Shown here: positions 1 through 64,000 of the stretch, piece by piece
Layout: every line of letters starts with the position of its first letter
How positions within the stretch are numbered: position 1 is the stretch's first letter
NCBI GenBank assembly: GCA_029289095.1
Contig: JARFUG010000008.1
Span: 1 to 64,000 of the forward strand
Length of the DNA stretch: 64,000 nucleotides
Source: Desulfuromonadales bacterium
GTDB lineage: Bacteria; Desulfobacterota; Desulfuromonadia; Desulfuromonadales; JACZKF01
Reading direction: 5' to 3'
The notes under the pieces: generated by a model
Seen by the model: only the letters and a program-made list of their open reading frames with translations
What the model was told of the DNA's origin: nothing
The model's database searches: none
Translations under genes and position numbers: made by a program

Positions 1-2
1 GC

Positions 3-50
3 GATCCCAACCAGGGGCTCGCGGGCTTTTGCATTGACATGCCGGATTAG
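3..50 (+). CDS. C-terminal end of an unidentified gene (partial)
   Basis: One frame is open from the window edge to a TAG stop and reads ...NQGLAGFCIDMPD. A strong intrinsic terminator follows about 90 bases downstream, so this is plausibly the tail of a real gene. The piece is too short to assign a family, and chance readthrough is possible. Confidence 0.35.
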   Translation, partial: DPNQGLAGFCIDMPD

Positions 51-136
51 AAAAGTATATTGTGACCGCATTAAACTCCTTGGGGAAGGGCAGGGGGGAT
101 GCTTTTTTCACGGGCAGAGTTGAAAAGACCGATAAG

Positions 137-175
137 AAGCCGCCGGGGCCGTTGCAGAACGGTCCGGCGGCTTTT
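137..175 (+). terminator. Rho-independent terminator
   Basis: AAGCCGCCGG is followed by a short loop and then CCGGCGGCTTTT. The GC-rich stem ends in a T tract and probably terminates the gene that ends at base 50. The A-rich 5' side means it may also work from the other strand. Confidence 0.8.
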
Positions 176-282
176 GTGTTCTTGGGGTTCCGAAGCCGAG
201 TGCGTCATTTTGCCCCCGAAAATCGCATTTTAAGCCATTTTTTAGGGCCAGAATGTGGAGAATTCAATGTTGAATCAGGTAG

Positions 283-299
283 TTGGCTTGGTCCGACCC
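283..299 (+). repeat. TTGGTCCGACCC repeat, copy 1
   Basis: Reads TTGGCTTGGTCCGACCC. It is identical over 17 bp to the copy at 567, and its 12-bp core recurs inverted at 4734. Confidence 0.7.
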
Positions 300-336
300 A
301 CGGTATGAGCACCGCAGCTCCAGCACAGCGAATGCT

Positions 337-386
337 GACGCCGGGCGGTCAGGGGATGCGGCGGCCGCGTAAAGGTGCCCGGCGTC
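337..386. repeat. 10-bp inverted repeat with 30-base loop
   Basis: GACGCCGGGC (337-346) and GCCCGGCGTC (377-386) are perfect inverse complements. There is no T tract, so it is not a classical terminator. It may be part of the REP/transposon debris in this region. Confidence 0.5.
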
Positions 387-566
387 GTCTTAGGTGAAAA
401 TGGCCAATAGGGAAAAGGCCGCATAACATCTGTATCGACCGTAGCGCCCCACGCGGATTTCGTCAGGAAAAACACAGCAGCTATGGGGTCATTTCACCCC
501 TAAAAATTGGCCCATAGTTCTGAATAATGACCATTTTGGGGGTAATTGTCTTTAGATATCAATGGA

Positions 567-583
567 TTGGCTTGGTCCGACCC
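567..583 (+). repeat. TTGGTCCGACCC repeat, copy 2
   Basis: Reads TTGGCTTGGTCCGACCC and lies just upstream of the first island gene. With the inverted copy at 4734 it brackets the four-gene cluster. Confidence 0.7.
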
Positions 584-734
584 CGGGACCATTGGGGTAC
601 GAGGGAAAATCAGGGGGAGCGACAAGGGATCGGAGAGTTTTTCAGGGGGCACCGGGCGCTAAAATAGTTCAGCCGGTGTTCCCTACTTCGTCCGAATGGT
701 TTTTCTAAGCTCGTTAGCACACAAAGAACTGCGC

Positions 735-1154
735 ATGCGGAAGAATCACGAAACCCTTGGGTTAAGAATGGAACTCGCTGGCCTGATCATCCTTTTTGTT
801 GCTACGTTCTGGCAGGCTGAGTTTTCTGGCTGGTGGGATAACGAATTGCCGGAATGGCAGTATTTAATCCAAGAGGGAGTGAATCTTGAGGTCCTCGGCG
901 TATTGGCGCAAATCTCGTCATTAACAGCAATAGAAGAGCCCGAAGAGCGGAAGCAGAAAGCATACGAAACCAGTACGCGAGCGAAGCAAGCTATTTCCAA
1001 CGCGATTGAAATGAGGGATGAACGATGTAAAGCACGTAAAGCCCAAGCTTCGTTGTTCTCCACAATCAGTTTAGTCCTCGCGCTTACTGGCGCATTCCTG
1101 CTGATACTCGGCAAGTACATATCTGTTCGAGCTGCTAGTACAAGTGACAAATAG
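735..1154 (+). CDS. Small two-helix membrane protein of the defence cluster
   Basis: I do not recognise this protein of about 139 residues. It has a hydrophobic segment near the N-terminus (LAGLIILFVATFW), a charged and probably helical middle rich in Glu, Lys and Arg, and a second membrane segment near the C-terminus (SLVLALTGAFLLILG). That suggests a membrane protein with a cytoplasmic helical loop. The ATG at 735 was chosen because MRKNHETLG looks like a natural start. The ORF could begin at 696, and neither start has a clear ribosome binding site. It lies just upstream of a TIR-NTPase gene, separated by an attC-like palindrome. A role as a membrane partner or effector is only a guess from context. 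Confidence 0.6.
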   Translation: MRKNHETLGLRMELAGLIILFVATFWQAEFSGWWDNELPEWQYLIQEGVNLEVLGVLAQISSLTAIEEPEERKQKAYETSTRAKQAISNAIEMRDERCKARKAQASLFSTISLVLALTGAFLLILGKYISVRAASTSDK

Positions 1155-1155
1155 T

Positions 1156-1217
1156 GCTAACAAGGCTATCGCAGCGGATCGCAAAAACCCCGTGCTCGCT
1201 GAAGAGCAGCGTTATGC
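1156..1217 (+). repeat. attC-like site 1 (weak)
   Basis: GCTAACA just after the stop codon faces GTTATGC about 50 bases later, so TAAC pairs with GTTA. Inside, GCT pairs with AGC and CAGCG (1173-1176 region) pairs with CGCTG (1197-1201). The size and outer boxes fit an integron attC recombination site, but the inner pairing is poor. Its right end merges with the ribosome binding site of the next gene. Confidence 0.45.
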
Positions 1218-1228
1218 AGGAGAAACCA

Positions 1229-2698
1229 ATGAAGTATCCAGTAGAGGAAGTATTCCGAACGGAAGGGGTCCCCGAGTTCACCTTCGTGAAACCACCAAAC
1301 TACAACGAGATACTCGTCGACATACGGAATCCAGGCAAGCCCACGATCATTGAGGGCCAATCAGGCACTGGCAAGACAACCGTCGCGAAGAAGATCATCG
1401 AGCACGCCTTCCCGCACGGAGACTTCGGATACCTCTCTGCACGCACGGCCAGCGATATGGCACGCATCCTATCGATTGCCGACGGAACGCTTCAAGGTAA
1501 GTGGATAATCGATGATTTCCATAGGTTGGATTCTTCCGTGCAGGCCCGCATTGCCGATCTGGTGAAGGTTGCTGCCGAGAACTTTGACGCCTCCTTACAC
1601 CCAAAGTTGGTCCTCATCGGAATAAACAAGGTAGGAAGTGAACTCATCCTTCTCGTTCATGACATTGCCAAACGATGCGGCATACACAGGATACAGCCTG
1701 CAGACAAGGAAATCGCCCTTCGGATGATCAGCCGAGGAGAGGAGAAGCTGAACGTCCTTTTGGACGACAAGGACGCCATTTTCAACGAGACCAAGGGGGA
1801 CTACTGGCTGACGCAGTTGACGTGTCAGGCGATCTGCCTTAGCCACGACATCCTCGAGACCCAGGACTCCCAAAGAACACTCGCGTACCGACAAGATGAT
1901 GTCCGAGCTCGCATCGTCGCGAGACTCGACAACACGTACAGAGAACCAGTCAAGGAGTTTGCCCGCGGCAAGCGCTTCCGGCCCACGAACGACCCCTACT
2001 TCCGACTGCTTCGTTTGGTAGCGGCGCAGGGAAGTTCGATCGCAGATCTCAACGAGCTGGCAAACGCTCACCCCGACGTACGGGGAAGCATCAACAACAT
2101 CAAGGAGCGACGCATCACTATCGTATTGGAGTCGAAGCCCATCTGTGATCGGTTCTTCTACTACAATGCTGACACGAAGACATTCGCTATTGAGGACCCC
2201 GCATTCTTTTACTACTTGCAGCACCTCGACTGGGAGAGTATGCGAAAGGACTGTGGGTTCAGGAGCGATCCGCACACCTTTGATTGGGATTTTGCGATCT
2301 CGTTCGCCGGCGAAAATAGAGACCTTGCAAAGACGATCGTGGATCTGCTCGAAATTTTAGACTGCACCATCTTCTACGATCAGTACTACGAGGCGAATTA
2401 TCTCGGCACCGCTTGGTCTCAGCAGTTTAAGGAGATCTTCGGAACTAAGGCAAGGTATATTGTCTGTCTGCTCGACTTCCATCACGCAGAGAAGATTTGG
2501 CCGACGTTCGAGAGGGAGTGTTTCACGCCCCGAGTAGAGGATTCCGCTGTGATTCCAATCTATCTGGACGACACTCCTTTTGTAGGTATTCCCAAGGATC
2601 TAATAGGAATTGACTTCAAGGGATGCGATCCGAGCAACACTGACCTTGTGACAGACAAAATCGTCTACAAGCTCGAAGAGAAACTCAGGAGTGTATAA
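1229..2698 (+). CDS. P-loop NTPase with C-terminal TIR domain (probable antiphage protein)
   Basis: A protein of 489 residues. The N-terminus carries GVPEFTFVKP, then a Walker A motif GQSGTGKTT (about residues 43-51) and a Walker B-like segment WIIDDFHRL (about 92-100), so it is an AAA/STAND-type NTPase. The C-terminal 138 residues (about 352-489) form a TIR domain beginning DWDFAISFAGENRDLA. A Glu in WPTFEREC sits where bacterial TIR NADases keep their catalytic glutamate. Bacterial TIR domains often deplete NAD or make cyclic ADP-ribose signals during phage attack; that role is inferred here. The start at 1229 is preferred over the GTG at 1154 because AGGAG lies 6 bases upstream. The stop codon TAA falls inside the attC-like box that follows. 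Confidence 0.85.
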   Translation: MKYPVEEVFRTEGVPEFTFVKPPNYNEILVDIRNPGKPTIIEGQSGTGKTTVAKKIIEHAFPHGDFGYLSARTASDMARILSIADGTLQGKWIIDDFHRLDSSVQARIADLVKVAAENFDASLHPKLVLIGINKVGSELILLVHDIAKRCGIHRIQPADKEIALRMISRGEEKLNVLLDDKDAIFNETKGDYWLTQLTCQAICLSHDILETQDSQRTLAYRQDDVRARIVARLDNTYREPVKEFARGKRFRPTNDPYFRLLRLVAAQGSSIADLNELANAHPDVRGSINNIKERRITIVLESKPICDRFFYYNADTKTFAIEDPAFFYYLQHLDWESMRKDCGFRSDPHTFDWDFAISFAGENRDLAKTIVDLLEILDCTIFYDQYYEANYLGTAWSQQFKEIFGTKARYIVCLLDFHHAEKIWPTFERECFTPRVEDSAVIPIYLDDTPFVGIPKDLIGIDFKGCDPSNTDLVTDKIVYKLEEKLRSV

Positions 2699-2750
2699 CA
2701 AGCCGGATGCACGCGACGGCTTTTCAGCAGCGTGTTCCGCAACGTTATGC
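2694..2750 (+). repeat. attC-like site 2 (good imperfect palindrome)
   Basis: The arms pair as ATAAC/GTTAT, then GCCGGA/TCCGC with one bulged C, then CACGC/GCGTG around a 15-base loop. The right box is GTTATGC. The mix of outer boxes, inner boxes and an unpaired bulge in about 57 bp is the layout of integron attC sites. The stop codon of the TIR gene lies inside the left box, as is common for gene cassettes. No integrase gene is in the window. Confidence 0.7.
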
Positions 2751-2766
2751 TTGAAAGGGTGATCAA

Positions 2767-3867
2767 ATGGTCTCTGATGAATATGAATCGGGCGAGGAAC
2801 AGAAGTCCATAGACCTGAAAAAGCTTGCTCGAATCGAAAAGGAAAAGAAAGAGCTTCTTGCATCCCTCGCTGGTGGCAATTTCTCAACTCAAAAAGCGAA
2901 GGTCGCCGCGATTCTAAACCTTTTCCCGGATTCTCGTAACAGTGACATCAAATTGGCACTGAAGTATTGGGAGACATTTCAGCCCGACATCTACAATCCA
3001 TCGGGAATTCTTCCTAAAGACCTATTTAAGTTGGAGCGCCTTCACTACATCGTACGCGCACGGGCAAAAATACAAAACGAATACGGCCTATTTCAGGCTG
3101 ATGAGAAGATTAAACATCATCGGAAGAAACAAGAAGAAGTGATGCATGAATCGGTTCTCGAGGATGTCGCACCAAAAAGAGTAATTCATGTATTTGCCGA
3201 CGAGACAGGCAAAACTCACGATTTTGTGATTGTTGCCGCTGTTTGGGTACTTAGTGGTAGAGCAGTATTCAAGGTCACCCAGGCTATAAATGAATGGAAA
3301 GAGACTTCCGCATGGGCAGGTAGAGAGATCCATTTTGCAAAATTTGGAAAAATGGATTTCGATACGCTCAGGGACTATCTTGGCGTGATTCAACAGAATA
3401 GAGAGTTTCTTAGCTTTAAAGTAATCGCAGTGCAGAAATCAAGAACGAAACGAAAAATAGAAGAGGTTATAGAGAAGCTTCACGAGCATATGTTGGTCCG
3501 CGGTGCTGAACATGAAATTGAGCAGGGCAGAGTCGACTTGCCTAGGGAAATAGGAGTGACAATAGACGAGGAACAATCTCTTGACCCATTTATCCTTTCA
3601 GAAATGACGCGAAGAGTCGCTGCGGATTTCGCCCAGCATTATAAAGATCAATTACAAATTGAAAGTATACAAACTGTATCATCTAGGAGCAGCGCACTCG
3701 TTCAACTAGCAGATTTAGTTGCAGGTGCGGTGAATCGTCGTCTGAACCACGTCGGAGCCAAAAATTATAAAGACGAAATGGCTGACTGGATCGTGCACAC
3801 GCTTGACCTCGCTCTTGGGGAAGAAGGTGTGCCAGGACTTGATGTGTCAGCGCTTTTTCGAGTATAG
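2767..3867 (+). CDS. DUF3800-family protein
   Basis: A protein of 366 residues. The first 130 or so are charged and probably helical, with Lys/Glu-rich stretches. The core begins VIHVFADETGK (Asp about 145) and ends with LVQLADLVAGAVNRRL (about 312-327). Both are hallmarks of DUF3800, a presumed RNase H-like fold with acidic catalytic residues that is often found in defence islands. The biochemical activity is not established from sequence. The start ATG follows AAAGGGTGATCAA. The gene lies between two attC-like boundaries, and its TAG stop is followed at once by GCATAACA. Base composition is clearly more AT-rich than in the housekeeping genes, suggesting recent acquisition. Confidence 0.8.
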   Translation: MVSDEYESGEEQKSIDLKKLARIEKEKKELLASLAGGNFSTQKAKVAAILNLFPDSRNSDIKLALKYWETFQPDIYNPSGILPKDLFKLERLHYIVRARAKIQNEYGLFQADEKIKHHRKKQEEVMHESVLEDVAPKRVIHVFADETGKTHDFVIVAAVWVLSGRAVFKVTQAINEWKETSAWAGREIHFAKFGKMDFDTLRDYLGVIQQNREFLSFKVIAVQKSRTKRKIEEVIEKLHEHMLVRGAEHEIEQGRVDLPREIGVTIDEEQSLDPFILSEMTRRVAADFAQHYKDQLQIESIQTVSSRSSALVQLADLVAGAVNRRLNHVGAKNYKDEMADWIVHTLDLALGEEGVPGLDVSALFRV

Positions 3868-3900
3868 GCATAACAAACCCATCCACTCGGGCGGAAGAAA
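3868..3900 (+). repeat. Partial attC-like boundary (left box only)
   Basis: GCATAACAAA follows the DUF3800 stop directly and matches the left box of the site at 2694. I do not find the matching GTTATGC before the next gene, so this would be a half or decayed site. Confidence 0.3.
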
Positions 3901-3919
3901 GCCATTAAGAGGAGATTGA

Positions 3920-4654
3920 ATGGGATTCACACCTCAAATTAAAGAGGATGCACTGGTCGCATCAGGGCGGCATTGCTGCATCTGCCACAGATTTTGCGGA
4001 ACGAAAATAGAAGTTCACCATATCGTGACGAAAAGAGATGGGGGTGAAGATTCTTTTGAAAATGCTATCCCTCTTTGTTTCGACTGCCACGCTGACATGC
4101 GTTCATATGATCACAGCCACCCGAAGGGCTGCAAATACACTATTAAAGAGCTAAAAAGGCACAGAGATAACTGGTACCAGAAGGTGGCCGGGAATGTGGG
4201 AACGGCTAACCGCGAAGAGGTTGTTGAGACGGATAAGAAGGTATATCGAACGTTACTGAAATTTTTGCCGTGGAATGGGACCATACAATTTCTGAGAGAC
4301 AACAATTTTGCTGGTGCCTCATTTGAAAGAAGCGAAACGAAGGATTTGTCAAAATATTGGGAGCAATGCCAAAACCCTCTATTTGAATTTATCGACCCTG
4401 ATTTAGAGGGGTTGCGCGCCGATTTGACTGAAAAAATCAGAGTAATGAAAAAGGCAATTGCCCTAGAAACATTTCCTGCCCATATAAACGGTTGCAATTC
4501 GGTGCCGGCTGAATGGGAGTTTGAGCAACCAGAGCGGTTCCGCCGTGCTGTCGAGGCCCTCCATAGAAGTGCAGATGATGTTTGTGAAGCTTATGACTCC
4601 TTGGTAAGGACGGCCACACGCAAGCTGGGTATTTTACCAGATGATATGGCATAA
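3920..4654 (+). CDS. HNH endonuclease domain protein
   Basis: A protein of 244 residues. The N-terminal third is a zinc-supported HNH nuclease: CCIC at about 19-22, EVHHIV with the HH pair at 33-34, Asn about 48, then CFDCH (53-57). The remaining 170 residues match no family I know and may be a specificity or partner domain. AAGAGGAG lies 5-6 bases before the ATG. The stop TAA sits inside GCATAAC, the same boundary motif that ends its neighbours. Together with the TIR-NTPase and DUF3800 genes it suggests a defence function, but whether the genes act as one system or as separate cassettes cannot be told from sequence. Confidence 0.85.
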   Translation: MGFTPQIKEDALVASGRHCCICHRFCGTKIEVHHIVTKRDGGEDSFENAIPLCFDCHADMRSYDHSHPKGCKYTIKELKRHRDNWYQKVAGNVGTANREEVVETDKKVYRTLLKFLPWNGTIQFLRDNNFAGASFERSETKDLSKYWEQCQNPLFEFIDPDLEGLRADLTEKIRVMKKAIALETFPAHINGCNSVPAEWEFEQPERFRRAVEALHRSADDVCEAYDSLVRTATRKLGILPDDMA

Positions 4655-4854
4655 CCCTAATAACCAAAAGGGGACGGATTTATTTTCCGGGCAAGGATAA
4701 GAACTGATCGGGTTAGCCCCCCCCGCCCCCCCCGGGTCGGACCAACTCAAGTGGCTAGAACTAAAAGGAAATGTCCTAAAATCACCCCTTGAGACAGGCT
4801 GTAGGCCGATTTTTGGGGGTAAAATCAGCCACCCCAGGGACAAACATTTTGGCA
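4655..4854. other. Right boundary of the accessory island
   Basis: Contains AAAAGGGGACGGATTTATTTT, a motif type commonly seen beside REP-associated transposase genes (from memory). It is followed by two long C runs split by one G, the inverted GGGTCGGACCAA copy (4734-4745), and TTTTTGGGGGTAAAA, which echoes the left boundary. No gene seen. Confidence 0.55.
4734..4745 (-). repeat. TTGGTCCGACCC repeat, inverted copy 3
   Basis: GGGTCGGACCAA is the inverse complement of the core of the copies at 283 and 567. Confidence 0.65.
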
Positions 4855-5583
4855 ATGGAATACTTCTACGAACTCTTCAAAGGTCTGCCTCGGCAGGGCC
4901 CGGGTTGCAGGGAGGCCACCCTCAGAGCCCTCGGTCTGCTGAAGGATTTGCCGTCACATCCCAGAGTGCTGGATATCGGCTGCGGAAGCGGTATGCAGAC
5001 GCAGATCCTCGCACAGGAGCTGAAGACGAAAATCCTGGCGATTGACAACTACCGGCCACTGCTGGACTCCCTGGACCGGGCCGCCGCACGGAAGGGCCTG
5101 GACATCGAGACGCGCGAGCTCTCCATGATCGACATGCCCTTTGACGAAGAGAGCTTCGATCTGCTCTGGGCCGAGGGCTCGATCTTCATCATCGGACTTG
5201 AGCGCGGTCTGAAGGACTTCAGGACCTTTCTCAAGCCAGGGGGCTATCTGGCTTTCACCGAGATGTGCTGGTTCGTGAGCGAGCCACCGGCCGAGGCCAA
5301 GGCCTACTTCGACAACGTCTACCCGGACATGAGAACTGCGGACGAAGTGCGCCGGCTGGCCGCCAGCGGCTACCGGGTGATCGGAAACTTCAATCTTCCC
5401 GAAAGCGCATGGTGGGACGATTACTACACACCGATGCTCGAGCGCCTCAAGGAACTGAGGATAAAAAACGCCGGTGCAGCCGAAGCAGAAGTGGTCTACG
5501 CCGAGTGCGAGGCCGAGATCGAGATGTTCCGGCGGCATTCGAAAAGCTACGGCTACGTGTTCTTCGTGTTGCAGAAACTCTGA
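4855..5583 (+). CDS. Class I SAM-dependent methyltransferase
   Basis: A protein of 242 residues. The SAM-binding motif I VLDIGCGSGMQT lies at about residues 38-49. Acidic motif II is at AIDNY and the post-II loop contains WAEGSIFI. The fold resembles small-molecule methyltransferases of the UbiE/SmtA type; the substrate is unknown. The ATG at 4855 (MEYFYELFKGLP) is chosen over the longer ORF from 4789 because the upstream part is island-boundary repeat sequence. No clear ribosome binding site is seen. Codon use returns to high GC here, so this is probably the first core gene to the right of the accessory island. Confidence 0.8.
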   Translation: MEYFYELFKGLPRQGPGCREATLRALGLLKDLPSHPRVLDIGCGSGMQTQILAQELKTKILAIDNYRPLLDSLDRAAARKGLDIETRELSMIDMPFDEESFDLLWAEGSIFIIGLERGLKDFRTFLKPGGYLAFTEMCWFVSEPPAEAKAYFDNVYPDMRTADEVRRLAASGYRVIGNFNLPESAWWDDYYTPMLERLKELRIKNAGAAEAEVVYAECEAEIEMFRRHSKSYGYVFFVLQKL

Positions 5584-5615
5584 TCCCGGGGCGCACCGAC
5601 CCTTGGCTCCTGGTG

Positions 5616-5725
5616 TTATTTCCCTCGCCGCTGAAGCGCCTCGAAGCTCAGGAGTGAAACCACGGCCAGACTGAAGGGGAGCAGAAAGAAGATCCCCCGG
5701 TAGACCAGCAGGGCGCCGAACAGGG
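5616..5725. repeat. 110-bp direct repeat, copy A (truncated gene end)
   Basis: Identical base for base to 7656-7765, exactly 2,040 bp away. The repeat begins at the stop codon of the membrane-protein gene at 7656 (minus strand) and covers its last 36 or so codons. This copy has no gene body and is therefore a 3'-end remnant. Confidence 0.95.
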
Positions 5726-5780
5726 AAGAACTCCCGGTGTCAGGCTTGACATTCAGACATCCTGTCACTAATCTCCTCCC

Positions 5781-5885
5781 ATGCCCCGCTAACCTCGCCT
5801 CCATTACCCTGGTGCTGTCTACCACGTGATGCTTCGTGGCAACGCTGGCGATCCGATCTTTTCAAAAATTAGACGACAATTGTAA
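5781..5885 (+). pseudogene. Remnant of a REP-associated tyrosine transposase (RAYT/TnpA_REP)
   Basis: Translation gives MPR, an in-frame stop, then PRLHYPGAVYHVMLRGNAG. This is the characteristic N-terminus of Y1/HUH transposases linked to REP elements (PGA.YHV..RGN). The frame ends after about 35 codons, so the HUH and catalytic tyrosine parts are missing. It abuts copy A of the 110-bp repeat and probably marks an old insertion. Confidence 0.8.
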
Positions 5886-5892
5886 TTACAGG

Positions 5893-6891
5893 CTACCCTT
5901 TCGGGGACAGATCGGTTATGCGCAGATAGACCATAGTCTGATTAAGCAACTGGTAAGCGATTTCTCCAAAAGTGGCCGGTCCGGTTAGTCCGATCTGTTT
6001 GCCTTCAAGTTCGCAGTAGAGATAGTTCAGGATGCAGTTGCAGGAGAAGAGGATCTGCTCCTGCGAGTCCTTCGGCATCAGGGTGGCAAAACGTTCTGCC
6101 GCATCAACGACCGGCTTGGCATGCCGGTAGCGTAAGCCGCTGAAGACCGGCGCATAGAAACTGACCTCCTGCACCCGCTCCTCCCCCTCCTGAAAACTGG
6201 TGTTAATCATCGCTCCACAATAATCGGCCACCAGGGGAAGTCGCTTGTCCAGACGTTTTTCATAAAGGTATTCGCCAAAGTTTTTCTTCTGGCCGTTGAT
6301 ATACGCCTCGCTGGTGCTGAAACAATCAGCCCCGAAGGTGATGTTGTCCCCATCCCCCTGTTCGAAGATGTTGACGATGCCGACCTCGGCGGTTTTGTTC
6401 CTGGGGAGAGCGACATGCATGACCACCGCCCCTTCCTCACAGGTGTGCGCACCGGAGCCACTGAAGACCTTGGCCGTCGAGCGACCGAGATCATTGAGAT
6501 GGACACCGGAAATCCAGCCGATCAGGGGGTGGATGGCGAACCCCTGGTAGTTGGGGGCATTCAGGGCAAATGAATAATGCGTTTGGCTGAGCGCCGGTAT
6601 AATGATGACGCTGAATCCGTGTTCAGGGGTATCTGAGTAGACCCTGGAGATACTCTCTTCGTCGTAGGTACGGATATCGACCCCGGTGACGAATGGCGGC
6701 AATTCCGTGACGTGGATCCGGTCACGCGCGCAGACGCCCCCCTCGGCGGTCATGAAGTACGGGATCGTCCCCCCGATCCACTCTCCAGGTGGCAACTGCC
6801 GCAATATCGCCTCGTCCCCCGCCAGGAGCAGCCTGCGGCCCTGTGTGATCTGCTGCTTGACATCCTCCAGGCTGTACATGATCTGTCCCAT
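5893..6891 (-). CDS. Conserved hypothetical protein (332 residues)
   Basis: I do not recognise a characterised function. The protein has no signal peptide or membrane segment. The N-terminal part reads LEDVKQQITQGRRLLLAGDE and WIGGTIPYFM, and there are several Cys residues near the C-terminus (CNCILNYLYC). I have a vague, unverified memory of a DUF (DUF6976) with similar N-terminal motifs. It follows a 77-residue gene by only 9 bases, so the two are likely co-transcribed and may work together. Both lie inside the segment bounded by the two copies of the 110-bp repeat. Confidence 0.7.
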   Translation of the reverse strand: MGQIMYSLEDVKQQITQGRRLLLAGDEAILRQLPPGEWIGGTIPYFMTAEGGVCARDRIHVTELPPFVTGVDIRTYDEESISRVYSDTPEHGFSVIIIPALSQTHYSFALNAPNYQGFAIHPLIGWISGVHLNDLGRSTAKVFSGSGAHTCEEGAVVMHVALPRNKTAEVGIVNIFEQGDGDNITFGADCFSTSEAYINGQKKNFGEYLYEKRLDKRLPLVADYCGAMINTSFQEGEERVQEVSFYAPVFSGLRYRHAKPVVDAAERFATLMPKDSQEQILFSCNCILNYLYCELEGKQIGLTGPATFGEIAYQLLNQTMVYLRITDLSPKG

Positions 6892-6900
6892 GGTTTGCTC

Positions 6901-7134
6901 CTAACCGAAGATTTTTTTCAGATCCCTCTGCACCTTGGGCAGATCTGCATTCTGGACAAAGATTTCCCTGAGTTCGTGCACATACGTCCAGAGATGAGCC
7001 ATCGACTGGTCACTGGCCAACTTCCTGGAGATGGTGCCGACAATGATTTTTGCAGCCAGAAAGTCGAACTCGGGCTTCAGCCTGCCTGTAGCGATATCAC
7101 TCCACACCGGATGGGTGGCGGGCGGAACATCCAT
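6901..7134 (-). CDS. Small hypothetical protein, first gene of a two-gene operon
   Basis: 77 residues, beginning MDVPPATHPVW and ending LPKVQRDLKKIFG. It looks soluble and mostly helical. AAGGAG lies about 7 bases before its ATG on the minus strand, supporting real translation. Function unknown. The 9-base gap to the 332-residue gene downstream suggests an operon. Confidence 0.65.
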   Translation of the reverse strand: MDVPPATHPVWSDIATGRLKPEFDFLAAKIIVGTISRKLASDQSMAHLWTYVHELREIFVQNADLPKVQRDLKKIFG

Positions 7135-7655
7135 TGCGCTCTCCTTGTCATCGAAAAAGTGTCTGGCGTGGAAAGAAAACGGCTACGGCAAGGAGCGGCT
7201 CCTCCATCCAGTTGCCGACGAGATAGCTCGCCGGTGATAATGGTGCAGTTGCGCTTTTTCGCCGTCGACGTGGCGTACAACCCTCCCAAGGGTGCAGGTC
7301 GCCATTGCAACCGAAATGCCATCCCGATAAAACATCATATTTGCGCACATTTTGTCTTCCATACAGGTTCTCAAGAGTACCAATGTCTGCTGAGTTGAGG
7401 AAAAATGGGATATCGTTCTACTGGAATGTGGCGACCCGGAGTCCCACCAGGGCGGATACTGGACTCATCCAGCAGAGCTGCCGGTTGCCGTAAGGCGGGT
7501 TGGAATGGCTGCTTTTGAGGGATGAAGGTAGAGAGGGGACCTTCGTGCAGGCGCCTGATTTTTCTTTTGGGGAGGACCTCCGCAGATGGGGAAAAACTTC
7601 TCAAGAGGGTGGGGTCAGGATCCCACGTTTGCAAGACGTGATCGGTTCGCGCCCT
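7135..7655. other. 521-bp stretch without a confident gene
   Basis: On the minus strand an ORF of 59-66 codons (7183-7383; MEDKMCANMMFYRDG...) could be an additional small gene upstream of the 77-residue gene, but overlapping ORFs in other frames are just as long. TTCTCAAGAG occurs twice (near 7370 and 7600). The right end has GGGTGGGGTCAGGATCCC...TTGCAAGACGTGATC, resembling the GGGGTCAGG elements seen around RAYT genes. I read this as element debris. Confidence 0.4.
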
Positions 7656-7765
7656 TTATTTCCCTCGCCGCTGAAGCGCCTCGAAGCTCAGGAGTGAAAC
7701 CACGGCCAGACTGAAGGGGAGCAGAAAGAAGATCCCCCGGTAGACCAGCAGGGCGCCGAACAGGG
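7656..7765. repeat. 110-bp direct repeat, copy B (within intact gene)
   Basis: The 3' end of the membrane-protein gene, identical to 5616-5725. After base 7765 the gene continues while copy A diverges. Confidence 0.95.
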
Positions 7766-8585
7766 CCGGCGCCGATAGTCCCGGGGTCAGCAGGAGAAAG
7801 ACGGATTCGAAGACGCCCAGGCCTCCCGGCACATGGCTGATGACGACGGCTATCTGCGCCAGGAAATAGATCTGCAGGAAGTGCGGAAGGGACAGGTCGA
7901 CCGTGGGGGGGAGCAGGACAAAGAGCACGCTGGCCGTGAGCATCCAGTCCAGTGAGCCGACCAGGACCTGCGCCAGTGCCTGGCGGAAAGTGGGTACGGG
8001 GAGCCGCCACCCCCACAGGCGCATGGGGTTGCGGCGCAGAAAGATCAGAAGAAGGTAGATTCCTACCGACACCAGTGCCAGAGCGCCGACCGGGCGCAGG
8101 AGGTGGAGGGGGAGTTGGGGCAGATCCGGCAGGGCAGCGGTGAAAAAGAGCAGAATGCTCCCACCCATGGTGGCCATGCCGAGGATGAAGGAGAGGGCGG
8201 CAAAAGCGATCAGCCGGACGATTTCCTCAGCCTTCAGTCCCCAGGAGGAATAAAACCGGTAGCGGACCGAGCCGCCGCTCAGCAGGGCAAAGCCGACATT
8301 GCGGCTGAAGGCGTAATTGGTAAAGGACGCCACAGTGATCCGCCCCAGGCGCAGGGGGCGACCAAGATAGCGCAGGCCGAGGTGATCGTGGAGGCTCAAG
8401 GCCAGGTAGCAGACGGCCGTCATCCCCACAGCCGCCAGGATCCGGGCCGTCGGAAATTCCCTTATCTGCTGAAGGATATCGCTGAACCGGTATTCCTCCA
8501 GCGTGCTGTGCAGCGACCACACGGCCAGGAGAAAGATCGCCAGGACCAGCAGGGGCGAGAATCGCTTCAGATCCTTGCGTTTCAT
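7656..8585 (-). CDS. Lysylphosphatidylglycerol synthase TM-region family membrane protein
   Basis: About 309 residues with seven to eight hydrophobic segments, matching the flippase/TM half of MprF-type and UPF0104 proteins. Conserved-looking parts are FTNYAFSRNVGFALLSGGSVRYR and HVPGGLGVFE near the C-terminal third. There is no C-terminal aminoacyl-transferase domain, so it is a stand-alone TM protein, possibly a lipid or precursor flippase. I chose the ATG at 8585 (MKRKDLKRF); a longer start at 8639 is possible. Its last 36 codons are duplicated at 5616-5725. Confidence 0.8.
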   Translation of the reverse strand: MKRKDLKRFSPLLVLAIFLLAVWSLHSTLEEYRFSDILQQIREFPTARILAAVGMTAVCYLALSLHDHLGLRYLGRPLRLGRITVASFTNYAFSRNVGFALLSGGSVRYRFYSSWGLKAEEIVRLIAFAALSFILGMATMGGSILLFFTAALPDLPQLPLHLLRPVGALALVSVGIYLLLIFLRRNPMRLWGWRLPVPTFRQALAQVLVGSLDWMLTASVLFVLLPPTVDLSLPHFLQIYFLAQIAVVISHVPGGLGVFESVFLLLTPGLSAPALFGALLVYRGIFFLLPFSLAVVSLLSFEALQRRGK

Positions 8586-8670
8586 CCAGATTTGGACACC
8601 CTCCCGGTCGGTAGCTTCGCCGGGGCAAAGGGAGAGCATGGCGGCACCATCCCCCCAGTTTCCACGCCGA

Positions 8671-9072
8671 TCATTTTTCCAGCTCGACCTTCAACGCTCT
8701 CAGATCACTATCGACCAGTTCCATATCCTCGGCGAACCTCTCATCCGACATGTCGGGGAGTCGGAACAGGGTGAAGATGACCTCGCTGCCGGAACCGTTG
8801 GAAAGAACGCGCATGGGGACGTAGACCTCCTGCCCGGACGGCATGGTCACATAGTGGTCCATCACTCCGAATCGGTTCTCGTCGGCGAATCGGATTTTCA
8901 TGGGTCCCTGCGGCGTTTCGACAATCCAATCGGAGCCCTGTTTTCGCACCGACCGGGCCAGCCCGTGCGCCCATTTCGTCAGATTTTCGGGGTTGGTGAC
9001 GAATTCATATGCCGTGTCGGGACTGCATTGTATGGATACGCTCAAGGTGCGGGAGGCCAACATCGTCGACAT
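8671..9072 (-). CDS. SRPBCC (START-like) family protein
   Basis: 133 residues. The pattern SIQCSPDTAYEFVTNPENLTKW is typical of the polyketide cyclase/START-like ligand-binding fold, and the later RFADENRFGVMDHYV and VIFTLFRLPD fit its antiparallel sheet. The ligand is unknown. The start at 9072 (MSTMLASRT) has GAGGAG about 9 bases upstream on the minus strand; the 157-residue ORF extends too far. It is convergent with nothing and stands alone. Confidence 0.8.
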   Translation of the reverse strand: MSTMLASRTLSVSIQCSPDTAYEFVTNPENLTKWAHGLARSVRKQGSDWIVETPQGPMKIRFADENRFGVMDHYVTMPSGQEVYVPMRVLSNGSGSEVIFTLFRLPDMSDERFAEDMELVDSDLRALKVELEK

Positions 9073-9202
9073 CCTTGATTTCTCCTCTTCTAGCCGGTGT
9101 CGAGGCCGGCATGTCCAGTCCTGCCCTCCGCAGCGGCGAGCCAAATGGCGCGGCTGAACTCTTTGTGTACACTATGGGAGATTCTTTCCCGGGGAGGGCG
9201 CC

Positions 9203-9691
9203 ATGAAGAAACTATTGCTTATCGCGATGGTTCTCGCAACCGTCACAACGGCCGCGGTGGCATCGCTAACGAAAACGACCGATCACAACTGGTTGACGGG
9301 CGCCGATGAAGAGACCCGCGCCAAGCGCCTCGAGCATTATCTAGGAGGTTTCTCCGCCGTCATGCTGGAGACGGGTTTGCGCTACGGTCATGTCGAGGAG
9401 GCAATCGCTGGAGGGAACTGGGAACTGGCGCACTACCACTGGGAAAAGATCGCCGATGCCGTGGAGAACGGCCTGATGAAGCGCCCCGCGAGGCGCCCCA
9501 ATGCGGAGGCGCTCTTTCTCGATGCGGCCTGGGGCGAGCTCGACGCCGCCCTCAAAGAGAAGGAGCGCGGAGCGATCGAAGGAGCTTTCCGCTCGGCGCG
9601 ACGGGCGTGCATGGAGTGTCATTCCGCCGAGGGAGTCGCCTTCATCAATGACCAGCCGCTCTTCGGCGCAGGCCCTTTGGCGCGCAGGTGA
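9203..9691 (+). CDS. Secreted single-heme c-type cytochrome
   Basis: 162 residues with an N-terminal signal sequence (KKLLLIAMVLATVTTAAVA) and one CMECH heme-binding motif near residue 137. The helical body and late heme site resemble cytochrome c'-like or small diheme/monoheme electron carriers of the periplasm. The export machinery would place it in the periplasm, where Desulfuromonadia keep many cytochromes. GGGGAGG precedes the ATG by about 6 bases. Electron partners cannot be told from the neighbours. Confidence 0.8.
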   Translation: MKKLLLIAMVLATVTTAAVASLTKTTDHNWLTGADEETRAKRLEHYLGGFSAVMLETGLRYGHVEEAIAGGNWELAHYHWEKIADAVENGLMKRPARRPNAEALFLDAAWGELDAALKEKERGAIEGAFRSARRACMECHSAEGVAFINDQPLFGAGPLARR

Positions 9692-9806
9692 GTGCTGTGC
9701 CGTTTGACACGAAATTGGTGGCCCAATCCATACTTCTGAGATTTCCGTTTGCCGCTTGCTCGGGGGCGTTTTTGCACTGCGCTACCGCAGCCCCGATCTC
9801 TGCCGA

Positions 9807-10748
9807 TCAGAAGATGATCAGGTGGAGGATGCCGCGCAGCAGCACCCCGGCGAGGGCGCCGATGACGGCGGGGCGGACGATGGCTGCGACCCGGGAGCCG
9901 GAAGCCGCCAGGACGGCGACGCCGACCATGTCGAGAGGGTTGACGAGGAAGCCAGCCATGCGGTTGAATTCCTGCATGGTGATGGTCCCCTCCCGGATCA
10001 GCTCGAGGGAGACCCCCATCATGGCGGTCCCTCCGGCGAGGTACTTGGTGGCGAAAGGAAGAACCGCCGCCGAGGGGAGGTCGGCCAGGGCGAAGATGGG
10101 GGCGAGGATCTGCTCGGCGAGAGCGATGGCCCCCACCGAACGCAGGACGTTGACGAGAAAGATGGCGATGATCAGGGCCGGAACGGCAGCCAGCACGATG
10201 CGCACCGCCTCCTGCCCCCCCGCAACCAGATCCCCCCAGGTGCTTCGGCGGGTGCGGCGTTCGGCGGAGGAGAGCTCCTCCACCTCCGCCCCCTTGTCCT
10301 CACGTCCCAGAGAGCGCGTCAGAATGAAATAGGTGAGAGCGGCGGCGAAAAGTCCTCCCACGACGGAAGTCAGGAGGATGACGCCGAGGTTGAGTCCCGC
10401 CGCCGCCATCGGAAAGATGACGTTGGCCTGCGACATCGTCATGACCATGGCAAGGGTGGCGGCGATGCGGCGCTGCGCGGTGCCGTCGCGGTTCTGCAGG
10501 GAGAGGGTCGCCACCGGCCCCGCAAAGCTGACGAAGAGGATCTGCAGCATGGCGAAGGCGCCGCTCCCCGGAACGCCGAAGATCCGCAAGGGAGGGGCGA
10601 GGACCTTTGCCGCCCGTGCCAGGACGCCGCGCGATTCGAGAGCCGTCATCAGCGCGAGCATGATCACCATCACCGGCAAAAGGAGATAGAGAGCGAGATC
10701 GACCGCGGTGCGTCCGGAGGTGAGAATGATGGAGAGAACTTCCTGCAT
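9807..10748 (-). CDS. Nucleoside recognition (Gate) domain membrane protein
   Basis: 313 residues with about seven to eight membrane segments. The two halves carry the Gate/nucleoside-recognition pattern (e.g. VPGSGAFAMLQILFVSFAGP and AGFLVNPLDMVGVAVLAASG), as in SpmA/SpmB and YjiH-type proteins. The likely role is transport of a small molecule, with substrate unknown. It is divergent from the methyltransferase at 11100 and convergent with the cytochrome gene. Confidence 0.75.
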   Translation of the reverse strand: MQEVLSIILTSGRTAVDLALYLLLPVMVIMLALMTALESRGVLARAAKVLAPPLRIFGVPGSGAFAMLQILFVSFAGPVATLSLQNRDGTAQRRIAATLAMVMTMSQANVIFPMAAAGLNLGVILLTSVVGGLFAAALTYFILTRSLGREDKGAEVEELSSAERRTRRSTWGDLVAGGQEAVRIVLAAVPALIIAIFLVNVLRSVGAIALAEQILAPIFALADLPSAAVLPFATKYLAGGTAMMGVSLELIREGTITMQEFNRMAGFLVNPLDMVGVAVLAASGSRVAAIVRPAVIGALAGVLLRGILHLIIF

Positions 10749-11099
10749 GACGAAAACCTGAGAAAGAGTTTTGGCGGTTTTAATACGTGCGGCCGGGTGA
10801 AGACAAGGGAAATCTATGATTGATGCGGCGGCCTGACGTGGGTGCCGCCGTCGGAGTTTTCACAAATGTTTCGAAGCAGTGACCACAAGGTGATCGCGCA
10901 ACTTCTCGCGCTGGGAGTCCCGCCGTGAGGGGTTCTGGTCGTCCATACGGCATTTCCCCGCGTCGGGCCAATCCTGGCTGGCTCTGTTCAGAATGCGATG
11001 CGGCGCGAAACAGCCTGCAAGCATTCAGGGCAGCGCTGAGCCTGATTCCCCCCGCTGAATTGACTTTCCAGTGCTGTTTTCGCGTGTTATTCTCGGCAT
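10749..11099. other. 351-bp divergent intergenic region
   Basis: Lies between two divergent genes and so should hold both promoters. TTGACT near 11058 upstream of the methyltransferase is a possible -35 element but no well-spaced -10 follows. I see no RNA gene, hairpin or small CDS that I can support. Confidence 0.4.
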
Positions 11100-12266
11100 A
11101 TGCGCAATCTCATCGAGAGTCAGGGCATTGCCGTGACTGAGGAGCCGATTATCCGCTGGAGCGAAGGAGGGGAGCTTCGAAGCGCCCGCTGGCGCTCGGA
11201 GAGCGGCGCGCCGCCGCCCAGGCGGGTCGTTGTCGTCGACGACCGCACGAAGGCCGATGCGGCGTACCGCCTCGCCAGCGAGGGGACGGCTCTTCTGTGG
11301 CGGGGGGATTTCCATAATGCGCGCCAGTTGCTGCAGGCGATGGCGCGGCGCATGGAACGCAGCCTTGGCAAACGCCCGGCGCCCCCTTCCTCTTCGCCTG
11401 CCGAGGCCTTTCACCGCCATCGCCTGGCCCAGTCGCAGCGCGCGCGCACCCTGGGGATGTTGCTGATCCCCTTCGAGGCCGGACACCACATTCCGCTTCG
11501 CCGAGCGCCGGATGTGCATCGGGCGTGCGAAGAGGCGTTCGGGACGGTCGAGGGACCGTACGTCGCCCCCCTTCGGGATCTCCTTGGCGCCATCGGCGCC
11601 CACGAGTGGAGAAAGAACGGGGTGGAGATCTCCGCTCTGGGCGCGCGCATTCACCCGCACTACGGCGTCTTTTCTCCGATCCGCGGCGAATATGTGGACC
11701 TCGTGGCGAAAGCGCCCCTTCCCTCCAGGGAGCTCGCCTTCGACATCGGCACGGGAACGGGCGTCCTCGCGGCCATTCTCGCCCGTCGCGGGGTGGCCCG
11801 GATCGTCGCCACCGACCAGGACCCGCGCGCCCTTGCGTGCGCTCGAGAAAACCTCGAGCGGCTCGGTCTTGCCGGACGGGTGGAGGCGGTGCGGGCGGAC
11901 CTCTTCCCCGAGGGACGGGCGCCGCTGGTGGTCTGCAATCCGCCGTGGATTCCGGCGCGGCCGAAATCTCCACTCGAACATGCGGTGTACGACCCCGAAA
12001 GCCGCATGCTGCGAGGCTTCCTTTCAGGGCTCGGCGCGCACCTCGCCCCGGGCGGGGAAGGTTGGCTGATCCTGTCGGACATCGCCGAGCATCTGGGACT
12101 TCGCACGCGCGAAGAGCTCCTGAGGACCTTCGATGAGGCTGGGCTCCAGGTCATCGATCGTCTCGATGCGTGCCCGACCCATCGAAAGGCCTTTGACAGC
12201 GCCGATCCGCTGCACGCCGCCCGCGCATTGGAGGTCACCTCCCTGTGGCGACTTGCGCTACGCTGA
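11100..12266 (+). CDS. Methyltransferase of the NPPW (HemK/RlmF-like) class
   Basis: 388 residues. The C-terminal half is a class I methyltransferase: AFDIGTGTGVLAAILARRG for SAM binding, then ATDQDPRALACARENL, then CNPPWIP, the (N/D)PPY-type catalytic motif of enzymes that methylate amino nitrogens of RNA or protein. The N-terminal 150 residues have no motif I know and may bind the substrate. The rRNA- or release-factor-type target is an inference. No Shine-Dalgarno sequence is seen before the ATG. Confidence 0.75.
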   Translation: MRNLIESQGIAVTEEPIIRWSEGGELRSARWRSESGAPPPRRVVVVDDRTKADAAYRLASEGTALLWRGDFHNARQLLQAMARRMERSLGKRPAPPSSSPAEAFHRHRLAQSQRARTLGMLLIPFEAGHHIPLRRAPDVHRACEEAFGTVEGPYVAPLRDLLGAIGAHEWRKNGVEISALGARIHPHYGVFSPIRGEYVDLVAKAPLPSRELAFDIGTGTGVLAAILARRGVARIVATDQDPRALACARENLERLGLAGRVEAVRADLFPEGRAPLVVCNPPWIPARPKSPLEHAVYDPESRMLRGFLSGLGAHLAPGGEGWLILSDIAEHLGLRTREELLRTFDEAGLQVIDRLDACPTHRKAFDSADPLHAARALEVTSLWRLALR

Positions 12267-12313
12267 TCGCCTGTTCAGGAGCGCCACTGTTCCCATCCTC
12301 CCGGAGGTGACCC

Positions 12314-13315
12314 GTGCTCCTCATCGTTTTTCTCATCATTCTCGGTCTCGTCGTCATCCCCGCCCTCGCTCTTCTATCATTCTTCGCATATGCCACATGG
12401 ATGCCCGGCCGCTCCCGCTTCGGTCCTCTGCCGGCCTTGAGCGCCGCAGAAGCGCAAAGGGAAGGGGCGCTGCAGCGCCATGTGCGTTACCTGGCTGAGA
12501 CGATCGGCGAGAGGAACCGGGAGAACCGGGAGGGGTTGGAGGAGGCGAGCCGCTATATTGCCGAAGAGCTGCAGGAGATGGGATACGCGGTGGAGATGCT
12601 GCCGTTCGATTTTCGAGGGGAGAAATTTTGCAACATCGAGGCAATCCTCCCCGGAAGCGTCTCCCCTCGGCGATGCGTCGTCATCGGCGCCCATTACGAT
12701 TCGGTTCCCGGGTCGCCGGGAGCCAACGACAACGCTTCGGGAGTAGCGGCGCTCCTGGAGCTCGCGCGCGCGCTGCGCGCGGAGCGCTTCGCATCGGATG
12801 TGCGCTTCGTCGCTTTCGTCAACGAGGAGCCCCCCTACTTCGATACAGGGGAAGGGATGGGGAGCGTCGAGTATGTGCGCACCCTTCCGGAACGGAGGGT
12901 CGAGGTCGCTTCGATGCTTTGCATCGAAACGGTCGGTTTCTACAGCGACGAGCGGGGGAGCCAGAAGTATCCGCCCCCCTTGAGCCACTTCTATCCCTCC
13001 AGGGGCGATTTCATCGGCTTTGTCGGAAACCTCCCCTCGAGAACCCTGGTGCACCGCGCCATCGCCGCCTTCCGGGCCCAGAGGGCTCTGCCCTCAGAAG
13101 GGATCAGCATCTTCGAGGCGATCCCCGGCGTCTCCTGGAGCGATCATCGCTCCTTCTGGCGGGCGGGGATTCCGGCGGTCATGGTGACGGACACCGCCCT
13201 TTTTCGCGATCCGGCCTACCATCTGGCGAGCGACCTCCCCCACCGCCTCGACTACGGCAGGATGGCCCGGCTCGTCACCGGGCTCAAGTCCGTCGTCGCC
13301 GCTCTTGCACGGTGA
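12314..13315 (+). CDS. M28-family zinc aminopeptidase-like protein
   Basis: 333 residues with an N-terminal membrane anchor (LLIVFLIILGLVVIPALALL). Metal ligands follow the M28 order: GAHYDS (His), PGANDNASG (bridging Asp), FVNEEPP (Glu pair), and a late Asp/His region (SWSDHRSFW). The family hydrolyses peptides or processes N-terminal glutamine; the substrate here is unknown. Start GTG is chosen because GGAGGTGA lies 4-5 bases upstream. It probably faces the periplasm. Confidence 0.85.
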   Translation: MLLIVFLIILGLVVIPALALLSFFAYATWMPGRSRFGPLPALSAAEAQREGALQRHVRYLAETIGERNRENREGLEEASRYIAEELQEMGYAVEMLPFDFRGEKFCNIEAILPGSVSPRRCVVIGAHYDSVPGSPGANDNASGVAALLELARALRAERFASDVRFVAFVNEEPPYFDTGEGMGSVEYVRTLPERRVEVASMLCIETVGFYSDERGSQKYPPPLSHFYPSRGDFIGFVGNLPSRTLVHRAIAAFRAQRALPSEGISIFEAIPGVSWSDHRSFWRAGIPAVMVTDTALFRDPAYHLASDLPHRLDYGRMARLVTGLKSVVAALAR

Positions 13316-13320
13316 AATGA

Positions 13321-13986
13321 TCACCTCTTCAGGCGATTGAACTCCTCCTCCATTTTGTTGAGCTCAACCCCCAGGTTGGAGGCGACGAGTCCCCACGACG
13401 TCTCTCCGGCGCGGACCTCGGACCAGATGTCGAGGGCGGGGCGCTTGGCCCTCCCCGAGAGGAAGGCGGCCAGTAGGATTTCCTGCGTGGTCGCACCGCC
13501 GGCGCGCAGTGCATCGAGAGCCGCCAGCTCGATATCCAGGCGACGCACGATCGCCTCGTCGGCGAGGGCGTCGGCGAGCTGCTGTTCGCTTCCGCTTCGC
13601 AGGGCCTCGGCGATCCGCGCTCCGAATGACTCGGGCTGGCGTCCGGCACCGGCAAGGGCGGCCATCCAGGAGCCTGCCGAGCGGCGAGCTCTCTGCAACG
13701 CATCGGGGGAGTTCCCCGTTTTCTGGCCGAAAGAGTAGGTGATCCAGAGGTCTTCGGCAGGCGTTCCGGACATTCGGCTGCGAACGACCTGCGAGCGGCT
13801 CACCTCGAAGGTCGAGGCGAGGAAAGAATTCTGCGTTGTCGCCAGAAGGTAAGGATCGACTTTCGAGGGCTGCGAGGGATCGAGAGTGCGGTCCTGGAAG
13901 CAGTGGCACGAGATGACCGGGTTTGCCAGAACCGGCGAGGCAATCAGCACAAGAAAAAGGAAGGCGAGCGCGGCGGCGGATTTCAT
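13321..13986 (-). CDS. Secreted hypothetical protein
   Basis: 221 residues. The signal peptide (KSAAALAFLFLVLIASPVLA) is followed by NPVISCHCFQ with two Cys. The rest is helical, without a known motif. The longer ORF start at 14046 would hide the signal sequence, so the ATG at 13986 preceded by AAAGGA is chosen. Function not recognised. It lies downstream of lptG on the same strand, separated by the heptanucleotide repeat array. Confidence 0.65.
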   Translation of the reverse strand: MKSAAALAFLFLVLIASPVLANPVISCHCFQDRTLDPSQPSKVDPYLLATTQNSFLASTFEVSRSQVVRSRMSGTPAEDLWITYSFGQKTGNSPDALQRARRSAGSWMAALAGAGRQPESFGARIAEALRSGSEQQLADALADEAIVRRLDIELAALDALRAGGATTQEILLAAFLSGRAKRPALDIWSEVRAGETSWGLVASNLGVELNKMEEEFNRLKR

Positions 13987-14077
13987 GGATGCGGTCCTTT
14001 CTGTCCAGAGAAAATCAGCCAAAAGAATAACCCCAATCGCCCGCACGACCTTTGACCCATGTCAATTTGGGAGAATC

Positions 14078-14178
14078 GGGAGTTGGGAGTTGGGAGTTGG
14101 GAGTCAGGAGCCAGGAGTAAACCTTGGATCTTGAATCTTGAATCTTGATCCTCCGTCCTCCGTCCTCCGTCCTCTGTC
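14078..14178. repeat. Heptanucleotide tandem repeat array A
   Basis: Two adjoining runs with exact 7-base period. First: GGGAGTT x3, GGGAGTC, AGGAGCC, AGGAGTA. After three bases: CTTGGAT, CTTGAAT x2, CTTGATC, CTCCGTC x3, CTCTGTC. The heptamer identity drifts along the array while the period is kept. It lies between lptG and the secreted hypothetical gene. Confidence 0.9.
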
Positions 14179-14191
14179 ATCTTGCCCCTCC

Positions 14192-15274
14192 CTACTCCCT
14201 TACGCTGAGAAGGAGCCAGACGCCGAGGAGGAGAAAGAGGAGGTTGGGCGCCCAGGCGGCGACGGCGGGAGGCAGGGCGGCAGCATAGCCGAAGGCCATC
14301 AGGAACGACTGGAGCAGGTAATAGGTGAGGCCGATCGCCAGGGCAATGGAGATACCGATGGCCAGGCTCGTGCCGCGCCCCTTCTTCAGTGCGAAAGGGA
14401 TGCCGAGAAAGGCCATGATCAGGTTGGAAAAGGGGGTCGCCAGACGGGCCTGCAGGTCGACTCTGTAGCGCGCCGCTTCGTAGCCCTCCTCCTGGAGCCG
14501 CTGGGCGAGGCGGCGCAGCTCCCTGAAGGTCATTTCGTCGTTCCGGATGGCGGTCGCTTCGAACTCTTTGGGACTTCGTTCCATGGCGACGCCGGTCGTC
14601 GCGTGCCGCTCCATGGCGACGAGCTCCCCCGTGTCGGGATCGAAATGACGAATGATCGCATCTTCGGCGACCCATCCCCCTGCGCGGAACTCAGCGCGGG
14701 GCGCATCAAAACGGCTGAGGATCCGGAACTGGTCGTCCATGAGATAGGAGCGGATCCCCGTCAGCTTGTATTCTTCAGGGACGGCAATATCGACGTGGAT
14801 GATCGTCTGCCCTTCCCGGAACCAGACATTCTCCCGTTTTAGGGATTCTACGGTCTTCCCTCGAACCGAGACTTCCAGTGTATGGTTGGCCTTGGCGGCG
14901 GCCGCGGGGACGACGTATTCGGCAAGGGCCAGGACCGTTACGCTTACCGCGAGGCCGACGCCGAGCAGGGGGGCGCTGATGCGCCACAGGCTGATCCCTC
15001 CGGCGCGCATTGCTGTCAATTCGTTCGTTCGCGAAAATCCACCCAGGGTCATGAAGGCCGCCAGGAGGACGGCCAACGGCGTCACCTGCGTCAGGATCAG
15101 CGGAATCTTCGTCCCGAAGTAGACGAGGTAATCGGACGCAGGCGCGTGATGCTCGATGAAGTCGTCAACTTTCTCGAAGAACTCCACCAGGAGATAGATG
15201 CCGACGAAGGCGCCGAGAGAGAGGGCGAAGACTCGGAAAAACGCCCCCAGTATGTAGCGGTTGAGAAGGTTCAT
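14192..15274 (-). CDS. lptG: LPS export permease LptG
   Basis: 360 residues, the second permease of the LptB2FG lipopolysaccharide exporter in the inner membrane. The N-terminal helices (LLNRYILGAFFRVFALSLG), a large periplasmic domain and C-terminal helices give the YjgP/YjgQ layout. The start overlaps the lptF stop (ATGA), so the two are translationally coupled. The ATPase LptB and bridge LptA/C are not in the window. Confidence 0.9.
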   Translation of the reverse strand: MNLLNRYILGAFFRVFALSLGAFVGIYLLVEFFEKVDDFIEHHAPASDYLVYFGTKIPLILTQVTPLAVLLAAFMTLGGFSRTNELTAMRAGGISLWRISAPLLGVGLAVSVTVLALAEYVVPAAAAKANHTLEVSVRGKTVESLKRENVWFREGQTIIHVDIAVPEEYKLTGIRSYLMDDQFRILSRFDAPRAEFRAGGWVAEDAIIRHFDPDTGELVAMERHATTGVAMERSPKEFEATAIRNDEMTFRELRRLAQRLQEEGYEAARYRVDLQARLATPFSNLIMAFLGIPFALKKGRGTSLAIGISIALAIGLTYYLLQSFLMAFGYAAALPPAVAAWAPNLLFLLLGVWLLLSVRE

Positions 15275-16452
15275 CGTTTCTTGCGTCTATGGATCAGGCG
15301 GCGAAGGGCTTCGGGCGCGTCGACGAAGATCCTGTCGAGAAAGTGCAGACGCCGCTCTCGGGCGCTGGTATGAACGAGGTAGAGCCCTCCGGCCAGAAAG
15401 AGGATGGTCGGGGTCCAGAGGACGGGAACCGACGGAAGTCCCCCCTCCACCGCCATGGTGCCCGCGAAAGAGTGTAGAATATAGTAGACGAGAAAAACGA
15501 CCAGTCCGATGGCGAATCCTCCTCCGCGCCCCGATCGCTGGTTCTGGATGCCAAGGGGAACGGCCACAAGGGCAAAGAGGACCGGAGCGAGGGGGAGCGA
15601 GAAGCGTCGGTGGATCTCGGCGGTCAGGCTCGCTCTTCGCAAGTCGGTTTCGGCCGCGCCGCGCGCCTTCAGCAGTTCGCCGAGTTTCAGTTCCTTGTCC
15701 CGGCGGGGGCGCCCTTCCTGCACGCGCTCTCCCATGCTCAGGTTGATGTCGTAGCTGGCGAAGCGGATCGTCTGGTAGTCCTCGTGGGCGGCCGGGGGGC
15801 GCCGGTGAATCGAGCCGTCTTCCAGGTGCAGCGTCAGAGTGAGAGTGTCGCGGTCGGCGAACAGGCGTCCGCGCGCCGCATTGATCGTTGCGGGCGCCCT
15901 CTGCAGACGGTCGTCCGAAATGAAGATCCCGCTCATGACGCTGGTGCGCTCGTCCATCTCCTCGGTATAGAGGACGAGTCCATCGAAGTCGCTGTTGAAG
16001 ATGCGCGGCTGGATGCCGATGCTGGCACGGTTGGCGGCGATCTCGAAGACCTGGTTGCGAAAGGCCGTGTTGGCTCCCGGCTCGGCCCACAGCGTCAGGG
16101 CTGCGGTGACCCCCGAGACGAGGAGCGCGAAAAAGAGAACGGGGCGCAGCATGTCGTAGAGGCTGATGCCGGAGGACTTGAGGGCGACGACCTCGCCGTC
16201 GCCGGAGAGGCGCCCGAACCCGAGCAGCACGCCGAGCAGACACGAGAGCGGGAGGGTGATGACGAGAAACGAAGGGAGAAGGTAGAGAAAAAGCTGGAAA
16301 ATCTCGGTAAAGGGAACCCCCCTGGTGACCACCATCTCCACCAGTCTCAACATGCGTCCCATGAGAAGAACGAAGGTGAATACGACCAGTGCAAGAAAGG
16401 TGGGGACGGCGATTTCTCGCAGAAGATAGCGATGGATTCGGACGGTGGGCAT
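15271..16452 (-). CDS. lptF: LPS export permease LptF
   Basis: 393 residues of the YjgP/YjgQ family. The N-terminus (RIHRYLLREIAVPTFLALVV), three further helices with LPLSCLLGVLLGFGRL, the periplasmic beta-jellyroll region and the C-terminal helices match LptF. It partners LptG to pull LPS out of the inner membrane. It is the first gene of the lptF-lptG pair, divergent from rpsB. Confidence 0.9.
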   Translation of the reverse strand: MPTVRIHRYLLREIAVPTFLALVVFTFVLLMGRMLRLVEMVVTRGVPFTEIFQLFLYLLPSFLVITLPLSCLLGVLLGFGRLSGDGEVVALKSSGISLYDMLRPVLFFALLVSGVTAALTLWAEPGANTAFRNQVFEIAANRASIGIQPRIFNSDFDGLVLYTEEMDERTSVMSGIFISDDRLQRAPATINAARGRLFADRDTLTLTLHLEDGSIHRRPPAAHEDYQTIRFASYDINLSMGERVQEGRPRRDKELKLGELLKARGAAETDLRRASLTAEIHRRFSLPLAPVLFALVAVPLGIQNQRSGRGGGFAIGLVVFLVYYILHSFAGTMAVEGGLPSVPVLWTPTILFLAGGLYLVHTSARERRLHFLDRIFVDAPEALRRLIHRRKKR

Positions 16453-16507
16453 CCCCGGATATTAGTACAGGCGCAGTTGTTTGTAAACCGGAAACGCCCT
16501 TTTGTGC

Positions 16508-16536
16508 TTGCCTTGACGGGGGGGGCATGCTATAGA
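16508..16536 (+). promoter_or_regulatory. Sigma-70-type promoter for rpsB-tsf
   Basis: TTGCCT and TATAGA with a 17-base spacer that contains a long G run. It lies about 125 bases before the rpsB start, leaving a leader long enough for autoregulation. Confidence 0.55.
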
Positions 16537-16563
16537 CAGATGTTGTCCTAAAACACACGCGCC

Positions 16564-16575
16564 CGGACCGGTCCG
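16564..16575. repeat. 12-bp perfect palindrome in the rpsB leader
   Basis: CGGACCGGTCCG lies downstream of the predicted promoter. It could be an operator or part of an RNA structure; no partner is known. Confidence 0.4.
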
Positions 16576-16661
16576 AACAGGTGCTTCGCTGCGGAGGCGG
16601 AGGTTCGACGGGGTGGAAGGGCGCGGAGGAAACCAACCATTCAGAAGGAGTACGGAAGTCC

Positions 16662-17441
16662 ATGGCCCAGATCACAATGAAGCAGCTTCTCGAAGCCGGC
16701 GTCCATTTCGGTCACCAGACCAAGCGCTGGAACCCCAAAATGAAGCCCTATATCTTCGGGGCGCGCAACGGCATCTACATCATCGACCTGCAGAAGACCG
16801 TCCGCTATTTCAAGAGCGGCTATCAGTTTCTCAAGGAGACTGTTGAAAGCGGCGACAAGGTCCTTTTCGTCGGCACCAAGAAGCAGGCGCAGGACGCCAT
16901 TGCCGAAGAGGCTACGCGCGCCGGCCAGTTTTACGTGAACAACCGCTGGCTCGGCGGGATGCTCACGAACTTCGCCACCATCAAGGGGAGCATCGACCGC
17001 CTCAAGAAGATCGAGACGATGTCTCAGGACGGCACCTACGATCTGATCACCAAGAAAGAGGCCCTGGAGCTCGAGCGCGAAAAGGCCAAGCTCGAAAAGA
17101 GCCTCGGCGGCATCAAGATGATGAACAAACTCCCCGGAGCCATCTTCATCATCGATCCGAAAAAAGAGACGATCGCCGTCAAGGAAGCCCGCAAGCTCGG
17201 CATCCCCGTGGTCGCCGTCGTCGACACCAACTGCGATCCCGACGACATCGACTACATCATCCCCGGCAACGACGACGCCATCCGGGCGATCCGGCTCTTT
17301 GCCTCCCGCATGGCCGATGCCTGCCTCGACGGAGCACAGGCCCGCGAGACGTCCCTGCGCACCGACGCCGAAGGAGGAGAGGCCGAAGTCGAAGCTCCCG
17401 AGGTCGAGACGACCGAAGAAGCTACTCCGGCCCAGGCCTGA
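16662..17441 (+). CDS. rpsB: Ribosomal protein S2
   Basis: 259 residues, 30S subunit protein uS2. The N-terminus [20 protein letters not shown] and the [12 protein letters not shown] segment are family signatures. The C-terminus is an acidic extension. AAGGAG precedes the ATG by 11 bases. An attenuating terminator follows before tsf. Confidence 0.97.
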
Positions 17442-17462
17442 TCGCCAGGCATAGATACATCG

Positions 17463-17491
17463 AAAGGCGGCCGGAGTTCGGCCGCCTTTTT
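17463..17491 (+). terminator. Terminator/attenuator between rpsB and tsf
   Basis: AAAGGCGGCC, loop, GGCCGCCTTTTT. It would make tsf transcripts fewer than rpsB transcripts, a known arrangement in this operon. Confidence 0.85.
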
Positions 17492-17562
17492 CAACGAATC
17501 GCGAAATCAACACGACATGTTGGCGGCCCGTCGCGCGTCGCCAAGAACATAGGAGGTCAGTT

Positions 17563-19277
<1,715 letters not shown>

Positions 19278-19281
19278 TGCC

Positions 19282-20041
<760 letters not shown>

Positions 20042-20054
20042 TCTCAGCTTCGCC

Positions 20055-20088
20055 AGGAGGGGCGCTTTCAGCGCCCCTCCTGCCTTTT
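20055..20088 (+). terminator. Rho-independent terminator after the ferredoxin gene
   Basis: AGGAGGGGCGC, loop TTTCA, GCGCCCCTCCT, then a short T tract. Confidence 0.85.
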
Positions 20089-20207
20089 GGCCCGCCCCCC
20101 CCCTGCCGCTTTCCTCTCTCCTTTTCCGACCTTTTCCCCTTGTTGCAGTGCAGTGTTTCATGATAGGTTAGGGATCTTTTATTCGTCTCACCACCGGGAA
20201 TCGCCGC

Positions 20208-20954
20208 ATGCAAATTCCTCGACATCTCGCCATCATTATGGATGGAAACGGACGATGGGCGCAGAAACGCCACCTCGCCCGCATTTTCGGTCATCAGAAG
20301 GGGGTTGAGACGGTCCAGCAGATCGTCAAGGAGTGCCGCTCCCTCGGAATCGGTTACCTTACCCTTTATGCCTTCAGCTCCGAGAACTGGCGCAGACCCG
20401 AGAGCGAGGTCAGCGCCCTGATGGGGCTGCTGATGCGTTATCTGCAAAGCGAACTCGATACCCTGCTGAGCCGCCGGATCCGCCTGCGGGTCATCGGTGA
20501 GATCGCCCGGTTGCCCGAAAACGTGCGACACACCCTGGAGGAGACGGTCGCACGCACGGCGCAGAATGACGAGATGGTCCTGACCCTCGCCCTTTCGTAC
20601 GGCGCCCGCAATGAACTGGTGAGGGCCGTGCGCCGGCTCGCGGGCGACGTTTCGCAGGGACGCCTCACCCCCGATGCCATCGACGAGGACGTGATCTCTT
20701 CGGCCCTCGATACGGCCGGAATCCCGGATCCCGATCTCCTTGTCCGCACCAGCGGGGAGATGCGCATCAGCAACTTCCTCCTCTGGCAGCTTGCCTACAC
20801 CGAGCTGTACTTCAGCGAAGCTCTCTGGCCCGATTTCGATGTGCATGAATTGCGGCGGGCTCTGGATGAATTCGGGCGCCGGCAGCGGCGTTTCGGTCTG
20901 ACCGGCGCCCAGATCGAGGGAGACGAGGCTCCCGATCAGGAGAACAGTCATTAA
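20208..20954 (+). CDS. uppS: Undecaprenyl diphosphate synthase
   Basis: 248 residues. Condenses isopentenyl diphosphate into the C55 lipid carrier for cell wall synthesis. The N-terminal HLAIIMDGNGRWA motif with the catalytic Asp and the SSENWRRP segment are diagnostic of cis-prenyltransferases; DLLVRTSGEMRISNFLLWQ lies near the end. Its stop codon overlaps the predicted AUU start of cdsA. Confidence 0.96.
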   Translation: MQIPRHLAIIMDGNGRWAQKRHLARIFGHQKGVETVQQIVKECRSLGIGYLTLYAFSSENWRRPESEVSALMGLLMRYLQSELDTLLSRRIRLRVIGEIARLPENVRHTLEETVARTAQNDEMVLTLALSYGARNELVRAVRRLAGDVSQGRLTPDAIDEDVISSALDTAGIPDPDLLVRTSGEMRISNFLLWQLAYTELYFSEALWPDFDVHELRRALDEFGRRQRRFGLTGAQIEGDEAPDQENSH

Positions 20955-21747
20955 GCAGCGGATTATTACGGGGCTGATCGCTCTGCCCCTTCTGATTCTG
21001 TTCATCGCATACTCCGGTGTGCTTCTCTTCAATCTTTTCGTGCTGGCGGTGGCGCTCGTGGCCCTTCACGAGCTTTACGCCATGAGTCTGCCTTCCGATC
21101 GCCGGACGGAGGGGTGGCTCGCCGTCCTGGGAGGAGCCCTCCTTACGGCGGTCATCGCTTCGGGACGGATCGAATTCGTTCAGGCGGCGACATCCTTCCT
21201 GTTTCTTTTTTTCGCCGTCTTTTTTCTTCTGCGCTTCAAGGATCTGCGCACCGTAACGGTCCATCTTTCCATCGTTTTCTTCGGTTTCTTCTACCTTTCC
21301 CTGATGCTCGGCCATCTCGGTCTCATCCGGTTGCTCCCCTTCGGACGCGAATGGATTTTTCTCGTTCTTGTGGTTATCATGGCAGGAGATACCGCCGCGT
21401 ACTTCGTCGGTAGCGCCGTCGGGCGGCGAAAGCTCTATCCGGCCATCAGCCCGAACAAGAGCATCGAAGGGGCGCTTGGGGGACTGGTCGGGAGCCTCGC
21501 CGGAGCGTTTCTGGTCCGGGCAACCTTTTTCCCCCAGATCTCCCTTGTCGACGTTTTCTTCTTCGGAGTCGTCGTCGCTGCTGCGGGGCAGGTGGGGGAC
21601 CTGTTCGAGTCGATGCTCAAGCGCAGTTGCGGAGTGAAGGATTCGGGGACGATCATCCCCGGCCACGGCGGTATCCTCGACCGTCTTGACAGTCTGCTTT
21701 TTGCTTTTCCTCTGGCCTACTACTACGCCCTGTGGGTTTCAGGATAA
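20950..21747 (+). CDS. cdsA: Phosphatidate cytidylyltransferase (likely AUU start)
   Basis: 265 residues if started at 20950. Makes CDP-diacylglycerol, the precursor used by PssA further along. The signature GGILDRLDSLLFAFPLAYYY is at the C-terminus, and about seven to eight membrane helices are present. No ATG, GTG or TTG lies near the expected start; the first is a GTG at 21019, which would remove the first helix. The frame upstream reads IKQRIITGLIALPLLILFI, which matches the usual CdsA beginning (MKQR..). AGGAGA sits 6 bases before the ATT codon, so an AUU start is the best reading. Confidence 0.85.
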   Translation: MKQRIITGLIALPLLILFIAYSGVLLFNLFVLAVALVALHELYAMSLPSDRRTEGWLAVLGGALLTAVIASGRIEFVQAATSFLFLFFAVFFLLRFKDLRTVTVHLSIVFFGFFYLSLMLGHLGLIRLLPFGREWIFLVLVVIMAGDTAAYFVGSAVGRRKLYPAISPNKSIEGALGGLVGSLAGAFLVRATFFPQISLVDVFFFGVVVAAAGQVGDLFESMLKRSCGVKDSGTIIPGHGGILDRLDSLLFAFPLAYYYALWVSG

Positions 21748-21756
21748 TGTGAGTCG

Positions 21757-22929
21757 ATGAAAAATCTTGCAATTCTCGGTTCCACCGGTTCGATCGGAGT
21801 CAGCACGCTCGAGATCGTCGCCGCCTTTCCGCAACGCTACCGGGTGACCGCGCTGACCGCCGGGAACAACCTGACCCTCCTGGAAGAACAGATCCGCCGC
21901 TTCAGGCCGCGCTGTGTCGCCGTTCTCACGGAGGCCTCCGCCGAGCGGCTTCGCCGGTCTCTAGGTCCCGATGCGCCGCAGATCCTGTGCTGCGTGGAGG
22001 GGCTGATCACCTGCGCTTCCCACCCCGAGGTCGACATCGTCGTCTCGGCCATCGTCGGCGCCGCTGGACTCGTGCCGACCATGGCGGCCATCGAGGCCGG
22101 CAAGGATGTCGCCCTGGCGAACAAGGAGACTCTCGTCACGGCCGGCCCCCTCGTGATGGAAGCGGTCGCCCGGCGGGGGGTGCGTCTGTTCCCGGTCGAC
22201 AGCGAGCACTCCGCCATCTTCCAGTCGCTCGAAGGGCATCGCCACGGTGACGTGCGCCGTCTTATTCTGACCGCCTCCGGAGGACCTTTCCGGAACCGCT
22301 CGCTGGCCGAACTCAGGAACGTCACAGCGCCCGAGGCCCTGGCGCATCCCAACTGGAACATGGGGCGAAAGATCTCCATCGATTCGGCGACGATGATGAA
22401 CAAGGGGTTGGAGGTGATCGAGGCCCGCTGGCTCTTCGATCTGGAGGCCGACCGTATCGCCGTTCACATCCACCCTCAGAGCATCGTCCATTCAATGGTC
22501 GAGTACGTTGACGGCTCCGTCATCGCCCAACTCGGCATCCCCGACATGAAGATGCCGATCGCCTACGCCCTGTCCTATCCCGAGCGGCTCCCGCTCGATC
22601 TGCCTCCTCTCGATCTGTGCGCTCTGAGCACGCTGAGCTTCGAGGCCCCCGATCTGTCGCGCTTTGCCTGTCTCGGACTGGCCTACCGCGCGCTTCGCAC
22701 CGGCGGCACGGCGCCGGCGGTCCTCAACGCGGCCAATGAAATCGCCGTCGAGGCCTTTCTGAACGGCGAAATCTCCTTCCTGGACATCCCGGCGGTGATC
22801 GGAGAGGTTCTCGAAGGGCACGCCGCCCAACCTCTCGCGTACATCGACGATGTGCTTCGCGCCGATCGGGCCGCACGCACGAGCACGCGCAGACTCATCG
22901 ACAGAAATTCCCCATCGGAGGGTTCATGA
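21757..22929 (+). CDS. dxr: 1-deoxy-D-xylulose-5-phosphate reductoisomerase
   Basis: 390 residues. Converts DXP to MEP with NADPH in the non-mevalonate isoprenoid pathway (ispH lies at 59446). The [13 protein letters not shown] nucleotide-binding motif, [10 protein letters not shown], and [30 protein letters not shown] are diagnostic. Its stop overlaps the rseP start (ATGA). Confidence 0.97.
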
Positions 22930-24263
22930 TCACCGTCATTGCCGGTATCGTCATGCTCGGCATTCTCGTTTTTATCCACGAACTGGGACACTTCTGCGTC
23001 GCCAAGCTCTGCGGGGTGAAGGTCCTGAAATTCTCTCTCGGTTTCGGGCCACGTCTCGTCTCCCGCACCTGGGGGGAGACCGAATACATGATCTGCGCCG
23101 TCCCCCTCGGCGGATATGTGCAGATGCTCGGAGAAGGGGGAGGAGAAGAGGGGGAGGCGGCCGCGACGAAGCTCTCTCCGGAGGAGAGAATGCGCTCCTT
23201 CGACGCCCAGTCCGTCGGACGCCGAACGGCCATTATCGCCGCCGGTCCGGCGATGAACCTCCTGCTTCCGTTCATCGTTCTTCCGATCACCTACCTCGTC
23301 GGGGTCAATCTCCCCGCCTATTTCGAGCGTCCTGCCTGCGTCGGTTACGTTGTCGCCGAGTCGGCGGGGGATCGCGCCGGTTTTCTGGCGGGGGACTGCA
23401 TCTCCACTCTGAATCAGGACGAGATCGGCACCTGGTCCGATGGGAACCGGGAACTGATCACCCATATCGGAACGCCCCTCAATTTCACCGTCGAGCGCGG
23501 CCGTGAGTTGCTCACCCTCACCATCCCGGCCGAAGAGGGGAGCCTGGAGGGGCTGCAGTCGCTGGGGCTTCTGCCCTGGCAGGAGCCGATCATCGGGATG
23601 GTGGCTCCGGGGATGCCGGCCCAGACCGCAGGGATGGAAGTCGGCGACCGGATCGTCTCCATCGAGGGGGCGCCGGTCGATTCCTGGTACGACCTGCGCA
23701 GGCTCATCCAGAAGCGCGGAGGGGCGGCGCAGACCTTCACCGTCGAGCGGGAGGAGCGCCTGATCGATCTGAGCGTCAAGCCCGTCAGGGAGGAGGTCAA
23801 CGGAACCGACTACCTCGTCGGAGTCGCTCCCATGCAGGAGACCGTCTTCAAGCGTTTCGGTCTCATCGACTCGATCAAGGCAGGGGCGAACCGCACGGTT
23901 GAGCTCGTCAAGTTGACGATCGTCTTCATCCAGAAACTTTTCGCCGGCCACGTCTCCACCGACAACATCGGTGGACCGATCACGGTGGTTCAGATCGCCG
24001 GGCAGGCGGCTCAGACCGACCTTGCGGCCATCCTGACGGTTCTGGCCTTCCTCAGCATTCAGCTCGGCATCCTGAATCTGCTCCCCATCCCGATCCTCGA
24101 CGGTGGACACCTCTTCTTCAACCTCTATGAGGTAGTCGCCCGCCGCCCCATGTCCCTCCGCGCCCGGGAGATCGCCCAGCAGGTCGGCCTCATGCTCATC
24201 CTGATGCTGATGATCCTGGCGTTCTATAACGACATCGTGCGGCTGTTCGTTGGAATGCAGTGA
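22926..24263 (+). CDS. rseP: Site-2 protease RseP
   Basis: 445 residues, membrane zinc metalloprotease. HELGH near residue 19 is the active site, and [16 protein letters not shown] supplies the third ligand. Two PDZ-like regions lie between. It cleaves membrane anti-sigma factors and signal peptide remnants. It overlaps dxr by 4 bases. Confidence 0.95.
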
Positions 24264-24979
24264 TGGGCGAGACGGTTCTGACGATCGATACCTCCTCCTC
24301 CGCGGGGAGCGTTGCGCTCTCCCGGGGAGAGACACTGATGGGGGAGATACTGCTCAATGTCGCCTCGACCCATTCTGACCGTCTTCTCGTGGTGGTGCGG
24401 CAACTGCTTTCCGATGCGGGGGTGGAGATCGGCGGGATCGACGCCTTCGGTGTGGTAATCGGTCCCGGCTCCTTCACCGGACTTCGCGTCGGCGTCGCCA
24501 CCGTGAAGGGGCTGGCGATGGCCACCGGCAAGCCGGCCGTCGGGGTTTCGTCGCTGCGCGCGCTCGCAATGCAGGCCCCCTTTGTGCCGTATCCGGTCTG
24601 CGCCCTGCTCGATGCCCGCAAGAAAGAGGTCTATGCAGGGCTTTTCCGCTGGGAGCAAGGCAGAGCACTCCCCGTGGACAGGGAGCGGGTCGTCTCTCCG
24701 GAGAATCTTCTTGCCGCCATGCCCGACGAGGTTCTCTTCATCGGGGGGGGGAGCCAGATTTACCGCTCCCTTATCGTTCGCCGGCTCGGCCGGGGCGCCC
24801 ATTTCGCTCCCTGGCCCCTTCATCCCCTGCGGGCTTCCAGCGCGTCTGCTCTCGTTCTGGACGAGCTGCGGCAGGGCAACACGGTCTCGCCCGTCGCCCT
24901 GAATCCGGTCTACATTCGGGCCTCGGAGGCCGAAATTCTCTGGGCGCGCAAGGCATTCGAGGGCCTGGTCGGAGGATGA
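24263..24979 (+). CDS. tsaB: tRNA threonylcarbamoyladenosine protein TsaB
   Basis: 238 residues of the ASKHA fold. Partner of TsaD and TsaE in making t6A on tRNAs. VLTIDTSSSAGSVAL at the start and GPGSFTGLRVGVATVKGLA are the TsaB signatures. The ATG overlaps the rseP stop (TGATG). A 9-G run occurs in the middle of the gene but the frame is intact. Confidence 0.92.
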   Translation: MGETVLTIDTSSSAGSVALSRGETLMGEILLNVASTHSDRLLVVVRQLLSDAGVEIGGIDAFGVVIGPGSFTGLRVGVATVKGLAMATGKPAVGVSSLRALAMQAPFVPYPVCALLDARKKEVYAGLFRWEQGRALPVDRERVVSPENLLAAMPDEVLFIGGGSQIYRSLIVRRLGRGAHFAPWPLHPLRASSASALVLDELRQGNTVSPVALNPVYIRASEAEILWARKAFEGLVGG

Positions 24980-24988
24980 GATCTTTCA

Positions 24989-25017
24989 TTGACATCTATC
25001 ACCGGTTTCGTTATTTT
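24989..25017 (+). promoter_or_regulatory. Sigma-70-type promoter before the DUF465 gene
   Basis: TTGACA and TATTTT with a 17-base spacer, about 50 bases before the start codon. Confidence 0.65.
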
Positions 25018-25066
25018 TAAAATCGCGTTTTCGCTCTTTTCCAAACCCCTTTTCCGGAGGTGCGCG

Positions 25067-25297
25067 ATGGACGAAATGGAACAGGATCAGGCGCTTGTGC
25101 AGCAGATGCTCGACAGCAATCCTCGTTTTCGCCTGCTCTATGAAGAGCACCTGCTATTGGAAAAAGAACTGCAGAATATCGACTCGCAATCTTTCCTGAC
25201 CCCCGAGGCGGAGGTCGAACGCAAGAAGGTGCAGAAACTCAAACTCGCCGGAAAAGACGAGATGTTCGGAATGCTCAGAAGGGCGCAGCGCGTCTAG
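25067..25297 (+). CDS. YdcH/DUF465-family small protein
   Basis: 76 residues, predicted coiled-coil. YEEHLLLEKELQ and the KKVQKLKLAGKDEMFGML tail match the DUF465 family of unknown function. The ATG at 25067 has GGAGGTG upstream; the longer ORF from 24989 runs through the promoter. Confidence 0.75.
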   Translation: MDEMEQDQALVQQMLDSNPRFRLLYEEHLLLEKELQNIDSQSFLTPEAEVERKKVQKLKLAGKDEMFGMLRRAQRV

Positions 25298-25396
25298 GGG
25301 CATTTCGGCTACATATCCCGGCCGGTTCTGAAATCGTTTGAAAGACCGGCTGCCGATGAACGATCTCACCGCCGCAAACCTTCAGGGCCATCAGCG

Positions 25397-25420
25397 GACA
25401 GGGACATTTTGTCCCTGTCT
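25397..25420 (+). terminator. Palindromic hairpin upstream of ilvD
   Basis: GACAGGGACA, loop TTT, TGTCCCTGTC, then TTTATT. It may terminate transcripts from the left. It lies only 20 bases before ilvD, so it could also reduce ilvD readthrough. Confidence 0.6.
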
Positions 25421-25440
25421 TTATTGTATGAGGATGACGC

Positions 25441-27105
25441 ATGACTAAAAGAAGTGACGCCATTACCAAAGGGTTCGAACGCACTCCCCAGCGCGCCCTT
25501 CTGATGGGGACCGGGGTTCCCAGGCAGGAGATGGAAAAACCTTTCATCGGGATCGCCACCTCCTTCACCGACCTGATCCCGGGTCATATCGGCATGCGCG
25601 ACCTGGAGCGTTTCATCGAAAAAGGGGTGCACACAGGAGGGGGCTACTCCTTCCTTTTCGGCATTCCCGGAGTCTGCGACGGCATCGCCATGGGGCACCG
25701 GGGGATGCACTACTCCCTACCGACCCGCGAGTTGATCGCCGACATGATTGAATCGGTCGCCGAGGCCCATCGCCTCGACGGTCTCGTCCTGCTGACCAAC
25801 TGCGACAAGATCACCCCGGGAATGCTGATGGCCGCCGCGCGCCTCGACATCCCCTGCATCGTCGTCACCGCCGGCCCCATGATGACGGGGCGAGGCGAGC
25901 AGGGGCGGCGCTTCTCCTTCGTCACCGACACCTTCGAGGCGATGGCGCGCTACAAGGCCGGGGTCATCGACGCCAAGGAACTGCAGGTGTGCGAGGACGA
26001 GGCGTGCCCGACGGCCGGAAGCTGCCAGGGGCTCTTCACTGCAAATACCATGGCGATCCTGACCGAAGCCATGGGGATGAGCCTGGTGCGCTGCGGCACC
26101 GCCCTGGCCGTCTCGTCCCTGAAGCGGCGCATTGCGTTTGCCTCCGGGGAAAAAGTCGTCGAACTGGTGCGCCAGGGGATCACCCCTCGCCAGATCATGA
26201 CGAAGGAGGCCTTCGAGAACGCCATCCGGGTCGATCTCGCCCTGGGGGGGTCCAGCAACACCGTCCTGCACCTTCTCGCCATCGCCCGGGAGGCCGGCAT
26301 CGACCTCCCCCTGGAGGAGTTCGATCGCCTGAGCCGTGAAACGCCTCAGCTCGCCTCGATGAATCCGGGTGGAGTTCATTTCATGGAAGATCTCGATGCA
26401 GCCGGTGGGGTTCCCGCCGTTCTGTGGCAGCTTCGCGACAGGATTCTCGACAACCCGACTCTCACGGGTCCGACGATCAGGCAGATCGTCGACAGCGTCG
26501 CCTCCGTTAACGACGAGGTGGTCCATCCCGTCGAGACCCCCGTAAGGCCCGAAGGGGGGATCGCCATCCTGCGCGGAAACCTCGCCCCGGAGGGAGCCGT
26601 CGTCAAGCAGTCCGGCGTCTCCGAGTCGATGATGGTCTTCGAGGGCAAGGCCCGGTGCTTCAATTCGGAAGAGGACGCCATGGCGGCGCTGATGGGCGGC
26701 AGGATCGTCCCCGGCGATCTCGTCGTGATCCGCTACGAGGGGCCCAAGGGGGGGCCGGGGATGCGCGAGATGCTCGCTCCGACGGCAGCCCTCATGGGGC
26801 TTGGCCTCGGCGAGAGCGTTGCGCTGATCACCGATGGGCGCTTCTCGGGCGGCACCCGCGGCCCCTGCATCGGCCACATTTCTCCCGAGGCGGCAGAGGG
26901 GGGGACGATCGCTCTGGTGGAGGAAGGGGACGTGATCCGGCTCGATATCCCCAACCGTATCCTGGAGCTGAAGGTCGATGAAGCGACTCTGGCCGAAAGG
27001 CGCAGTCGCTGGCAGGCGCCCGAGCCGAAAATCAAGAGTGGATGGCTCGCGCGCTATGCCTCGGTAGTGACTTCGGCGGGGACCGGAGCCATCTGCAAGG
27101 CCTGA
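25441..27105 (+). CDS. ilvD: Dihydroxy-acid dehydratase
   Basis: 554 residues. Dehydrates the dihydroxy acids in valine and isoleucine synthesis using an iron-sulfur cluster. [14 protein letters not shown] and the [13 protein letters not shown] segment carry cluster cysteines, and [12 protein letters not shown] lies near the C-terminus. First gene of the branched-chain run ilvD-ilvB-ilvN-ilvC. Confidence 0.97.
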
Positions 27106-27179
27106 ATCTTTTTTTCTTTGCAATTTTGTTTGTTCAACCACCCGAACAGTTACAAGCAGTTTTCTGGAGGAGAACGCTC

Positions 27180-28877
27180 GTGAAGAAAACCGGATCACAG
27201 ATTCTACTGGAGTGTCTGCAACTCGAAGGGGTCGACACTATCTTTGGTTATCCCGGGGGAACCGTCATCAACATCTACGATGACCTGATGGACTATCCCA
27301 TCCGGCACATTCTGACCCGCCATGAGCAGGCGGCGGTGCACGCCGCCGACGGCTATGCCCGCGCCACCGGAAAGGTCGGCGTCGCCATCGCCACCAGCGG
27401 TCCCGGCGCCACCAACACCATCACCGGAATCGCCACCGCTTACATGGACTCGATCCCCCTGGTGGTCATCACCGGGCAGGTGCCGACTCCCCTGATCGGC
27501 AACGACGCCTTTCAGGAAGCGGATATCATCGGCATCACCCGCCCCATCACCAAACACAACTATCTCGTCAAGGACATCAAGGATCTCGCCCGGATCGTCA
27601 AGCAGGCTTTTTACATCGCCCGCACCGGGCGCCCCGGTCCGGTTCTCATCGATCTGCCCAAGGACGTCCAGATCGCCTCGGCCAAGTTCGAATATCCCTC
27701 CACCGTCGAGCTGCGCGGCTACAAGCCGACCTACAGCGGCAATGTGCGGCAGGTCGAAAAAGCCGTGAAGATGATTCTGGCCTCGCGAAAGCCAGTCATC
27801 TATGTCGGCGGGGGGGCGACCCTCTCGGACGCCTCGCAGGAGCTGCGAACCTTTGCCGAAGCCATCCAGGCGCCCGTCACCACGACGCTGATGGGGATGT
27901 CCTCCTTTCCCAAGCGTCACCCCCTTTCCTTGGGAATGCTGGGGATGCACGGCACCTACTACGCCAACATGGCGGTGACCAACTCCGACCTGCTCATCGC
28001 CATCGGCGCCCGTTTCGATGATCGCGTCACCGGAAAGATCGCCACTTTCGCCCCTCACGCCAAGATCATTCACGTCGATATCGACCCGACCTCCATCAAG
28101 AAAAACGTCCGGGTCGATCTTCCCATCGTGGGCGATCTCAAAGACGTTCTGCAGAAGATGGTCCAGAAAATCGCCGAGCACGGCGAGGGGATCGAGAAAC
28201 TCATTGATGAAACCTCCCCCTGGCGCGAAGAGATCAGTGGCTGGAAAGAACAGCATCCGATGACGTACAAGCCCTCCGAGACCGTCATCAAGCCGCAGTT
28301 CGTCATCGAGAAGCTTCGCGAACTCACCTCCGAAGACGCCATCGTGACGACCGAAGTGGGGCAGCACCAGATGTGGACCGCCCAGTTCTTCGATTTCACG
28401 CAGCCTCGTACATTTCTCACCTCCGGCGGGCTCGGCACCATGGGGTTCGGACTCCCTTCCGCGCTCGGGGCGCAGGCGGCATTTCCCGAGCGTCAAGTCA
28501 TCGACGTCTCGGGCGACGGATCGTTCCAGATGAACTCCCAGGAACTGGCGACCCTCGTCCAGTACCGTCTTCCGGTGAAGATCGTCATCCTCAACAACAA
28601 CTTTCTCGGCATGGTGCGGCAATGGCAACAGCTCTTTTTCAACAAGCGCTACAGCCAGACGTGCATGGAGCTTCCCATCGATTTCATCAAGCTGGCTGAA
28701 GCCTACGGCGCCACCGGCCTCCGCGCCACCAGGCCCGATGAAGTCGAAGGGGTCATCCGCAAGGCGATGGAAACCCCCGGTCCCGTCATCATGGAGTTCA
28801 AGATCTCCAGGGAAGAGAACGTCATGCCAATGGTTCCCGCCGGCGCCGGTCTGAACGAAATGGTCCTGGCATCCTAG
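27180..28877 (+). CDS. ilvB: Acetolactate synthase large subunit
   Basis: 565 residues. Thiamine-diphosphate enzyme joining pyruvate with pyruvate or 2-oxobutyrate. [17 protein letters not shown], the catalytic Glu in THEQAA-like [15 protein letters not shown], and the ThDP motif [15 protein letters not shown] are present. GTG start, with GGAGGAGAA upstream; the ORF track start at 27042 is too early. Confidence 0.96.
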
Positions 28878-28907
28878 GCCCTGGAATAGAATGAGGAGTT
28901 GTGTCTG

Positions 28908-29405
28908 ATGAAACATACGATTTCGGTGCTGGTGGAGAATGAGTTCGGCGTGCTCTCGCGGGTGTCCGGCCTTTTTTCGGGGCGCGGTTTCAATATAGAA
29001 AGCCTGTCGGTTGCGCCGACCCTCGATCCTTCCATCTCGCGGATGACGATCGTCACCTCCGGCGACGATCAGATCCTGGAGCAGATCACCAAACAGCTCA
29101 ACAAGCTTATCGACACCATCAAGGTCATCGATTTCACCGGAGAGGACTTCGTCGAGCGGGAACTGGCCCTGATCAAGGTCACCGCCGAGGAGGGGACCCG
29201 GGCCGAAGTCCTGCGCATCACCGACATCTTCCGCGGCAAGGTCGTCGACGTCACCCCCCGCTCCTATACCATCGAGGTGACCGGCGCACCGGCCAAAATC
29301 GATGCGATCGTCGAACTTCTGCGCCCCGCCGGGCTCAAGGAAATCGTGCGCTCCGGTCCCGTCGTGCTTGGGCGCGGACCGAAGGGGTGGCGTAGCGCCG
29401 ACTGA
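28908..29405 (+). CDS. ilvN: Acetolactate synthase small (regulatory) subunit
   Basis: 165 residues. The N-terminal ACT domain (KHTISVLVENEFGVLSRVSG) binds valine for feedback inhibition of IlvB. AGGAG lies upstream of the ATG at 28908. It follows ilvB by 30 bases. Confidence 0.96.
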   Translation: MKHTISVLVENEFGVLSRVSGLFSGRGFNIESLSVAPTLDPSISRMTIVTSGDDQILEQITKQLNKLIDTIKVIDFTGEDFVERELALIKVTAEEGTRAEVLRITDIFRGKVVDVTPRSYTIEVTGAPAKIDAIVELLRPAGLKEIVRSGPVVLGRGPKGWRSAD

Positions 29406-29451
29406 GCCTTCTCTGCGGATGAATGCGCACCCGCCAGGTGGGCGAAAATAA

Positions 29452-30567
<1,116 letters not shown>

Positions 30568-30587
30568 TTCCCTGATCTTCGGATTTG

Positions 30588-30635
30588 AACGCGGGACGTG
30601 AATGCCGGAACGGCCCACGTCCCGCGTTTTTTTTT
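30588..30635 (+). terminator. Rho-independent terminator after ilvC
   Basis: AACGCGGGACGTG, loop, CACGTCCCGCG and a run of nine T. Confidence 0.9.
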
Positions 30636-30654
30636 ACTACCAGATGGGATGATC

Positions 30655-31299
30655 ATGCGCCAACAAAACCAGCCCGTTGCGGCAGAAGGCTATCCGTTTA
30701 TTGCACTGTTCGCCTTCATCACCCTCGTTTTCGCTCTGCTCGGATGGGCGTTTCTGACGGTCATCAGCCTGGCGCTGACCCTCTTTACGGTCTACTTTTT
30801 CCGTAATCCCGAGCGTCATCCTCCCCTTGATCCCGATGCAGTGATCGCTCCCGCCGACGGAAAGATCGTCTTTGTCGGCGCGGTCCAGGAAGAGCGCTCG
30901 CTGAAGACCGAAGCGATCAAGGTGAGCATCTTCATGTCGGTTTTCAACGTGCACGTCAACAGGGCGCCCTTCAGTGGAAAGGTCATCGATCTTTTCTACA
31001 ACAAGGGGGAGTTTTTCAATGCGGCCCTCGACAAAGCGAGCCTCAGCAACGAGCAGGCCGGAATTCTGCTGGAGACCGAGCGCGGCCACCGCATTCTTTT
31101 CGTCCAGATCGCAGGACTCATCGCTCGACGTATCGTGAGCTACCCGGTGATCGGGGAGCAGCTTGCTCGGGGGGAGCGTTACGGACTCATCCGTTTCGGT
31201 TCCCGCGTAGACGTCTATCTGCCGCCGGAGACCGAAGTGACGGTGCGCCTGGGTGAACGAACCGTTGCCGGAGAAAGCGTCCTGGGATATCTTAAATGA
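30655..31299 (+). CDS. psd: Phosphatidylserine decarboxylase proenzyme (short type)
   Basis: 214 residues. Makes phosphatidylethanolamine. Two N-terminal hydrophobic segments precede the catalytic part: IAPADGKIV, FMSVFNVHVNR and the self-cleavage site RFGSRVDVY, where the Ser becomes the pyruvoyl group. An ATG at 30649 is an alternative. Overlaps pssA by 4 bases, pairing PS synthesis with its decarboxylation. Confidence 0.92.
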   Translation: MRQQNQPVAAEGYPFIALFAFITLVFALLGWAFLTVISLALTLFTVYFFRNPERHPPLDPDAVIAPADGKIVFVGAVQEERSLKTEAIKVSIFMSVFNVHVNRAPFSGKVIDLFYNKGEFFNAALDKASLSNEQAGILLETERGHRILFVQIAGLIARRIVSYPVIGEQLARGERYGLIRFGSRVDVYLPPETEVTVRLGERTVAGESVLGYLK

Positions 31300-32051
31300 C
31301 CGAAGATCGTCGCCCATCAGGCCGCCGGGAGAGTTTGCGAAAGGGTGTCTACATCCTTCCCAATCTCTTTACGACCGGCGGCCTTTTTGCCGGTTTCTAC
31401 GGCATTGTGGCGACAATGGACGGCAAATTCCACGTGGCCGCGTGGTTCATCCTCATCTCCGCCGTTTTCGATGCTCTGGACGGCAAGGTCGCCCGCCTCA
31501 CAAACACCACCAGCCGTTTCGGCGTCGAATACGATTCTCTGGCTGATCTCGTCGCCTTCGGGCTGGCTCCGGGTCTTCTCATGTACGCCTGGGCGCTGAA
31601 GCCCTTCGGCAAGCTCGGATGGCTAGCTGCCTTTCTCTATGTGGTGTGCGGCGCCTTGCGTTTGGCGCGCTTCAATGTGCAGAGCTCGACCGTGGAGTCG
31701 AAGCGATTCGTCGGTCTGCCAATCCCCGGAGCTGCAGCGATGGTCGCCGGGTGCGTCCTTCTACTCCATCATCTCGGCTATACGGGGACTGTCCAGAAGG
31801 TATCGATACTCCTGCTGATCTACGTGCTGGCGCTTCTGATGGTGAGCAATTTTCCCTATTACGCCTTCAAGGACCCGGAACTGGTGAAGCGCCAGCCCTT
31901 CGGCTTTCTCGTCCTGGCCATCGTCGTCCTCATCGTCATCGTGGCACAGCCCGAAATCATGCTCTTCATCTTTATCTCCGCCTACGTCCTGTCCGCACCC
32001 CTCGGGTCGGCCTTGCGATGGATCAGACGGCGGGGAGCCCCTGCGCCCTGA
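31296..32051 (+). CDS. pssA: CDP-diacylglycerol-serine O-phosphatidyltransferase
   Basis: 251 residues, membrane enzyme making phosphatidylserine from CDP-DAG (product of CdsA) and serine. The CDP-alcohol phosphotransferase motif reads DALDGKVARLTNTTSRFGVE.D...D. Several membrane helices follow. The start overlaps psd (ATGA). Confidence 0.95.
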   Translation: MTEDRRPSGRRESLRKGVYILPNLFTTGGLFAGFYGIVATMDGKFHVAAWFILISAVFDALDGKVARLTNTTSRFGVEYDSLADLVAFGLAPGLLMYAWALKPFGKLGWLAAFLYVVCGALRLARFNVQSSTVESKRFVGLPIPGAAAMVAGCVLLLHHLGYTGTVQKVSILLLIYVLALLMVSNFPYYAFKDPELVKRQPFGFLVLAIVVLIVIVAQPEIMLFIFISAYVLSAPLGSALRWIRRRGAPAP

Positions 32052-32111
32052 AATATCGTCATCTATCGGATCAAGGATCTTGACTTTTTCGAAAGGCTCT
32101 GGTTAATTAAT

Positions 32112-32369
32112 CGAGAAACTGCAAAAGCGATGAAGAGGAGTAGTAGGGTCTCCTTCCTGTCCCAGAGAGCCGGCGGTCGCTGCAAGCCGGTACAGGAACG
32201 ATCCGAACTCGCCTCGGAGCTGTCCGGGTGAACGTCGTCTTCGGCGCTAGCCTGCACCGTGAGCCTGCGTAAAGGGAAAAACAAGGCCCGGCCATCCAAG
32301 GCGGGCGAATCAGGGTGGTACCGCGAAGCGCAAGCTCTCGCCCCTGTACGGGGCGGGGGTTTTTTTTTG
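32112..32369 (+). promoter_or_regulatory. T-box leader (tRNA-Leu sensing) of leuA
   Basis: The hallmark AGGGTGGTACCGCG lies at 32312-32325, followed by a terminator hairpin (GCCCC, loop, GGGGC) and a run of T at 32360-32368. Upstream the stem I apex reads AGAGAGCCGG...CAAGCCGG. In the 3' side of stem I the specifier appears as CTC (32208-32210) in GAACTCGCC, a leucine codon. Uncharged tRNA-Leu would favour the antiterminator and turn on leuA. The specifier is my reading of the fold. Confidence 0.92.
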
Positions 32370-32490
32370 CCGCGAAACAGAAAGGGGGTGGTTGCGTGGA
32401 ATCGGACCTTGAAGACCTTCGTCGATATCCCGAAGTTGTTTATCCGCACCTGATTGCACGGACCGCTCAGCGGCCGAAGAGGAGGTAGCC

Positions 32491-34029
<1,539 letters not shown>

Positions 34030-34062
34030 TAAATCGAAAAACAAAATCATTTTACAAGGGTG

Positions 34063-34129
34063 ACAGGATATTCAGGATAAAAACCATGAATTCCGAGGAT
34101 CTTTTATCCTGTATCCTGAATATTCCTGT
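34063..34129. repeat. CAGGATA inverted repeat between leuA and leuC
   Basis: ACAGGATATTCAGGATA faces TATCCTGAATATTCCTGT with one extra base, and TATCCTG is repeated twice on the right arm. No T tract. Similar CAGGATA-type repeats are, from memory, scattered in related genomes. Confidence 0.75.
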
Positions 34130-34189
34130 TGGAAATGGTTTTTCTGAACAACTAGAAAAAGTTTACCGTGTAAAGCAAACGGCAGGATC

Positions 34190-34248
34190 GGGGCGCACGG
34201 CAGTCTTGCCATGCGCCCCGTCATGCGCTAAAATCCGGCGCCGGTTTT
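34190..34248. repeat. Two hairpins upstream of leuC
   Basis: GGGGCGCA-GGCA pairs with TGCC-TGCGCCCC (34190-34219). A second palindrome, AAAATCCGGCGCCGGTTTT (34230-34248), ends in T's and lies about 22 bases before leuC, so it could act as a terminator on either strand. Confidence 0.6.
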
Positions 34249-34270
34249 AATTCTGCGTCAAGGAGAGAAC

Positions 34271-35551
34271 ATGGGAAAGAATATCGCGGAGAAGATTTTT
34301 GCGGCTCACCTCAGGGATGAACCGTTTCCAGGAGCCAAGGTCCTCGACATTGACCGGGTCCTCTGCCATGAGATCACCACCCCCGTCGCCATCGCCGACC
34401 TCGTCTGGCGGGGGAAAGATCGGGTCTTCGACCCCACCAAGATCAAGGCCGTGATCGATCACGTCACTCCAGCCAAAGACAGCAAGACGGCCACTCAGGC
34501 AAAAATTCTGAGAGACTGGGCGCGTCGCCACGATATCACCGATTTCTTCGATGTCGGACGCAACGGCGTCTGTCACGCCCTCTTCCCCGAAAAGGGATAT
34601 ATCCGCCCCGGCTTCACTGTCATCATGGGGGACAGCCACACCTGCACGCACGGCGCCTTCGGCGCCTTCGCCGCCGGGGTGGGGACGACGGACCTCGAGG
34701 TCGGCATCCTCAAGGGGGTGTGCGCCTTTCGCGAGCCGAAGACAATCCGCATCAATCTGACGGGCACGCTGCAGCCCGGCGTCTACGCCAAGGATGTCAT
34801 CCTCTTTGTCATCGGGCAGATCGGCGTCAACGGGGCGACCGACCGGGTCATCGAGTTTCGCGGAACGGTCGTCGACGAGATGACGATGGATTCGCGTATG
34901 ACGCTGTGCAACATGGCCATCGAAGCCGGCGGCACATCGGGCATCTGCCTCCCGGACGCTACGACCGTCGACTATCTCTGGCCCTTTATCGAGGGGGAAT
35001 ATTCGAGCCGAGAGGCTGCTCTGGAGGAGTTCCGCAAATGGCACTCCGATGAGGACGCCGAATATGAGAAAGTCCTCGACTTCGACATCTCCAATCTCGA
35101 ACCCCAGGTCACCTTCGGCTATAAACCCGATTGCGTCAAGGCCGCCAGAGATTTCGAAAGAACCCCCGTCGACCAGATCTACATCGGCACCTGCACCAAC
35201 GGCCGCCTCGAGGATCTGCGGGTCGCCGCCGAAATCCTCAAAGGGCGCCGGATTGCCGACAACGTGCGCGGCATCGTCTCTCCGGCCACCCCCAAGATTT
35301 TTTCGGACGCCATGGCCGAAGGGATCATGCAGATCTTCATGGATGCCGGATTCTGCGTGACGAACCCCACCTGCGGCGCCTGCCTCGGCATGAGCAATGG
35401 AGTCCTGGCCGAAGGGGAGGTGTGCGCTTCGACCAGCAACCGCAATTTCAACGGTCGCATGGGCAAGGGGGGGATGGTGCATCTGATGAGCCCCGCCACC
35501 GCCGCCGCAACCGCCATCACAGGCGTCATCACCGACGCGCGGACCCTGTAG
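34271..35551 (+). CDS. leuC: 3-isopropylmalate dehydratase large subunit
   Basis: 426 residues of the shorter LeuC type. Isomerises 2- to 3-isopropylmalate with a [4Fe-4S] cluster. MGDSHTCTHGAFGAFAAGVGTTDLE, GTCTNGR and NPTCGACLGMSNG carry the cluster cysteines. AAGGAGAG precedes the ATG. Partner of LeuD downstream. Confidence 0.95.
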   Translation: MGKNIAEKIFAAHLRDEPFPGAKVLDIDRVLCHEITTPVAIADLVWRGKDRVFDPTKIKAVIDHVTPAKDSKTATQAKILRDWARRHDITDFFDVGRNGVCHALFPEKGYIRPGFTVIMGDSHTCTHGAFGAFAAGVGTTDLEVGILKGVCAFREPKTIRINLTGTLQPGVYAKDVILFVIGQIGVNGATDRVIEFRGTVVDEMTMDSRMTLCNMAIEAGGTSGICLPDATTVDYLWPFIEGEYSSREAALEEFRKWHSDEDAEYEKVLDFDISNLEPQVTFGYKPDCVKAARDFERTPVDQIYIGTCTNGRLEDLRVAAEILKGRRIADNVRGIVSPATPKIFSDAMAEGIMQIFMDAGFCVTNPTCGACLGMSNGVLAEGEVCASTSNRNFNGRMGKGGMVHLMSPATAAATAITGVITDARTL

Positions 35552-35614
35552 GGGAACCCCTGGTGGGCGCCCATCGCGCGCAAGCCACAAGATCCCGGCG
35601 GCACGCAGAGGCCC

Positions 35615-35636
35615 GGGCAGGCACAGGAGCCTGCCC
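35615..35636. repeat. GGGCAGGC palindrome in the leuC-leuD spacer
   Basis: GGGCAGGC, 6-base loop, GCCTGCCC, followed by CCTAC. The form resembles a dispersed palindromic repeat. Confidence 0.65.
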
Positions 35637-35668
35637 CTACGGAAATATTGAAAGGGAGATTTTCACGC

Positions 35669-36199
35669 ATGAAAAAGACCTTCGGCGGCGCGGCGCTCTT
35701 TCTCGACCGCTCCGACATCAATACCGACGAAATCATTCCGGCCAAATACCTCACCGAGGTGACCAAGGAGGCGCTCAAGCCCCACTGTCTCGAAGACCTC
35801 AAGCTCGAGGGATTCGATCCCAAGGGTGAAGCGCTCAGGAAGGCGCGGGTCGTCGTCTCGCGTCAGAACTTCGGGTGCGGCTCCTCGCGCGAGCATGCCC
35901 CTTGGGTCTTCGAGGTCAACGATATCCACACCATCATCGCTGAAAGCTACGCACGCATCTTCCGCCAGAACATGTTCAACGGCGGGATGCTCGCCATCGA
36001 ACTGCCGCGAGAACAGATCGACCGCCTCTTCTCCATGGCCGGGCAGGGAGAGGTGGAGATCCTGGTTGATCTGTCGGGCAGCGCCATCACCGCCCGTTGC
36101 GGGGATAAGGTGGAGACGTACCCTTTCGATATCTCCCCCTTCGACAGAGCCCTGGTCGAATCCGGAGGCTGGGTCGAGTTTGCAGACGCGCGATACTGA
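35669..36199 (+). CDS. leuD: 3-isopropylmalate dehydratase small subunit
   Basis: 176 residues. Swivelling domain partner of LeuC. DRSDINTDEIIPAKYL and NFGCGSSREHAPWV are family signatures. The ATG at 35669 is preferred to the TTG at 35648; AGGGAG lies about 12 bases upstream. Confidence 0.95.
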   Translation: MKKTFGGAALFLDRSDINTDEIIPAKYLTEVTKEALKPHCLEDLKLEGFDPKGEALRKARVVVSRQNFGCGSSREHAPWVFEVNDIHTIIAESYARIFRQNMFNGGMLAIELPREQIDRLFSMAGQGEVEILVDLSGSAITARCGDKVETYPFDISPFDRALVESGGWVEFADARY

Positions 36200-36214
36200 G
36201 CCATCTTTTATTAA

Positions 36215-36243
36215 TTGAAAGTAATTATACCCTGTGCTATAGT
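36215..36243 (+). promoter_or_regulatory. Sigma-70-type promoter
   Basis: TTGAAA and TATAGT with a 17-base spacer, upstream of the 63-residue gene. Confidence 0.7.
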
Positions 36244-36295
36244 TCCTCCAAATTAAGGGCAGGTCATTTTTTTGCAAATGCCCCAAGGAGGAATC

Positions 36296-36487
36296 ATGCA
36301 GCAGCGTAACGAGATCAGCCGTGAAGAAAGGGAGCTTCTCACGTATTTTCGTGGGCTGCCGGTTCAGCAGCAGCTCGACATCCTCAGCCATGCAGAGGCC
36401 GAGTTCAATTCGTTCGAGCGCATGAAACAGCTCGCGAAACGCCAGGTCGAACAGCGCGTGACAGGCGAGGGGCATGAGTGGCACTGA
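36296..36487 (+). CDS. Small hypothetical protein with own promoter and terminator
   Basis: 63 residues, charged and helical (EISREERELLTYFRGLP...QQQLDILSHAEAEF). AAGGAGG lies 5 bases before the ATG. A clear promoter and terminator bracket it, so it is a monocistronic unit. Function not recognised. Confidence 0.75.
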   Translation: MQQRNEISREERELLTYFRGLPVQQQLDILSHAEAEFNSFERMKQLAKRQVEQRVTGEGHEWH

Positions 36488-36504
36488 GTTGCGACGATAT
36501 CTGA

Positions 36505-36535
36505 GAAAAAACGGGCCGATTCGGCCCGTTTTTTT
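36505..36535 (+). terminator. Rho-independent terminator
   Basis: AAAAACGGGCCGA, TCGGCCCGTTTTTTT. Works in both directions by its A and T flanks. Confidence 0.9.
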
Positions 36536-36661
36536 GTGTGAGGCGCTTAAGTCCGGTCTGCGTTTGACTTCGCCGCCGAGTATGTGTAAGATCCGGCACA
36601 GGTCCCGTGCCATGAGTGGCTCATCTCGAAGGGAGAGGCGCGGATCGGCCGGAAAAAGGAT

Positions 36662-36691
36662 TTGACACCGGCCATCGCTCCTTCCTATAGT
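36662..36691 (+). promoter_or_regulatory. Sigma-70-type promoter for leuB
   Basis: TTGACA and TATAGT with an 18-base spacer, about 80 bases before leuB. Confidence 0.75.
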
Positions 36692-36757
36692 GGCAACCGT
36701 TCAGAAAAGCAAGAGTTTTGACGGCCCGTTTCCGGCGCCGGATTTGTATTTCGATAA

Positions 36758-37864
<1,107 letters not shown>

Positions 37865-37892
37865 ACAACCCCACTAAAGGAAACAAGACCCC

Positions 37893-38990
37893 ATGAAAGT
37901 CGGACTCGTCGGTTGGCGCGGCATGGTCGGTTCGGTTCTTCTGCAGCGCATGCAGGAGGAAAACGATTTCGCAGGCATTGAGCCGGTCTTCTTCTCGACC
38001 TCCCAGGCCGGGGGGCCCGCTCCCATGAATGCCGGGACCCTCAGAGACGCCTCGGATATTGCCGAGCTCAAAAAGCTCGACGTGATCCTCACCTGCCAGG
38101 GTGGGGACTATACCAAGGCGATCCATCCCGAGTTGCGAAAGGCCGGCTGGCAGGGGTACTGGATCGATGCGGCGAGCACCCTGCGCATGGAGCCGGGCGC
38201 CGTTATCATCCTCGACCCTGTCAACCGCGGCGTCATCGACAAGTCCCTTGCTGCGGGCGGGAAGGACTTCATCGGCGGTAACTGCACCGTGAGTCTCATG
38301 CTGATGGCCCTGGGGGGGCTCTTCCGCGCCGAGCTGGTGGAGTGGGTCTCGTCCATGACCTATCAGGCTGCATCGGGCGCCGGTGCGCCGAACATGCGCG
38401 AACTCCTGCAGCAGATGGGCGTTCTGCATCGCTCGGTGGCCGATCTGCTCGCCGATCCGGCTTCGGCGATCCTCGATATCGACCGCGACGTGACCGCAGC
38501 CCTGCGAGGCGGCGCCCTGCCGATGAAGGAGTTCGGATTCCCCCTGGCGGGAAATCTTCTGCCGTGGATCGATCGTGAAGTCGAAGACGGACAGAGCCGC
38601 GAGGAGTGGAAGGGACTTGTCGAAACGAACAAGATCCTCGGCGCCACCTCTGTCATTCCGGTGGACGGCATCTGCGTGCGTGTCGGCGCCATGCGTTGCC
38701 ACAGTCAGGCGATCACCATCAAGCTGAAAAAGGATGTGCCGATCACCGAAGTCGAGCGGCTCATCGCCGAGGACAACGCGTGGGTTCGCCTGGTGCCTAA
38801 CACAAAGGCCGATTCCCTGGCCCATCTTACCCCGGCCGCCGTTTCGGGGACGCTGGCGATTCCGGTGGGGCGGGTGCGCAAGATGAAGTTCGGCCCCGAG
38901 TACGTCTCCGCCTTTACCTGCGGAGATCAGCTTCTGTGGGGCGCCGCCGAGCCTCTTCGCCGGATGCTGCGCATTCTGATGGAGAAGTGA
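37893..38990 (+). CDS. asd: Aspartate-semialdehyde dehydrogenase, proteobacterial type
   Basis: 365 residues. Reduces aspartyl phosphate to the semialdehyde for lysine, threonine and methionine synthesis. [15 protein letters not shown] and the catalytic Cys in [13 protein letters not shown] match the E. coli-type enzyme. A second, different Asd follows 100 bases later. Confidence 0.95.
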
Positions 38991-39043
38991 TCGGAGGAAA
39001 GTAAAAAGCAGGGCACGCGCGTCGTGTGTCCATGGATTTGCGT

Positions 39044-39067
39044 GGGGGCGATTCTCGAATCGCCCCC
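39044..39067. repeat. GGGGGCGATTC palindrome between the asd genes
   Basis: GGGGGCGATTC, two-base loop, GAATCGCCCCC, then TTACC. The perfect 11-bp stem lies just before the second asd gene; its form suggests a dispersed palindromic repeat. Confidence 0.75.
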
Positions 39068-39090
39068 TTACCTTTAGGACAGGTCCGATC

Positions 39091-40110
39091 ATGGGAAAAT
39101 TGTGGAATGTCGCCGTCGTCGGAGCCACCGGCGCTGTCGGCAACGAAATGCTGCGGGTGCTCGAGGAGCGAGATTTTCCGGTGGGGACTCTGCGCCTTCT
39201 CGCATCCGAACGCTCCGAGGGGAACTTTCTTGAATTCCGCGGGGAGCAACTCCTGGTGGAGAAGCTCACCGCCGATTCTTTTGAGGGGATCGACATCGCC
39301 CTTTTCAGTGCGGGGGGCGACCGGAGCCGCGAATTCTGCCCAGTTGCAACCAGGGCGGGTGCGGTCTGCATCGACAACTCGAGCGCCTGGCGCATGGATG
39401 TCGATGTCCCTCTGGTCGTCCCGGAGGTCAACCCCGAGACGATCGCGGGCTACGGGAAAAAAGGGATCATCGCCAATCCGAACTGCTCGACGATCCAGAT
39501 GGTCACGGCGCTCAAGCCCCTGCACGATGCCGGCAGGATCCGGCGGATCGTCGTCTCGACCTACCAGTCGGTCTCCGGCACGGGACAGAAGGCGATCGAC
39601 GAACTGCGCGTGCAGACGGGCGAACTCCTCAACGGCCGCCCCTGCGCCGCAAAGGTCTATCCGCACCAGATCGCCTTCAACTGTCTGCCTCACATCGACT
39701 CCTTCCTGGAGAGCGGCTATACGAAGGAAGAGATGAAGATGGTGAACGAGACCCGAAAGATTCTCGGAGACGAGACAATCGGCATTACGGCCACCGCCGT
39801 TCGTGTTCCGGTCTTCTACGGGCACAGCGAATCGGTCAACATCGAGACCGAAGAGAAGATCAGCGCCGCTCGTGCGCGCGAGATCCTCGGCGCCGCCCCC
39901 GGCATTGAGCTTCTGGATGATCCGCAGGGCCTTGCCTACCCCATGCCCATCGACGCCGCGGGACAGGATCTGGTCTTCGTCGGCCGCATCCGCGAGGACC
40001 AAAGCGTCAGAAACGGTCTCAACCTTTGGATCTGCGCCGACAACCTGCGCAAGGGGGCTGCCACCAATGCGGTCCAGATCGCCGGCATCCTGGCGCAGAA
40101 GTATCTGTAG
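39091..40110 (+). CDS. asd: Aspartate-semialdehyde dehydrogenase, second type
   Basis: 339 residues. NVAVVGATGAVGNEMLRVLEERDFP, active-site NPNCSTIQMV and GTGQKAIDEL are those of the Asd family common in Gram-positive bacteria and many deltaproteobacteria. Catalytic Cys and downstream His regions look intact, so both Asd copies may work. Possible redundancy with 37893-38990 or a division of labour. Confidence 0.95.
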   Translation: MGKLWNVAVVGATGAVGNEMLRVLEERDFPVGTLRLLASERSEGNFLEFRGEQLLVEKLTADSFEGIDIALFSAGGDRSREFCPVATRAGAVCIDNSSAWRMDVDVPLVVPEVNPETIAGYGKKGIIANPNCSTIQMVTALKPLHDAGRIRRIVVSTYQSVSGTGQKAIDELRVQTGELLNGRPCAAKVYPHQIAFNCLPHIDSFLESGYTKEEMKMVNETRKILGDETIGITATAVRVPVFYGHSESVNIETEEKISAARAREILGAAPGIELLDDPQGLAYPMPIDAAGQDLVFVGRIREDQSVRNGLNLWICADNLRKGAATNAVQIAGILAQKYL

Positions 40111-40119
40111 AACGAGGCC

Positions 40120-40896
40120 ATGTCCGCATTCAACGATCTGGTTCCGGGACAGTATGTGCAGGCGGATTCACCTCTGCATCGGCTCGATCCCCGGCTGAAG
40201 CTCGCCGGTGCTCTATTGCTGATCGTCGCCGTCTTCTCCGGCGCCCATCTGCTGCGGCTATTTCTTCTCGGATCGATCGCCCTGCTGCTCGCTGCGCTCT
40301 CAGGGGTGGCTCCGGGTAGATGGTGGCGGGGAATTCGGGCCCTTCGCTGGCTCTTTCTCTTCTCCATCTTGCTGCATCTTCTCTTTTCTCCCGGGCGCAC
40401 ACTCTGGGGGATTGAGTGGCTCTCCTATGACGGACTCCTGCGGGGGGTCATTGTCTGCACCCAGATGGGGCTCGCCGTCTTCTTCTCGTCCGTTCTGACC
40501 TTTACGACGAGGGCTGAAGAGATCGCGGCGGCCTTCTCGCGCCTGTGCTCTCCGCTGGCGCGCCTGCGAATCCCGGTGGAGGAGGGAGGGCGCCTTGTGC
40601 TGCTGATCCTGCACTTCATTCCGATTCTTCGCGAGGAGGCGGCCTCTACGGTTCCGGCAGCCTCGCACGGTGTCGCCCAGGCGCGCTCGATAAGGAAGCG
40701 GATCCGCACCTTCATCGAGGCGCTTCCCCCACTGATCCTGCGCCTCGTCGAGCGTGCAGATGAGCTCGCACACGCCTGCGCGCGGGGGGAAAGAATTCCG
40801 GGGGAGGATGTCGTTCTGCCCCCCCTTCGCACCGCCGGCGTCCTCTTCGTGGCGGCGGTCGGTCCCCTTGTCTTCATCCTCATCCTGCTGCCCTGA
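40120..40896 (+). CDS. Energy-coupling factor transporter membrane protein (EcfT/CbiQ-like)
   Basis: 258 residues. Five or more hydrophobic segments and the ADSPLHRLDPRLKL start are typical of ECF T-components; the later ADELAHACARGER matches the A-x-x-x-R coupling region. T-components link vitamin or metal S-components to ATPases, but none are nearby in the window. It ends 1 base before truA. Confidence 0.8.
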   Translation: MSAFNDLVPGQYVQADSPLHRLDPRLKLAGALLLIVAVFSGAHLLRLFLLGSIALLLAALSGVAPGRWWRGIRALRWLFLFSILLHLLFSPGRTLWGIEWLSYDGLLRGVIVCTQMGLAVFFSSVLTFTTRAEEIAAAFSRLCSPLARLRIPVEEGGRLVLLILHFIPILREEAASTVPAASHGVAQARSIRKRIRTFIEALPPLILRLVERADELAHACARGERIPGEDVVLPPLRTAGVLFVAAVGPLVFILILLP

Positions 40897-40897
40897 C

Positions 40898-41713
40898 ATG
40901 CCTCTGATCCGTCTTATTCTCGAATATGAAGGAACCGCCTATGCCGGCTGGCAGCGTCAGGCCAACGGGGTCAGCATACAGGAGGTGGTCGAAACCGCTC
41001 TCGCCAGGGTCCTTGGGGAAGAGGTGCGCCTCCATTCATCCGGAAGGACCGACGCCGGAGTGCACGCGCGCGCAATGAACGCTCATTTTTTCACGGAGCG
41101 CCGGCTCCCTGTGGAGGCGTTCCGTTTCGGGGTGAACCGCCACCTTCCCGGCGATGTCGCCGTTCTCGAGGCCTGCGAGGTCCCTGCGGGTTTCCATGCG
41201 CGCTTCAGCGCCCGGGGCAAGTGGTACCGCTACCTCGTCCAGCAGGGTCCGGTTCGCGCTCCGCTGAACGCGCGCTTCTCCTGGCACATCCGCAAACCGC
41301 TCGATCTGGAGGCGATGCGGGAAGCGGCGGCCCTTTTCGTCGGTCATCACGACTTCGCAGCCTTTCGGGGGACGGGATGCAGCGCGCGCACGACCGAGAG
41401 GGAGGTTTTTTCCTTCGACATTTCGCGTCAGGGGGATCTTCTCTGTTTCGACGTTCGCGGCGGGGGGTTCCTGCGCCACATGGTGCGCATCATGGTCGGC
41501 ACCGTCGTGGAGATCGGTCTCGGCGCGCGCCCCCCGGACGACATCGTCCGGCTTCTGCAGGATGGAACCCGGGAGGCGGCGGGCCGCACCGCTCCCCCGC
41601 AGGGGCTCTGTCTCATGGGCGTCTGGTACGACGAATCGTTCTCGAAAGCGGCGCAAGACGAAGAGAGTTTGCCTTTCGCTCCGATCCCCTGTATATTGGA
41701 GCGTCGCGGGTAA
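40898..41713 (+). CDS. truA: tRNA pseudouridine(38-40) synthase
   Basis: 271 residues. Makes pseudouridine in the anticodon arm. LEYEGTAYAGWQRQ, SSGRTDAGVHA with the catalytic Asp and GGGFLRHMVRIMVG are TruA signatures. The ATG at 40898 directly follows the EcfT stop, so the longer ORF start at 40754 is not used. Confidence 0.95.
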   Translation: MPLIRLILEYEGTAYAGWQRQANGVSIQEVVETALARVLGEEVRLHSSGRTDAGVHARAMNAHFFTERRLPVEAFRFGVNRHLPGDVAVLEACEVPAGFHARFSARGKWYRYLVQQGPVRAPLNARFSWHIRKPLDLEAMREAAALFVGHHDFAAFRGTGCSARTTEREVFSFDISRQGDLLCFDVRGGGFLRHMVRIMVGTVVEIGLGARPPDDIVRLLQDGTREAAGRTAPPQGLCLMGVWYDESFSKAAQDEESLPFAPIPCILERRG

Positions 41714-41720
41714 AAAACGC

Positions 41721-41749
41721 TTGACAAAGCCGCCCCCTTTCGATAACTT
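41721..41749 (+). promoter_or_regulatory. Sigma-70-type promoter for rplM-rpsI
   Basis: TTGACA and TAACTT with a 17-base spacer. Confidence 0.7.
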
Positions 41750-41806
41750 CTCACCTTCTGTGAGCCCCGATACTTCACAGTTTAATGATAGAGAGGAAAC
41801 GTTTAC

Positions 41807-42235
41807 ATGAGCACGCAAGTCGCAAAACCGTCAGACATCAAGAAAAACTGGTATGTTGTCGATCTCGAGGGCAAGGTTCTCGGTCGTGCCGCGGCTGAAA
41901 TCGCCCGGATTCTTCGGGGCAAGCACAAGGCCATCTACACTCCGAGCGTCGATACCGGTGATTTCGTCATCGTCCTCAATGCCGACAAGGTCAAGCTGAC
42001 CGGCAACAAGATGGCCGACAAGATGTATTATCGTCACACCGGCTATCCCGGAGGCATTCGCTCCATCAGCGCCGAGAAACTTCTTGCGCGCAAGCCCGAA
42101 ATGCTGATCGAAAAAGCGGTGAAGGGCATGCTTCCGAAGAACAAGCTGGGGCGCCAGATGTTCAAGAAGCTCAAGGTCTATGTCGGTCCCGAGCATCCCC
42201 ACGCCGCCCAGATGCCCAAAGAACTCGCCCTTTAA
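41807..42235 (+). CDS. rplM: Ribosomal protein L13
   Basis: 142 residues, 50S protein uL13. [20 protein letters not shown] and [17 protein letters not shown] are typical. GAGGAAACGTTTAC precedes the ATG. Co-transcribed with rpsI, 21 bases downstream. Confidence 0.97.
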
Positions 42236-42256
42236 GATACGATCAGGAGACATCAG

Positions 42257-42649
42257 ATGGCCGAAGAAAGATTCTACGCAACCGGCAGAAGAAAGACCTC
42301 TGTCGCCCGTGTATGGCTCAAGCCGGGTTCCGGCAATATCATGGTGAACAAGAAGTCGATCGAGGATTATTTCGGGCGCGAAACGTCCAAGATGATCGTC
42401 CGTCAGCCCCTCGTTCTCACCGAGAACCTCGGCAAATTCGACGTTTACGTCAACGTCTGCGGCGGCGGCCCTTCCGGGCAGGCCGGTGCGATCATGCACG
42501 GCATCACCCGGGCTCTCATGGAGGCCAACGGCGAGCTGCGCGGACCTCTGAAAAAAGCCGGTTTCGTCACCCGCGACAGCCGCGCCAAGGAGCGCAAGAA
42601 GTACGGCCGCGCCGCTGCCCGCCGGAGCTTCCAGTTCTCCAAGCGTTAA
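42257..42649 (+). CDS. rpsI: Ribosomal protein S9
   Basis: 130 residues, 30S protein uS9. [16 protein letters not shown] at the start and the basic C-terminal tail ending FQFSKR, which reaches the P-site tRNA, are diagnostic. Confidence 0.97.
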
Positions 42650-42677
42650 TCGGCTGCGATTCGCATCTGCATCGCTT

Positions 42678-42706
42678 GAAAAGGGGAGCCCCAGGCTCCC
42701 CTTTTC
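42678..42706 (+). terminator. Rho-independent terminator after rpsI
   Basis: GAAAAGGGGAGCC, loop, GGCTCCCCTTTTC. Confidence 0.88.
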
Positions 42707-42726
42707 CGCGTTGAGGGAGGTTGTAT

Positions 42727-43764
42727 ATGGTCAAGGTTGCCGTTGTCGGAGCCAGCGGATACACCGGAGTAGAACTCGTCCGGCTTCTTGCGGCTCATCC
42801 CGAGGCCGAGATTACCTGCCTGACCGCCCGCCAGAATGCGGGGCAGGCGATGGCCTCTCTTTTTCCATCCCTGCTCGATCGCATCGACCTCATCTGCGAA
42901 GAAGCCGACGCGGGCGCCATCGCCGAGCGCGCCGACATAGCATTCACCGCGTTGCCGCACCAGGCCGCCATGGGCGTCGTCCCCGATCTTCTAAAGGCCG
43001 GCTGCAGAGTCATCGACCTGTCCGCCGACTACCGGTTGCGCGATCCCGAGGTCTACCGCGCGTGGTATTCGGAGCACGGCAGTCCGGAACTGTTGAACGA
43101 GTCGGTATACGGCCTCCCCGAAATCTATCGCGATTCGGTGAAAAAGGCACGGCTCGTCGCCAACCCCGGCTGCTATCCGACCAGCGTCGCTCTGGCGCTC
43201 GCCCCCCTGCTGGCAAATGAGCTCATCGATCCCGCCACCCTCGTGATCGACAGCAAGTCCGGGACGAGCGGGGCAGGGCGCGCAGCCAAGGTCGGCAGTC
43301 TTTTCTGCGAGGTCAACGAGGCCTTCAAGGCTTACGGCGTCGCCAGTCATCGCCACACCCCTGAGATCGAGCAGACCCTCACCGACCTGGCAGGTTCCCA
43401 GGTGCGCGTCAACTTCACGCCGCATCTGCTCCCCGTCAACCGGGGGATTCTCTCGACCTGCTACGCTACGCTCAGGCGGGAGCACTCCACGTCGGATCTT
43501 CTTGATCTTTTCCGCACGCACTACCGTGGTGAGTATTTCGTCCGGATTCACCCGCAGGGGAGTCTGCCCGATGTCGCCTACGTGCGAGGCAGCAATTTCT
43601 GCGACCTCGGCGTCGTCGCCGATTCGCGCACCGGACGTGTCATCGTTGTTTCGGTTATCGACAACCTCGTCAAGGGGGCCGCAGGGCAGGCCGTCCAGAA
43701 CATGAACGTGATCCTCGGTCTTCCCGAGCACACGGGGCTGGGCGCACTGCCTGTCTTTCCATGA
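42727..43764 (+). CDS. argC: N-acetyl-gamma-glutamyl-phosphate reductase
   Basis: 345 residues. Reduces N-acetylglutamyl phosphate in arginine synthesis. [18 protein letters not shown] for NADP and the active site [10 protein letters not shown] are ArgC signatures. The ATG at 42727 is used, with AGGGAGG about 8 bases upstream. Confidence 0.96.
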
Positions 43765-43786
43765 ACCACTTCAGGAGAGGTTCGCC

Positions 43787-43981
43787 ATGGACTGCACATC
43801 CGATTCTTCGCTGAAACACTGCACCTGCACCTACACCGCCTGCGACAGGCGCGGCAACTGCTGCAAATGTGTCATTTTCCACCGCAAGCGAGGGGAGATT
43901 CCAGGATGTTTCTTCACTCCCGAGGGGGAGCGCACCTATGACCGCTCCGTGGCCCATCTGTGCCGAGACCGCCTGAACTGA
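43787..43981 (+). CDS. Small cysteine-rich protein (DUF6485-like)
   Basis: 64 residues with about ten Cys, mostly as [17 protein letters not shown]. This looks like a metal-binding knot. The end [12 protein letters not shown] recalls the DUF6485 family (from memory). AGGAGAGG lies upstream. Its end overlaps the likely GTG start of the YgiQ gene. Confidence 0.75.
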
Positions 43982-45777
43982 ATCGGGACGCCTCCGCCTG
44001 CTGTCTCCCCATGTCCCGCGCCGAGATGGCAAAGCGCGGATGGGACGAACTCGATGTTCTCTTCGTCTCCGGAGACGCCTACATCGACCATCCCGCCTTC
44101 GGAGTCCCTTTGCTGGCACGCCTTCTCGAGGCCGAGGGGTACCGCGTCGGCATCCTGGCCCAGCCCGACTGGAAAAACCGCGAGGCGTTCCAGGCGATGG
44201 GGCGCCCCAGGCTCTTTGCGGCCGTTTCGTCGGGGGCCATGGACTCGATGGTCAATCATTACACTGCCGCCCGCAAGATCCGGCGCAACGACGCCTATAC
44301 GCCGGGGGGGAAATCCGGCGCCCGTCCCAATCGGGCCGTTATCGCCTACACGGCCGCCCTGAAGGGGGCCTTCAAGGGACTCCCCGTCGTGATCGGCGGC
44401 ATCGAGGCGAGTTTGCGCCGCCTGGCGCACTATGACTACTGGGACGACGCGGTGCGCCGCAGCGTTCTCATCGACAGCAAGGCCGACCTTCTCATTTATG
44501 GGATGGGGGAGAGACCCCTTCTGGAGATCGCCCGACGTTGCGCAGACGGAGAGACGCCTGCCGCCATGACGGAAGTGCCAGGAACTGCCCGTGTGACGTC
44601 CCACCTTCCCGAAGGGGCGCTTGAGCTTCCCTCCTTCGACGAGGTATCCTCGGACCGGGGAGCCTACGGCCTCGCTTTTCGTCTCGCCTCACAGGAAATC
44701 AATCCTCACAGCGCGCGCACCCTTGCACAGGAGCACGCAGGGCGCTGGGTTGTCGTCCACCCCCCCGCTCTTCCGCTCAGTTCCGAAGAGCTCGACCGGA
44801 TTTACGCTCTTCCTTTCACCCGTCGCAGCCACCCTTCCTACGCGGAGCCGATCCCTGCCCTGGAGCAGGTGCGCTTCTCCATCACGACCCACCGGGGGTG
44901 TTTCGGAGGTTGCGCATTCTGCGCCATTACCCACCATCAGGGAAAGACGATCCAGTCGCGAAGCGAGGAATCGGTTCTGGCCGAGGCGGAGAGCTTCGTT
45001 CAGGATCCACGATTCCGCGGAACGATTTCCGATGTCGGAGGGCCGACGGCCAACATGTACGGACTGTCGTGCTCCAGTGACGAGGCCCGCGCGCGCTGCC
45101 GTCGTCCGGGGTGTCTTTACCCCACCCCCTGCAAACACCTGGCCACCTCCGGGCGCCGCGCCGCGCGCCTTCTCAATGCCCTGAAGCGCAGTCCCGGAGT
45201 GCGCCACGTCTTCGTCGCTTCCGGGGTGCGCTACGATCTTCTCGAGCATCAACAGGAATATTTCGAGGCGCTGCTCGCCCATCATGTCGGCGGTCTGCTC
45301 AAAGTGGCGCCCGAGTCGGTGAGCGAAAAGGTGACCCGTGTCATGCGAAAGCCGGGTCCTGCGGCCTTCGAGGCGTTTTTGCATCTCTTCCGCGCGGAAA
45401 GCCGCCGTCTCGGCCGCAGGCAGGGAATCGTCCCTTACTTCATCTCCGCACACCCCGGCTGCACCCTCGAGGACATGGTAGAGGTCGCCCTTTTTCTGCG
45501 CCGCAATGATCTTCGTGTCGAGCAGGTGCAGGAATTCACCCCGACGCCCGGGACGCTGGCGACCTGCATCTATCACACCGGTCGCGACCCCTTCACCGGC
45601 GAAGCGCTCCACGTCCCCCGTTCAGAGCGCGAGAAGCGCCTGCAGAAGGCCCTTCTTCTGTGGCACCTGCCCGAGCACCGTCGCGATGTGCTGGAGGCGC
45701 TGAAATCGTGCGCAAGACAGGAGGCGGCGCGGGAACTCCTCCCCCCCCCAGGGCCGAACCCGTCGCGCCGTCATTGA
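43960..45777 (+). CDS. YgiQ-family radical SAM protein
   Basis: 605 residues. The radical SAM cluster site is [13 protein letters not shown] (CxxxCxxC). The N-terminal region ([18 protein letters not shown]) and [18 protein letters not shown] are YgiQ signatures; the middle binds a cobalamin-like domain in relatives. The function of the family is not established. GTG at 43960 keeps the conserved LPMSR segment; ATG at 44011 is the alternative. No clear Shine-Dalgarno site; translation may be coupled to the gene before. Confidence 0.88.
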
Positions 45778-45778
45778 C

Positions 45779-45808
45779 TTGACAGCCCTTCTTTTGCGGA
45801 ATTATTAT
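45779..45808 (+). promoter_or_regulatory. Sigma-70-type promoter upstream of the queA-tgt cluster
   Basis: TTGACA and TATTAT with an 18-base spacer, 40 bases before the DUF2065 gene. Confidence 0.7.
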
Positions 45809-45850
45809 GTACGTTTGGAGTCGGTCGATTCGCAGCGTAGGTAATCATCG

Positions 45851-46036
45851 ATGAAGTTCTTCCTGGCGGTCCTCGGGACCGTTCTCATCATTGAAGGGAT
45901 TCCGTGGTTTCTCTCGCCCCGGGGAATGAAGAAGATGTATATTTCCATCTTCGCCCTTCCGGACGGCCAGTTGCGCACCCTTGGTCTCGTTTCGATGCTT
46001 GCCGGTCTTCTGATCGTCTACGTCGCCACCCGGTAA
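45851..46036 (+). CDS. DUF2065 (YjeT-like) membrane protein
   Basis: 61 residues, two membrane helices (FLAVLGTVLIIEGIPWFLSP and TLGLVSMLAGLLIVYVA) with a short loop. This matches DUF2065/YjeT, of unknown function. Confidence 0.8.
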   Translation: MKFFLAVLGTVLIIEGIPWFLSPRGMKKMYISIFALPDGQLRTLGLVSMLAGLLIVYVATR

Positions 46037-46104
46037 AACTCGGATGAGCGGCCCCTTCCCCGTCCTCCAAAAGAGCGAAATCAATTGACTTTACGTGACG
46101 TTTT

Positions 46105-48305
<2,201 letters not shown>

Positions 48306-48399
48306 ACCCCGGGGGGAGGACAGTCTCTGGACTTGCCCCCTTTTTGTTATTTAACAGGTAAGAGAACTTTCACCCAATTTCCTGAAGGAGGTCCGTCCT

Positions 48400-48711
48400 A
48401 TGGTTTCAGAAGCGTTTGCAATGGCAGCAAATGGCGCCCAGCAGGGTCGATCCGGCTACGAAGGGATCATCATGCTGGTCATCATGTTCGCCATCTTCTA
48501 TTTTCTGCTGATCCGTCCCCAGCAGAAGAGAGCAAAACAACACCGGGAGTTGATCGAAGCACTGAAGGTGGGCGATAATGTCGTGACCGCCGGTGGTATC
48601 CACGGAAAGGTCGTGGCCGTTCAGGATTCGGTCGTCACTCTCGAGATCGCCACCGGCGTCAAGATCAAGATCAACCGCGCCTCCATCGTGAGCGCCAAAA
48701 CGGAATACTGA
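48400..48711 (+). CDS. yajC: Preprotein translocase subunit YajC
   Basis: 103 residues. One membrane helix (LVIMFAIFYFLLIRPQQKRAK), then a small soluble domain (GDNVVTAGGIHGKV). Part of the SecDF-YajC holo-translocon; sits just before secD. Confidence 0.94.
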   Translation: MVSEAFAMAANGAQQGRSGYEGIIMLVIMFAIFYFLLIRPQQKRAKQHRELIEALKVGDNVVTAGGIHGKVVAVQDSVVTLEIATGVKIKINRASIVSAKTEY

Positions 48712-48739
48712 TTCACGCCCACCTCGGTGTGTTCGCAAG

Positions 48740-48762
48740 GCGGGCCCCCCTGCGGGGCCCGC
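48740..48762 (+). terminator. Hairpin in the yajC-secD spacer
   Basis: GCGGGCCCC, loop CCTGC, GGGGCCCGC. No T tract follows, so it may set mRNA stability or attenuate rather than end transcription. Confidence 0.5.
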
Positions 48763-48785
48763 GCCTATAAAGGAGAATTCAACCT

Positions 48786-50384
48786 ATGTCCAAGAGCATC
48801 AAGCTGCGGGGACTGCTCGTCGCCGTCCTCCTTCTGCTGGCGCTCGTCTCTCTGGCTCCCACCTTCTTCTCCAAACACCTCCCTGGCTGGTGGACCAACG
48901 CCTTCGATCCCGTTCATCTCGGGCTCGACCTTCAGGGTGGCATGCATCTCGTGCTCGGCGTCGAGGTGGAGAAGGCGGTCGAGAGTCGGGTCGACGGTTT
49001 TGCCGATCAACTGGAGACCCTTTTACGGGAGAGGGACATCGTCTTTCGCAGCGTCAGTCGCGTCGCCGGCGACCGTCTCGCGGTGACCGTCTATGATCAG
49101 CAGTCGGCCTCTCAGCTCGATGCGATGGTCAGGGAGATCTTCCCGAATCTCGAATCGGTCGCCGCTCAGACCCAGACGGGGTTCATCGAGCGGCAGTACC
49201 GGCTTTCGGAGCGCGAGGTCGAACAGATCAAGGACTATGCCGTTCGTCAGGCCCTGGAGACGCTGCGAAACCGCGTCGACGAGTTCGGGGTCAGCGAGCC
49301 GACCCTGGCGCGTCAGGCCGACGACCGCATTCTTATTCAGCTTCCCGGCATCTCCGATCCCGAGCGCGCCATCGCTCTGATCGGAAGAACGGCGCGTCTC
49401 GAGTTCAAGTTTGTCGCCGAGGACGTCTCTCCGCAGGAGGCCCTCCGGGGCGTCGTCCCGGCGGGGACGCAGCTCCTCCACGAGCGTCGCGTCGATACGC
49501 GCACAGGCATCGTCACGGAAACGCCGGTCGTCGTGCATCAGCAGACGATCATGACCGGCGACCTTCTCTCCGACGCGCGGATCGGCATCGACACCCGCTT
49601 CAACGAGCCGTACGTCTCCATGGAGTTCAACGCCGTCGGGGCGAGACGCTTCGATCAGATCACGGCCGCCAACGTCGGCCGTCGCCTGGCCATCGTCCTT
49701 GACGACACCGTCTATTCGGCACCCGTCATTCGCGAGCGAATCTCGGGCGGAAGGGCGCAGATCAGCGGTTCCTTCACAGAGCAGGAAGCCACCGACCTGG
49801 CGATCGTGCTGCGTGCCGGCGCGCTGCCGGCGCCGGTCAACATCCTCGAAGACCGCACCGTCGGTCCTTCCCTCGGCCGCGACTCGATCCGGCAGGGCGT
49901 TGTTTCCGCCATCTTCGGCGGCATCCTCGTCGTTGCCGCGATGTGGCTCTATTACCGCTGGTCGGGGGTTCTCGCCACGGTGGCCCTGGCGTTCAACATC
50001 GTCTTCATTCTCGCCATCCTCTCGCTTTTCGGAGCGACGCTGACCCTTCCGGGTATTGCGGGCATCGTCCTGACCATGGGTATGGCGATCGATGCGAACG
50101 TGCTGATCTTCGAGCGAATACGCGAGGAGCTTCGCCTCGGAAAGACGGTGCGTGCCGCCATCGAAGCCGGTTACGCCAAGGCCCTTTCAAGCATCGTCGA
50201 CGCCAACGTCACGACCTTGATCGCCGCTCTGGTCCTCTTCCAGTTCGGTACAGGCCCCGTTCGAGGATTTGCCGTCACTCTCTCGGTAGGCATCGTTTCA
50301 TCCATGTTTACGGCCATTTTCGCATCTCGGGTCGTCTTCGACTATTTCCTGGAACGCCGCCATCCCAAGCGGCTCAGCATTTAA
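48786..50384 (+). CDS. secD: Protein translocase subunit SecD
   Basis: 532 residues. Proton-driven partner of SecYEG at the periplasmic side. FDPVHLGLDLQGGMHLVLGV near the N-terminus and the six-helix C-terminal part with GIVLTMGMAIDANVLIFERIREE are SecD hallmarks. AAGGAG precedes the ATG. Confidence 0.97.
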   Translation: MSKSIKLRGLLVAVLLLLALVSLAPTFFSKHLPGWWTNAFDPVHLGLDLQGGMHLVLGVEVEKAVESRVDGFADQLETLLRERDIVFRSVSRVAGDRLAVTVYDQQSASQLDAMVREIFPNLESVAAQTQTGFIERQYRLSEREVEQIKDYAVRQALETLRNRVDEFGVSEPTLARQADDRILIQLPGISDPERAIALIGRTARLEFKFVAEDVSPQEALRGVVPAGTQLLHERRVDTRTGIVTETPVVVHQQTIMTGDLLSDARIGIDTRFNEPYVSMEFNAVGARRFDQITAANVGRRLAIVLDDTVYSAPVIRERISGGRAQISGSFTEQEATDLAIVLRAGALPAPVNILEDRTVGPSLGRDSIRQGVVSAIFGGILVVAAMWLYYRWSGVLATVALAFNIVFILAILSLFGATLTLPGIAGIVLTMGMAIDANVLIFERIREELRLGKTVRAAIEAGYAKALSSIVDANVTTLIAALVLFQFGTGPVRGFAVTLSVGIVSSMFTAIFASRVVFDYFLERRHPKRLSI

Positions 50385-50398
50385 AGGGAGGTTAGGCG

Positions 50399-51331
50399 AT
50401 GGAAATCATCAGACCCGGAATCAAAATCGATTTTGTCGGCAAGATGCGCCTTGCCGTTATCTTTTCACTCGTCCTGATCTTCATCGGCGTCGCATCGCTG
50501 GTGGCCAAGGGGGGGCCTGCGCTGGGGATCGACTTCGCCGGCGGAACCCTGGTCCAGGTCCGATTCGACGAGCGAACCGGCGCCCAGGAGATCCGCGATG
50601 CCCTCAGGAACGTCGATCTCGGCACGGTGACGGTCCAGCAGTTCGGAGACGATCCGACGGAGTTCCTGATCCGAGCACAGGAGACGAGCGCCGAGCTTGA
50701 GCGTCTTTCCCAGCGGATTCTCGTCGATCTCGAGAGCGCCTACGGGGCCGGAACCGTCGAGATCCGCCGCGTCGAGATGGTTGGTCCGCAGGTTGGGGCC
50801 GAGTTGCGGACGAAGGGAATTCTGGCACTCGCCTACGCCCTGGTCGGAACCCTGATCTACATCTCGTGGCGTTTCGAGTTCCGCTTCGCCATCGGTGCGA
50901 TCCTGGCGCTCGCCCATGACGTCATCCTGACTCTCGGAATATTTTCGCTGCTCAATCTCGAGATCGACCTGCCGATCATTGCCGCCTTCCTGGCAATCAT
51001 CGGATATTCGCTCAACGACACCATCATCATTTTCGATCGCATCCGGGAGAATATGGGGAAACATGCCCGAGAAGGGTTCGCGTCCGTGGTGAATCTGAGC
51101 ATCAATGAGACGCTTTCGCGCACCATTCTCACTTCGGGAACGACTCTGATGGTCCTCATCTCGCTCTTCATCTTCGGGGGGGGGGTCATACACAATTTCG
51201 CCATTGCGCTCCTGATCGGGGTCATTGCCGGAACGTACTCGACCATTTTCATCGCCAGCGCCTTCGTGATCCACTATGAGAAGAGAAAGCCCGGCAAGCT
51301 CGAAACCGCTGCTGCCGAAGGGGGACGTTGA
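50399..51331 (+). CDS. secF: Protein translocase subunit SecF
   Basis: 310 residues, six helices. GIDFAGGTLVQVRFDE and IIGYSLNDTIIIFDRIREN are the SecF signatures. A run of ten G's encodes part of FIFGGGVIHNFA; the frame is intact. 14 bases after secD. Confidence 0.96.
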   Translation: MEIIRPGIKIDFVGKMRLAVIFSLVLIFIGVASLVAKGGPALGIDFAGGTLVQVRFDERTGAQEIRDALRNVDLGTVTVQQFGDDPTEFLIRAQETSAELERLSQRILVDLESAYGAGTVEIRRVEMVGPQVGAELRTKGILALAYALVGTLIYISWRFEFRFAIGAILALAHDVILTLGIFSLLNLEIDLPIIAAFLAIIGYSLNDTIIIFDRIRENMGKHAREGFASVVNLSINETLSRTILTSGTTLMVLISLFIFGGGVIHNFAIALLIGVIAGTYSTIFIASAFVIHYEKRKPGKLETAAAEGGR

Positions 51332-51879
51332 TGAAAAAAGAAAACATCATCCTGGGCGTTATCGTCCTGATCGTCGGACTGCTGCTGGGGATCATTATCA
51401 CCCAAAAGGGGAGCCGCTCGGTTTCACCGACGGCTGGAGCTCCCGCCGTGGTCGATGTCCAGCGCGACATCGCATTCTACGAGCAGGAGGTCGCGAGAAA
51501 TCCCTCCAACCGCAACGCCTGGGTGCAGCTCGGAAATCTTCATTTCGGATCGCGAGAGCCGATCAAGGCGATCGAAGCCTATGAAAAGGCCCTCGAAATC
51601 AACCGACGAGACCCCAATGTTCTGACCGATCAGGGGACAATGTTCCGTGAGCTCGGCTGGTACGACAGGGCGCTCGATAACTTCTACGAAGCCCAGGAGA
51701 TCGATCCGAACCACCACCAGAGCCTCTTCAATATGGGGGTGGTCTACCGCTACGATCTGAACGATTTCCCCCGCGCACACGACGTGTGGTCCAAATACGT
51801 CCGGCAGTGGCCCGACTCGCCCGGGGCCGAGAGGCTTCGCCCCGAGCTCGAATTCCTGCGTTCCCGGACTCCGCAGTAA
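51331..51879 (+). CDS. Membrane-anchored TPR protein
   Basis: 182 residues. An N-terminal membrane segment (IILGVIVLIVGLLLGIII) is followed by three or so TPR repeats (NAWVQLGNLHFGSREPIKAIEAYEKALEI...). TPRs bind partner proteins; no specific role is known. Start overlaps the secF stop by one base, so it may assist the translocase. Confidence 0.82.
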   Translation: MKKENIILGVIVLIVGLLLGIIITQKGSRSVSPTAGAPAVVDVQRDIAFYEQEVARNPSNRNAWVQLGNLHFGSREPIKAIEAYEKALEINRRDPNVLTDQGTMFRELGWYDRALDNFYEAQEIDPNHHQSLFNMGVVYRYDLNDFPRAHDVWSKYVRQWPDSPGAERLRPELEFLRSRTPQ

Positions 51880-51903
51880 TGTTCGTCGCAGTTTTTCTCG
51901 ACG

Positions 51904-51939
51904 CTTCACTCCGGAGCAGTGACACGCTCCGGAGTGAAG
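51904..51939. repeat. 14-bp perfect inverted repeat before recJ
   Basis: CTTCACTCCGGAGC, 8-base loop, GCTCCGGAGTGAAG. The right arm contains the only Shine-Dalgarno-like sequence (GGAGTGA) before the recJ TTG start, so the hairpin could hide it. No T tract, so a simple terminator is less likely. Confidence 0.8.
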
Positions 51940-51946
51940 TCCGGGA

Positions 51947-53668
51947 TTGAGCGCGGTCACCCTTCGTCGCTGGAGCTGGCGAGGGGCGGAACCTGATCCT
52001 TTTTCCCTGAAGACCCTGAGCGACGCCCTCGGCATTTCCCCTCTGGCCGCCCGCGCCCTTTTTCTGCGCGGAATCTCCACCGTCACCGACGGCAGCCTTT
52101 TTCTGCAGAGCCGACTCGGCTCTCTCCCCGACCCCTTTCTCCTGCCCGACATGGAAAGGGCCGCCGTCCGCCTTGCCGATGCCGTGCAGAGGGGAGAGCA
52201 TGTCGTCGTCCACGGCGATTACGACGTCGACGGCATCACCGGGACCGCCCTGCTCGTCGAAAACCTTCGCGCGCTCGGCGGCTCGGTCGGCTATCACATC
52301 CCCCTTCGCCTCAAGGACGGATACGGTCTGTCCGCCGCCGCCCTGCGCCAGGCCGCCCAAGACGGCGCCCGGCTCGTCGTTTCGGTCGACTGCGGCATCT
52401 GCGCGCTCGAGGAGGCCCGTCTCGCCAATGAATTCGGGCTCGACCTGATCATCACCGATCACCATCAACCCCCTGAAATACTCCCCGCCGCTCTGGCCGT
52501 TGTCGCCCCCAGTCGCAGCGACAGCCTCTTTCCCTTTCGCTCCCTCGCCGGAGTCGGCGTTGCGTTCTTTCTCCTCGTCGCCTTGCGCAAAGTGCTTCGG
52601 GAAAGAGGATTCTTTTCCGAAGGCGCCGAGCCCGATCTGCGCCGAAGTCTCGATCTCGTCGCTCTCGGCACCATCGCCGACATCGTTCCGCTCCAGGGGG
52701 TCAACCGGATACTGACCCGCTATGGTTTGACCCTGCTTTCGCAATGCGAACGTCCGGGAGTAAGGGCCTTGAGGGAGGTTGCCGCCGTGAAAGAGGTGAC
52801 GTGCGGCGCCGTCGGCTTTCGCCTCGCTCCCCGTCTCAATGCCGCAGGGCGCCTGGAGGATGCGGCGCTCGGGGTCGAACTCCTGCTGGAGGGCTCCCCA
52901 GAGCGCGCCGCCGAGATCGCAGGGCTTCTCGACGGATTCAACCGTGAGCGGCAGAAGATCGAAGAAGAGACTCTGCGGCAGGCGCTGGAGCGTCTGGAGG
53001 GGGGAGAGGGAAGTGCGCATGCCATCGTGCTCGCCGACGAGCGCTGGCACCCCGGCGTCATCGGCATCGTGGCGAGCCGTCTCGTCGAGCGCTTCCACCG
53101 TCCCGTCGTCCTCATCGCGCTCGAGAACGGCAAGGGGAAAGGGTCGGCACGGTCGATCAGGGGATTCCACCTCTATCGGGCTCTTCAAGCCTGCCGCGAC
53201 ACCCTCGAGGGATTCGGCGGGCACGAGTATGCGGCGGGGCTTAGTATCGACGCCGGCGCGGTCGCGGCCTTTTCCGCGGCCATCGAAGAGGTCGCCCGCG
53301 ACACCCTGGCGCCGGACGATCTCATCCCCATGCTTTCCCATGACGGCGAGGTTCTGCTCGAGGAGATCACCGCAGAGGCGCTCGGCGACTTCGTAGCCCT
53401 TGCCCCCTTCGGGGCGGGGAACCCGGAGCCGTCCTTTGTCGCGACGGGACTGCGCATCTCTCAGATGCGCACCGTGGGGGAAAAGCACCTGCGGTTCGTT
53501 GCCCGCCAGGGGGGATACACCTTCCAGTGCATCGCCTTCGGCATGGCCCCCCGGCAGGAAGAGCTCTGCGGAGAGGTCGATCTCCTCTTCACCCCCGGCT
53601 TCAACGAGTGGCAGGGGCGAAGCGAGATCCAGTTGCGCATCCGCGACTGGCGGCCTTCGGTTCCGTAG
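51947..53668 (+). CDS. recJ: Single-strand-specific exonuclease RecJ
   Basis: 573 residues. 5'-3' DNA exonuclease in recombination and mismatch repair. DHH-family motifs: VVHGDYDVDGITG, VDCGI, TDHHQPP; the DHHA1 motif reads GFGGHEYAAGLSI. TTG is the only start available because a stop codon lies just upstream in frame. Confidence 0.94.
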   Translation: MSAVTLRRWSWRGAEPDPFSLKTLSDALGISPLAARALFLRGISTVTDGSLFLQSRLGSLPDPFLLPDMERAAVRLADAVQRGEHVVVHGDYDVDGITGTALLVENLRALGGSVGYHIPLRLKDGYGLSAAALRQAAQDGARLVVSVDCGICALEEARLANEFGLDLIITDHHQPPEILPAALAVVAPSRSDSLFPFRSLAGVGVAFFLLVALRKVLRERGFFSEGAEPDLRRSLDLVALGTIADIVPLQGVNRILTRYGLTLLSQCERPGVRALREVAAVKEVTCGAVGFRLAPRLNAAGRLEDAALGVELLLEGSPERAAEIAGLLDGFNRERQKIEEETLRQALERLEGGEGSAHAIVLADERWHPGVIGIVASRLVERFHRPVVLIALENGKGKGSARSIRGFHLYRALQACRDTLEGFGGHEYAAGLSIDAGAVAAFSAAIEEVARDTLAPDDLIPMLSHDGEVLLEEITAEALGDFVALAPFGAGNPEPSFVATGLRISQMRTVGEKHLRFVARQGGYTFQCIAFGMAPRQEELCGEVDLLFTPGFNEWQGRSEIQLRIRDWRPSVP

Positions 53669-53703
53669 GCAGGTCAGAGGCCGAAGGGCCGCGTTCAGGA
53701 AAA

Positions 53704-53751
53704 GAAAAGGCGCGAAGGAAGGGGAGACCCGATTCCAATGCGCCTTTTCTG
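53704..53751 (+). terminator. Possible terminator after recJ
   Basis: AGAAAAGGCGC and GCGCCTTTTCT form an 11-bp stem with a 26-base loop and a T-rich right side. Confidence 0.55.
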
Positions 53752-53781
53752 TTCGGGATAGTTTTGAAAACCTGAAGGCTT

Positions 53782-53889
53782 CTCACGCGACGACGCAACG
53801 ACGCGACGAAATGCTCGTCAGGATCTTTATTTTTCCTGGGTTTTTTAGGTTTCAGCTTTTTGCGTCGCGTCGTTGCGGCGTCGCGTGAG
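53782..53889. repeat. 27-bp inverted repeat between convergent genes
   Basis: Arms at 53782-53808 and 53863-53889 match at 26 of 27 positions (CTCACGCGACG...). The arms are themselves made of ACGCGACG/ACGCAACG units of period 8. It lies in the convergent recJ/aminotransferase junction. Confidence 0.85.
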
Positions 53890-53905
53890 GCCGGTTTTGA
53901 TCTTC

Positions 53906-55102
53906 TCAGCTCCGGCCCATCCCCAGATCGGCCGCCAGCGCCTCCCATGCCTGGAAGGAGCGTCGGATGACGCCATCTTCGACGCAGTAGGCGATGCGGA
54001 AGTATCCCGGAGCGCCGAACCCCGATCCCGGGACGAGCAGGATGTTATGCTGCTGCGCCTTGCGGACGAAATCGACGTCGTCCGGCAGGGGGGAGCGGGG
54101 AAAGAGGTAGAACCCACCTCCGGGCTTGACCATCTCGAAGCCCAGAGCGCTCAGGTGATCGTAGAGCAGGTCGCGCTTGCGCTGGTAGGCGGCGATATCG
54201 ACGCTGGCGTGCTGAAGTCCGGCCACCAGGCGCTGCATGAGAGCGGGGGCGTTGACGAAGCCGAGGACGCGATTGCAGAAGACCGCCCCTTCGATGAAGA
54301 GATCGACATCGTCCATCCGGGGATTGGTCGCCAGATAGCCGATCCTCTCGCCCGGCAGGCCAAGGTCCTTGGAGTGGGAGGTGACGACGACACTGTTGCG
54401 TACGCAGGAGAATATGGCGGGAACCTCGGCGCCGTCAAAGGCGAGCCGGGCATAGGGCTCGTCGGAGATGACGGTGATCTGCCGTCCCAGTTCTTTTTCC
54501 TTGCGGGAGAGCATTTCGCCGAGGGCTGCGAGGTCCTCACGGGGATAGACGACCCCCGTCGGGTTGTTCGGGGAGTTGACGATCAGGGCACGGGTCGCAG
54601 GGCCGATGGCTTCTTCGATGGCGGGGATGTCGAGTTGAAAGGTCTTTCTGTCGGTCCACACCTCCCGGGTCGTCCCGCCATGGTTGTCGACGTAGAACTT
54701 GTATTCGACAAAATAAGGGGCCAGGATCAGGACCTCGTCCCCGGGATTGAGAATCGTCTTGAGGACGACGTTGAGAGCCCCGCCGGCGCCGCAGGTCATG
54801 ACGACGTGGCGCCCCTCGACGGCGAGCCCCGAGTGATGCGAGAGCGCCTCGGCGACCGCCGCCCGTGTCTCGTCGTAGCCGGCATTGTTCATGTAGCGAT
54901 GCATCCCCGGCAAGGGATTCAGTGCGATCTCTCGCAGCGCCTGACGGAAGGCCTCAGGCGGCTCCATCGAGGGATTGCCGAGGGTGAAATCAAAAACATT
55001 CGCATCGCCGTGAATACGGCGCAGCCGGGCGCCCTCCTCGAACATTTTGCGGATCCACGACGAGCGCTCGATGCACTCTTTGACTTTGGCGGCTATGGCC
55101 AT
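53906..55102 (-). CDS. PLP-dependent aminotransferase (class I/II)
   Basis: 398 residues, fold type I. The lysine that binds PLP is in SHSKDLGLPGERIGY; NSPNNPTGVVY and ISDEPYARL complete the cofactor pocket. Best guess is an aspartate or aromatic amino acid aminotransferase, supported by the divergent pheA-tyrA-aroA genes. Substrate not certain. Confidence 0.88.
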   Translation of the reverse strand: MAIAAKVKECIERSSWIRKMFEEGARLRRIHGDANVFDFTLGNPSMEPPEAFRQALREIALNPLPGMHRYMNNAGYDETRAAVAEALSHHSGLAVEGRHVVMTCGAGGALNVVLKTILNPGDEVLILAPYFVEYKFYVDNHGGTTREVWTDRKTFQLDIPAIEEAIGPATRALIVNSPNNPTGVVYPREDLAALGEMLSRKEKELGRQITVISDEPYARLAFDGAEVPAIFSCVRNSVVVTSHSKDLGLPGERIGYLATNPRMDDVDLFIEGAVFCNRVLGFVNAPALMQRLVAGLQHASVDIAAYQRKRDLLYDHLSALGFEMVKPGGGFYLFPRSPLPDDVDFVRKAQQHNILLVPGSGFGAPGYFRIAYCVEDGVIRRSFQAWEALAADLGMGRS

Positions 55103-55255
55103 GAAGGATACCTCCTGAAATCGGTGAGAATCGAAAAACCCCGGCAGTGTAGCCGCGGGGCACGGGGGTGGTCAAGAGATATAGGCAGCCTTGCTTTTTC
55201 CCCCTGAATGGGCTACATTGCCCCTCCGATTAAAGGATGCAAAAGGATGGGGCGC

Positions 55256-56329
55256 ATGGGAAAATCAGACCTGAAGGATCTGCGCGCGCGGATCGATGCC
55301 ATCGACGATGAGATACTCGAACTGCTCAACCGCCGGGCCGAAGTCGTCGTGGAGGTCGGGCACGCCAAGGCCGGGGAAGACCGCGAGTTCTACGTCCCAA
55401 GCCGCGAGCGGGCGATCTACGAGCGCCTCTGCGAGCGCAACCGGGGACCGTTTCCGACCGAGGCGATCCGAAAGGTCTTCCGCGAGATCATCTCGGCCTC
55501 CCTCTCCCTCGAGCAGCCGATGAAGGTTGCCTTTCTTGGACCGCTGGCGACCTTTACCCATGTGGCCGCCATGCAGCAGTTCGGGTTTTCGGCGCAACTC
55601 GTTCCGCAGCGCAGCATTTCGGCCGTCTTCGAGGAGGTGCAGCGCGGACGCGCCCATTACGGCGTCGTTCCGGTAGAAAACTCCAACGAGGGGATCGTCT
55701 CCAATACCCTCGACATGTTCATGGCGTCCGATCTGCAGATCAACGCCGAGATCCTTCTCGAGATCTCCCACGACCTGCTTTCGCGCACCGGAAAGATCGA
55801 GGATGTGCGCAAGGTCGTCTCACATCCCCAGGCCCTCGCCCAGTGCCGCCGCTGGCTCGAGGAGAATTTGGAAGACGTTCCCCTGGTCGACGTGGCGAGC
55901 ACTGCCCTTGCCGCCCAGATGGTGGCCGAAGACGAGACGGCCGCCGCCATCGCCAGCGAGATGGCCGCCACTCTTTACGGCCTCGAAGTGGTGAAGAAGA
56001 AGATCGAGGACAACCCCAACAATTTCACCCGCTTTCTCGTCATAGGCCGGCGCACCCCCGATCGCAGCGGCCGGGACAAGACCTCCCTGATGTTCAGCGT
56101 CAAGGACCAGCCCGGTATTCTCTACCGCATGCTCGAACCCTTCAGCTCCCGGGGGATCAATCTCTCCAAGATCGAGAGTCGGCCGATGAAGTCCAAGGCA
56201 TGGGAGTACATCTTTTTTCTCGACATCGACGGACATATCGAGGAGGAGGGGGTCCGTGCAGCCGTGGAAGATCTCAAGGCGCACTGCCAGTTCCTGAAGG
56301 TTCTCGGCTCCTATCCGAGAGCGAGATAG
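55256..56329 (+). CDS. pheA: Bifunctional chorismate mutase/prephenate dehydratase
   Basis: 357 residues. N-terminal AroQ mutase (DLRARIDAIDDEILELLNRRAEVV), prephenate dehydratase (FLGPLATFTHVAAMQQFG; VPVENSNEGIV), and a C-terminal ACT domain (FSVKDQPGILYRMLEPF; IESRPMKSKAWEYIFFLDI) for phenylalanine feedback. AAAAGGA lies 8 bases before the ATG at 55256; 55247 is an alternative. Confidence 0.96.
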   Translation: MGKSDLKDLRARIDAIDDEILELLNRRAEVVVEVGHAKAGEDREFYVPSRERAIYERLCERNRGPFPTEAIRKVFREIISASLSLEQPMKVAFLGPLATFTHVAAMQQFGFSAQLVPQRSISAVFEEVQRGRAHYGVVPVENSNEGIVSNTLDMFMASDLQINAEILLEISHDLLSRTGKIEDVRKVVSHPQALAQCRRWLEENLEDVPLVDVASTALAAQMVAEDETAAAIASEMAATLYGLEVVKKKIEDNPNNFTRFLVIGRRTPDRSGRDKTSLMFSVKDQPGILYRMLEPFSSRGINLSKIESRPMKSKAWEYIFFLDIDGHIEEEGVRAAVEDLKAHCQFLKVLGSYPRAR

Positions 56330-56340
56330 AAGAGCAATTT

Positions 56341-56375
56341 TGAATTCTGAATTTTGAATTGTAAAACCTTGAAGA
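56341..56375. repeat. Heptanucleotide repeat array B (pheA-tyrA)
   Basis: TGAATTC, TGAATTT, TGAATTG, TAAAACC, TTGAAGA: five 7-base units between pheA and tyrA. Confidence 0.8.
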
Positions 56376-56389
56376 CACGAGGGAGTCGG

Positions 56390-57262
56390 ATGGCGGCGGT
56401 AAACAAATTCTATATCCCTGAACTTGCGGTGGTCGGCGTCGGGCTCATCGGCGGCTCCCTGGCTTTGGCTCTCAAGGCGGTAGGCGCCGTGGGGAGGGTG
56501 GTCGGGATCGGCCGCGGCCGGGCCAACCTCGAGACGGCTCTCGAACTCGGCATAGTCGATACGATCTCCACCGAACTTGGCGCTGCGTCGAACTCCGATG
56601 TCGTTTTTCTCGCGACCCCCGTCCTTTCCCTGGGCGAGGTCGCGGCAGGGCTCGCGCCTCATCTCAAGTCCGGAGCGATCCTCACGGACGGGGGTAGCGT
56701 CAAGGCGGAAGTGGTGCACGCCGTCGAACCGCACCTCCCGGCGCACGTTCATTTCGTCCCGGGACACCCCATCGCCGGGACGGAGAAGAGCGGGGCCGAG
56801 GCGGCTTTCGCCTCCCTCTACCAGGGGCGCCGCTGTATTCTGACCCCGACCGACGAGACCGATCCTGCAGCCCTGGAACTTGTGCGCCGCATGTGGCAGG
56901 TCGCCGGGAGCGAGGTCGTCCTCATGGACATCGAAAAACACGATCGCATCCTGGCTGCGATCAGTCACCTTCCACACATGGTGGCGTATTCTCTCGTCAA
57001 TGCCGTCGGCTCCTATGACCGCTATGAAGAGAACATTCTCGATTACTCGGCGGGGGGATTTCGCGATTTCACCCGCATTGCCTCCTCCGATCCGTCGATG
57101 TGGCGTGACATTGCCCTGGGCAACCGCGAAGCGCTGCTGGAAATGATGGAGCTCTTCGAGAAGTTCTTTGCCGAGCTCAAGGAGGACGTGCGCTCCGGCG
57201 ACGGCCGCAAACTCCACGATTTCTTCCTGTGCTCCAAAAAGAGCCGGGATGCGATTCTTTAA
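56390..57262 (+). CDS. tyrA: Prephenate dehydrogenase
   Basis: 290 residues. Oxidises prephenate with NAD toward tyrosine. AVVGVGLIGGSLALAL for NAD, and HPIAGTEKSGAEAA and the AISHLPHMVAYSL His region for the substrate. The ATG at 56390 has GAGGGAG upstream; the ORF track start lies in repeat array B. Confidence 0.95.
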   Translation: MAAVNKFYIPELAVVGVGLIGGSLALALKAVGAVGRVVGIGRGRANLETALELGIVDTISTELGAASNSDVVFLATPVLSLGEVAAGLAPHLKSGAILTDGGSVKAEVVHAVEPHLPAHVHFVPGHPIAGTEKSGAEAAFASLYQGRRCILTPTDETDPAALELVRRMWQVAGSEVVLMDIEKHDRILAAISHLPHMVAYSLVNAVGSYDRYEENILDYSAGGFRDFTRIASSDPSMWRDIALGNREALLEMMELFEKFFAELKEDVRSGDGRKLHDFFLCSKKSRDAIL

Positions 57263-57338
57263 ACCAGGTAAAAGGTTCAAGGTAAATCTTGCACCTTGCC
57301 CCTTGAACCTTTCTCCTTGCACCTTAAATCTTGAACCA
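57262..57338. repeat. Heptanucleotide repeat array C (tyrA-aroA)
   Basis: Eleven 7-base units: AACCAGG, TAAAAGG, TTCAAGG, TAAATCT, TGCACCT, TGCCCCT, TGAACCT, TTCTCCT, TGCACCT, TAAATCT, TGAACCA. The array begins at the last base of the tyrA stop and ends 11 bases before aroA. Confidence 0.92.
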
Positions 57339-57348
57339 AGAGGTTCCT

Positions 57349-58641
57349 ATGGAATCCCGTACTGTCAACCCCTCGCGTGGTCTGCGCGGGGAGATCGTCA
57401 TCCCAGGCGACAAGTCCATCTCCCACCGTTCCATCATGATCGGCTCACTGGCCGAGGGGACGACGGTGGTGCACGGCTTTCTCCACGGCGAAGACAACCA
57501 TGCCACCCTCAATGCCTTCCGTTGCATGGGGGTCCCCATCGAAGAGGAAGCTGGGGGCGTCCTGCGCATTGAAGGGAAGGGGCTTCGGGGACTGCGTGAG
57601 CCCGGCGACGTCATCGACTGCGGCAACTCCGGGACGACGATCCGTCTCATGACGGGACTTCTTGCCGGGCAGAGCTTTTTCTCCGTCCTCACCGGCGACC
57701 AGTACCTGCGCCGCCGCCCCATGAAGCGGGTCGTTGCCCCCCTTGCAACCATGGGAGCCCGCATCTGGGGCAGGGGAGGGGGAGACCTCGCCCCTCTGGC
57801 GATCCAGGGTGGTGAACTCAAGCCGATCGCATACGACTCTCCCATCGCCAGCGCCCAGGTCAAGTCGGCCGTCCTGTTGGCGGGGCTCGGCGCCGAAGGA
57901 GAGACGACAGTGCGCGAACCGCACCTCTCGCGCGACCACAGCGAGCGGATGCTCTCGTATTTCGGCGCCGACGTGCGTCCCTTCGAAGGGGGGGTCTCCA
58001 TCCTCGGGGGACCGCGCCTTCAGGGGCGCGAGGTCCATGTCCCCGGAGACATCTCCTCTGCGGCCTTCTTTCTGGTGGCGGCGCTCATCGTCCCCGGTTC
58101 CGAACTGCTGGTGCGCAATGTCGGAGTGAATCCCACCCGGAGCGGAATCATCGATATCCTGCAGGAGATGGGAGGCTCCATCGAACTGCTCGATCAGCGC
58201 GAGGCCGCCGGAGAGCCTGTGGCCGATATTCTGGTGAAGAGCAGCGCCCTGCGTGGAATCGAGATCGGCGGAGCGGTCGTGCCGCGCGCCATCGATGAGT
58301 TCCCCGTGGTCGCCGTAGCCGCCGCCTTCGCCGAGGGGACGACCGTCATCCGCGATGCCCGCGAATTGCGGGTCAAGGAAACCGACCGCATCGCCGCCAT
58401 CACCGCCGAACTCACGGGTCTCGGTGCGAAGGTCGAGGCGCTGGAGGACGGGATGATCGTTTCGGGGACGGGGCGTCTCGCCGGCGGCCGAGCCTCCTCT
58501 CACGGCGACCACCGCATTGCCATGAGCGCCGCCATCGCTGCTCTGGCGGCCGACGCTCCCGTCATCATTGCCGATACCGGCTGCACCGCCACAAGCTTCC
58601 CGAGTTTCTGGAGTCTTCTGGAAAGCGCCGGTGGTCGTTAG
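57349..58641 (+). CDS. aroA: 3-phosphoshikimate 1-carboxyvinyltransferase (EPSP synthase)
   Basis: 430 residues. Adds enolpyruvate to shikimate-3-phosphate. VIPGDKSISHRSIMIGSLAEG, CGNSGTTIRLMTGLLAG and RELRVKETDRIAAI are diagnostic. The start is ATG 57349, with AAGAGG just beyond the heptamer array. Confidence 0.96.
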   Translation: MESRTVNPSRGLRGEIVIPGDKSISHRSIMIGSLAEGTTVVHGFLHGEDNHATLNAFRCMGVPIEEEAGGVLRIEGKGLRGLREPGDVIDCGNSGTTIRLMTGLLAGQSFFSVLTGDQYLRRRPMKRVVAPLATMGARIWGRGGGDLAPLAIQGGELKPIAYDSPIASAQVKSAVLLAGLGAEGETTVREPHLSRDHSERMLSYFGADVRPFEGGVSILGGPRLQGREVHVPGDISSAAFFLVAALIVPGSELLVRNVGVNPTRSGIIDILQEMGGSIELLDQREAAGEPVADILVKSSALRGIEIGGAVVPRAIDEFPVVAVAAAFAEGTTVIRDARELRVKETDRIAAITAELTGLGAKVEALEDGMIVSGTGRLAGGRASSHGDHRIAMSAAIAALAADAPVIIADTGCTATSFPSFWSLLESAGGR

Positions 58642-58684
58642 GTGCGGTGCAGCAACCATTCGCGTCCGTGGTGAAGGCCGACGC

Positions 58685-58705
58685 AAATGACGAAGGACCA
58701 ATGAC
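58685..58705. repeat. Heptanucleotide repeat array D, containing the cmk start
   Basis: AAATGAC, GAAGGAC, CAATGAC. The second unit supplies the GAAGGA ribosome binding site and the third the ATG of cmk. Short, so chance is possible, but it lies in line with arrays at the neighbouring junctions. Confidence 0.6.
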
Positions 58706-59393
58706 AAGAGAACTGATCATCGCCATCGACGGCCCCTCCGGAGCCGGAAAAAGCACCTTGAGCAGGCGTCTGGCCGCAACTCTCGGCTACATCAATATCG
58801 ATACCGGCGCGATGTACCGTGCGGTGGCGCTGGCGGCCCTTCGCACCGGGACCGATCCCGGCGACGAAGAGGCGCTCGAACGGCTCTGCGCCCGTCTCCA
58901 TATCGGCTTTGTCCGCAGCGAAAAGGGGGAGCGCGTCCTGCTCGAGGACGAGGACGTCTCGTCCGCTATCCGGACTCCGGAGATCAGTCTTCTGACCTCC
59001 CGCATCTCCGCCGTCGCCGCGGTGCGCCGCGATCTTGTGCGGCGTCAGCGCGACATGGGGGAGGAGGGGGGAGTCGTCCTGGAGGGACGCGACATCGGCA
59101 CCGTCGTCTTTCCTCATGCCGAAGTCAAATTCTTCCTCTCGGCCTCGGCAAGGGAGCGCGGCCGTCGACGTTTCGAGGAGCTGCAGGCCAAAGGGGTGGA
59201 CGTCGATCTCGAGCAGACCATCGCCGAGGTCGAAGCCCGCGACGCCGCGGATACGGCGCGTGAGCACGCACCGCTGCTGCAGGCCCCCGACGCCGTCGTC
59301 ATCGACTCCACGAATCTCGATATCGAGGAGGTTCTGGAGAAGATGCTCGAAATCGTAGAAAGCAGGCGCGTGGCGCTACGCGCCGGGCGCTAG
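58701..59393 (+). CDS. cmk: Cytidylate kinase
   Basis: 230 residues. Phosphorylates CMP and dCMP. The P-loop is DGPSGAGKSTLSRRLA, with DTGAMYRAVA and LEGRDIGTVVFPHA further on. Start and ribosome binding site lie in repeat array D. Confidence 0.95.
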   Translation: MTRELIIAIDGPSGAGKSTLSRRLAATLGYINIDTGAMYRAVALAALRTGTDPGDEEALERLCARLHIGFVRSEKGERVLLEDEDVSSAIRTPEISLLTSRISAVAAVRRDLVRRQRDMGEEGGVVLEGRDIGTVVFPHAEVKFFLSASARERGRRRFEELQAKGVDVDLEQTIAEVEARDAADTAREHAPLLQAPDAVVIDSTNLDIEEVLEKMLEIVESRRVALRAGR

Positions 59394-59399
59394 TTAAAA

Positions 59400-59441
59400 C
59401 CAGGAGCCTAGAGCCAAGATCCTAGAGCCAAGAGCCTGAGA
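59400..59441. repeat. Heptanucleotide repeat array E (cmk-ispH)
   Basis: CCAGGAG, CCTAGAG, CCAAGAT, CCTAGAG, CCAAGAG, CCTGAGA: six 7-base units, ending 4 bases before the ispH start. Confidence 0.92.
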
Positions 59442-59445
59442 AGAT

Positions 59446-60285
59446 ATGAACATCATCCTAGCCAAAAGCGCCGGTTTCTGCTTCGGCGTCAAGCGGGCGA
59501 CCGGCGTCGCCTTCGATGCTGCCGAAACCCATGACCAGATCTGCTCTCTGGGGCCCATCATCCACTCCCCCCAGGTGGTCGCCGCGCTGACCGAAAAAGG
59601 GGTCGAGGTGGTTGACCGCGTCGAGGACATTCCGGGTGGAGCCGTCATCATCCGCTCCCACGGCATCGCCGCCGACGAACTCGATGCGATCAGAAAGCGC
59701 CGGATCGAAATCGTCGACGCCACCTGTCCTTTTGTGCAGAAGGCCCAGGATTACGCCGCTTTGCTTCGCGACGAAGGTTACGTCGTCGTGGTCGTCGGTG
59801 AAGCCGAGCACCCTGAGGTGCGGGGAATCGTCTCCTTCGCCGCCGAAGGCGAGGTCTTTGTGGTGGCCGACCGCGACGAGGCGGCGAAGCTCCCTTTCCG
59901 TGGGCGCATGGGGCTCATCGCCCAGACGACGCAGTCCCAGGAGAATCTGCGCGAGGTGGTCGGCGCCTGTCTTGAAAAGTGCAAGGAGATGAGAGTCTTC
60001 AACACCATCTGCAATGCCACCTCCGAGCGTCAGAACGAAGCGCGGATCATCTCCCGGCAGGCCGATCTCATTCTGGTCATCGGCGGATACAATAGCGCGA
60101 ACACTACCCGCCTTGCCCAGATCTGCGCTGAGATCCAGCCCCGAACCCACCATGTGGAGACCGCCGACCAGATCGATCCCGTCTGGTTCGAAGGGATCGG
60201 GACGGTGGGAGTCACGGCCGGGGCATCGACTCCGAAATGGATCATCGAAGAGGTGCTGGAGAAGGTCGCCACCCTCGGGAAATAA
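59446..60285 (+). CDS. ispH: 4-hydroxy-3-methylbut-2-enyl diphosphate reductase
   Basis: 279 residues. Last step of the MEP isoprenoid pathway, with an iron-sulfur cluster. AKSAGFCFGVKRA and DATCPFVQKAQ carry two cluster Cys; the third is in NTICNATSERQ. The start is next to repeat array E, which ends GAGAAGAT. Confidence 0.96.
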   Translation: MNIILAKSAGFCFGVKRATGVAFDAAETHDQICSLGPIIHSPQVVAALTEKGVEVVDRVEDIPGGAVIIRSHGIAADELDAIRKRRIEIVDATCPFVQKAQDYAALLRDEGYVVVVVGEAEHPEVRGIVSFAAEGEVFVVADRDEAAKLPFRGRMGLIAQTTQSQENLREVVGACLEKCKEMRVFNTICNATSERQNEARIISRQADLILVIGGYNSANTTRLAQICAEIQPRTHHVETADQIDPVWFEGIGTVGVTAGASTPKWIIEEVLEKVATLGK

Positions 60286-60383
60286 GGTTTGCAGTTTCAA
60301 AATCATTGTGTTATCGTTCTTTTTCATGGCCATGCGCCAGTCTGTCGATACGACAGGAAATACCGCTAGGGGGTAACATCTTA

Positions 60384-62096
60384 ATGGTAAACGACAAGAC
60401 CAACCACGAGCCCGACTTCGAGATGGATGGCGAATTCGGCGACGAACAGAGCTTCAGCGAACTCTTCGAAAGCAGCATCAAGGAACTGAACGTCGGCGAC
60501 GTCGTCGAAGGCACCATCGTTCAGGTCAACCCGGATTCCGTCATCGTAGACGTCGGCTACAAGTCCGAGGGACTCATCCCTCTGCACGAATTTGCCGACG
60601 AAAGCGGGAAGGCCAATGTGAAGGTCGGCGACCGGATCGACGTCCTTTTTGAACACCGCGAAAACGAGAACGGCCTCATCGGCCTTTCCAAGGAGAAGGC
60701 TGACCGCCAGAAGGTCTGGAACGCCCTCGAGGAAGGGGCCGTCGTCGAAGGACGCATCGTCAGCCGTATCAAGGGCGGTCTCTCCGTCGATATCGGCGTG
60801 AGCGCATTCCTGCCCGGTTCTCAGGTCGATCTGCGGCCGGTGCGCAACCTCGACAAGTTGCTTGGCGATACGTTCGAGTTCAAGATCATCAAACTCAACA
60901 AGCGCCGCGGCAACATTGTTCTCTCTCGCCGGGTTCTGCTGGAAGAGCAGCGCGAAAGCCTGCGCACCGAAACCCTCAAGACTCTCGAAGAGGGGCAGGT
61001 CGTGGAAGGTGTCGTCAAGAACCTCACCGATTACGGCTGCTTCATTGATCTGGGCGGCATCGACGGGCTGCTGCACATCACCGACATGTCCTGGGGCCGG
61101 GTCAATCACCCCTCCGACATCCTGGCTGTAGGCGATAAGATCAATGTCAAGGTCCTCAAGTTCGACCGTGACAAAGAGCGCGTCTCCCTCGGGCTCAAGC
61201 AGGTTGCTCCCGATCCCTGGACCGATGTCGAAGCCAAGCATCCCGTCGGCGCCCGCGTCAGCGGCAAGGTTGTGAGCCTGACCGATTACGGCGCATTCAT
61301 CGAGCTTGAAGAAGGGGTCGAAGGCCTCATTCACGTTTCGGAGATGAGCTGGACCAAGCGCATCAAGCATCCGAACAAGATTCTGAACATCGGCGACGAA
61401 GTCGAGTCTGTCGTGCTGGCTCTCGATATCCCCAACCGCCGCATCTCCCTCGGCCTCAAACAGGCCGAATCGAATCCCTGGGATATCATCGGCGAGAAGT
61501 TCCCCATCGGAACGATCATCGAGGGGCAGGTTAAGAACATCACGGATTTCGGAATTTTCGTCGGCGTCGATGAAGGGATCGACGGGCTCGTCCACATCTC
61601 CGATCTCTCCTGGACCAAGCGTGTAAAGCACCCCTCCGAACTCTACAAGAAGGGTGACATCGTCAAGGCCGTCGTTCTCAACATCGATCGCGAGAACGAG
61701 CGCTTTTCCCTTGGGATCAAGCAGCTTCAGGAAGATCCCTGGCACTCGATCCCGGAGCGTTATGCTCCCGGAACGATCCTGAAGGGACAGGTCACCTCGG
61801 TCACCGATTTCGGCATCTTCCTCGAGATCGAGGAAGGGATCGAGGGGCTCATCCATGTCTCCGAGATCAGCAAGGAAAAGATCGATTCTCCCAAGACCTT
61901 CGCGAAGGTCGGTGAAGAGCTCGAGGCCGTCGTCCTCAACGTCGACACCGCCGACCGCAAGATCGCTCTTTCGGTCAAGCATCTGGCGGACCGCAAGGAG
62001 AAAGCCGAAGTCGACGCCTATCTCGGCGCCCAGAAGAAGGCGACTTCCAACTTCGGCGAACTTCTCCAGGGCGCACTCGGTAAGAAGGAAGATTGA
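60384..62096 (+). CDS. rpsA: Ribosomal protein S1
   Basis: 570 residues with six S1 RNA-binding repeats. They recur as VGDVVEGTIVQV, GAVVEGRIVSRI, GQVVEGVVKNLTDYG, GARVSGKVVSLTDYG, GTIIEGQVKNITDFG and GTILKGQVTSVTDFG. Binds mRNA on the 30S subunit. GGGGG lies before the ATG. Confidence 0.96.
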   Translation: MVNDKTNHEPDFEMDGEFGDEQSFSELFESSIKELNVGDVVEGTIVQVNPDSVIVDVGYKSEGLIPLHEFADESGKANVKVGDRIDVLFEHRENENGLIGLSKEKADRQKVWNALEEGAVVEGRIVSRIKGGLSVDIGVSAFLPGSQVDLRPVRNLDKLLGDTFEFKIIKLNKRRGNIVLSRRVLLEEQRESLRTETLKTLEEGQVVEGVVKNLTDYGCFIDLGGIDGLLHITDMSWGRVNHPSDILAVGDKINVKVLKFDRDKERVSLGLKQVAPDPWTDVEAKHPVGARVSGKVVSLTDYGAFIELEEGVEGLIHVSEMSWTKRIKHPNKILNIGDEVESVVLALDIPNRRISLGLKQAESNPWDIIGEKFPIGTIIEGQVKNITDFGIFVGVDEGIDGLVHISDLSWTKRVKHPSELYKKGDIVKAVVLNIDRENERFSLGIKQLQEDPWHSIPERYAPGTILKGQVTSVTDFGIFLEIEEGIEGLIHVSEISKEKIDSPKTFAKVGEELEAVVLNVDTADRKIALSVKHLADRKEKAEVDAYLGAQKKATSNFGELLQGALGKKED

Positions 62097-62107
62097 TCGT
62101 TGAACTC

Positions 62108-62140
62108 GAGCCCCCGCCCTGTGCGGGGGCTCTGATCCTT
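62108..62140 (+). terminator. Terminator-like hairpin after rpsA
   Basis: GAGCCCCCGC, loop, GCGGGGGCTC, then a weak T-rich tail. sppA begins 11 bases later. Confidence 0.65.
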
Positions 62141-62150
62141 TTGAGCCAAG

Positions 62151-63041
62151 ATGACCAAACGGCCCTTTCGCACGGCCCTTCTCGTCCTGGGCGCCATTTT
62201 TCTTGTCTTCGTGATCGGCGCCCTGGCCCTCTCCGGGTTCTCCGCGGGGGGCATCCTGTTTTCGTACAAACCTAAAGTCGGTGTCGTCGAGGTCACCGGG
62301 ATGATCGACTCCTCCCGGCAGGCCATCGAAGATCTGCACAACTTTCAAAACGACCGCTCCATCCGGGCTGTCGTCCTTCGCATCGATTCACCCGGCGGCG
62401 GCGTCGGTCCCTCGCAGGAAATTTACGAAGAGGTCCGCAAGCTCACGGAGATCAAGCCCGTCGTCGTCTCCATGGGCTCCGTAGCCGCCTCTGGCGGTTA
62501 CTACATGGCAGCCCCTGCCCAGAAGATCGTGGCCAATCCTGGGACGATCACCGGCAGCATCGGCGTCATTATGGAGATCGCGAATATCCAGGATCTTCTG
62601 GAAAAGATCGGGTTTCGCAGCCAGGTGATCAAAAGCGGCGATCACAAGGATATCGGGTCGATCGTTCGTCCTTTGAGCGACGAAGACCGCCGCATCCTTC
62701 AGGGAATCATCGACGACGTTCACATGCAGTTCATCGAAGCCGTCGCTGAAGGGCGCGGTATGAGCCCGGAGGAGGTCGCCCTGATTGCCGATGGGCGGAT
62801 TTTCACCGGAAGGCAGGCCCTTGAGGCGGGGCTTGTCGATGAACTCGGCAATCTGCAGGACAGCATCAAAGCAGCTGCCGAACTCGCCGGTGTCGTAGGT
62901 GAAGTAGAAATTGTCTATCCTCCCCGCAGGAGGACCGGGCTGTTATCGCATTTGATCGGAGACGTTGCATATCAGCTTCACCAGAGTCTGCAGGAGAGGG
63001 CTGGGGGCGGGTTGCGATTTGTATGGTCTGGAGTTTACTAG
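62151..63041 (+). CDS. sppA: Signal peptide peptidase SppA (S49)
   Basis: 296 residues, the short SppA form. An N-terminal membrane helix precedes the Ser/Lys dyad: Ser in GSVAASGGYYMA and Lys in IKSGDHKDIGS. Degrades cleaved signal peptides in the membrane. Confidence 0.93.
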   Translation: MTKRPFRTALLVLGAIFLVFVIGALALSGFSAGGILFSYKPKVGVVEVTGMIDSSRQAIEDLHNFQNDRSIRAVVLRIDSPGGGVGPSQEIYEEVRKLTEIKPVVVSMGSVAASGGYYMAAPAQKIVANPGTITGSIGVIMEIANIQDLLEKIGFRSQVIKSGDHKDIGSIVRPLSDEDRRILQGIIDDVHMQFIEAVAEGRGMSPEEVALIADGRIFTGRQALEAGLVDELGNLQDSIKAAAELAGVVGEVEIVYPPRRRTGLLSHLIGDVAYQLHQSLQERAGGGLRFVWSGVY

Positions 63042-63053
63042 GAGGCTTGCCAC

Positions 63054-63341
63054 ATGACAAAGAGCGAACTTATTGAGCGTCTTGCTATCACCGCCGGCAC
63101 CTTGAACAAGAAGGAGGCCGAACTGGTCGTGAACACCATTTTCGACAGCATCGGCGAAGCTCTCATCGACGGTGGCCGTGTCGAAATCCGGGGTTTCGGC
63201 TCCTTCAGCATCCGTCAACGCGACGGACGTGAAGCGCGCAATCCAAAAAGCGGGGACATTGTCAAGATCCCTCCCAAGAAAACCCCTTTCTTCAAAACGG
63301 GAAAGGAATTGCGCGAAAGGGTCAACGCCCTGGCGGTCTGA
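63054..63341 (+). CDS. ihfB: Integration host factor beta / HU-family DNA-binding protein
   Basis: 95 residues. MTKSELIERLA, EIRGFGSFSIRQRDGREARNPKSG and the DNA-bending arm ending PPKKTPFFKTGKEL are IHF/HU signatures. GGAGG precedes the ATG. IHF beta rather than HU is likely from IRGFGSFS and the position after rpsA. Confidence 0.9.
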   Translation: MTKSELIERLAITAGTLNKKEAELVVNTIFDSIGEALIDGGRVEIRGFGSFSIRQRDGREARNPKSGDIVKIPPKKTPFFKTGKELRERVNALAV

Positions 63342-63360
63342 TGCCTGCTCTGAGCATCCG

Positions 63361-63401
63361 AAAAGGAAAAGGCTCCGTTGAAAGCGGAGCCTTTTCCTTT
63401 T
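63361..63401 (+). terminator. Strong bidirectional terminator after ihfB
   Basis: AAAAGGAAAAGGCTCCG, loop TTGAAAG, CGGAGCCTTTTCCTTTT: a 17-bp perfect stem. Confidence 0.92.
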
Positions 63402-63641
63402 GGATCCCGGGGGGCGACGGGTCTCGAAATCTGGCCGTATTTTAAAATCATTGGCCCGCGCGGGTGCTTCAGGCGTCCCGCTGCCAAAGGCGGGCTGGCT
63501 CACCGCGACCCTGTTTCAGACCGTGTACTCGGAGTGTTGGCCAGTAGTTCAAGGTTCTCCGCCGCCGTCCCGGAATGCTGGATAGCCGTATCTAGAGCTT
63601 ATCAGGAGACTTTCCGGTGTCAACCAATGAAATTAGCTGGC

Positions 63642-63647
63642 TATAAT
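63642..63647 (+). promoter_or_regulatory. Consensus -10 box before the rluD-type gene
   Basis: TATAAT 22 bases before the start codon; no good -35 is seen at 16-18 bases upstream. The remaining sequence from 63402 to 63669 shows no gene I can support. Confidence 0.5.
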
Positions 63648-63669
63648 TATTTTGCAGGTCGGTAAAAAG

Positions 63670-64000
63670 ATGCCGCTCCCGCCGCAAATTTTCCGTTTTC
63701 AGGTCTCCCCCGATGAGTCCGGTCGCCGACTCGATCAGGCCGTCGCTGCGCGTTTCGAAGAGCTCTCCAGGACGCTGATGCGCCGAATTATCGATCTCGG
63801 TGGCGTCCATGTGGCCGGACGCCGCGTGCGCAAGTCTTCCTATGCTCTGAAGGAAGGCGAGAGTGTCGAAATTCACATCGATGGCGGTCCTCTTGATCCT
63901 TTTCGTCTCACCGAAGAAGCCGTTCTTTTCCGGGACAGGCACCTGATTGCCCTGACCAAACCCGCAGGTGTCGAAACGCAGCCGACTCACGCCCGCTACA
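63670..64000 (+). CDS. RluA/RluD-family pseudouridine synthase (partial, runs off window)
   Basis: 110 codons are present and the frame is open at the window end, so the ORF track misses it. The N-terminal S4 RNA-binding domain (GRRLDQAVAARFEELSRTLM... GGVHVAGRRVRK) is followed by LIALTKPAGVETQPTH, the start of the catalytic domain. The catalytic Asp (HRLD motif) lies beyond the edge. It probably modifies 23S rRNA or tRNA. Confidence 0.9.
   Translation, partial: MPLPPQIFRFQVSPDESGRRLDQAVAARFEELSRTLMRRIIDLGGVHVAGRRVRKSSYALKEGESVEIHIDGGPLDPFRLTEEAVLFRDRHLIALTKPAGVETQPTHARY

Follow-up and report, generated by a model that had tools for sequence, protein, structure and literature searches.

A converging heptamer array downstream of lptG and its relatives in the intergenic spacers of a Desulfuromonadales genome

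Results

A heptamer array lies in the spacer downstream of lptG

Two genes of the LptF/LptG permease family lie on the − strand of the window, by which we mean the whole 64,000-nucleotide stretch of DNA that was analyzed. The first, lptF, occupies positions 15271–16452 (PF03739, E 2.2e-95) and is upstream of lptG, which is found at 14192–15274 (PF03739, E 1.2e-89). The next gene, an open reading frame at 13321–13986 on the − strand, runs in the same direction and encodes a product with a hydrophobic N-terminus, for which a Pfam search gave no match. All gene calls come from our own codon-usage heuristic and are not curated annotation. Downstream of lptG, the spacer contains an imperfect inverted repeat of heptamers spanning 14066–14200, as supported by its lag-7 segment and its fold. 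The repeat extends from the lptG stop codon, which lies at its edge, to about 80 bases short of the next gene.

The array is genuine and far above chance expectation. Its lag-7 score over approximately 14066–14200 is 55 (the lag-7 segment itself runs from 14073 to 14200), while none of 400 Markov shuffles of the 500 bp around it exceeded 15.8 and the maximum among 30 shuffles of the whole window was 12.2. When periods of 4 to 30 were scanned across the 64 kb, the lptG array was the sole segment above threshold.

The two arms of the element meet at a turn at approximately 14120, and the purine-rich strand points inward from both sides. The arm that is purine-rich in the lptG sense (14121–14200, − strand) was assigned from the sequence and a table of its units, and reads GGAGTAG, GGAGGGG, CAAGATG, ACAGAGG, three copies of ACGGAGG, ATCAAGA, two copies of TTCAAGA, and TCCAAGG. 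The first of these units overlaps the TAG stop codon of lptG (14194–14192). Two blocks within this arm are detected by Tandem Repeats Finder, a CTTGAAT block in its inner part (ATTCAAG in the lptG sense; 14123–14148) and a CTCCGTC block in its middle (GACGGAG; 14148–14178). The opposite arm (14069–14119), delimited from the sequence and Tandem Repeats Finder, is purine-rich on the + strand, where it reads GGGAGAATC, followed by three copies of GGGAGTT, then GGGAGTC, AGGAGCC, and AGGAGT. On the sense strand, the same arm appears as pyrimidine-rich CTCC units (CCCAACT units) that continue down to approximately 14069. A GGAG core is common to both arms, and the three variable bases differ (TTG/TCA/CCA versus GAC). 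The heptamers listed in the original prediction stand as they were placed (GGGAGTT three times, GGGAGTC, AGGAGCC, and AGGAGTA at 14078–14119, then the two blocks at the positions given above). The array that it drew at 14078–14178 is rightly located but too short, since the real span of about 14066–14200 overlaps the lptG stop.

The GGGAGTT units and the CTTGAAT/CTCCGTC units had been read as successive conversions of one heptamer into another. Because they belong to opposite arms of an inverted repeat, there is no switch of GGGAGTT into CTTGAAT at the center of the element, and the first of the two conversions is a misreading of that center. The second, from CTTGAAT to CTCCGTC, holds in part: heptamers do grade within one arm and one register, and the sense strand passes through GACGGAG, GATCAAG, ATTCAAG, ATTCAAG, and ATCCAAG, with GATCAAG as the intermediate, but the register at this junction is not significant by itself. 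A strict 7-base phase had also been claimed over the last eight units; at the two large junctions, considered alone, such phase is not significant. GGGAGTT and CTTGAAT match at 1/7 positions in the observed register and 3/7 in another, and CTTGAAT and CTCCGTC at 2/7 and 3/7, such that an alternative register reaches 3/7 in both cases. Phase locking was likewise not significant at junctions of clearly different heptamers taken singly, with overlapping blocks excluded.

The element is predicted to fold as a single long stem of GGAG/CUCC steps with an energy of −49.2 kcal/mol; its z score of −1.63 against dinucleotide shuffles is suggestive but not strong. A search for intrinsic terminators (a stem followed by a T run) found no site within 13900–14350, and a terminator at the lptG site was rejected on that basis. 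The best Rfam matches to the element are far under the gathering score, and an Rfam RNA identity was rejected accordingly.

Related arrays occur throughout the genome

This Desulfuromonadales-like genome contains approximately 100 short heptamer arrays related to the lptG copy, contrary to one part of what would have refuted the original prediction, namely an array unrelated to others. They lie mostly just past gene ends, and many have a hairpin layout. Three other arrays in the window are weaker than the lptG copy and degenerate. One, at 56327–56365 (+ strand), follows straight after a stop codon and reads AATTTTG, AATTCTG, AATTTTG. The other two fill their spacers: an array of inverted layout at 57263–57337, which reads AAAGGTTCAAGGT and then CTTGCAC/CTTGCCC/CTTGAAC units, and an array of CCAAGAG/CCTAGAG units at 59394–59440.

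Genome statistics were obtained from pattern searches and sampled stretches. A four-unit GGAGNNN pattern has 244 matches in the whole genome (3.5 Mb), which reduce to 90 ends of runs, counting one kind of end. Exact blocks of period 7 number 234 in 830 kb of sampled DNA, a length in which overlaps between loci are still counted and much of which was sampled around matches; the same DNA holds 9, 31, 9, 23, 8, and 7 blocks of periods 5, 6, 8, 9, 10, and 11, respectively. Stretches picked independently of matches contain four period-7 segments, and no other period, multiples of 7 aside, has more than one. Two relatives, each assembled as a single contig, show the same preference, with five period-7 segments versus at most one for other periods in G013 and five versus at most two in G020. 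The sampled DNA contains 48 heptamer classes after rotations and strands are merged, the commonest of which are rotations of GGAGCCA, GGAGTGA, and GGAGTTG.

Arrays favor a purine-first polarity and positions after stop codons

Paired arms within 150 bases of one another have the purine-rich arm first in 32 cases and the reverse order in none, and the loops between paired arms range from 6 to 134 bases. Measured along the G-rich strand, the median distance of the arrays is 13.5 bases to the ORF at the 5′ side and 81 bases to the one at the 3′ side. Of 88 arrays, 70 are nearer the 5′ ORF and 4 are flanked by divergent genes, compared with 66 of 368 baseline spacers. Both the polarity counts and these position counts come mostly from stretches centered on matches. 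Among sense-strand arrays that follow a stop codon, 37 of 61 begin within 12 bases of it. The purine-first polarity is clear in the GGAG family; blocks without a GGAG core show it more weakly, with 29 closer to the 5′ ORF versus 15. The polarity extends to 136 genomes of the order, where purine-first arrangements outnumber the reverse by 59 to 2 for a GGAG core and by 144 to 6 for a GAGG core; these are matches rather than elements, since they overlap inside elements, and the two cores, of which GAGG came from the backward controls, partly overlap. Four relatives (G011, G135, G009, and G108) have many inverted heptamer pairs with a GAGG core and nearly none with a GGAG core. G014, a relative without GGAG arrays, has inverted GTCATTT ... 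AATGACA pairs of opposite purine polarity (L105:9001–9127 and L103:18237–18341).

The arms of an element resemble each other. Their variable bases agree at 1.69 of 3 positions within elements versus 1.28 of 3 between elements (permutation p = 0.008, n = 23), and there are strong stems, such as one of −53.7 kcal/mol at L227. An AAA follows within three bases of the end of 40 of 112 GGAG runs (36%), compared with 10% of single intergenic GGAG words. Genome-wide, GGAG runs often end in GGAG-AAAAGC (e.g., L167, L168, and L182), and in some elements GCTTTT precedes the opposite arm, as if a terminator-like core lay between the arms.

Several features would fit pairs that are selected transcription terminators or RNA-stabilizing stem-loops, with the heptamer period as a by-product: the location of the arrays past stop codons, their scarcity between divergent genes, covariation of the arms, strong stems such as that at L227, and the A-run often found where the purine arm ends on its inner side. 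We nevertheless consider this rather unlikely as the explanation of the arrays. The lptG spacer lacks a terminator-like site, many arrays have a single detectable arm, and the lptG site is not conserved in relatives.

The arrangement also recalls paired repeats of heptamers and octamers in Geobacter metallireducens, proposed to be binding sites of a global regulator, which form converging pairs on opposite strands with variable spacing (PMC2700814); the layout here is the same. Paired regulator sites are an improbable account of the present arrays, however, because a single protein is unlikely to read words from so many heptamer classes, and because the arrays follow stop codons and are depleted from spacers between divergent genes, which is where one would look for regulator sites.

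A third proposal, made for GGGAATC and GGGGA(C/T)T repeats, is that such arrays are G-quadruplex elements. The GGGAGTT part of the lptG array does have at least four G3 tracts with short loops, and quadruplex formation in vitro has been shown for the Xanthomonas and Nostoc repeats (PMC4692102). However, a G3x4 motif is found in just 5 of 61 GGAG runs of at least four units, and the most frequent units, GGAGCCA and GGAGTGA, contain no tract longer than G2. Quadruplex formation was rejected as a general explanation on the basis of the 5 of 61 runs, and it is very improbable as the nature of the family.

Heptamer register is remembered beyond block edges

We counted same-register matches genome-wide, starting past the first mismatch that bounds each exact block. 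The match frequency is 45, 39, 35, 31, and 30% at distances of 1–7, 8–14, 15–21, 22–28, and 29–42 bases, compared with approximately 26% in the six other registers, and falls to 26% by 43–70 bases. Period memory with loose sequence fidelity, as originally suggested for the lptG array, is therefore supported across the genome out to approximately 40 bases.

The explanation that we favor, and consider probable, is that the lptG array is one copy of a genome-wide intergenic heptamer family whose members have two converging, hairpin-capable arms grown by slippage. A short 7-base duplication would arise just past a stop codon, and replication slippage would then lengthen the array in steps of 7. 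Point mutations would alter single units, and further slippage would spread the variants; we propose that heptamers grade within one register because slippage spreads point-mutated units in this way. We infer growth by 7-base slippage and mutation from the patterns above. With less confidence, we attribute the likeness of the arms either to one arm templating the other when a strand folds back, or to selection that maintains their pairing. Seven-base loops are generally too large for mismatch repair. Loss of mismatch repair was rejected as the cause of the arrays because two MutS-family genes are present in the genome. The transcribed stem that separates the stop codon from the following gene may, if it acts at all, most likely be a tolerated or mildly useful 3′-end or between-gene stem-loop. 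Some observations weigh against the favored account. Slippage alone does not account for the purine arm coming first or for the AAA that follows 36% of GGAG runs (10% for single words), and in the lptG element itself the arms agree in the GGAG core but not in the variable bases, the fold is only 1.6 sd better than shuffles, and a terminator-like site is lacking.

A more radical alternative is a dedicated copier working in 7-base steps, such as a polymerase, a clamp, or a fold-back template, that writes arrays just downstream of stop codons, the purine strand facing inward, as their sequence drifts. A special copying process is unneeded, because duplication by slippage together with point mutation gives the same pattern of register memory, and we regard a dedicated copier as highly improbable. 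If it were true, period and polarity would be set by the machine and sequence would be free to drift.

The lptG copy is lineage-specific and arrays flank several assembly gaps

No array was found at the lptG locus in any of 29 relatives or in Geothermobacter (50% identity). The lptG copy is lineage-specific as far as these relatives, mostly members of other families and none of them a second genome of the genus, can resolve. Period-7 arrays flank 9 of 24 scaffold gaps, versus 1.65% of random positions, which fits with arrays that are long or variable. That the whole pattern is an assembly artefact is scarcely credible: many contig ends and scaffold gaps do carry arrays, but related arrays are present in the single-contig relatives G013 and G020, and finished genomes have heptamer arrays (PMC2700814, PMC4692102). 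The draft assembly breaks at heptamer arrays at contig ends (L123, L132, and L137, and also C6, C14, C28, C41, and C144) as well as at 100-N gaps. Contigs C20 and C144 both begin in CTTGAAC arrays and may be neighbors.

Discussion

The arrays described here share a period, a polarity, and a position relative to genes; their arms agree, and their register decays with distance. We file the lptG element under an already known kind of intergenic heptamer repeat because it is the same kind of element, and what is new is its much more mixed vocabulary. Comparison among relatives suggests that each lineage has a heptamer vocabulary of its own.

The closest known parallels are heptamer repeats of other bacteria. 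Geobacter metallireducens has 49 elements of four heptanucleotides (GGACCGG), some of them within genes, and its class 3 sites are paired, with five heptamers of MTYCTGA, looping from one strand to the other (PMC2700814). The present arrays resemble these in being multi-copy tandem heptamers that form opposite-strand pairs with variable spacing, and are relatives in a broad sense. Geobacter metallireducens has one consensus per class, whereas here there are dozens of heptamers, several per array, in mostly intergenic positions. The common classes differ from both GGACCGG and MTYCTGA, and some single blocks (e.g., CAGAATT) resemble MTYCTGA. In Xanthomonas and Nostoc, the G-rich strand of GGGAATC and GGGGA(C/T)T arrays lies on average 28 bases away from the 5′ ORF and 160 away from the 3′ ORF, and the repeats form converging pairs (70 and 75 cases) and are rare between divergent genes (PMC4692102). 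The present arrays are likewise intergenic with a period of 7, close to the 5′ ORF, paired in converging orientation, and scarce between divergent ORFs. Unlike those repeats, which have a single quadruplex-capable G3 consensus, they consist mostly of GGAGNNN with G2 tracts and mixed units, and do not match a quadruplex-prone GGGNATC or GGGGA(C/T)T consensus.

TAACTGA direct repeats are abundant and intergenic in Beggiatoaceae, Cyanobacteria, and Bacteroidetes; they lie mostly just upstream of start codons, with just one indirect case in the main genome (PMC4679880). In contrast to this one fixed heptamer near starts, the arrays here follow stop codons and are often inverted. The presence of several different tandem heptamers within one genome is shared with Calothrix, whose tandem heptamers are known as STRR. 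These cyanobacterial repeats are noted here as they are cited in PMC4692102.

The preference of long-unit repeats in bacteria for 7 bases is an open question in the literature, and one proposal is that 7-base slippage is favored by how large a segment the polymerase holds (both quoted in PMC4692102). With dozens of heptamers that keep to a single register, polarity, and location relative to genes, this genome separates period from sequence better than genomes with a single consensus do. It would be a good test case for rates of slippage and for the role of stem-loops between genes.
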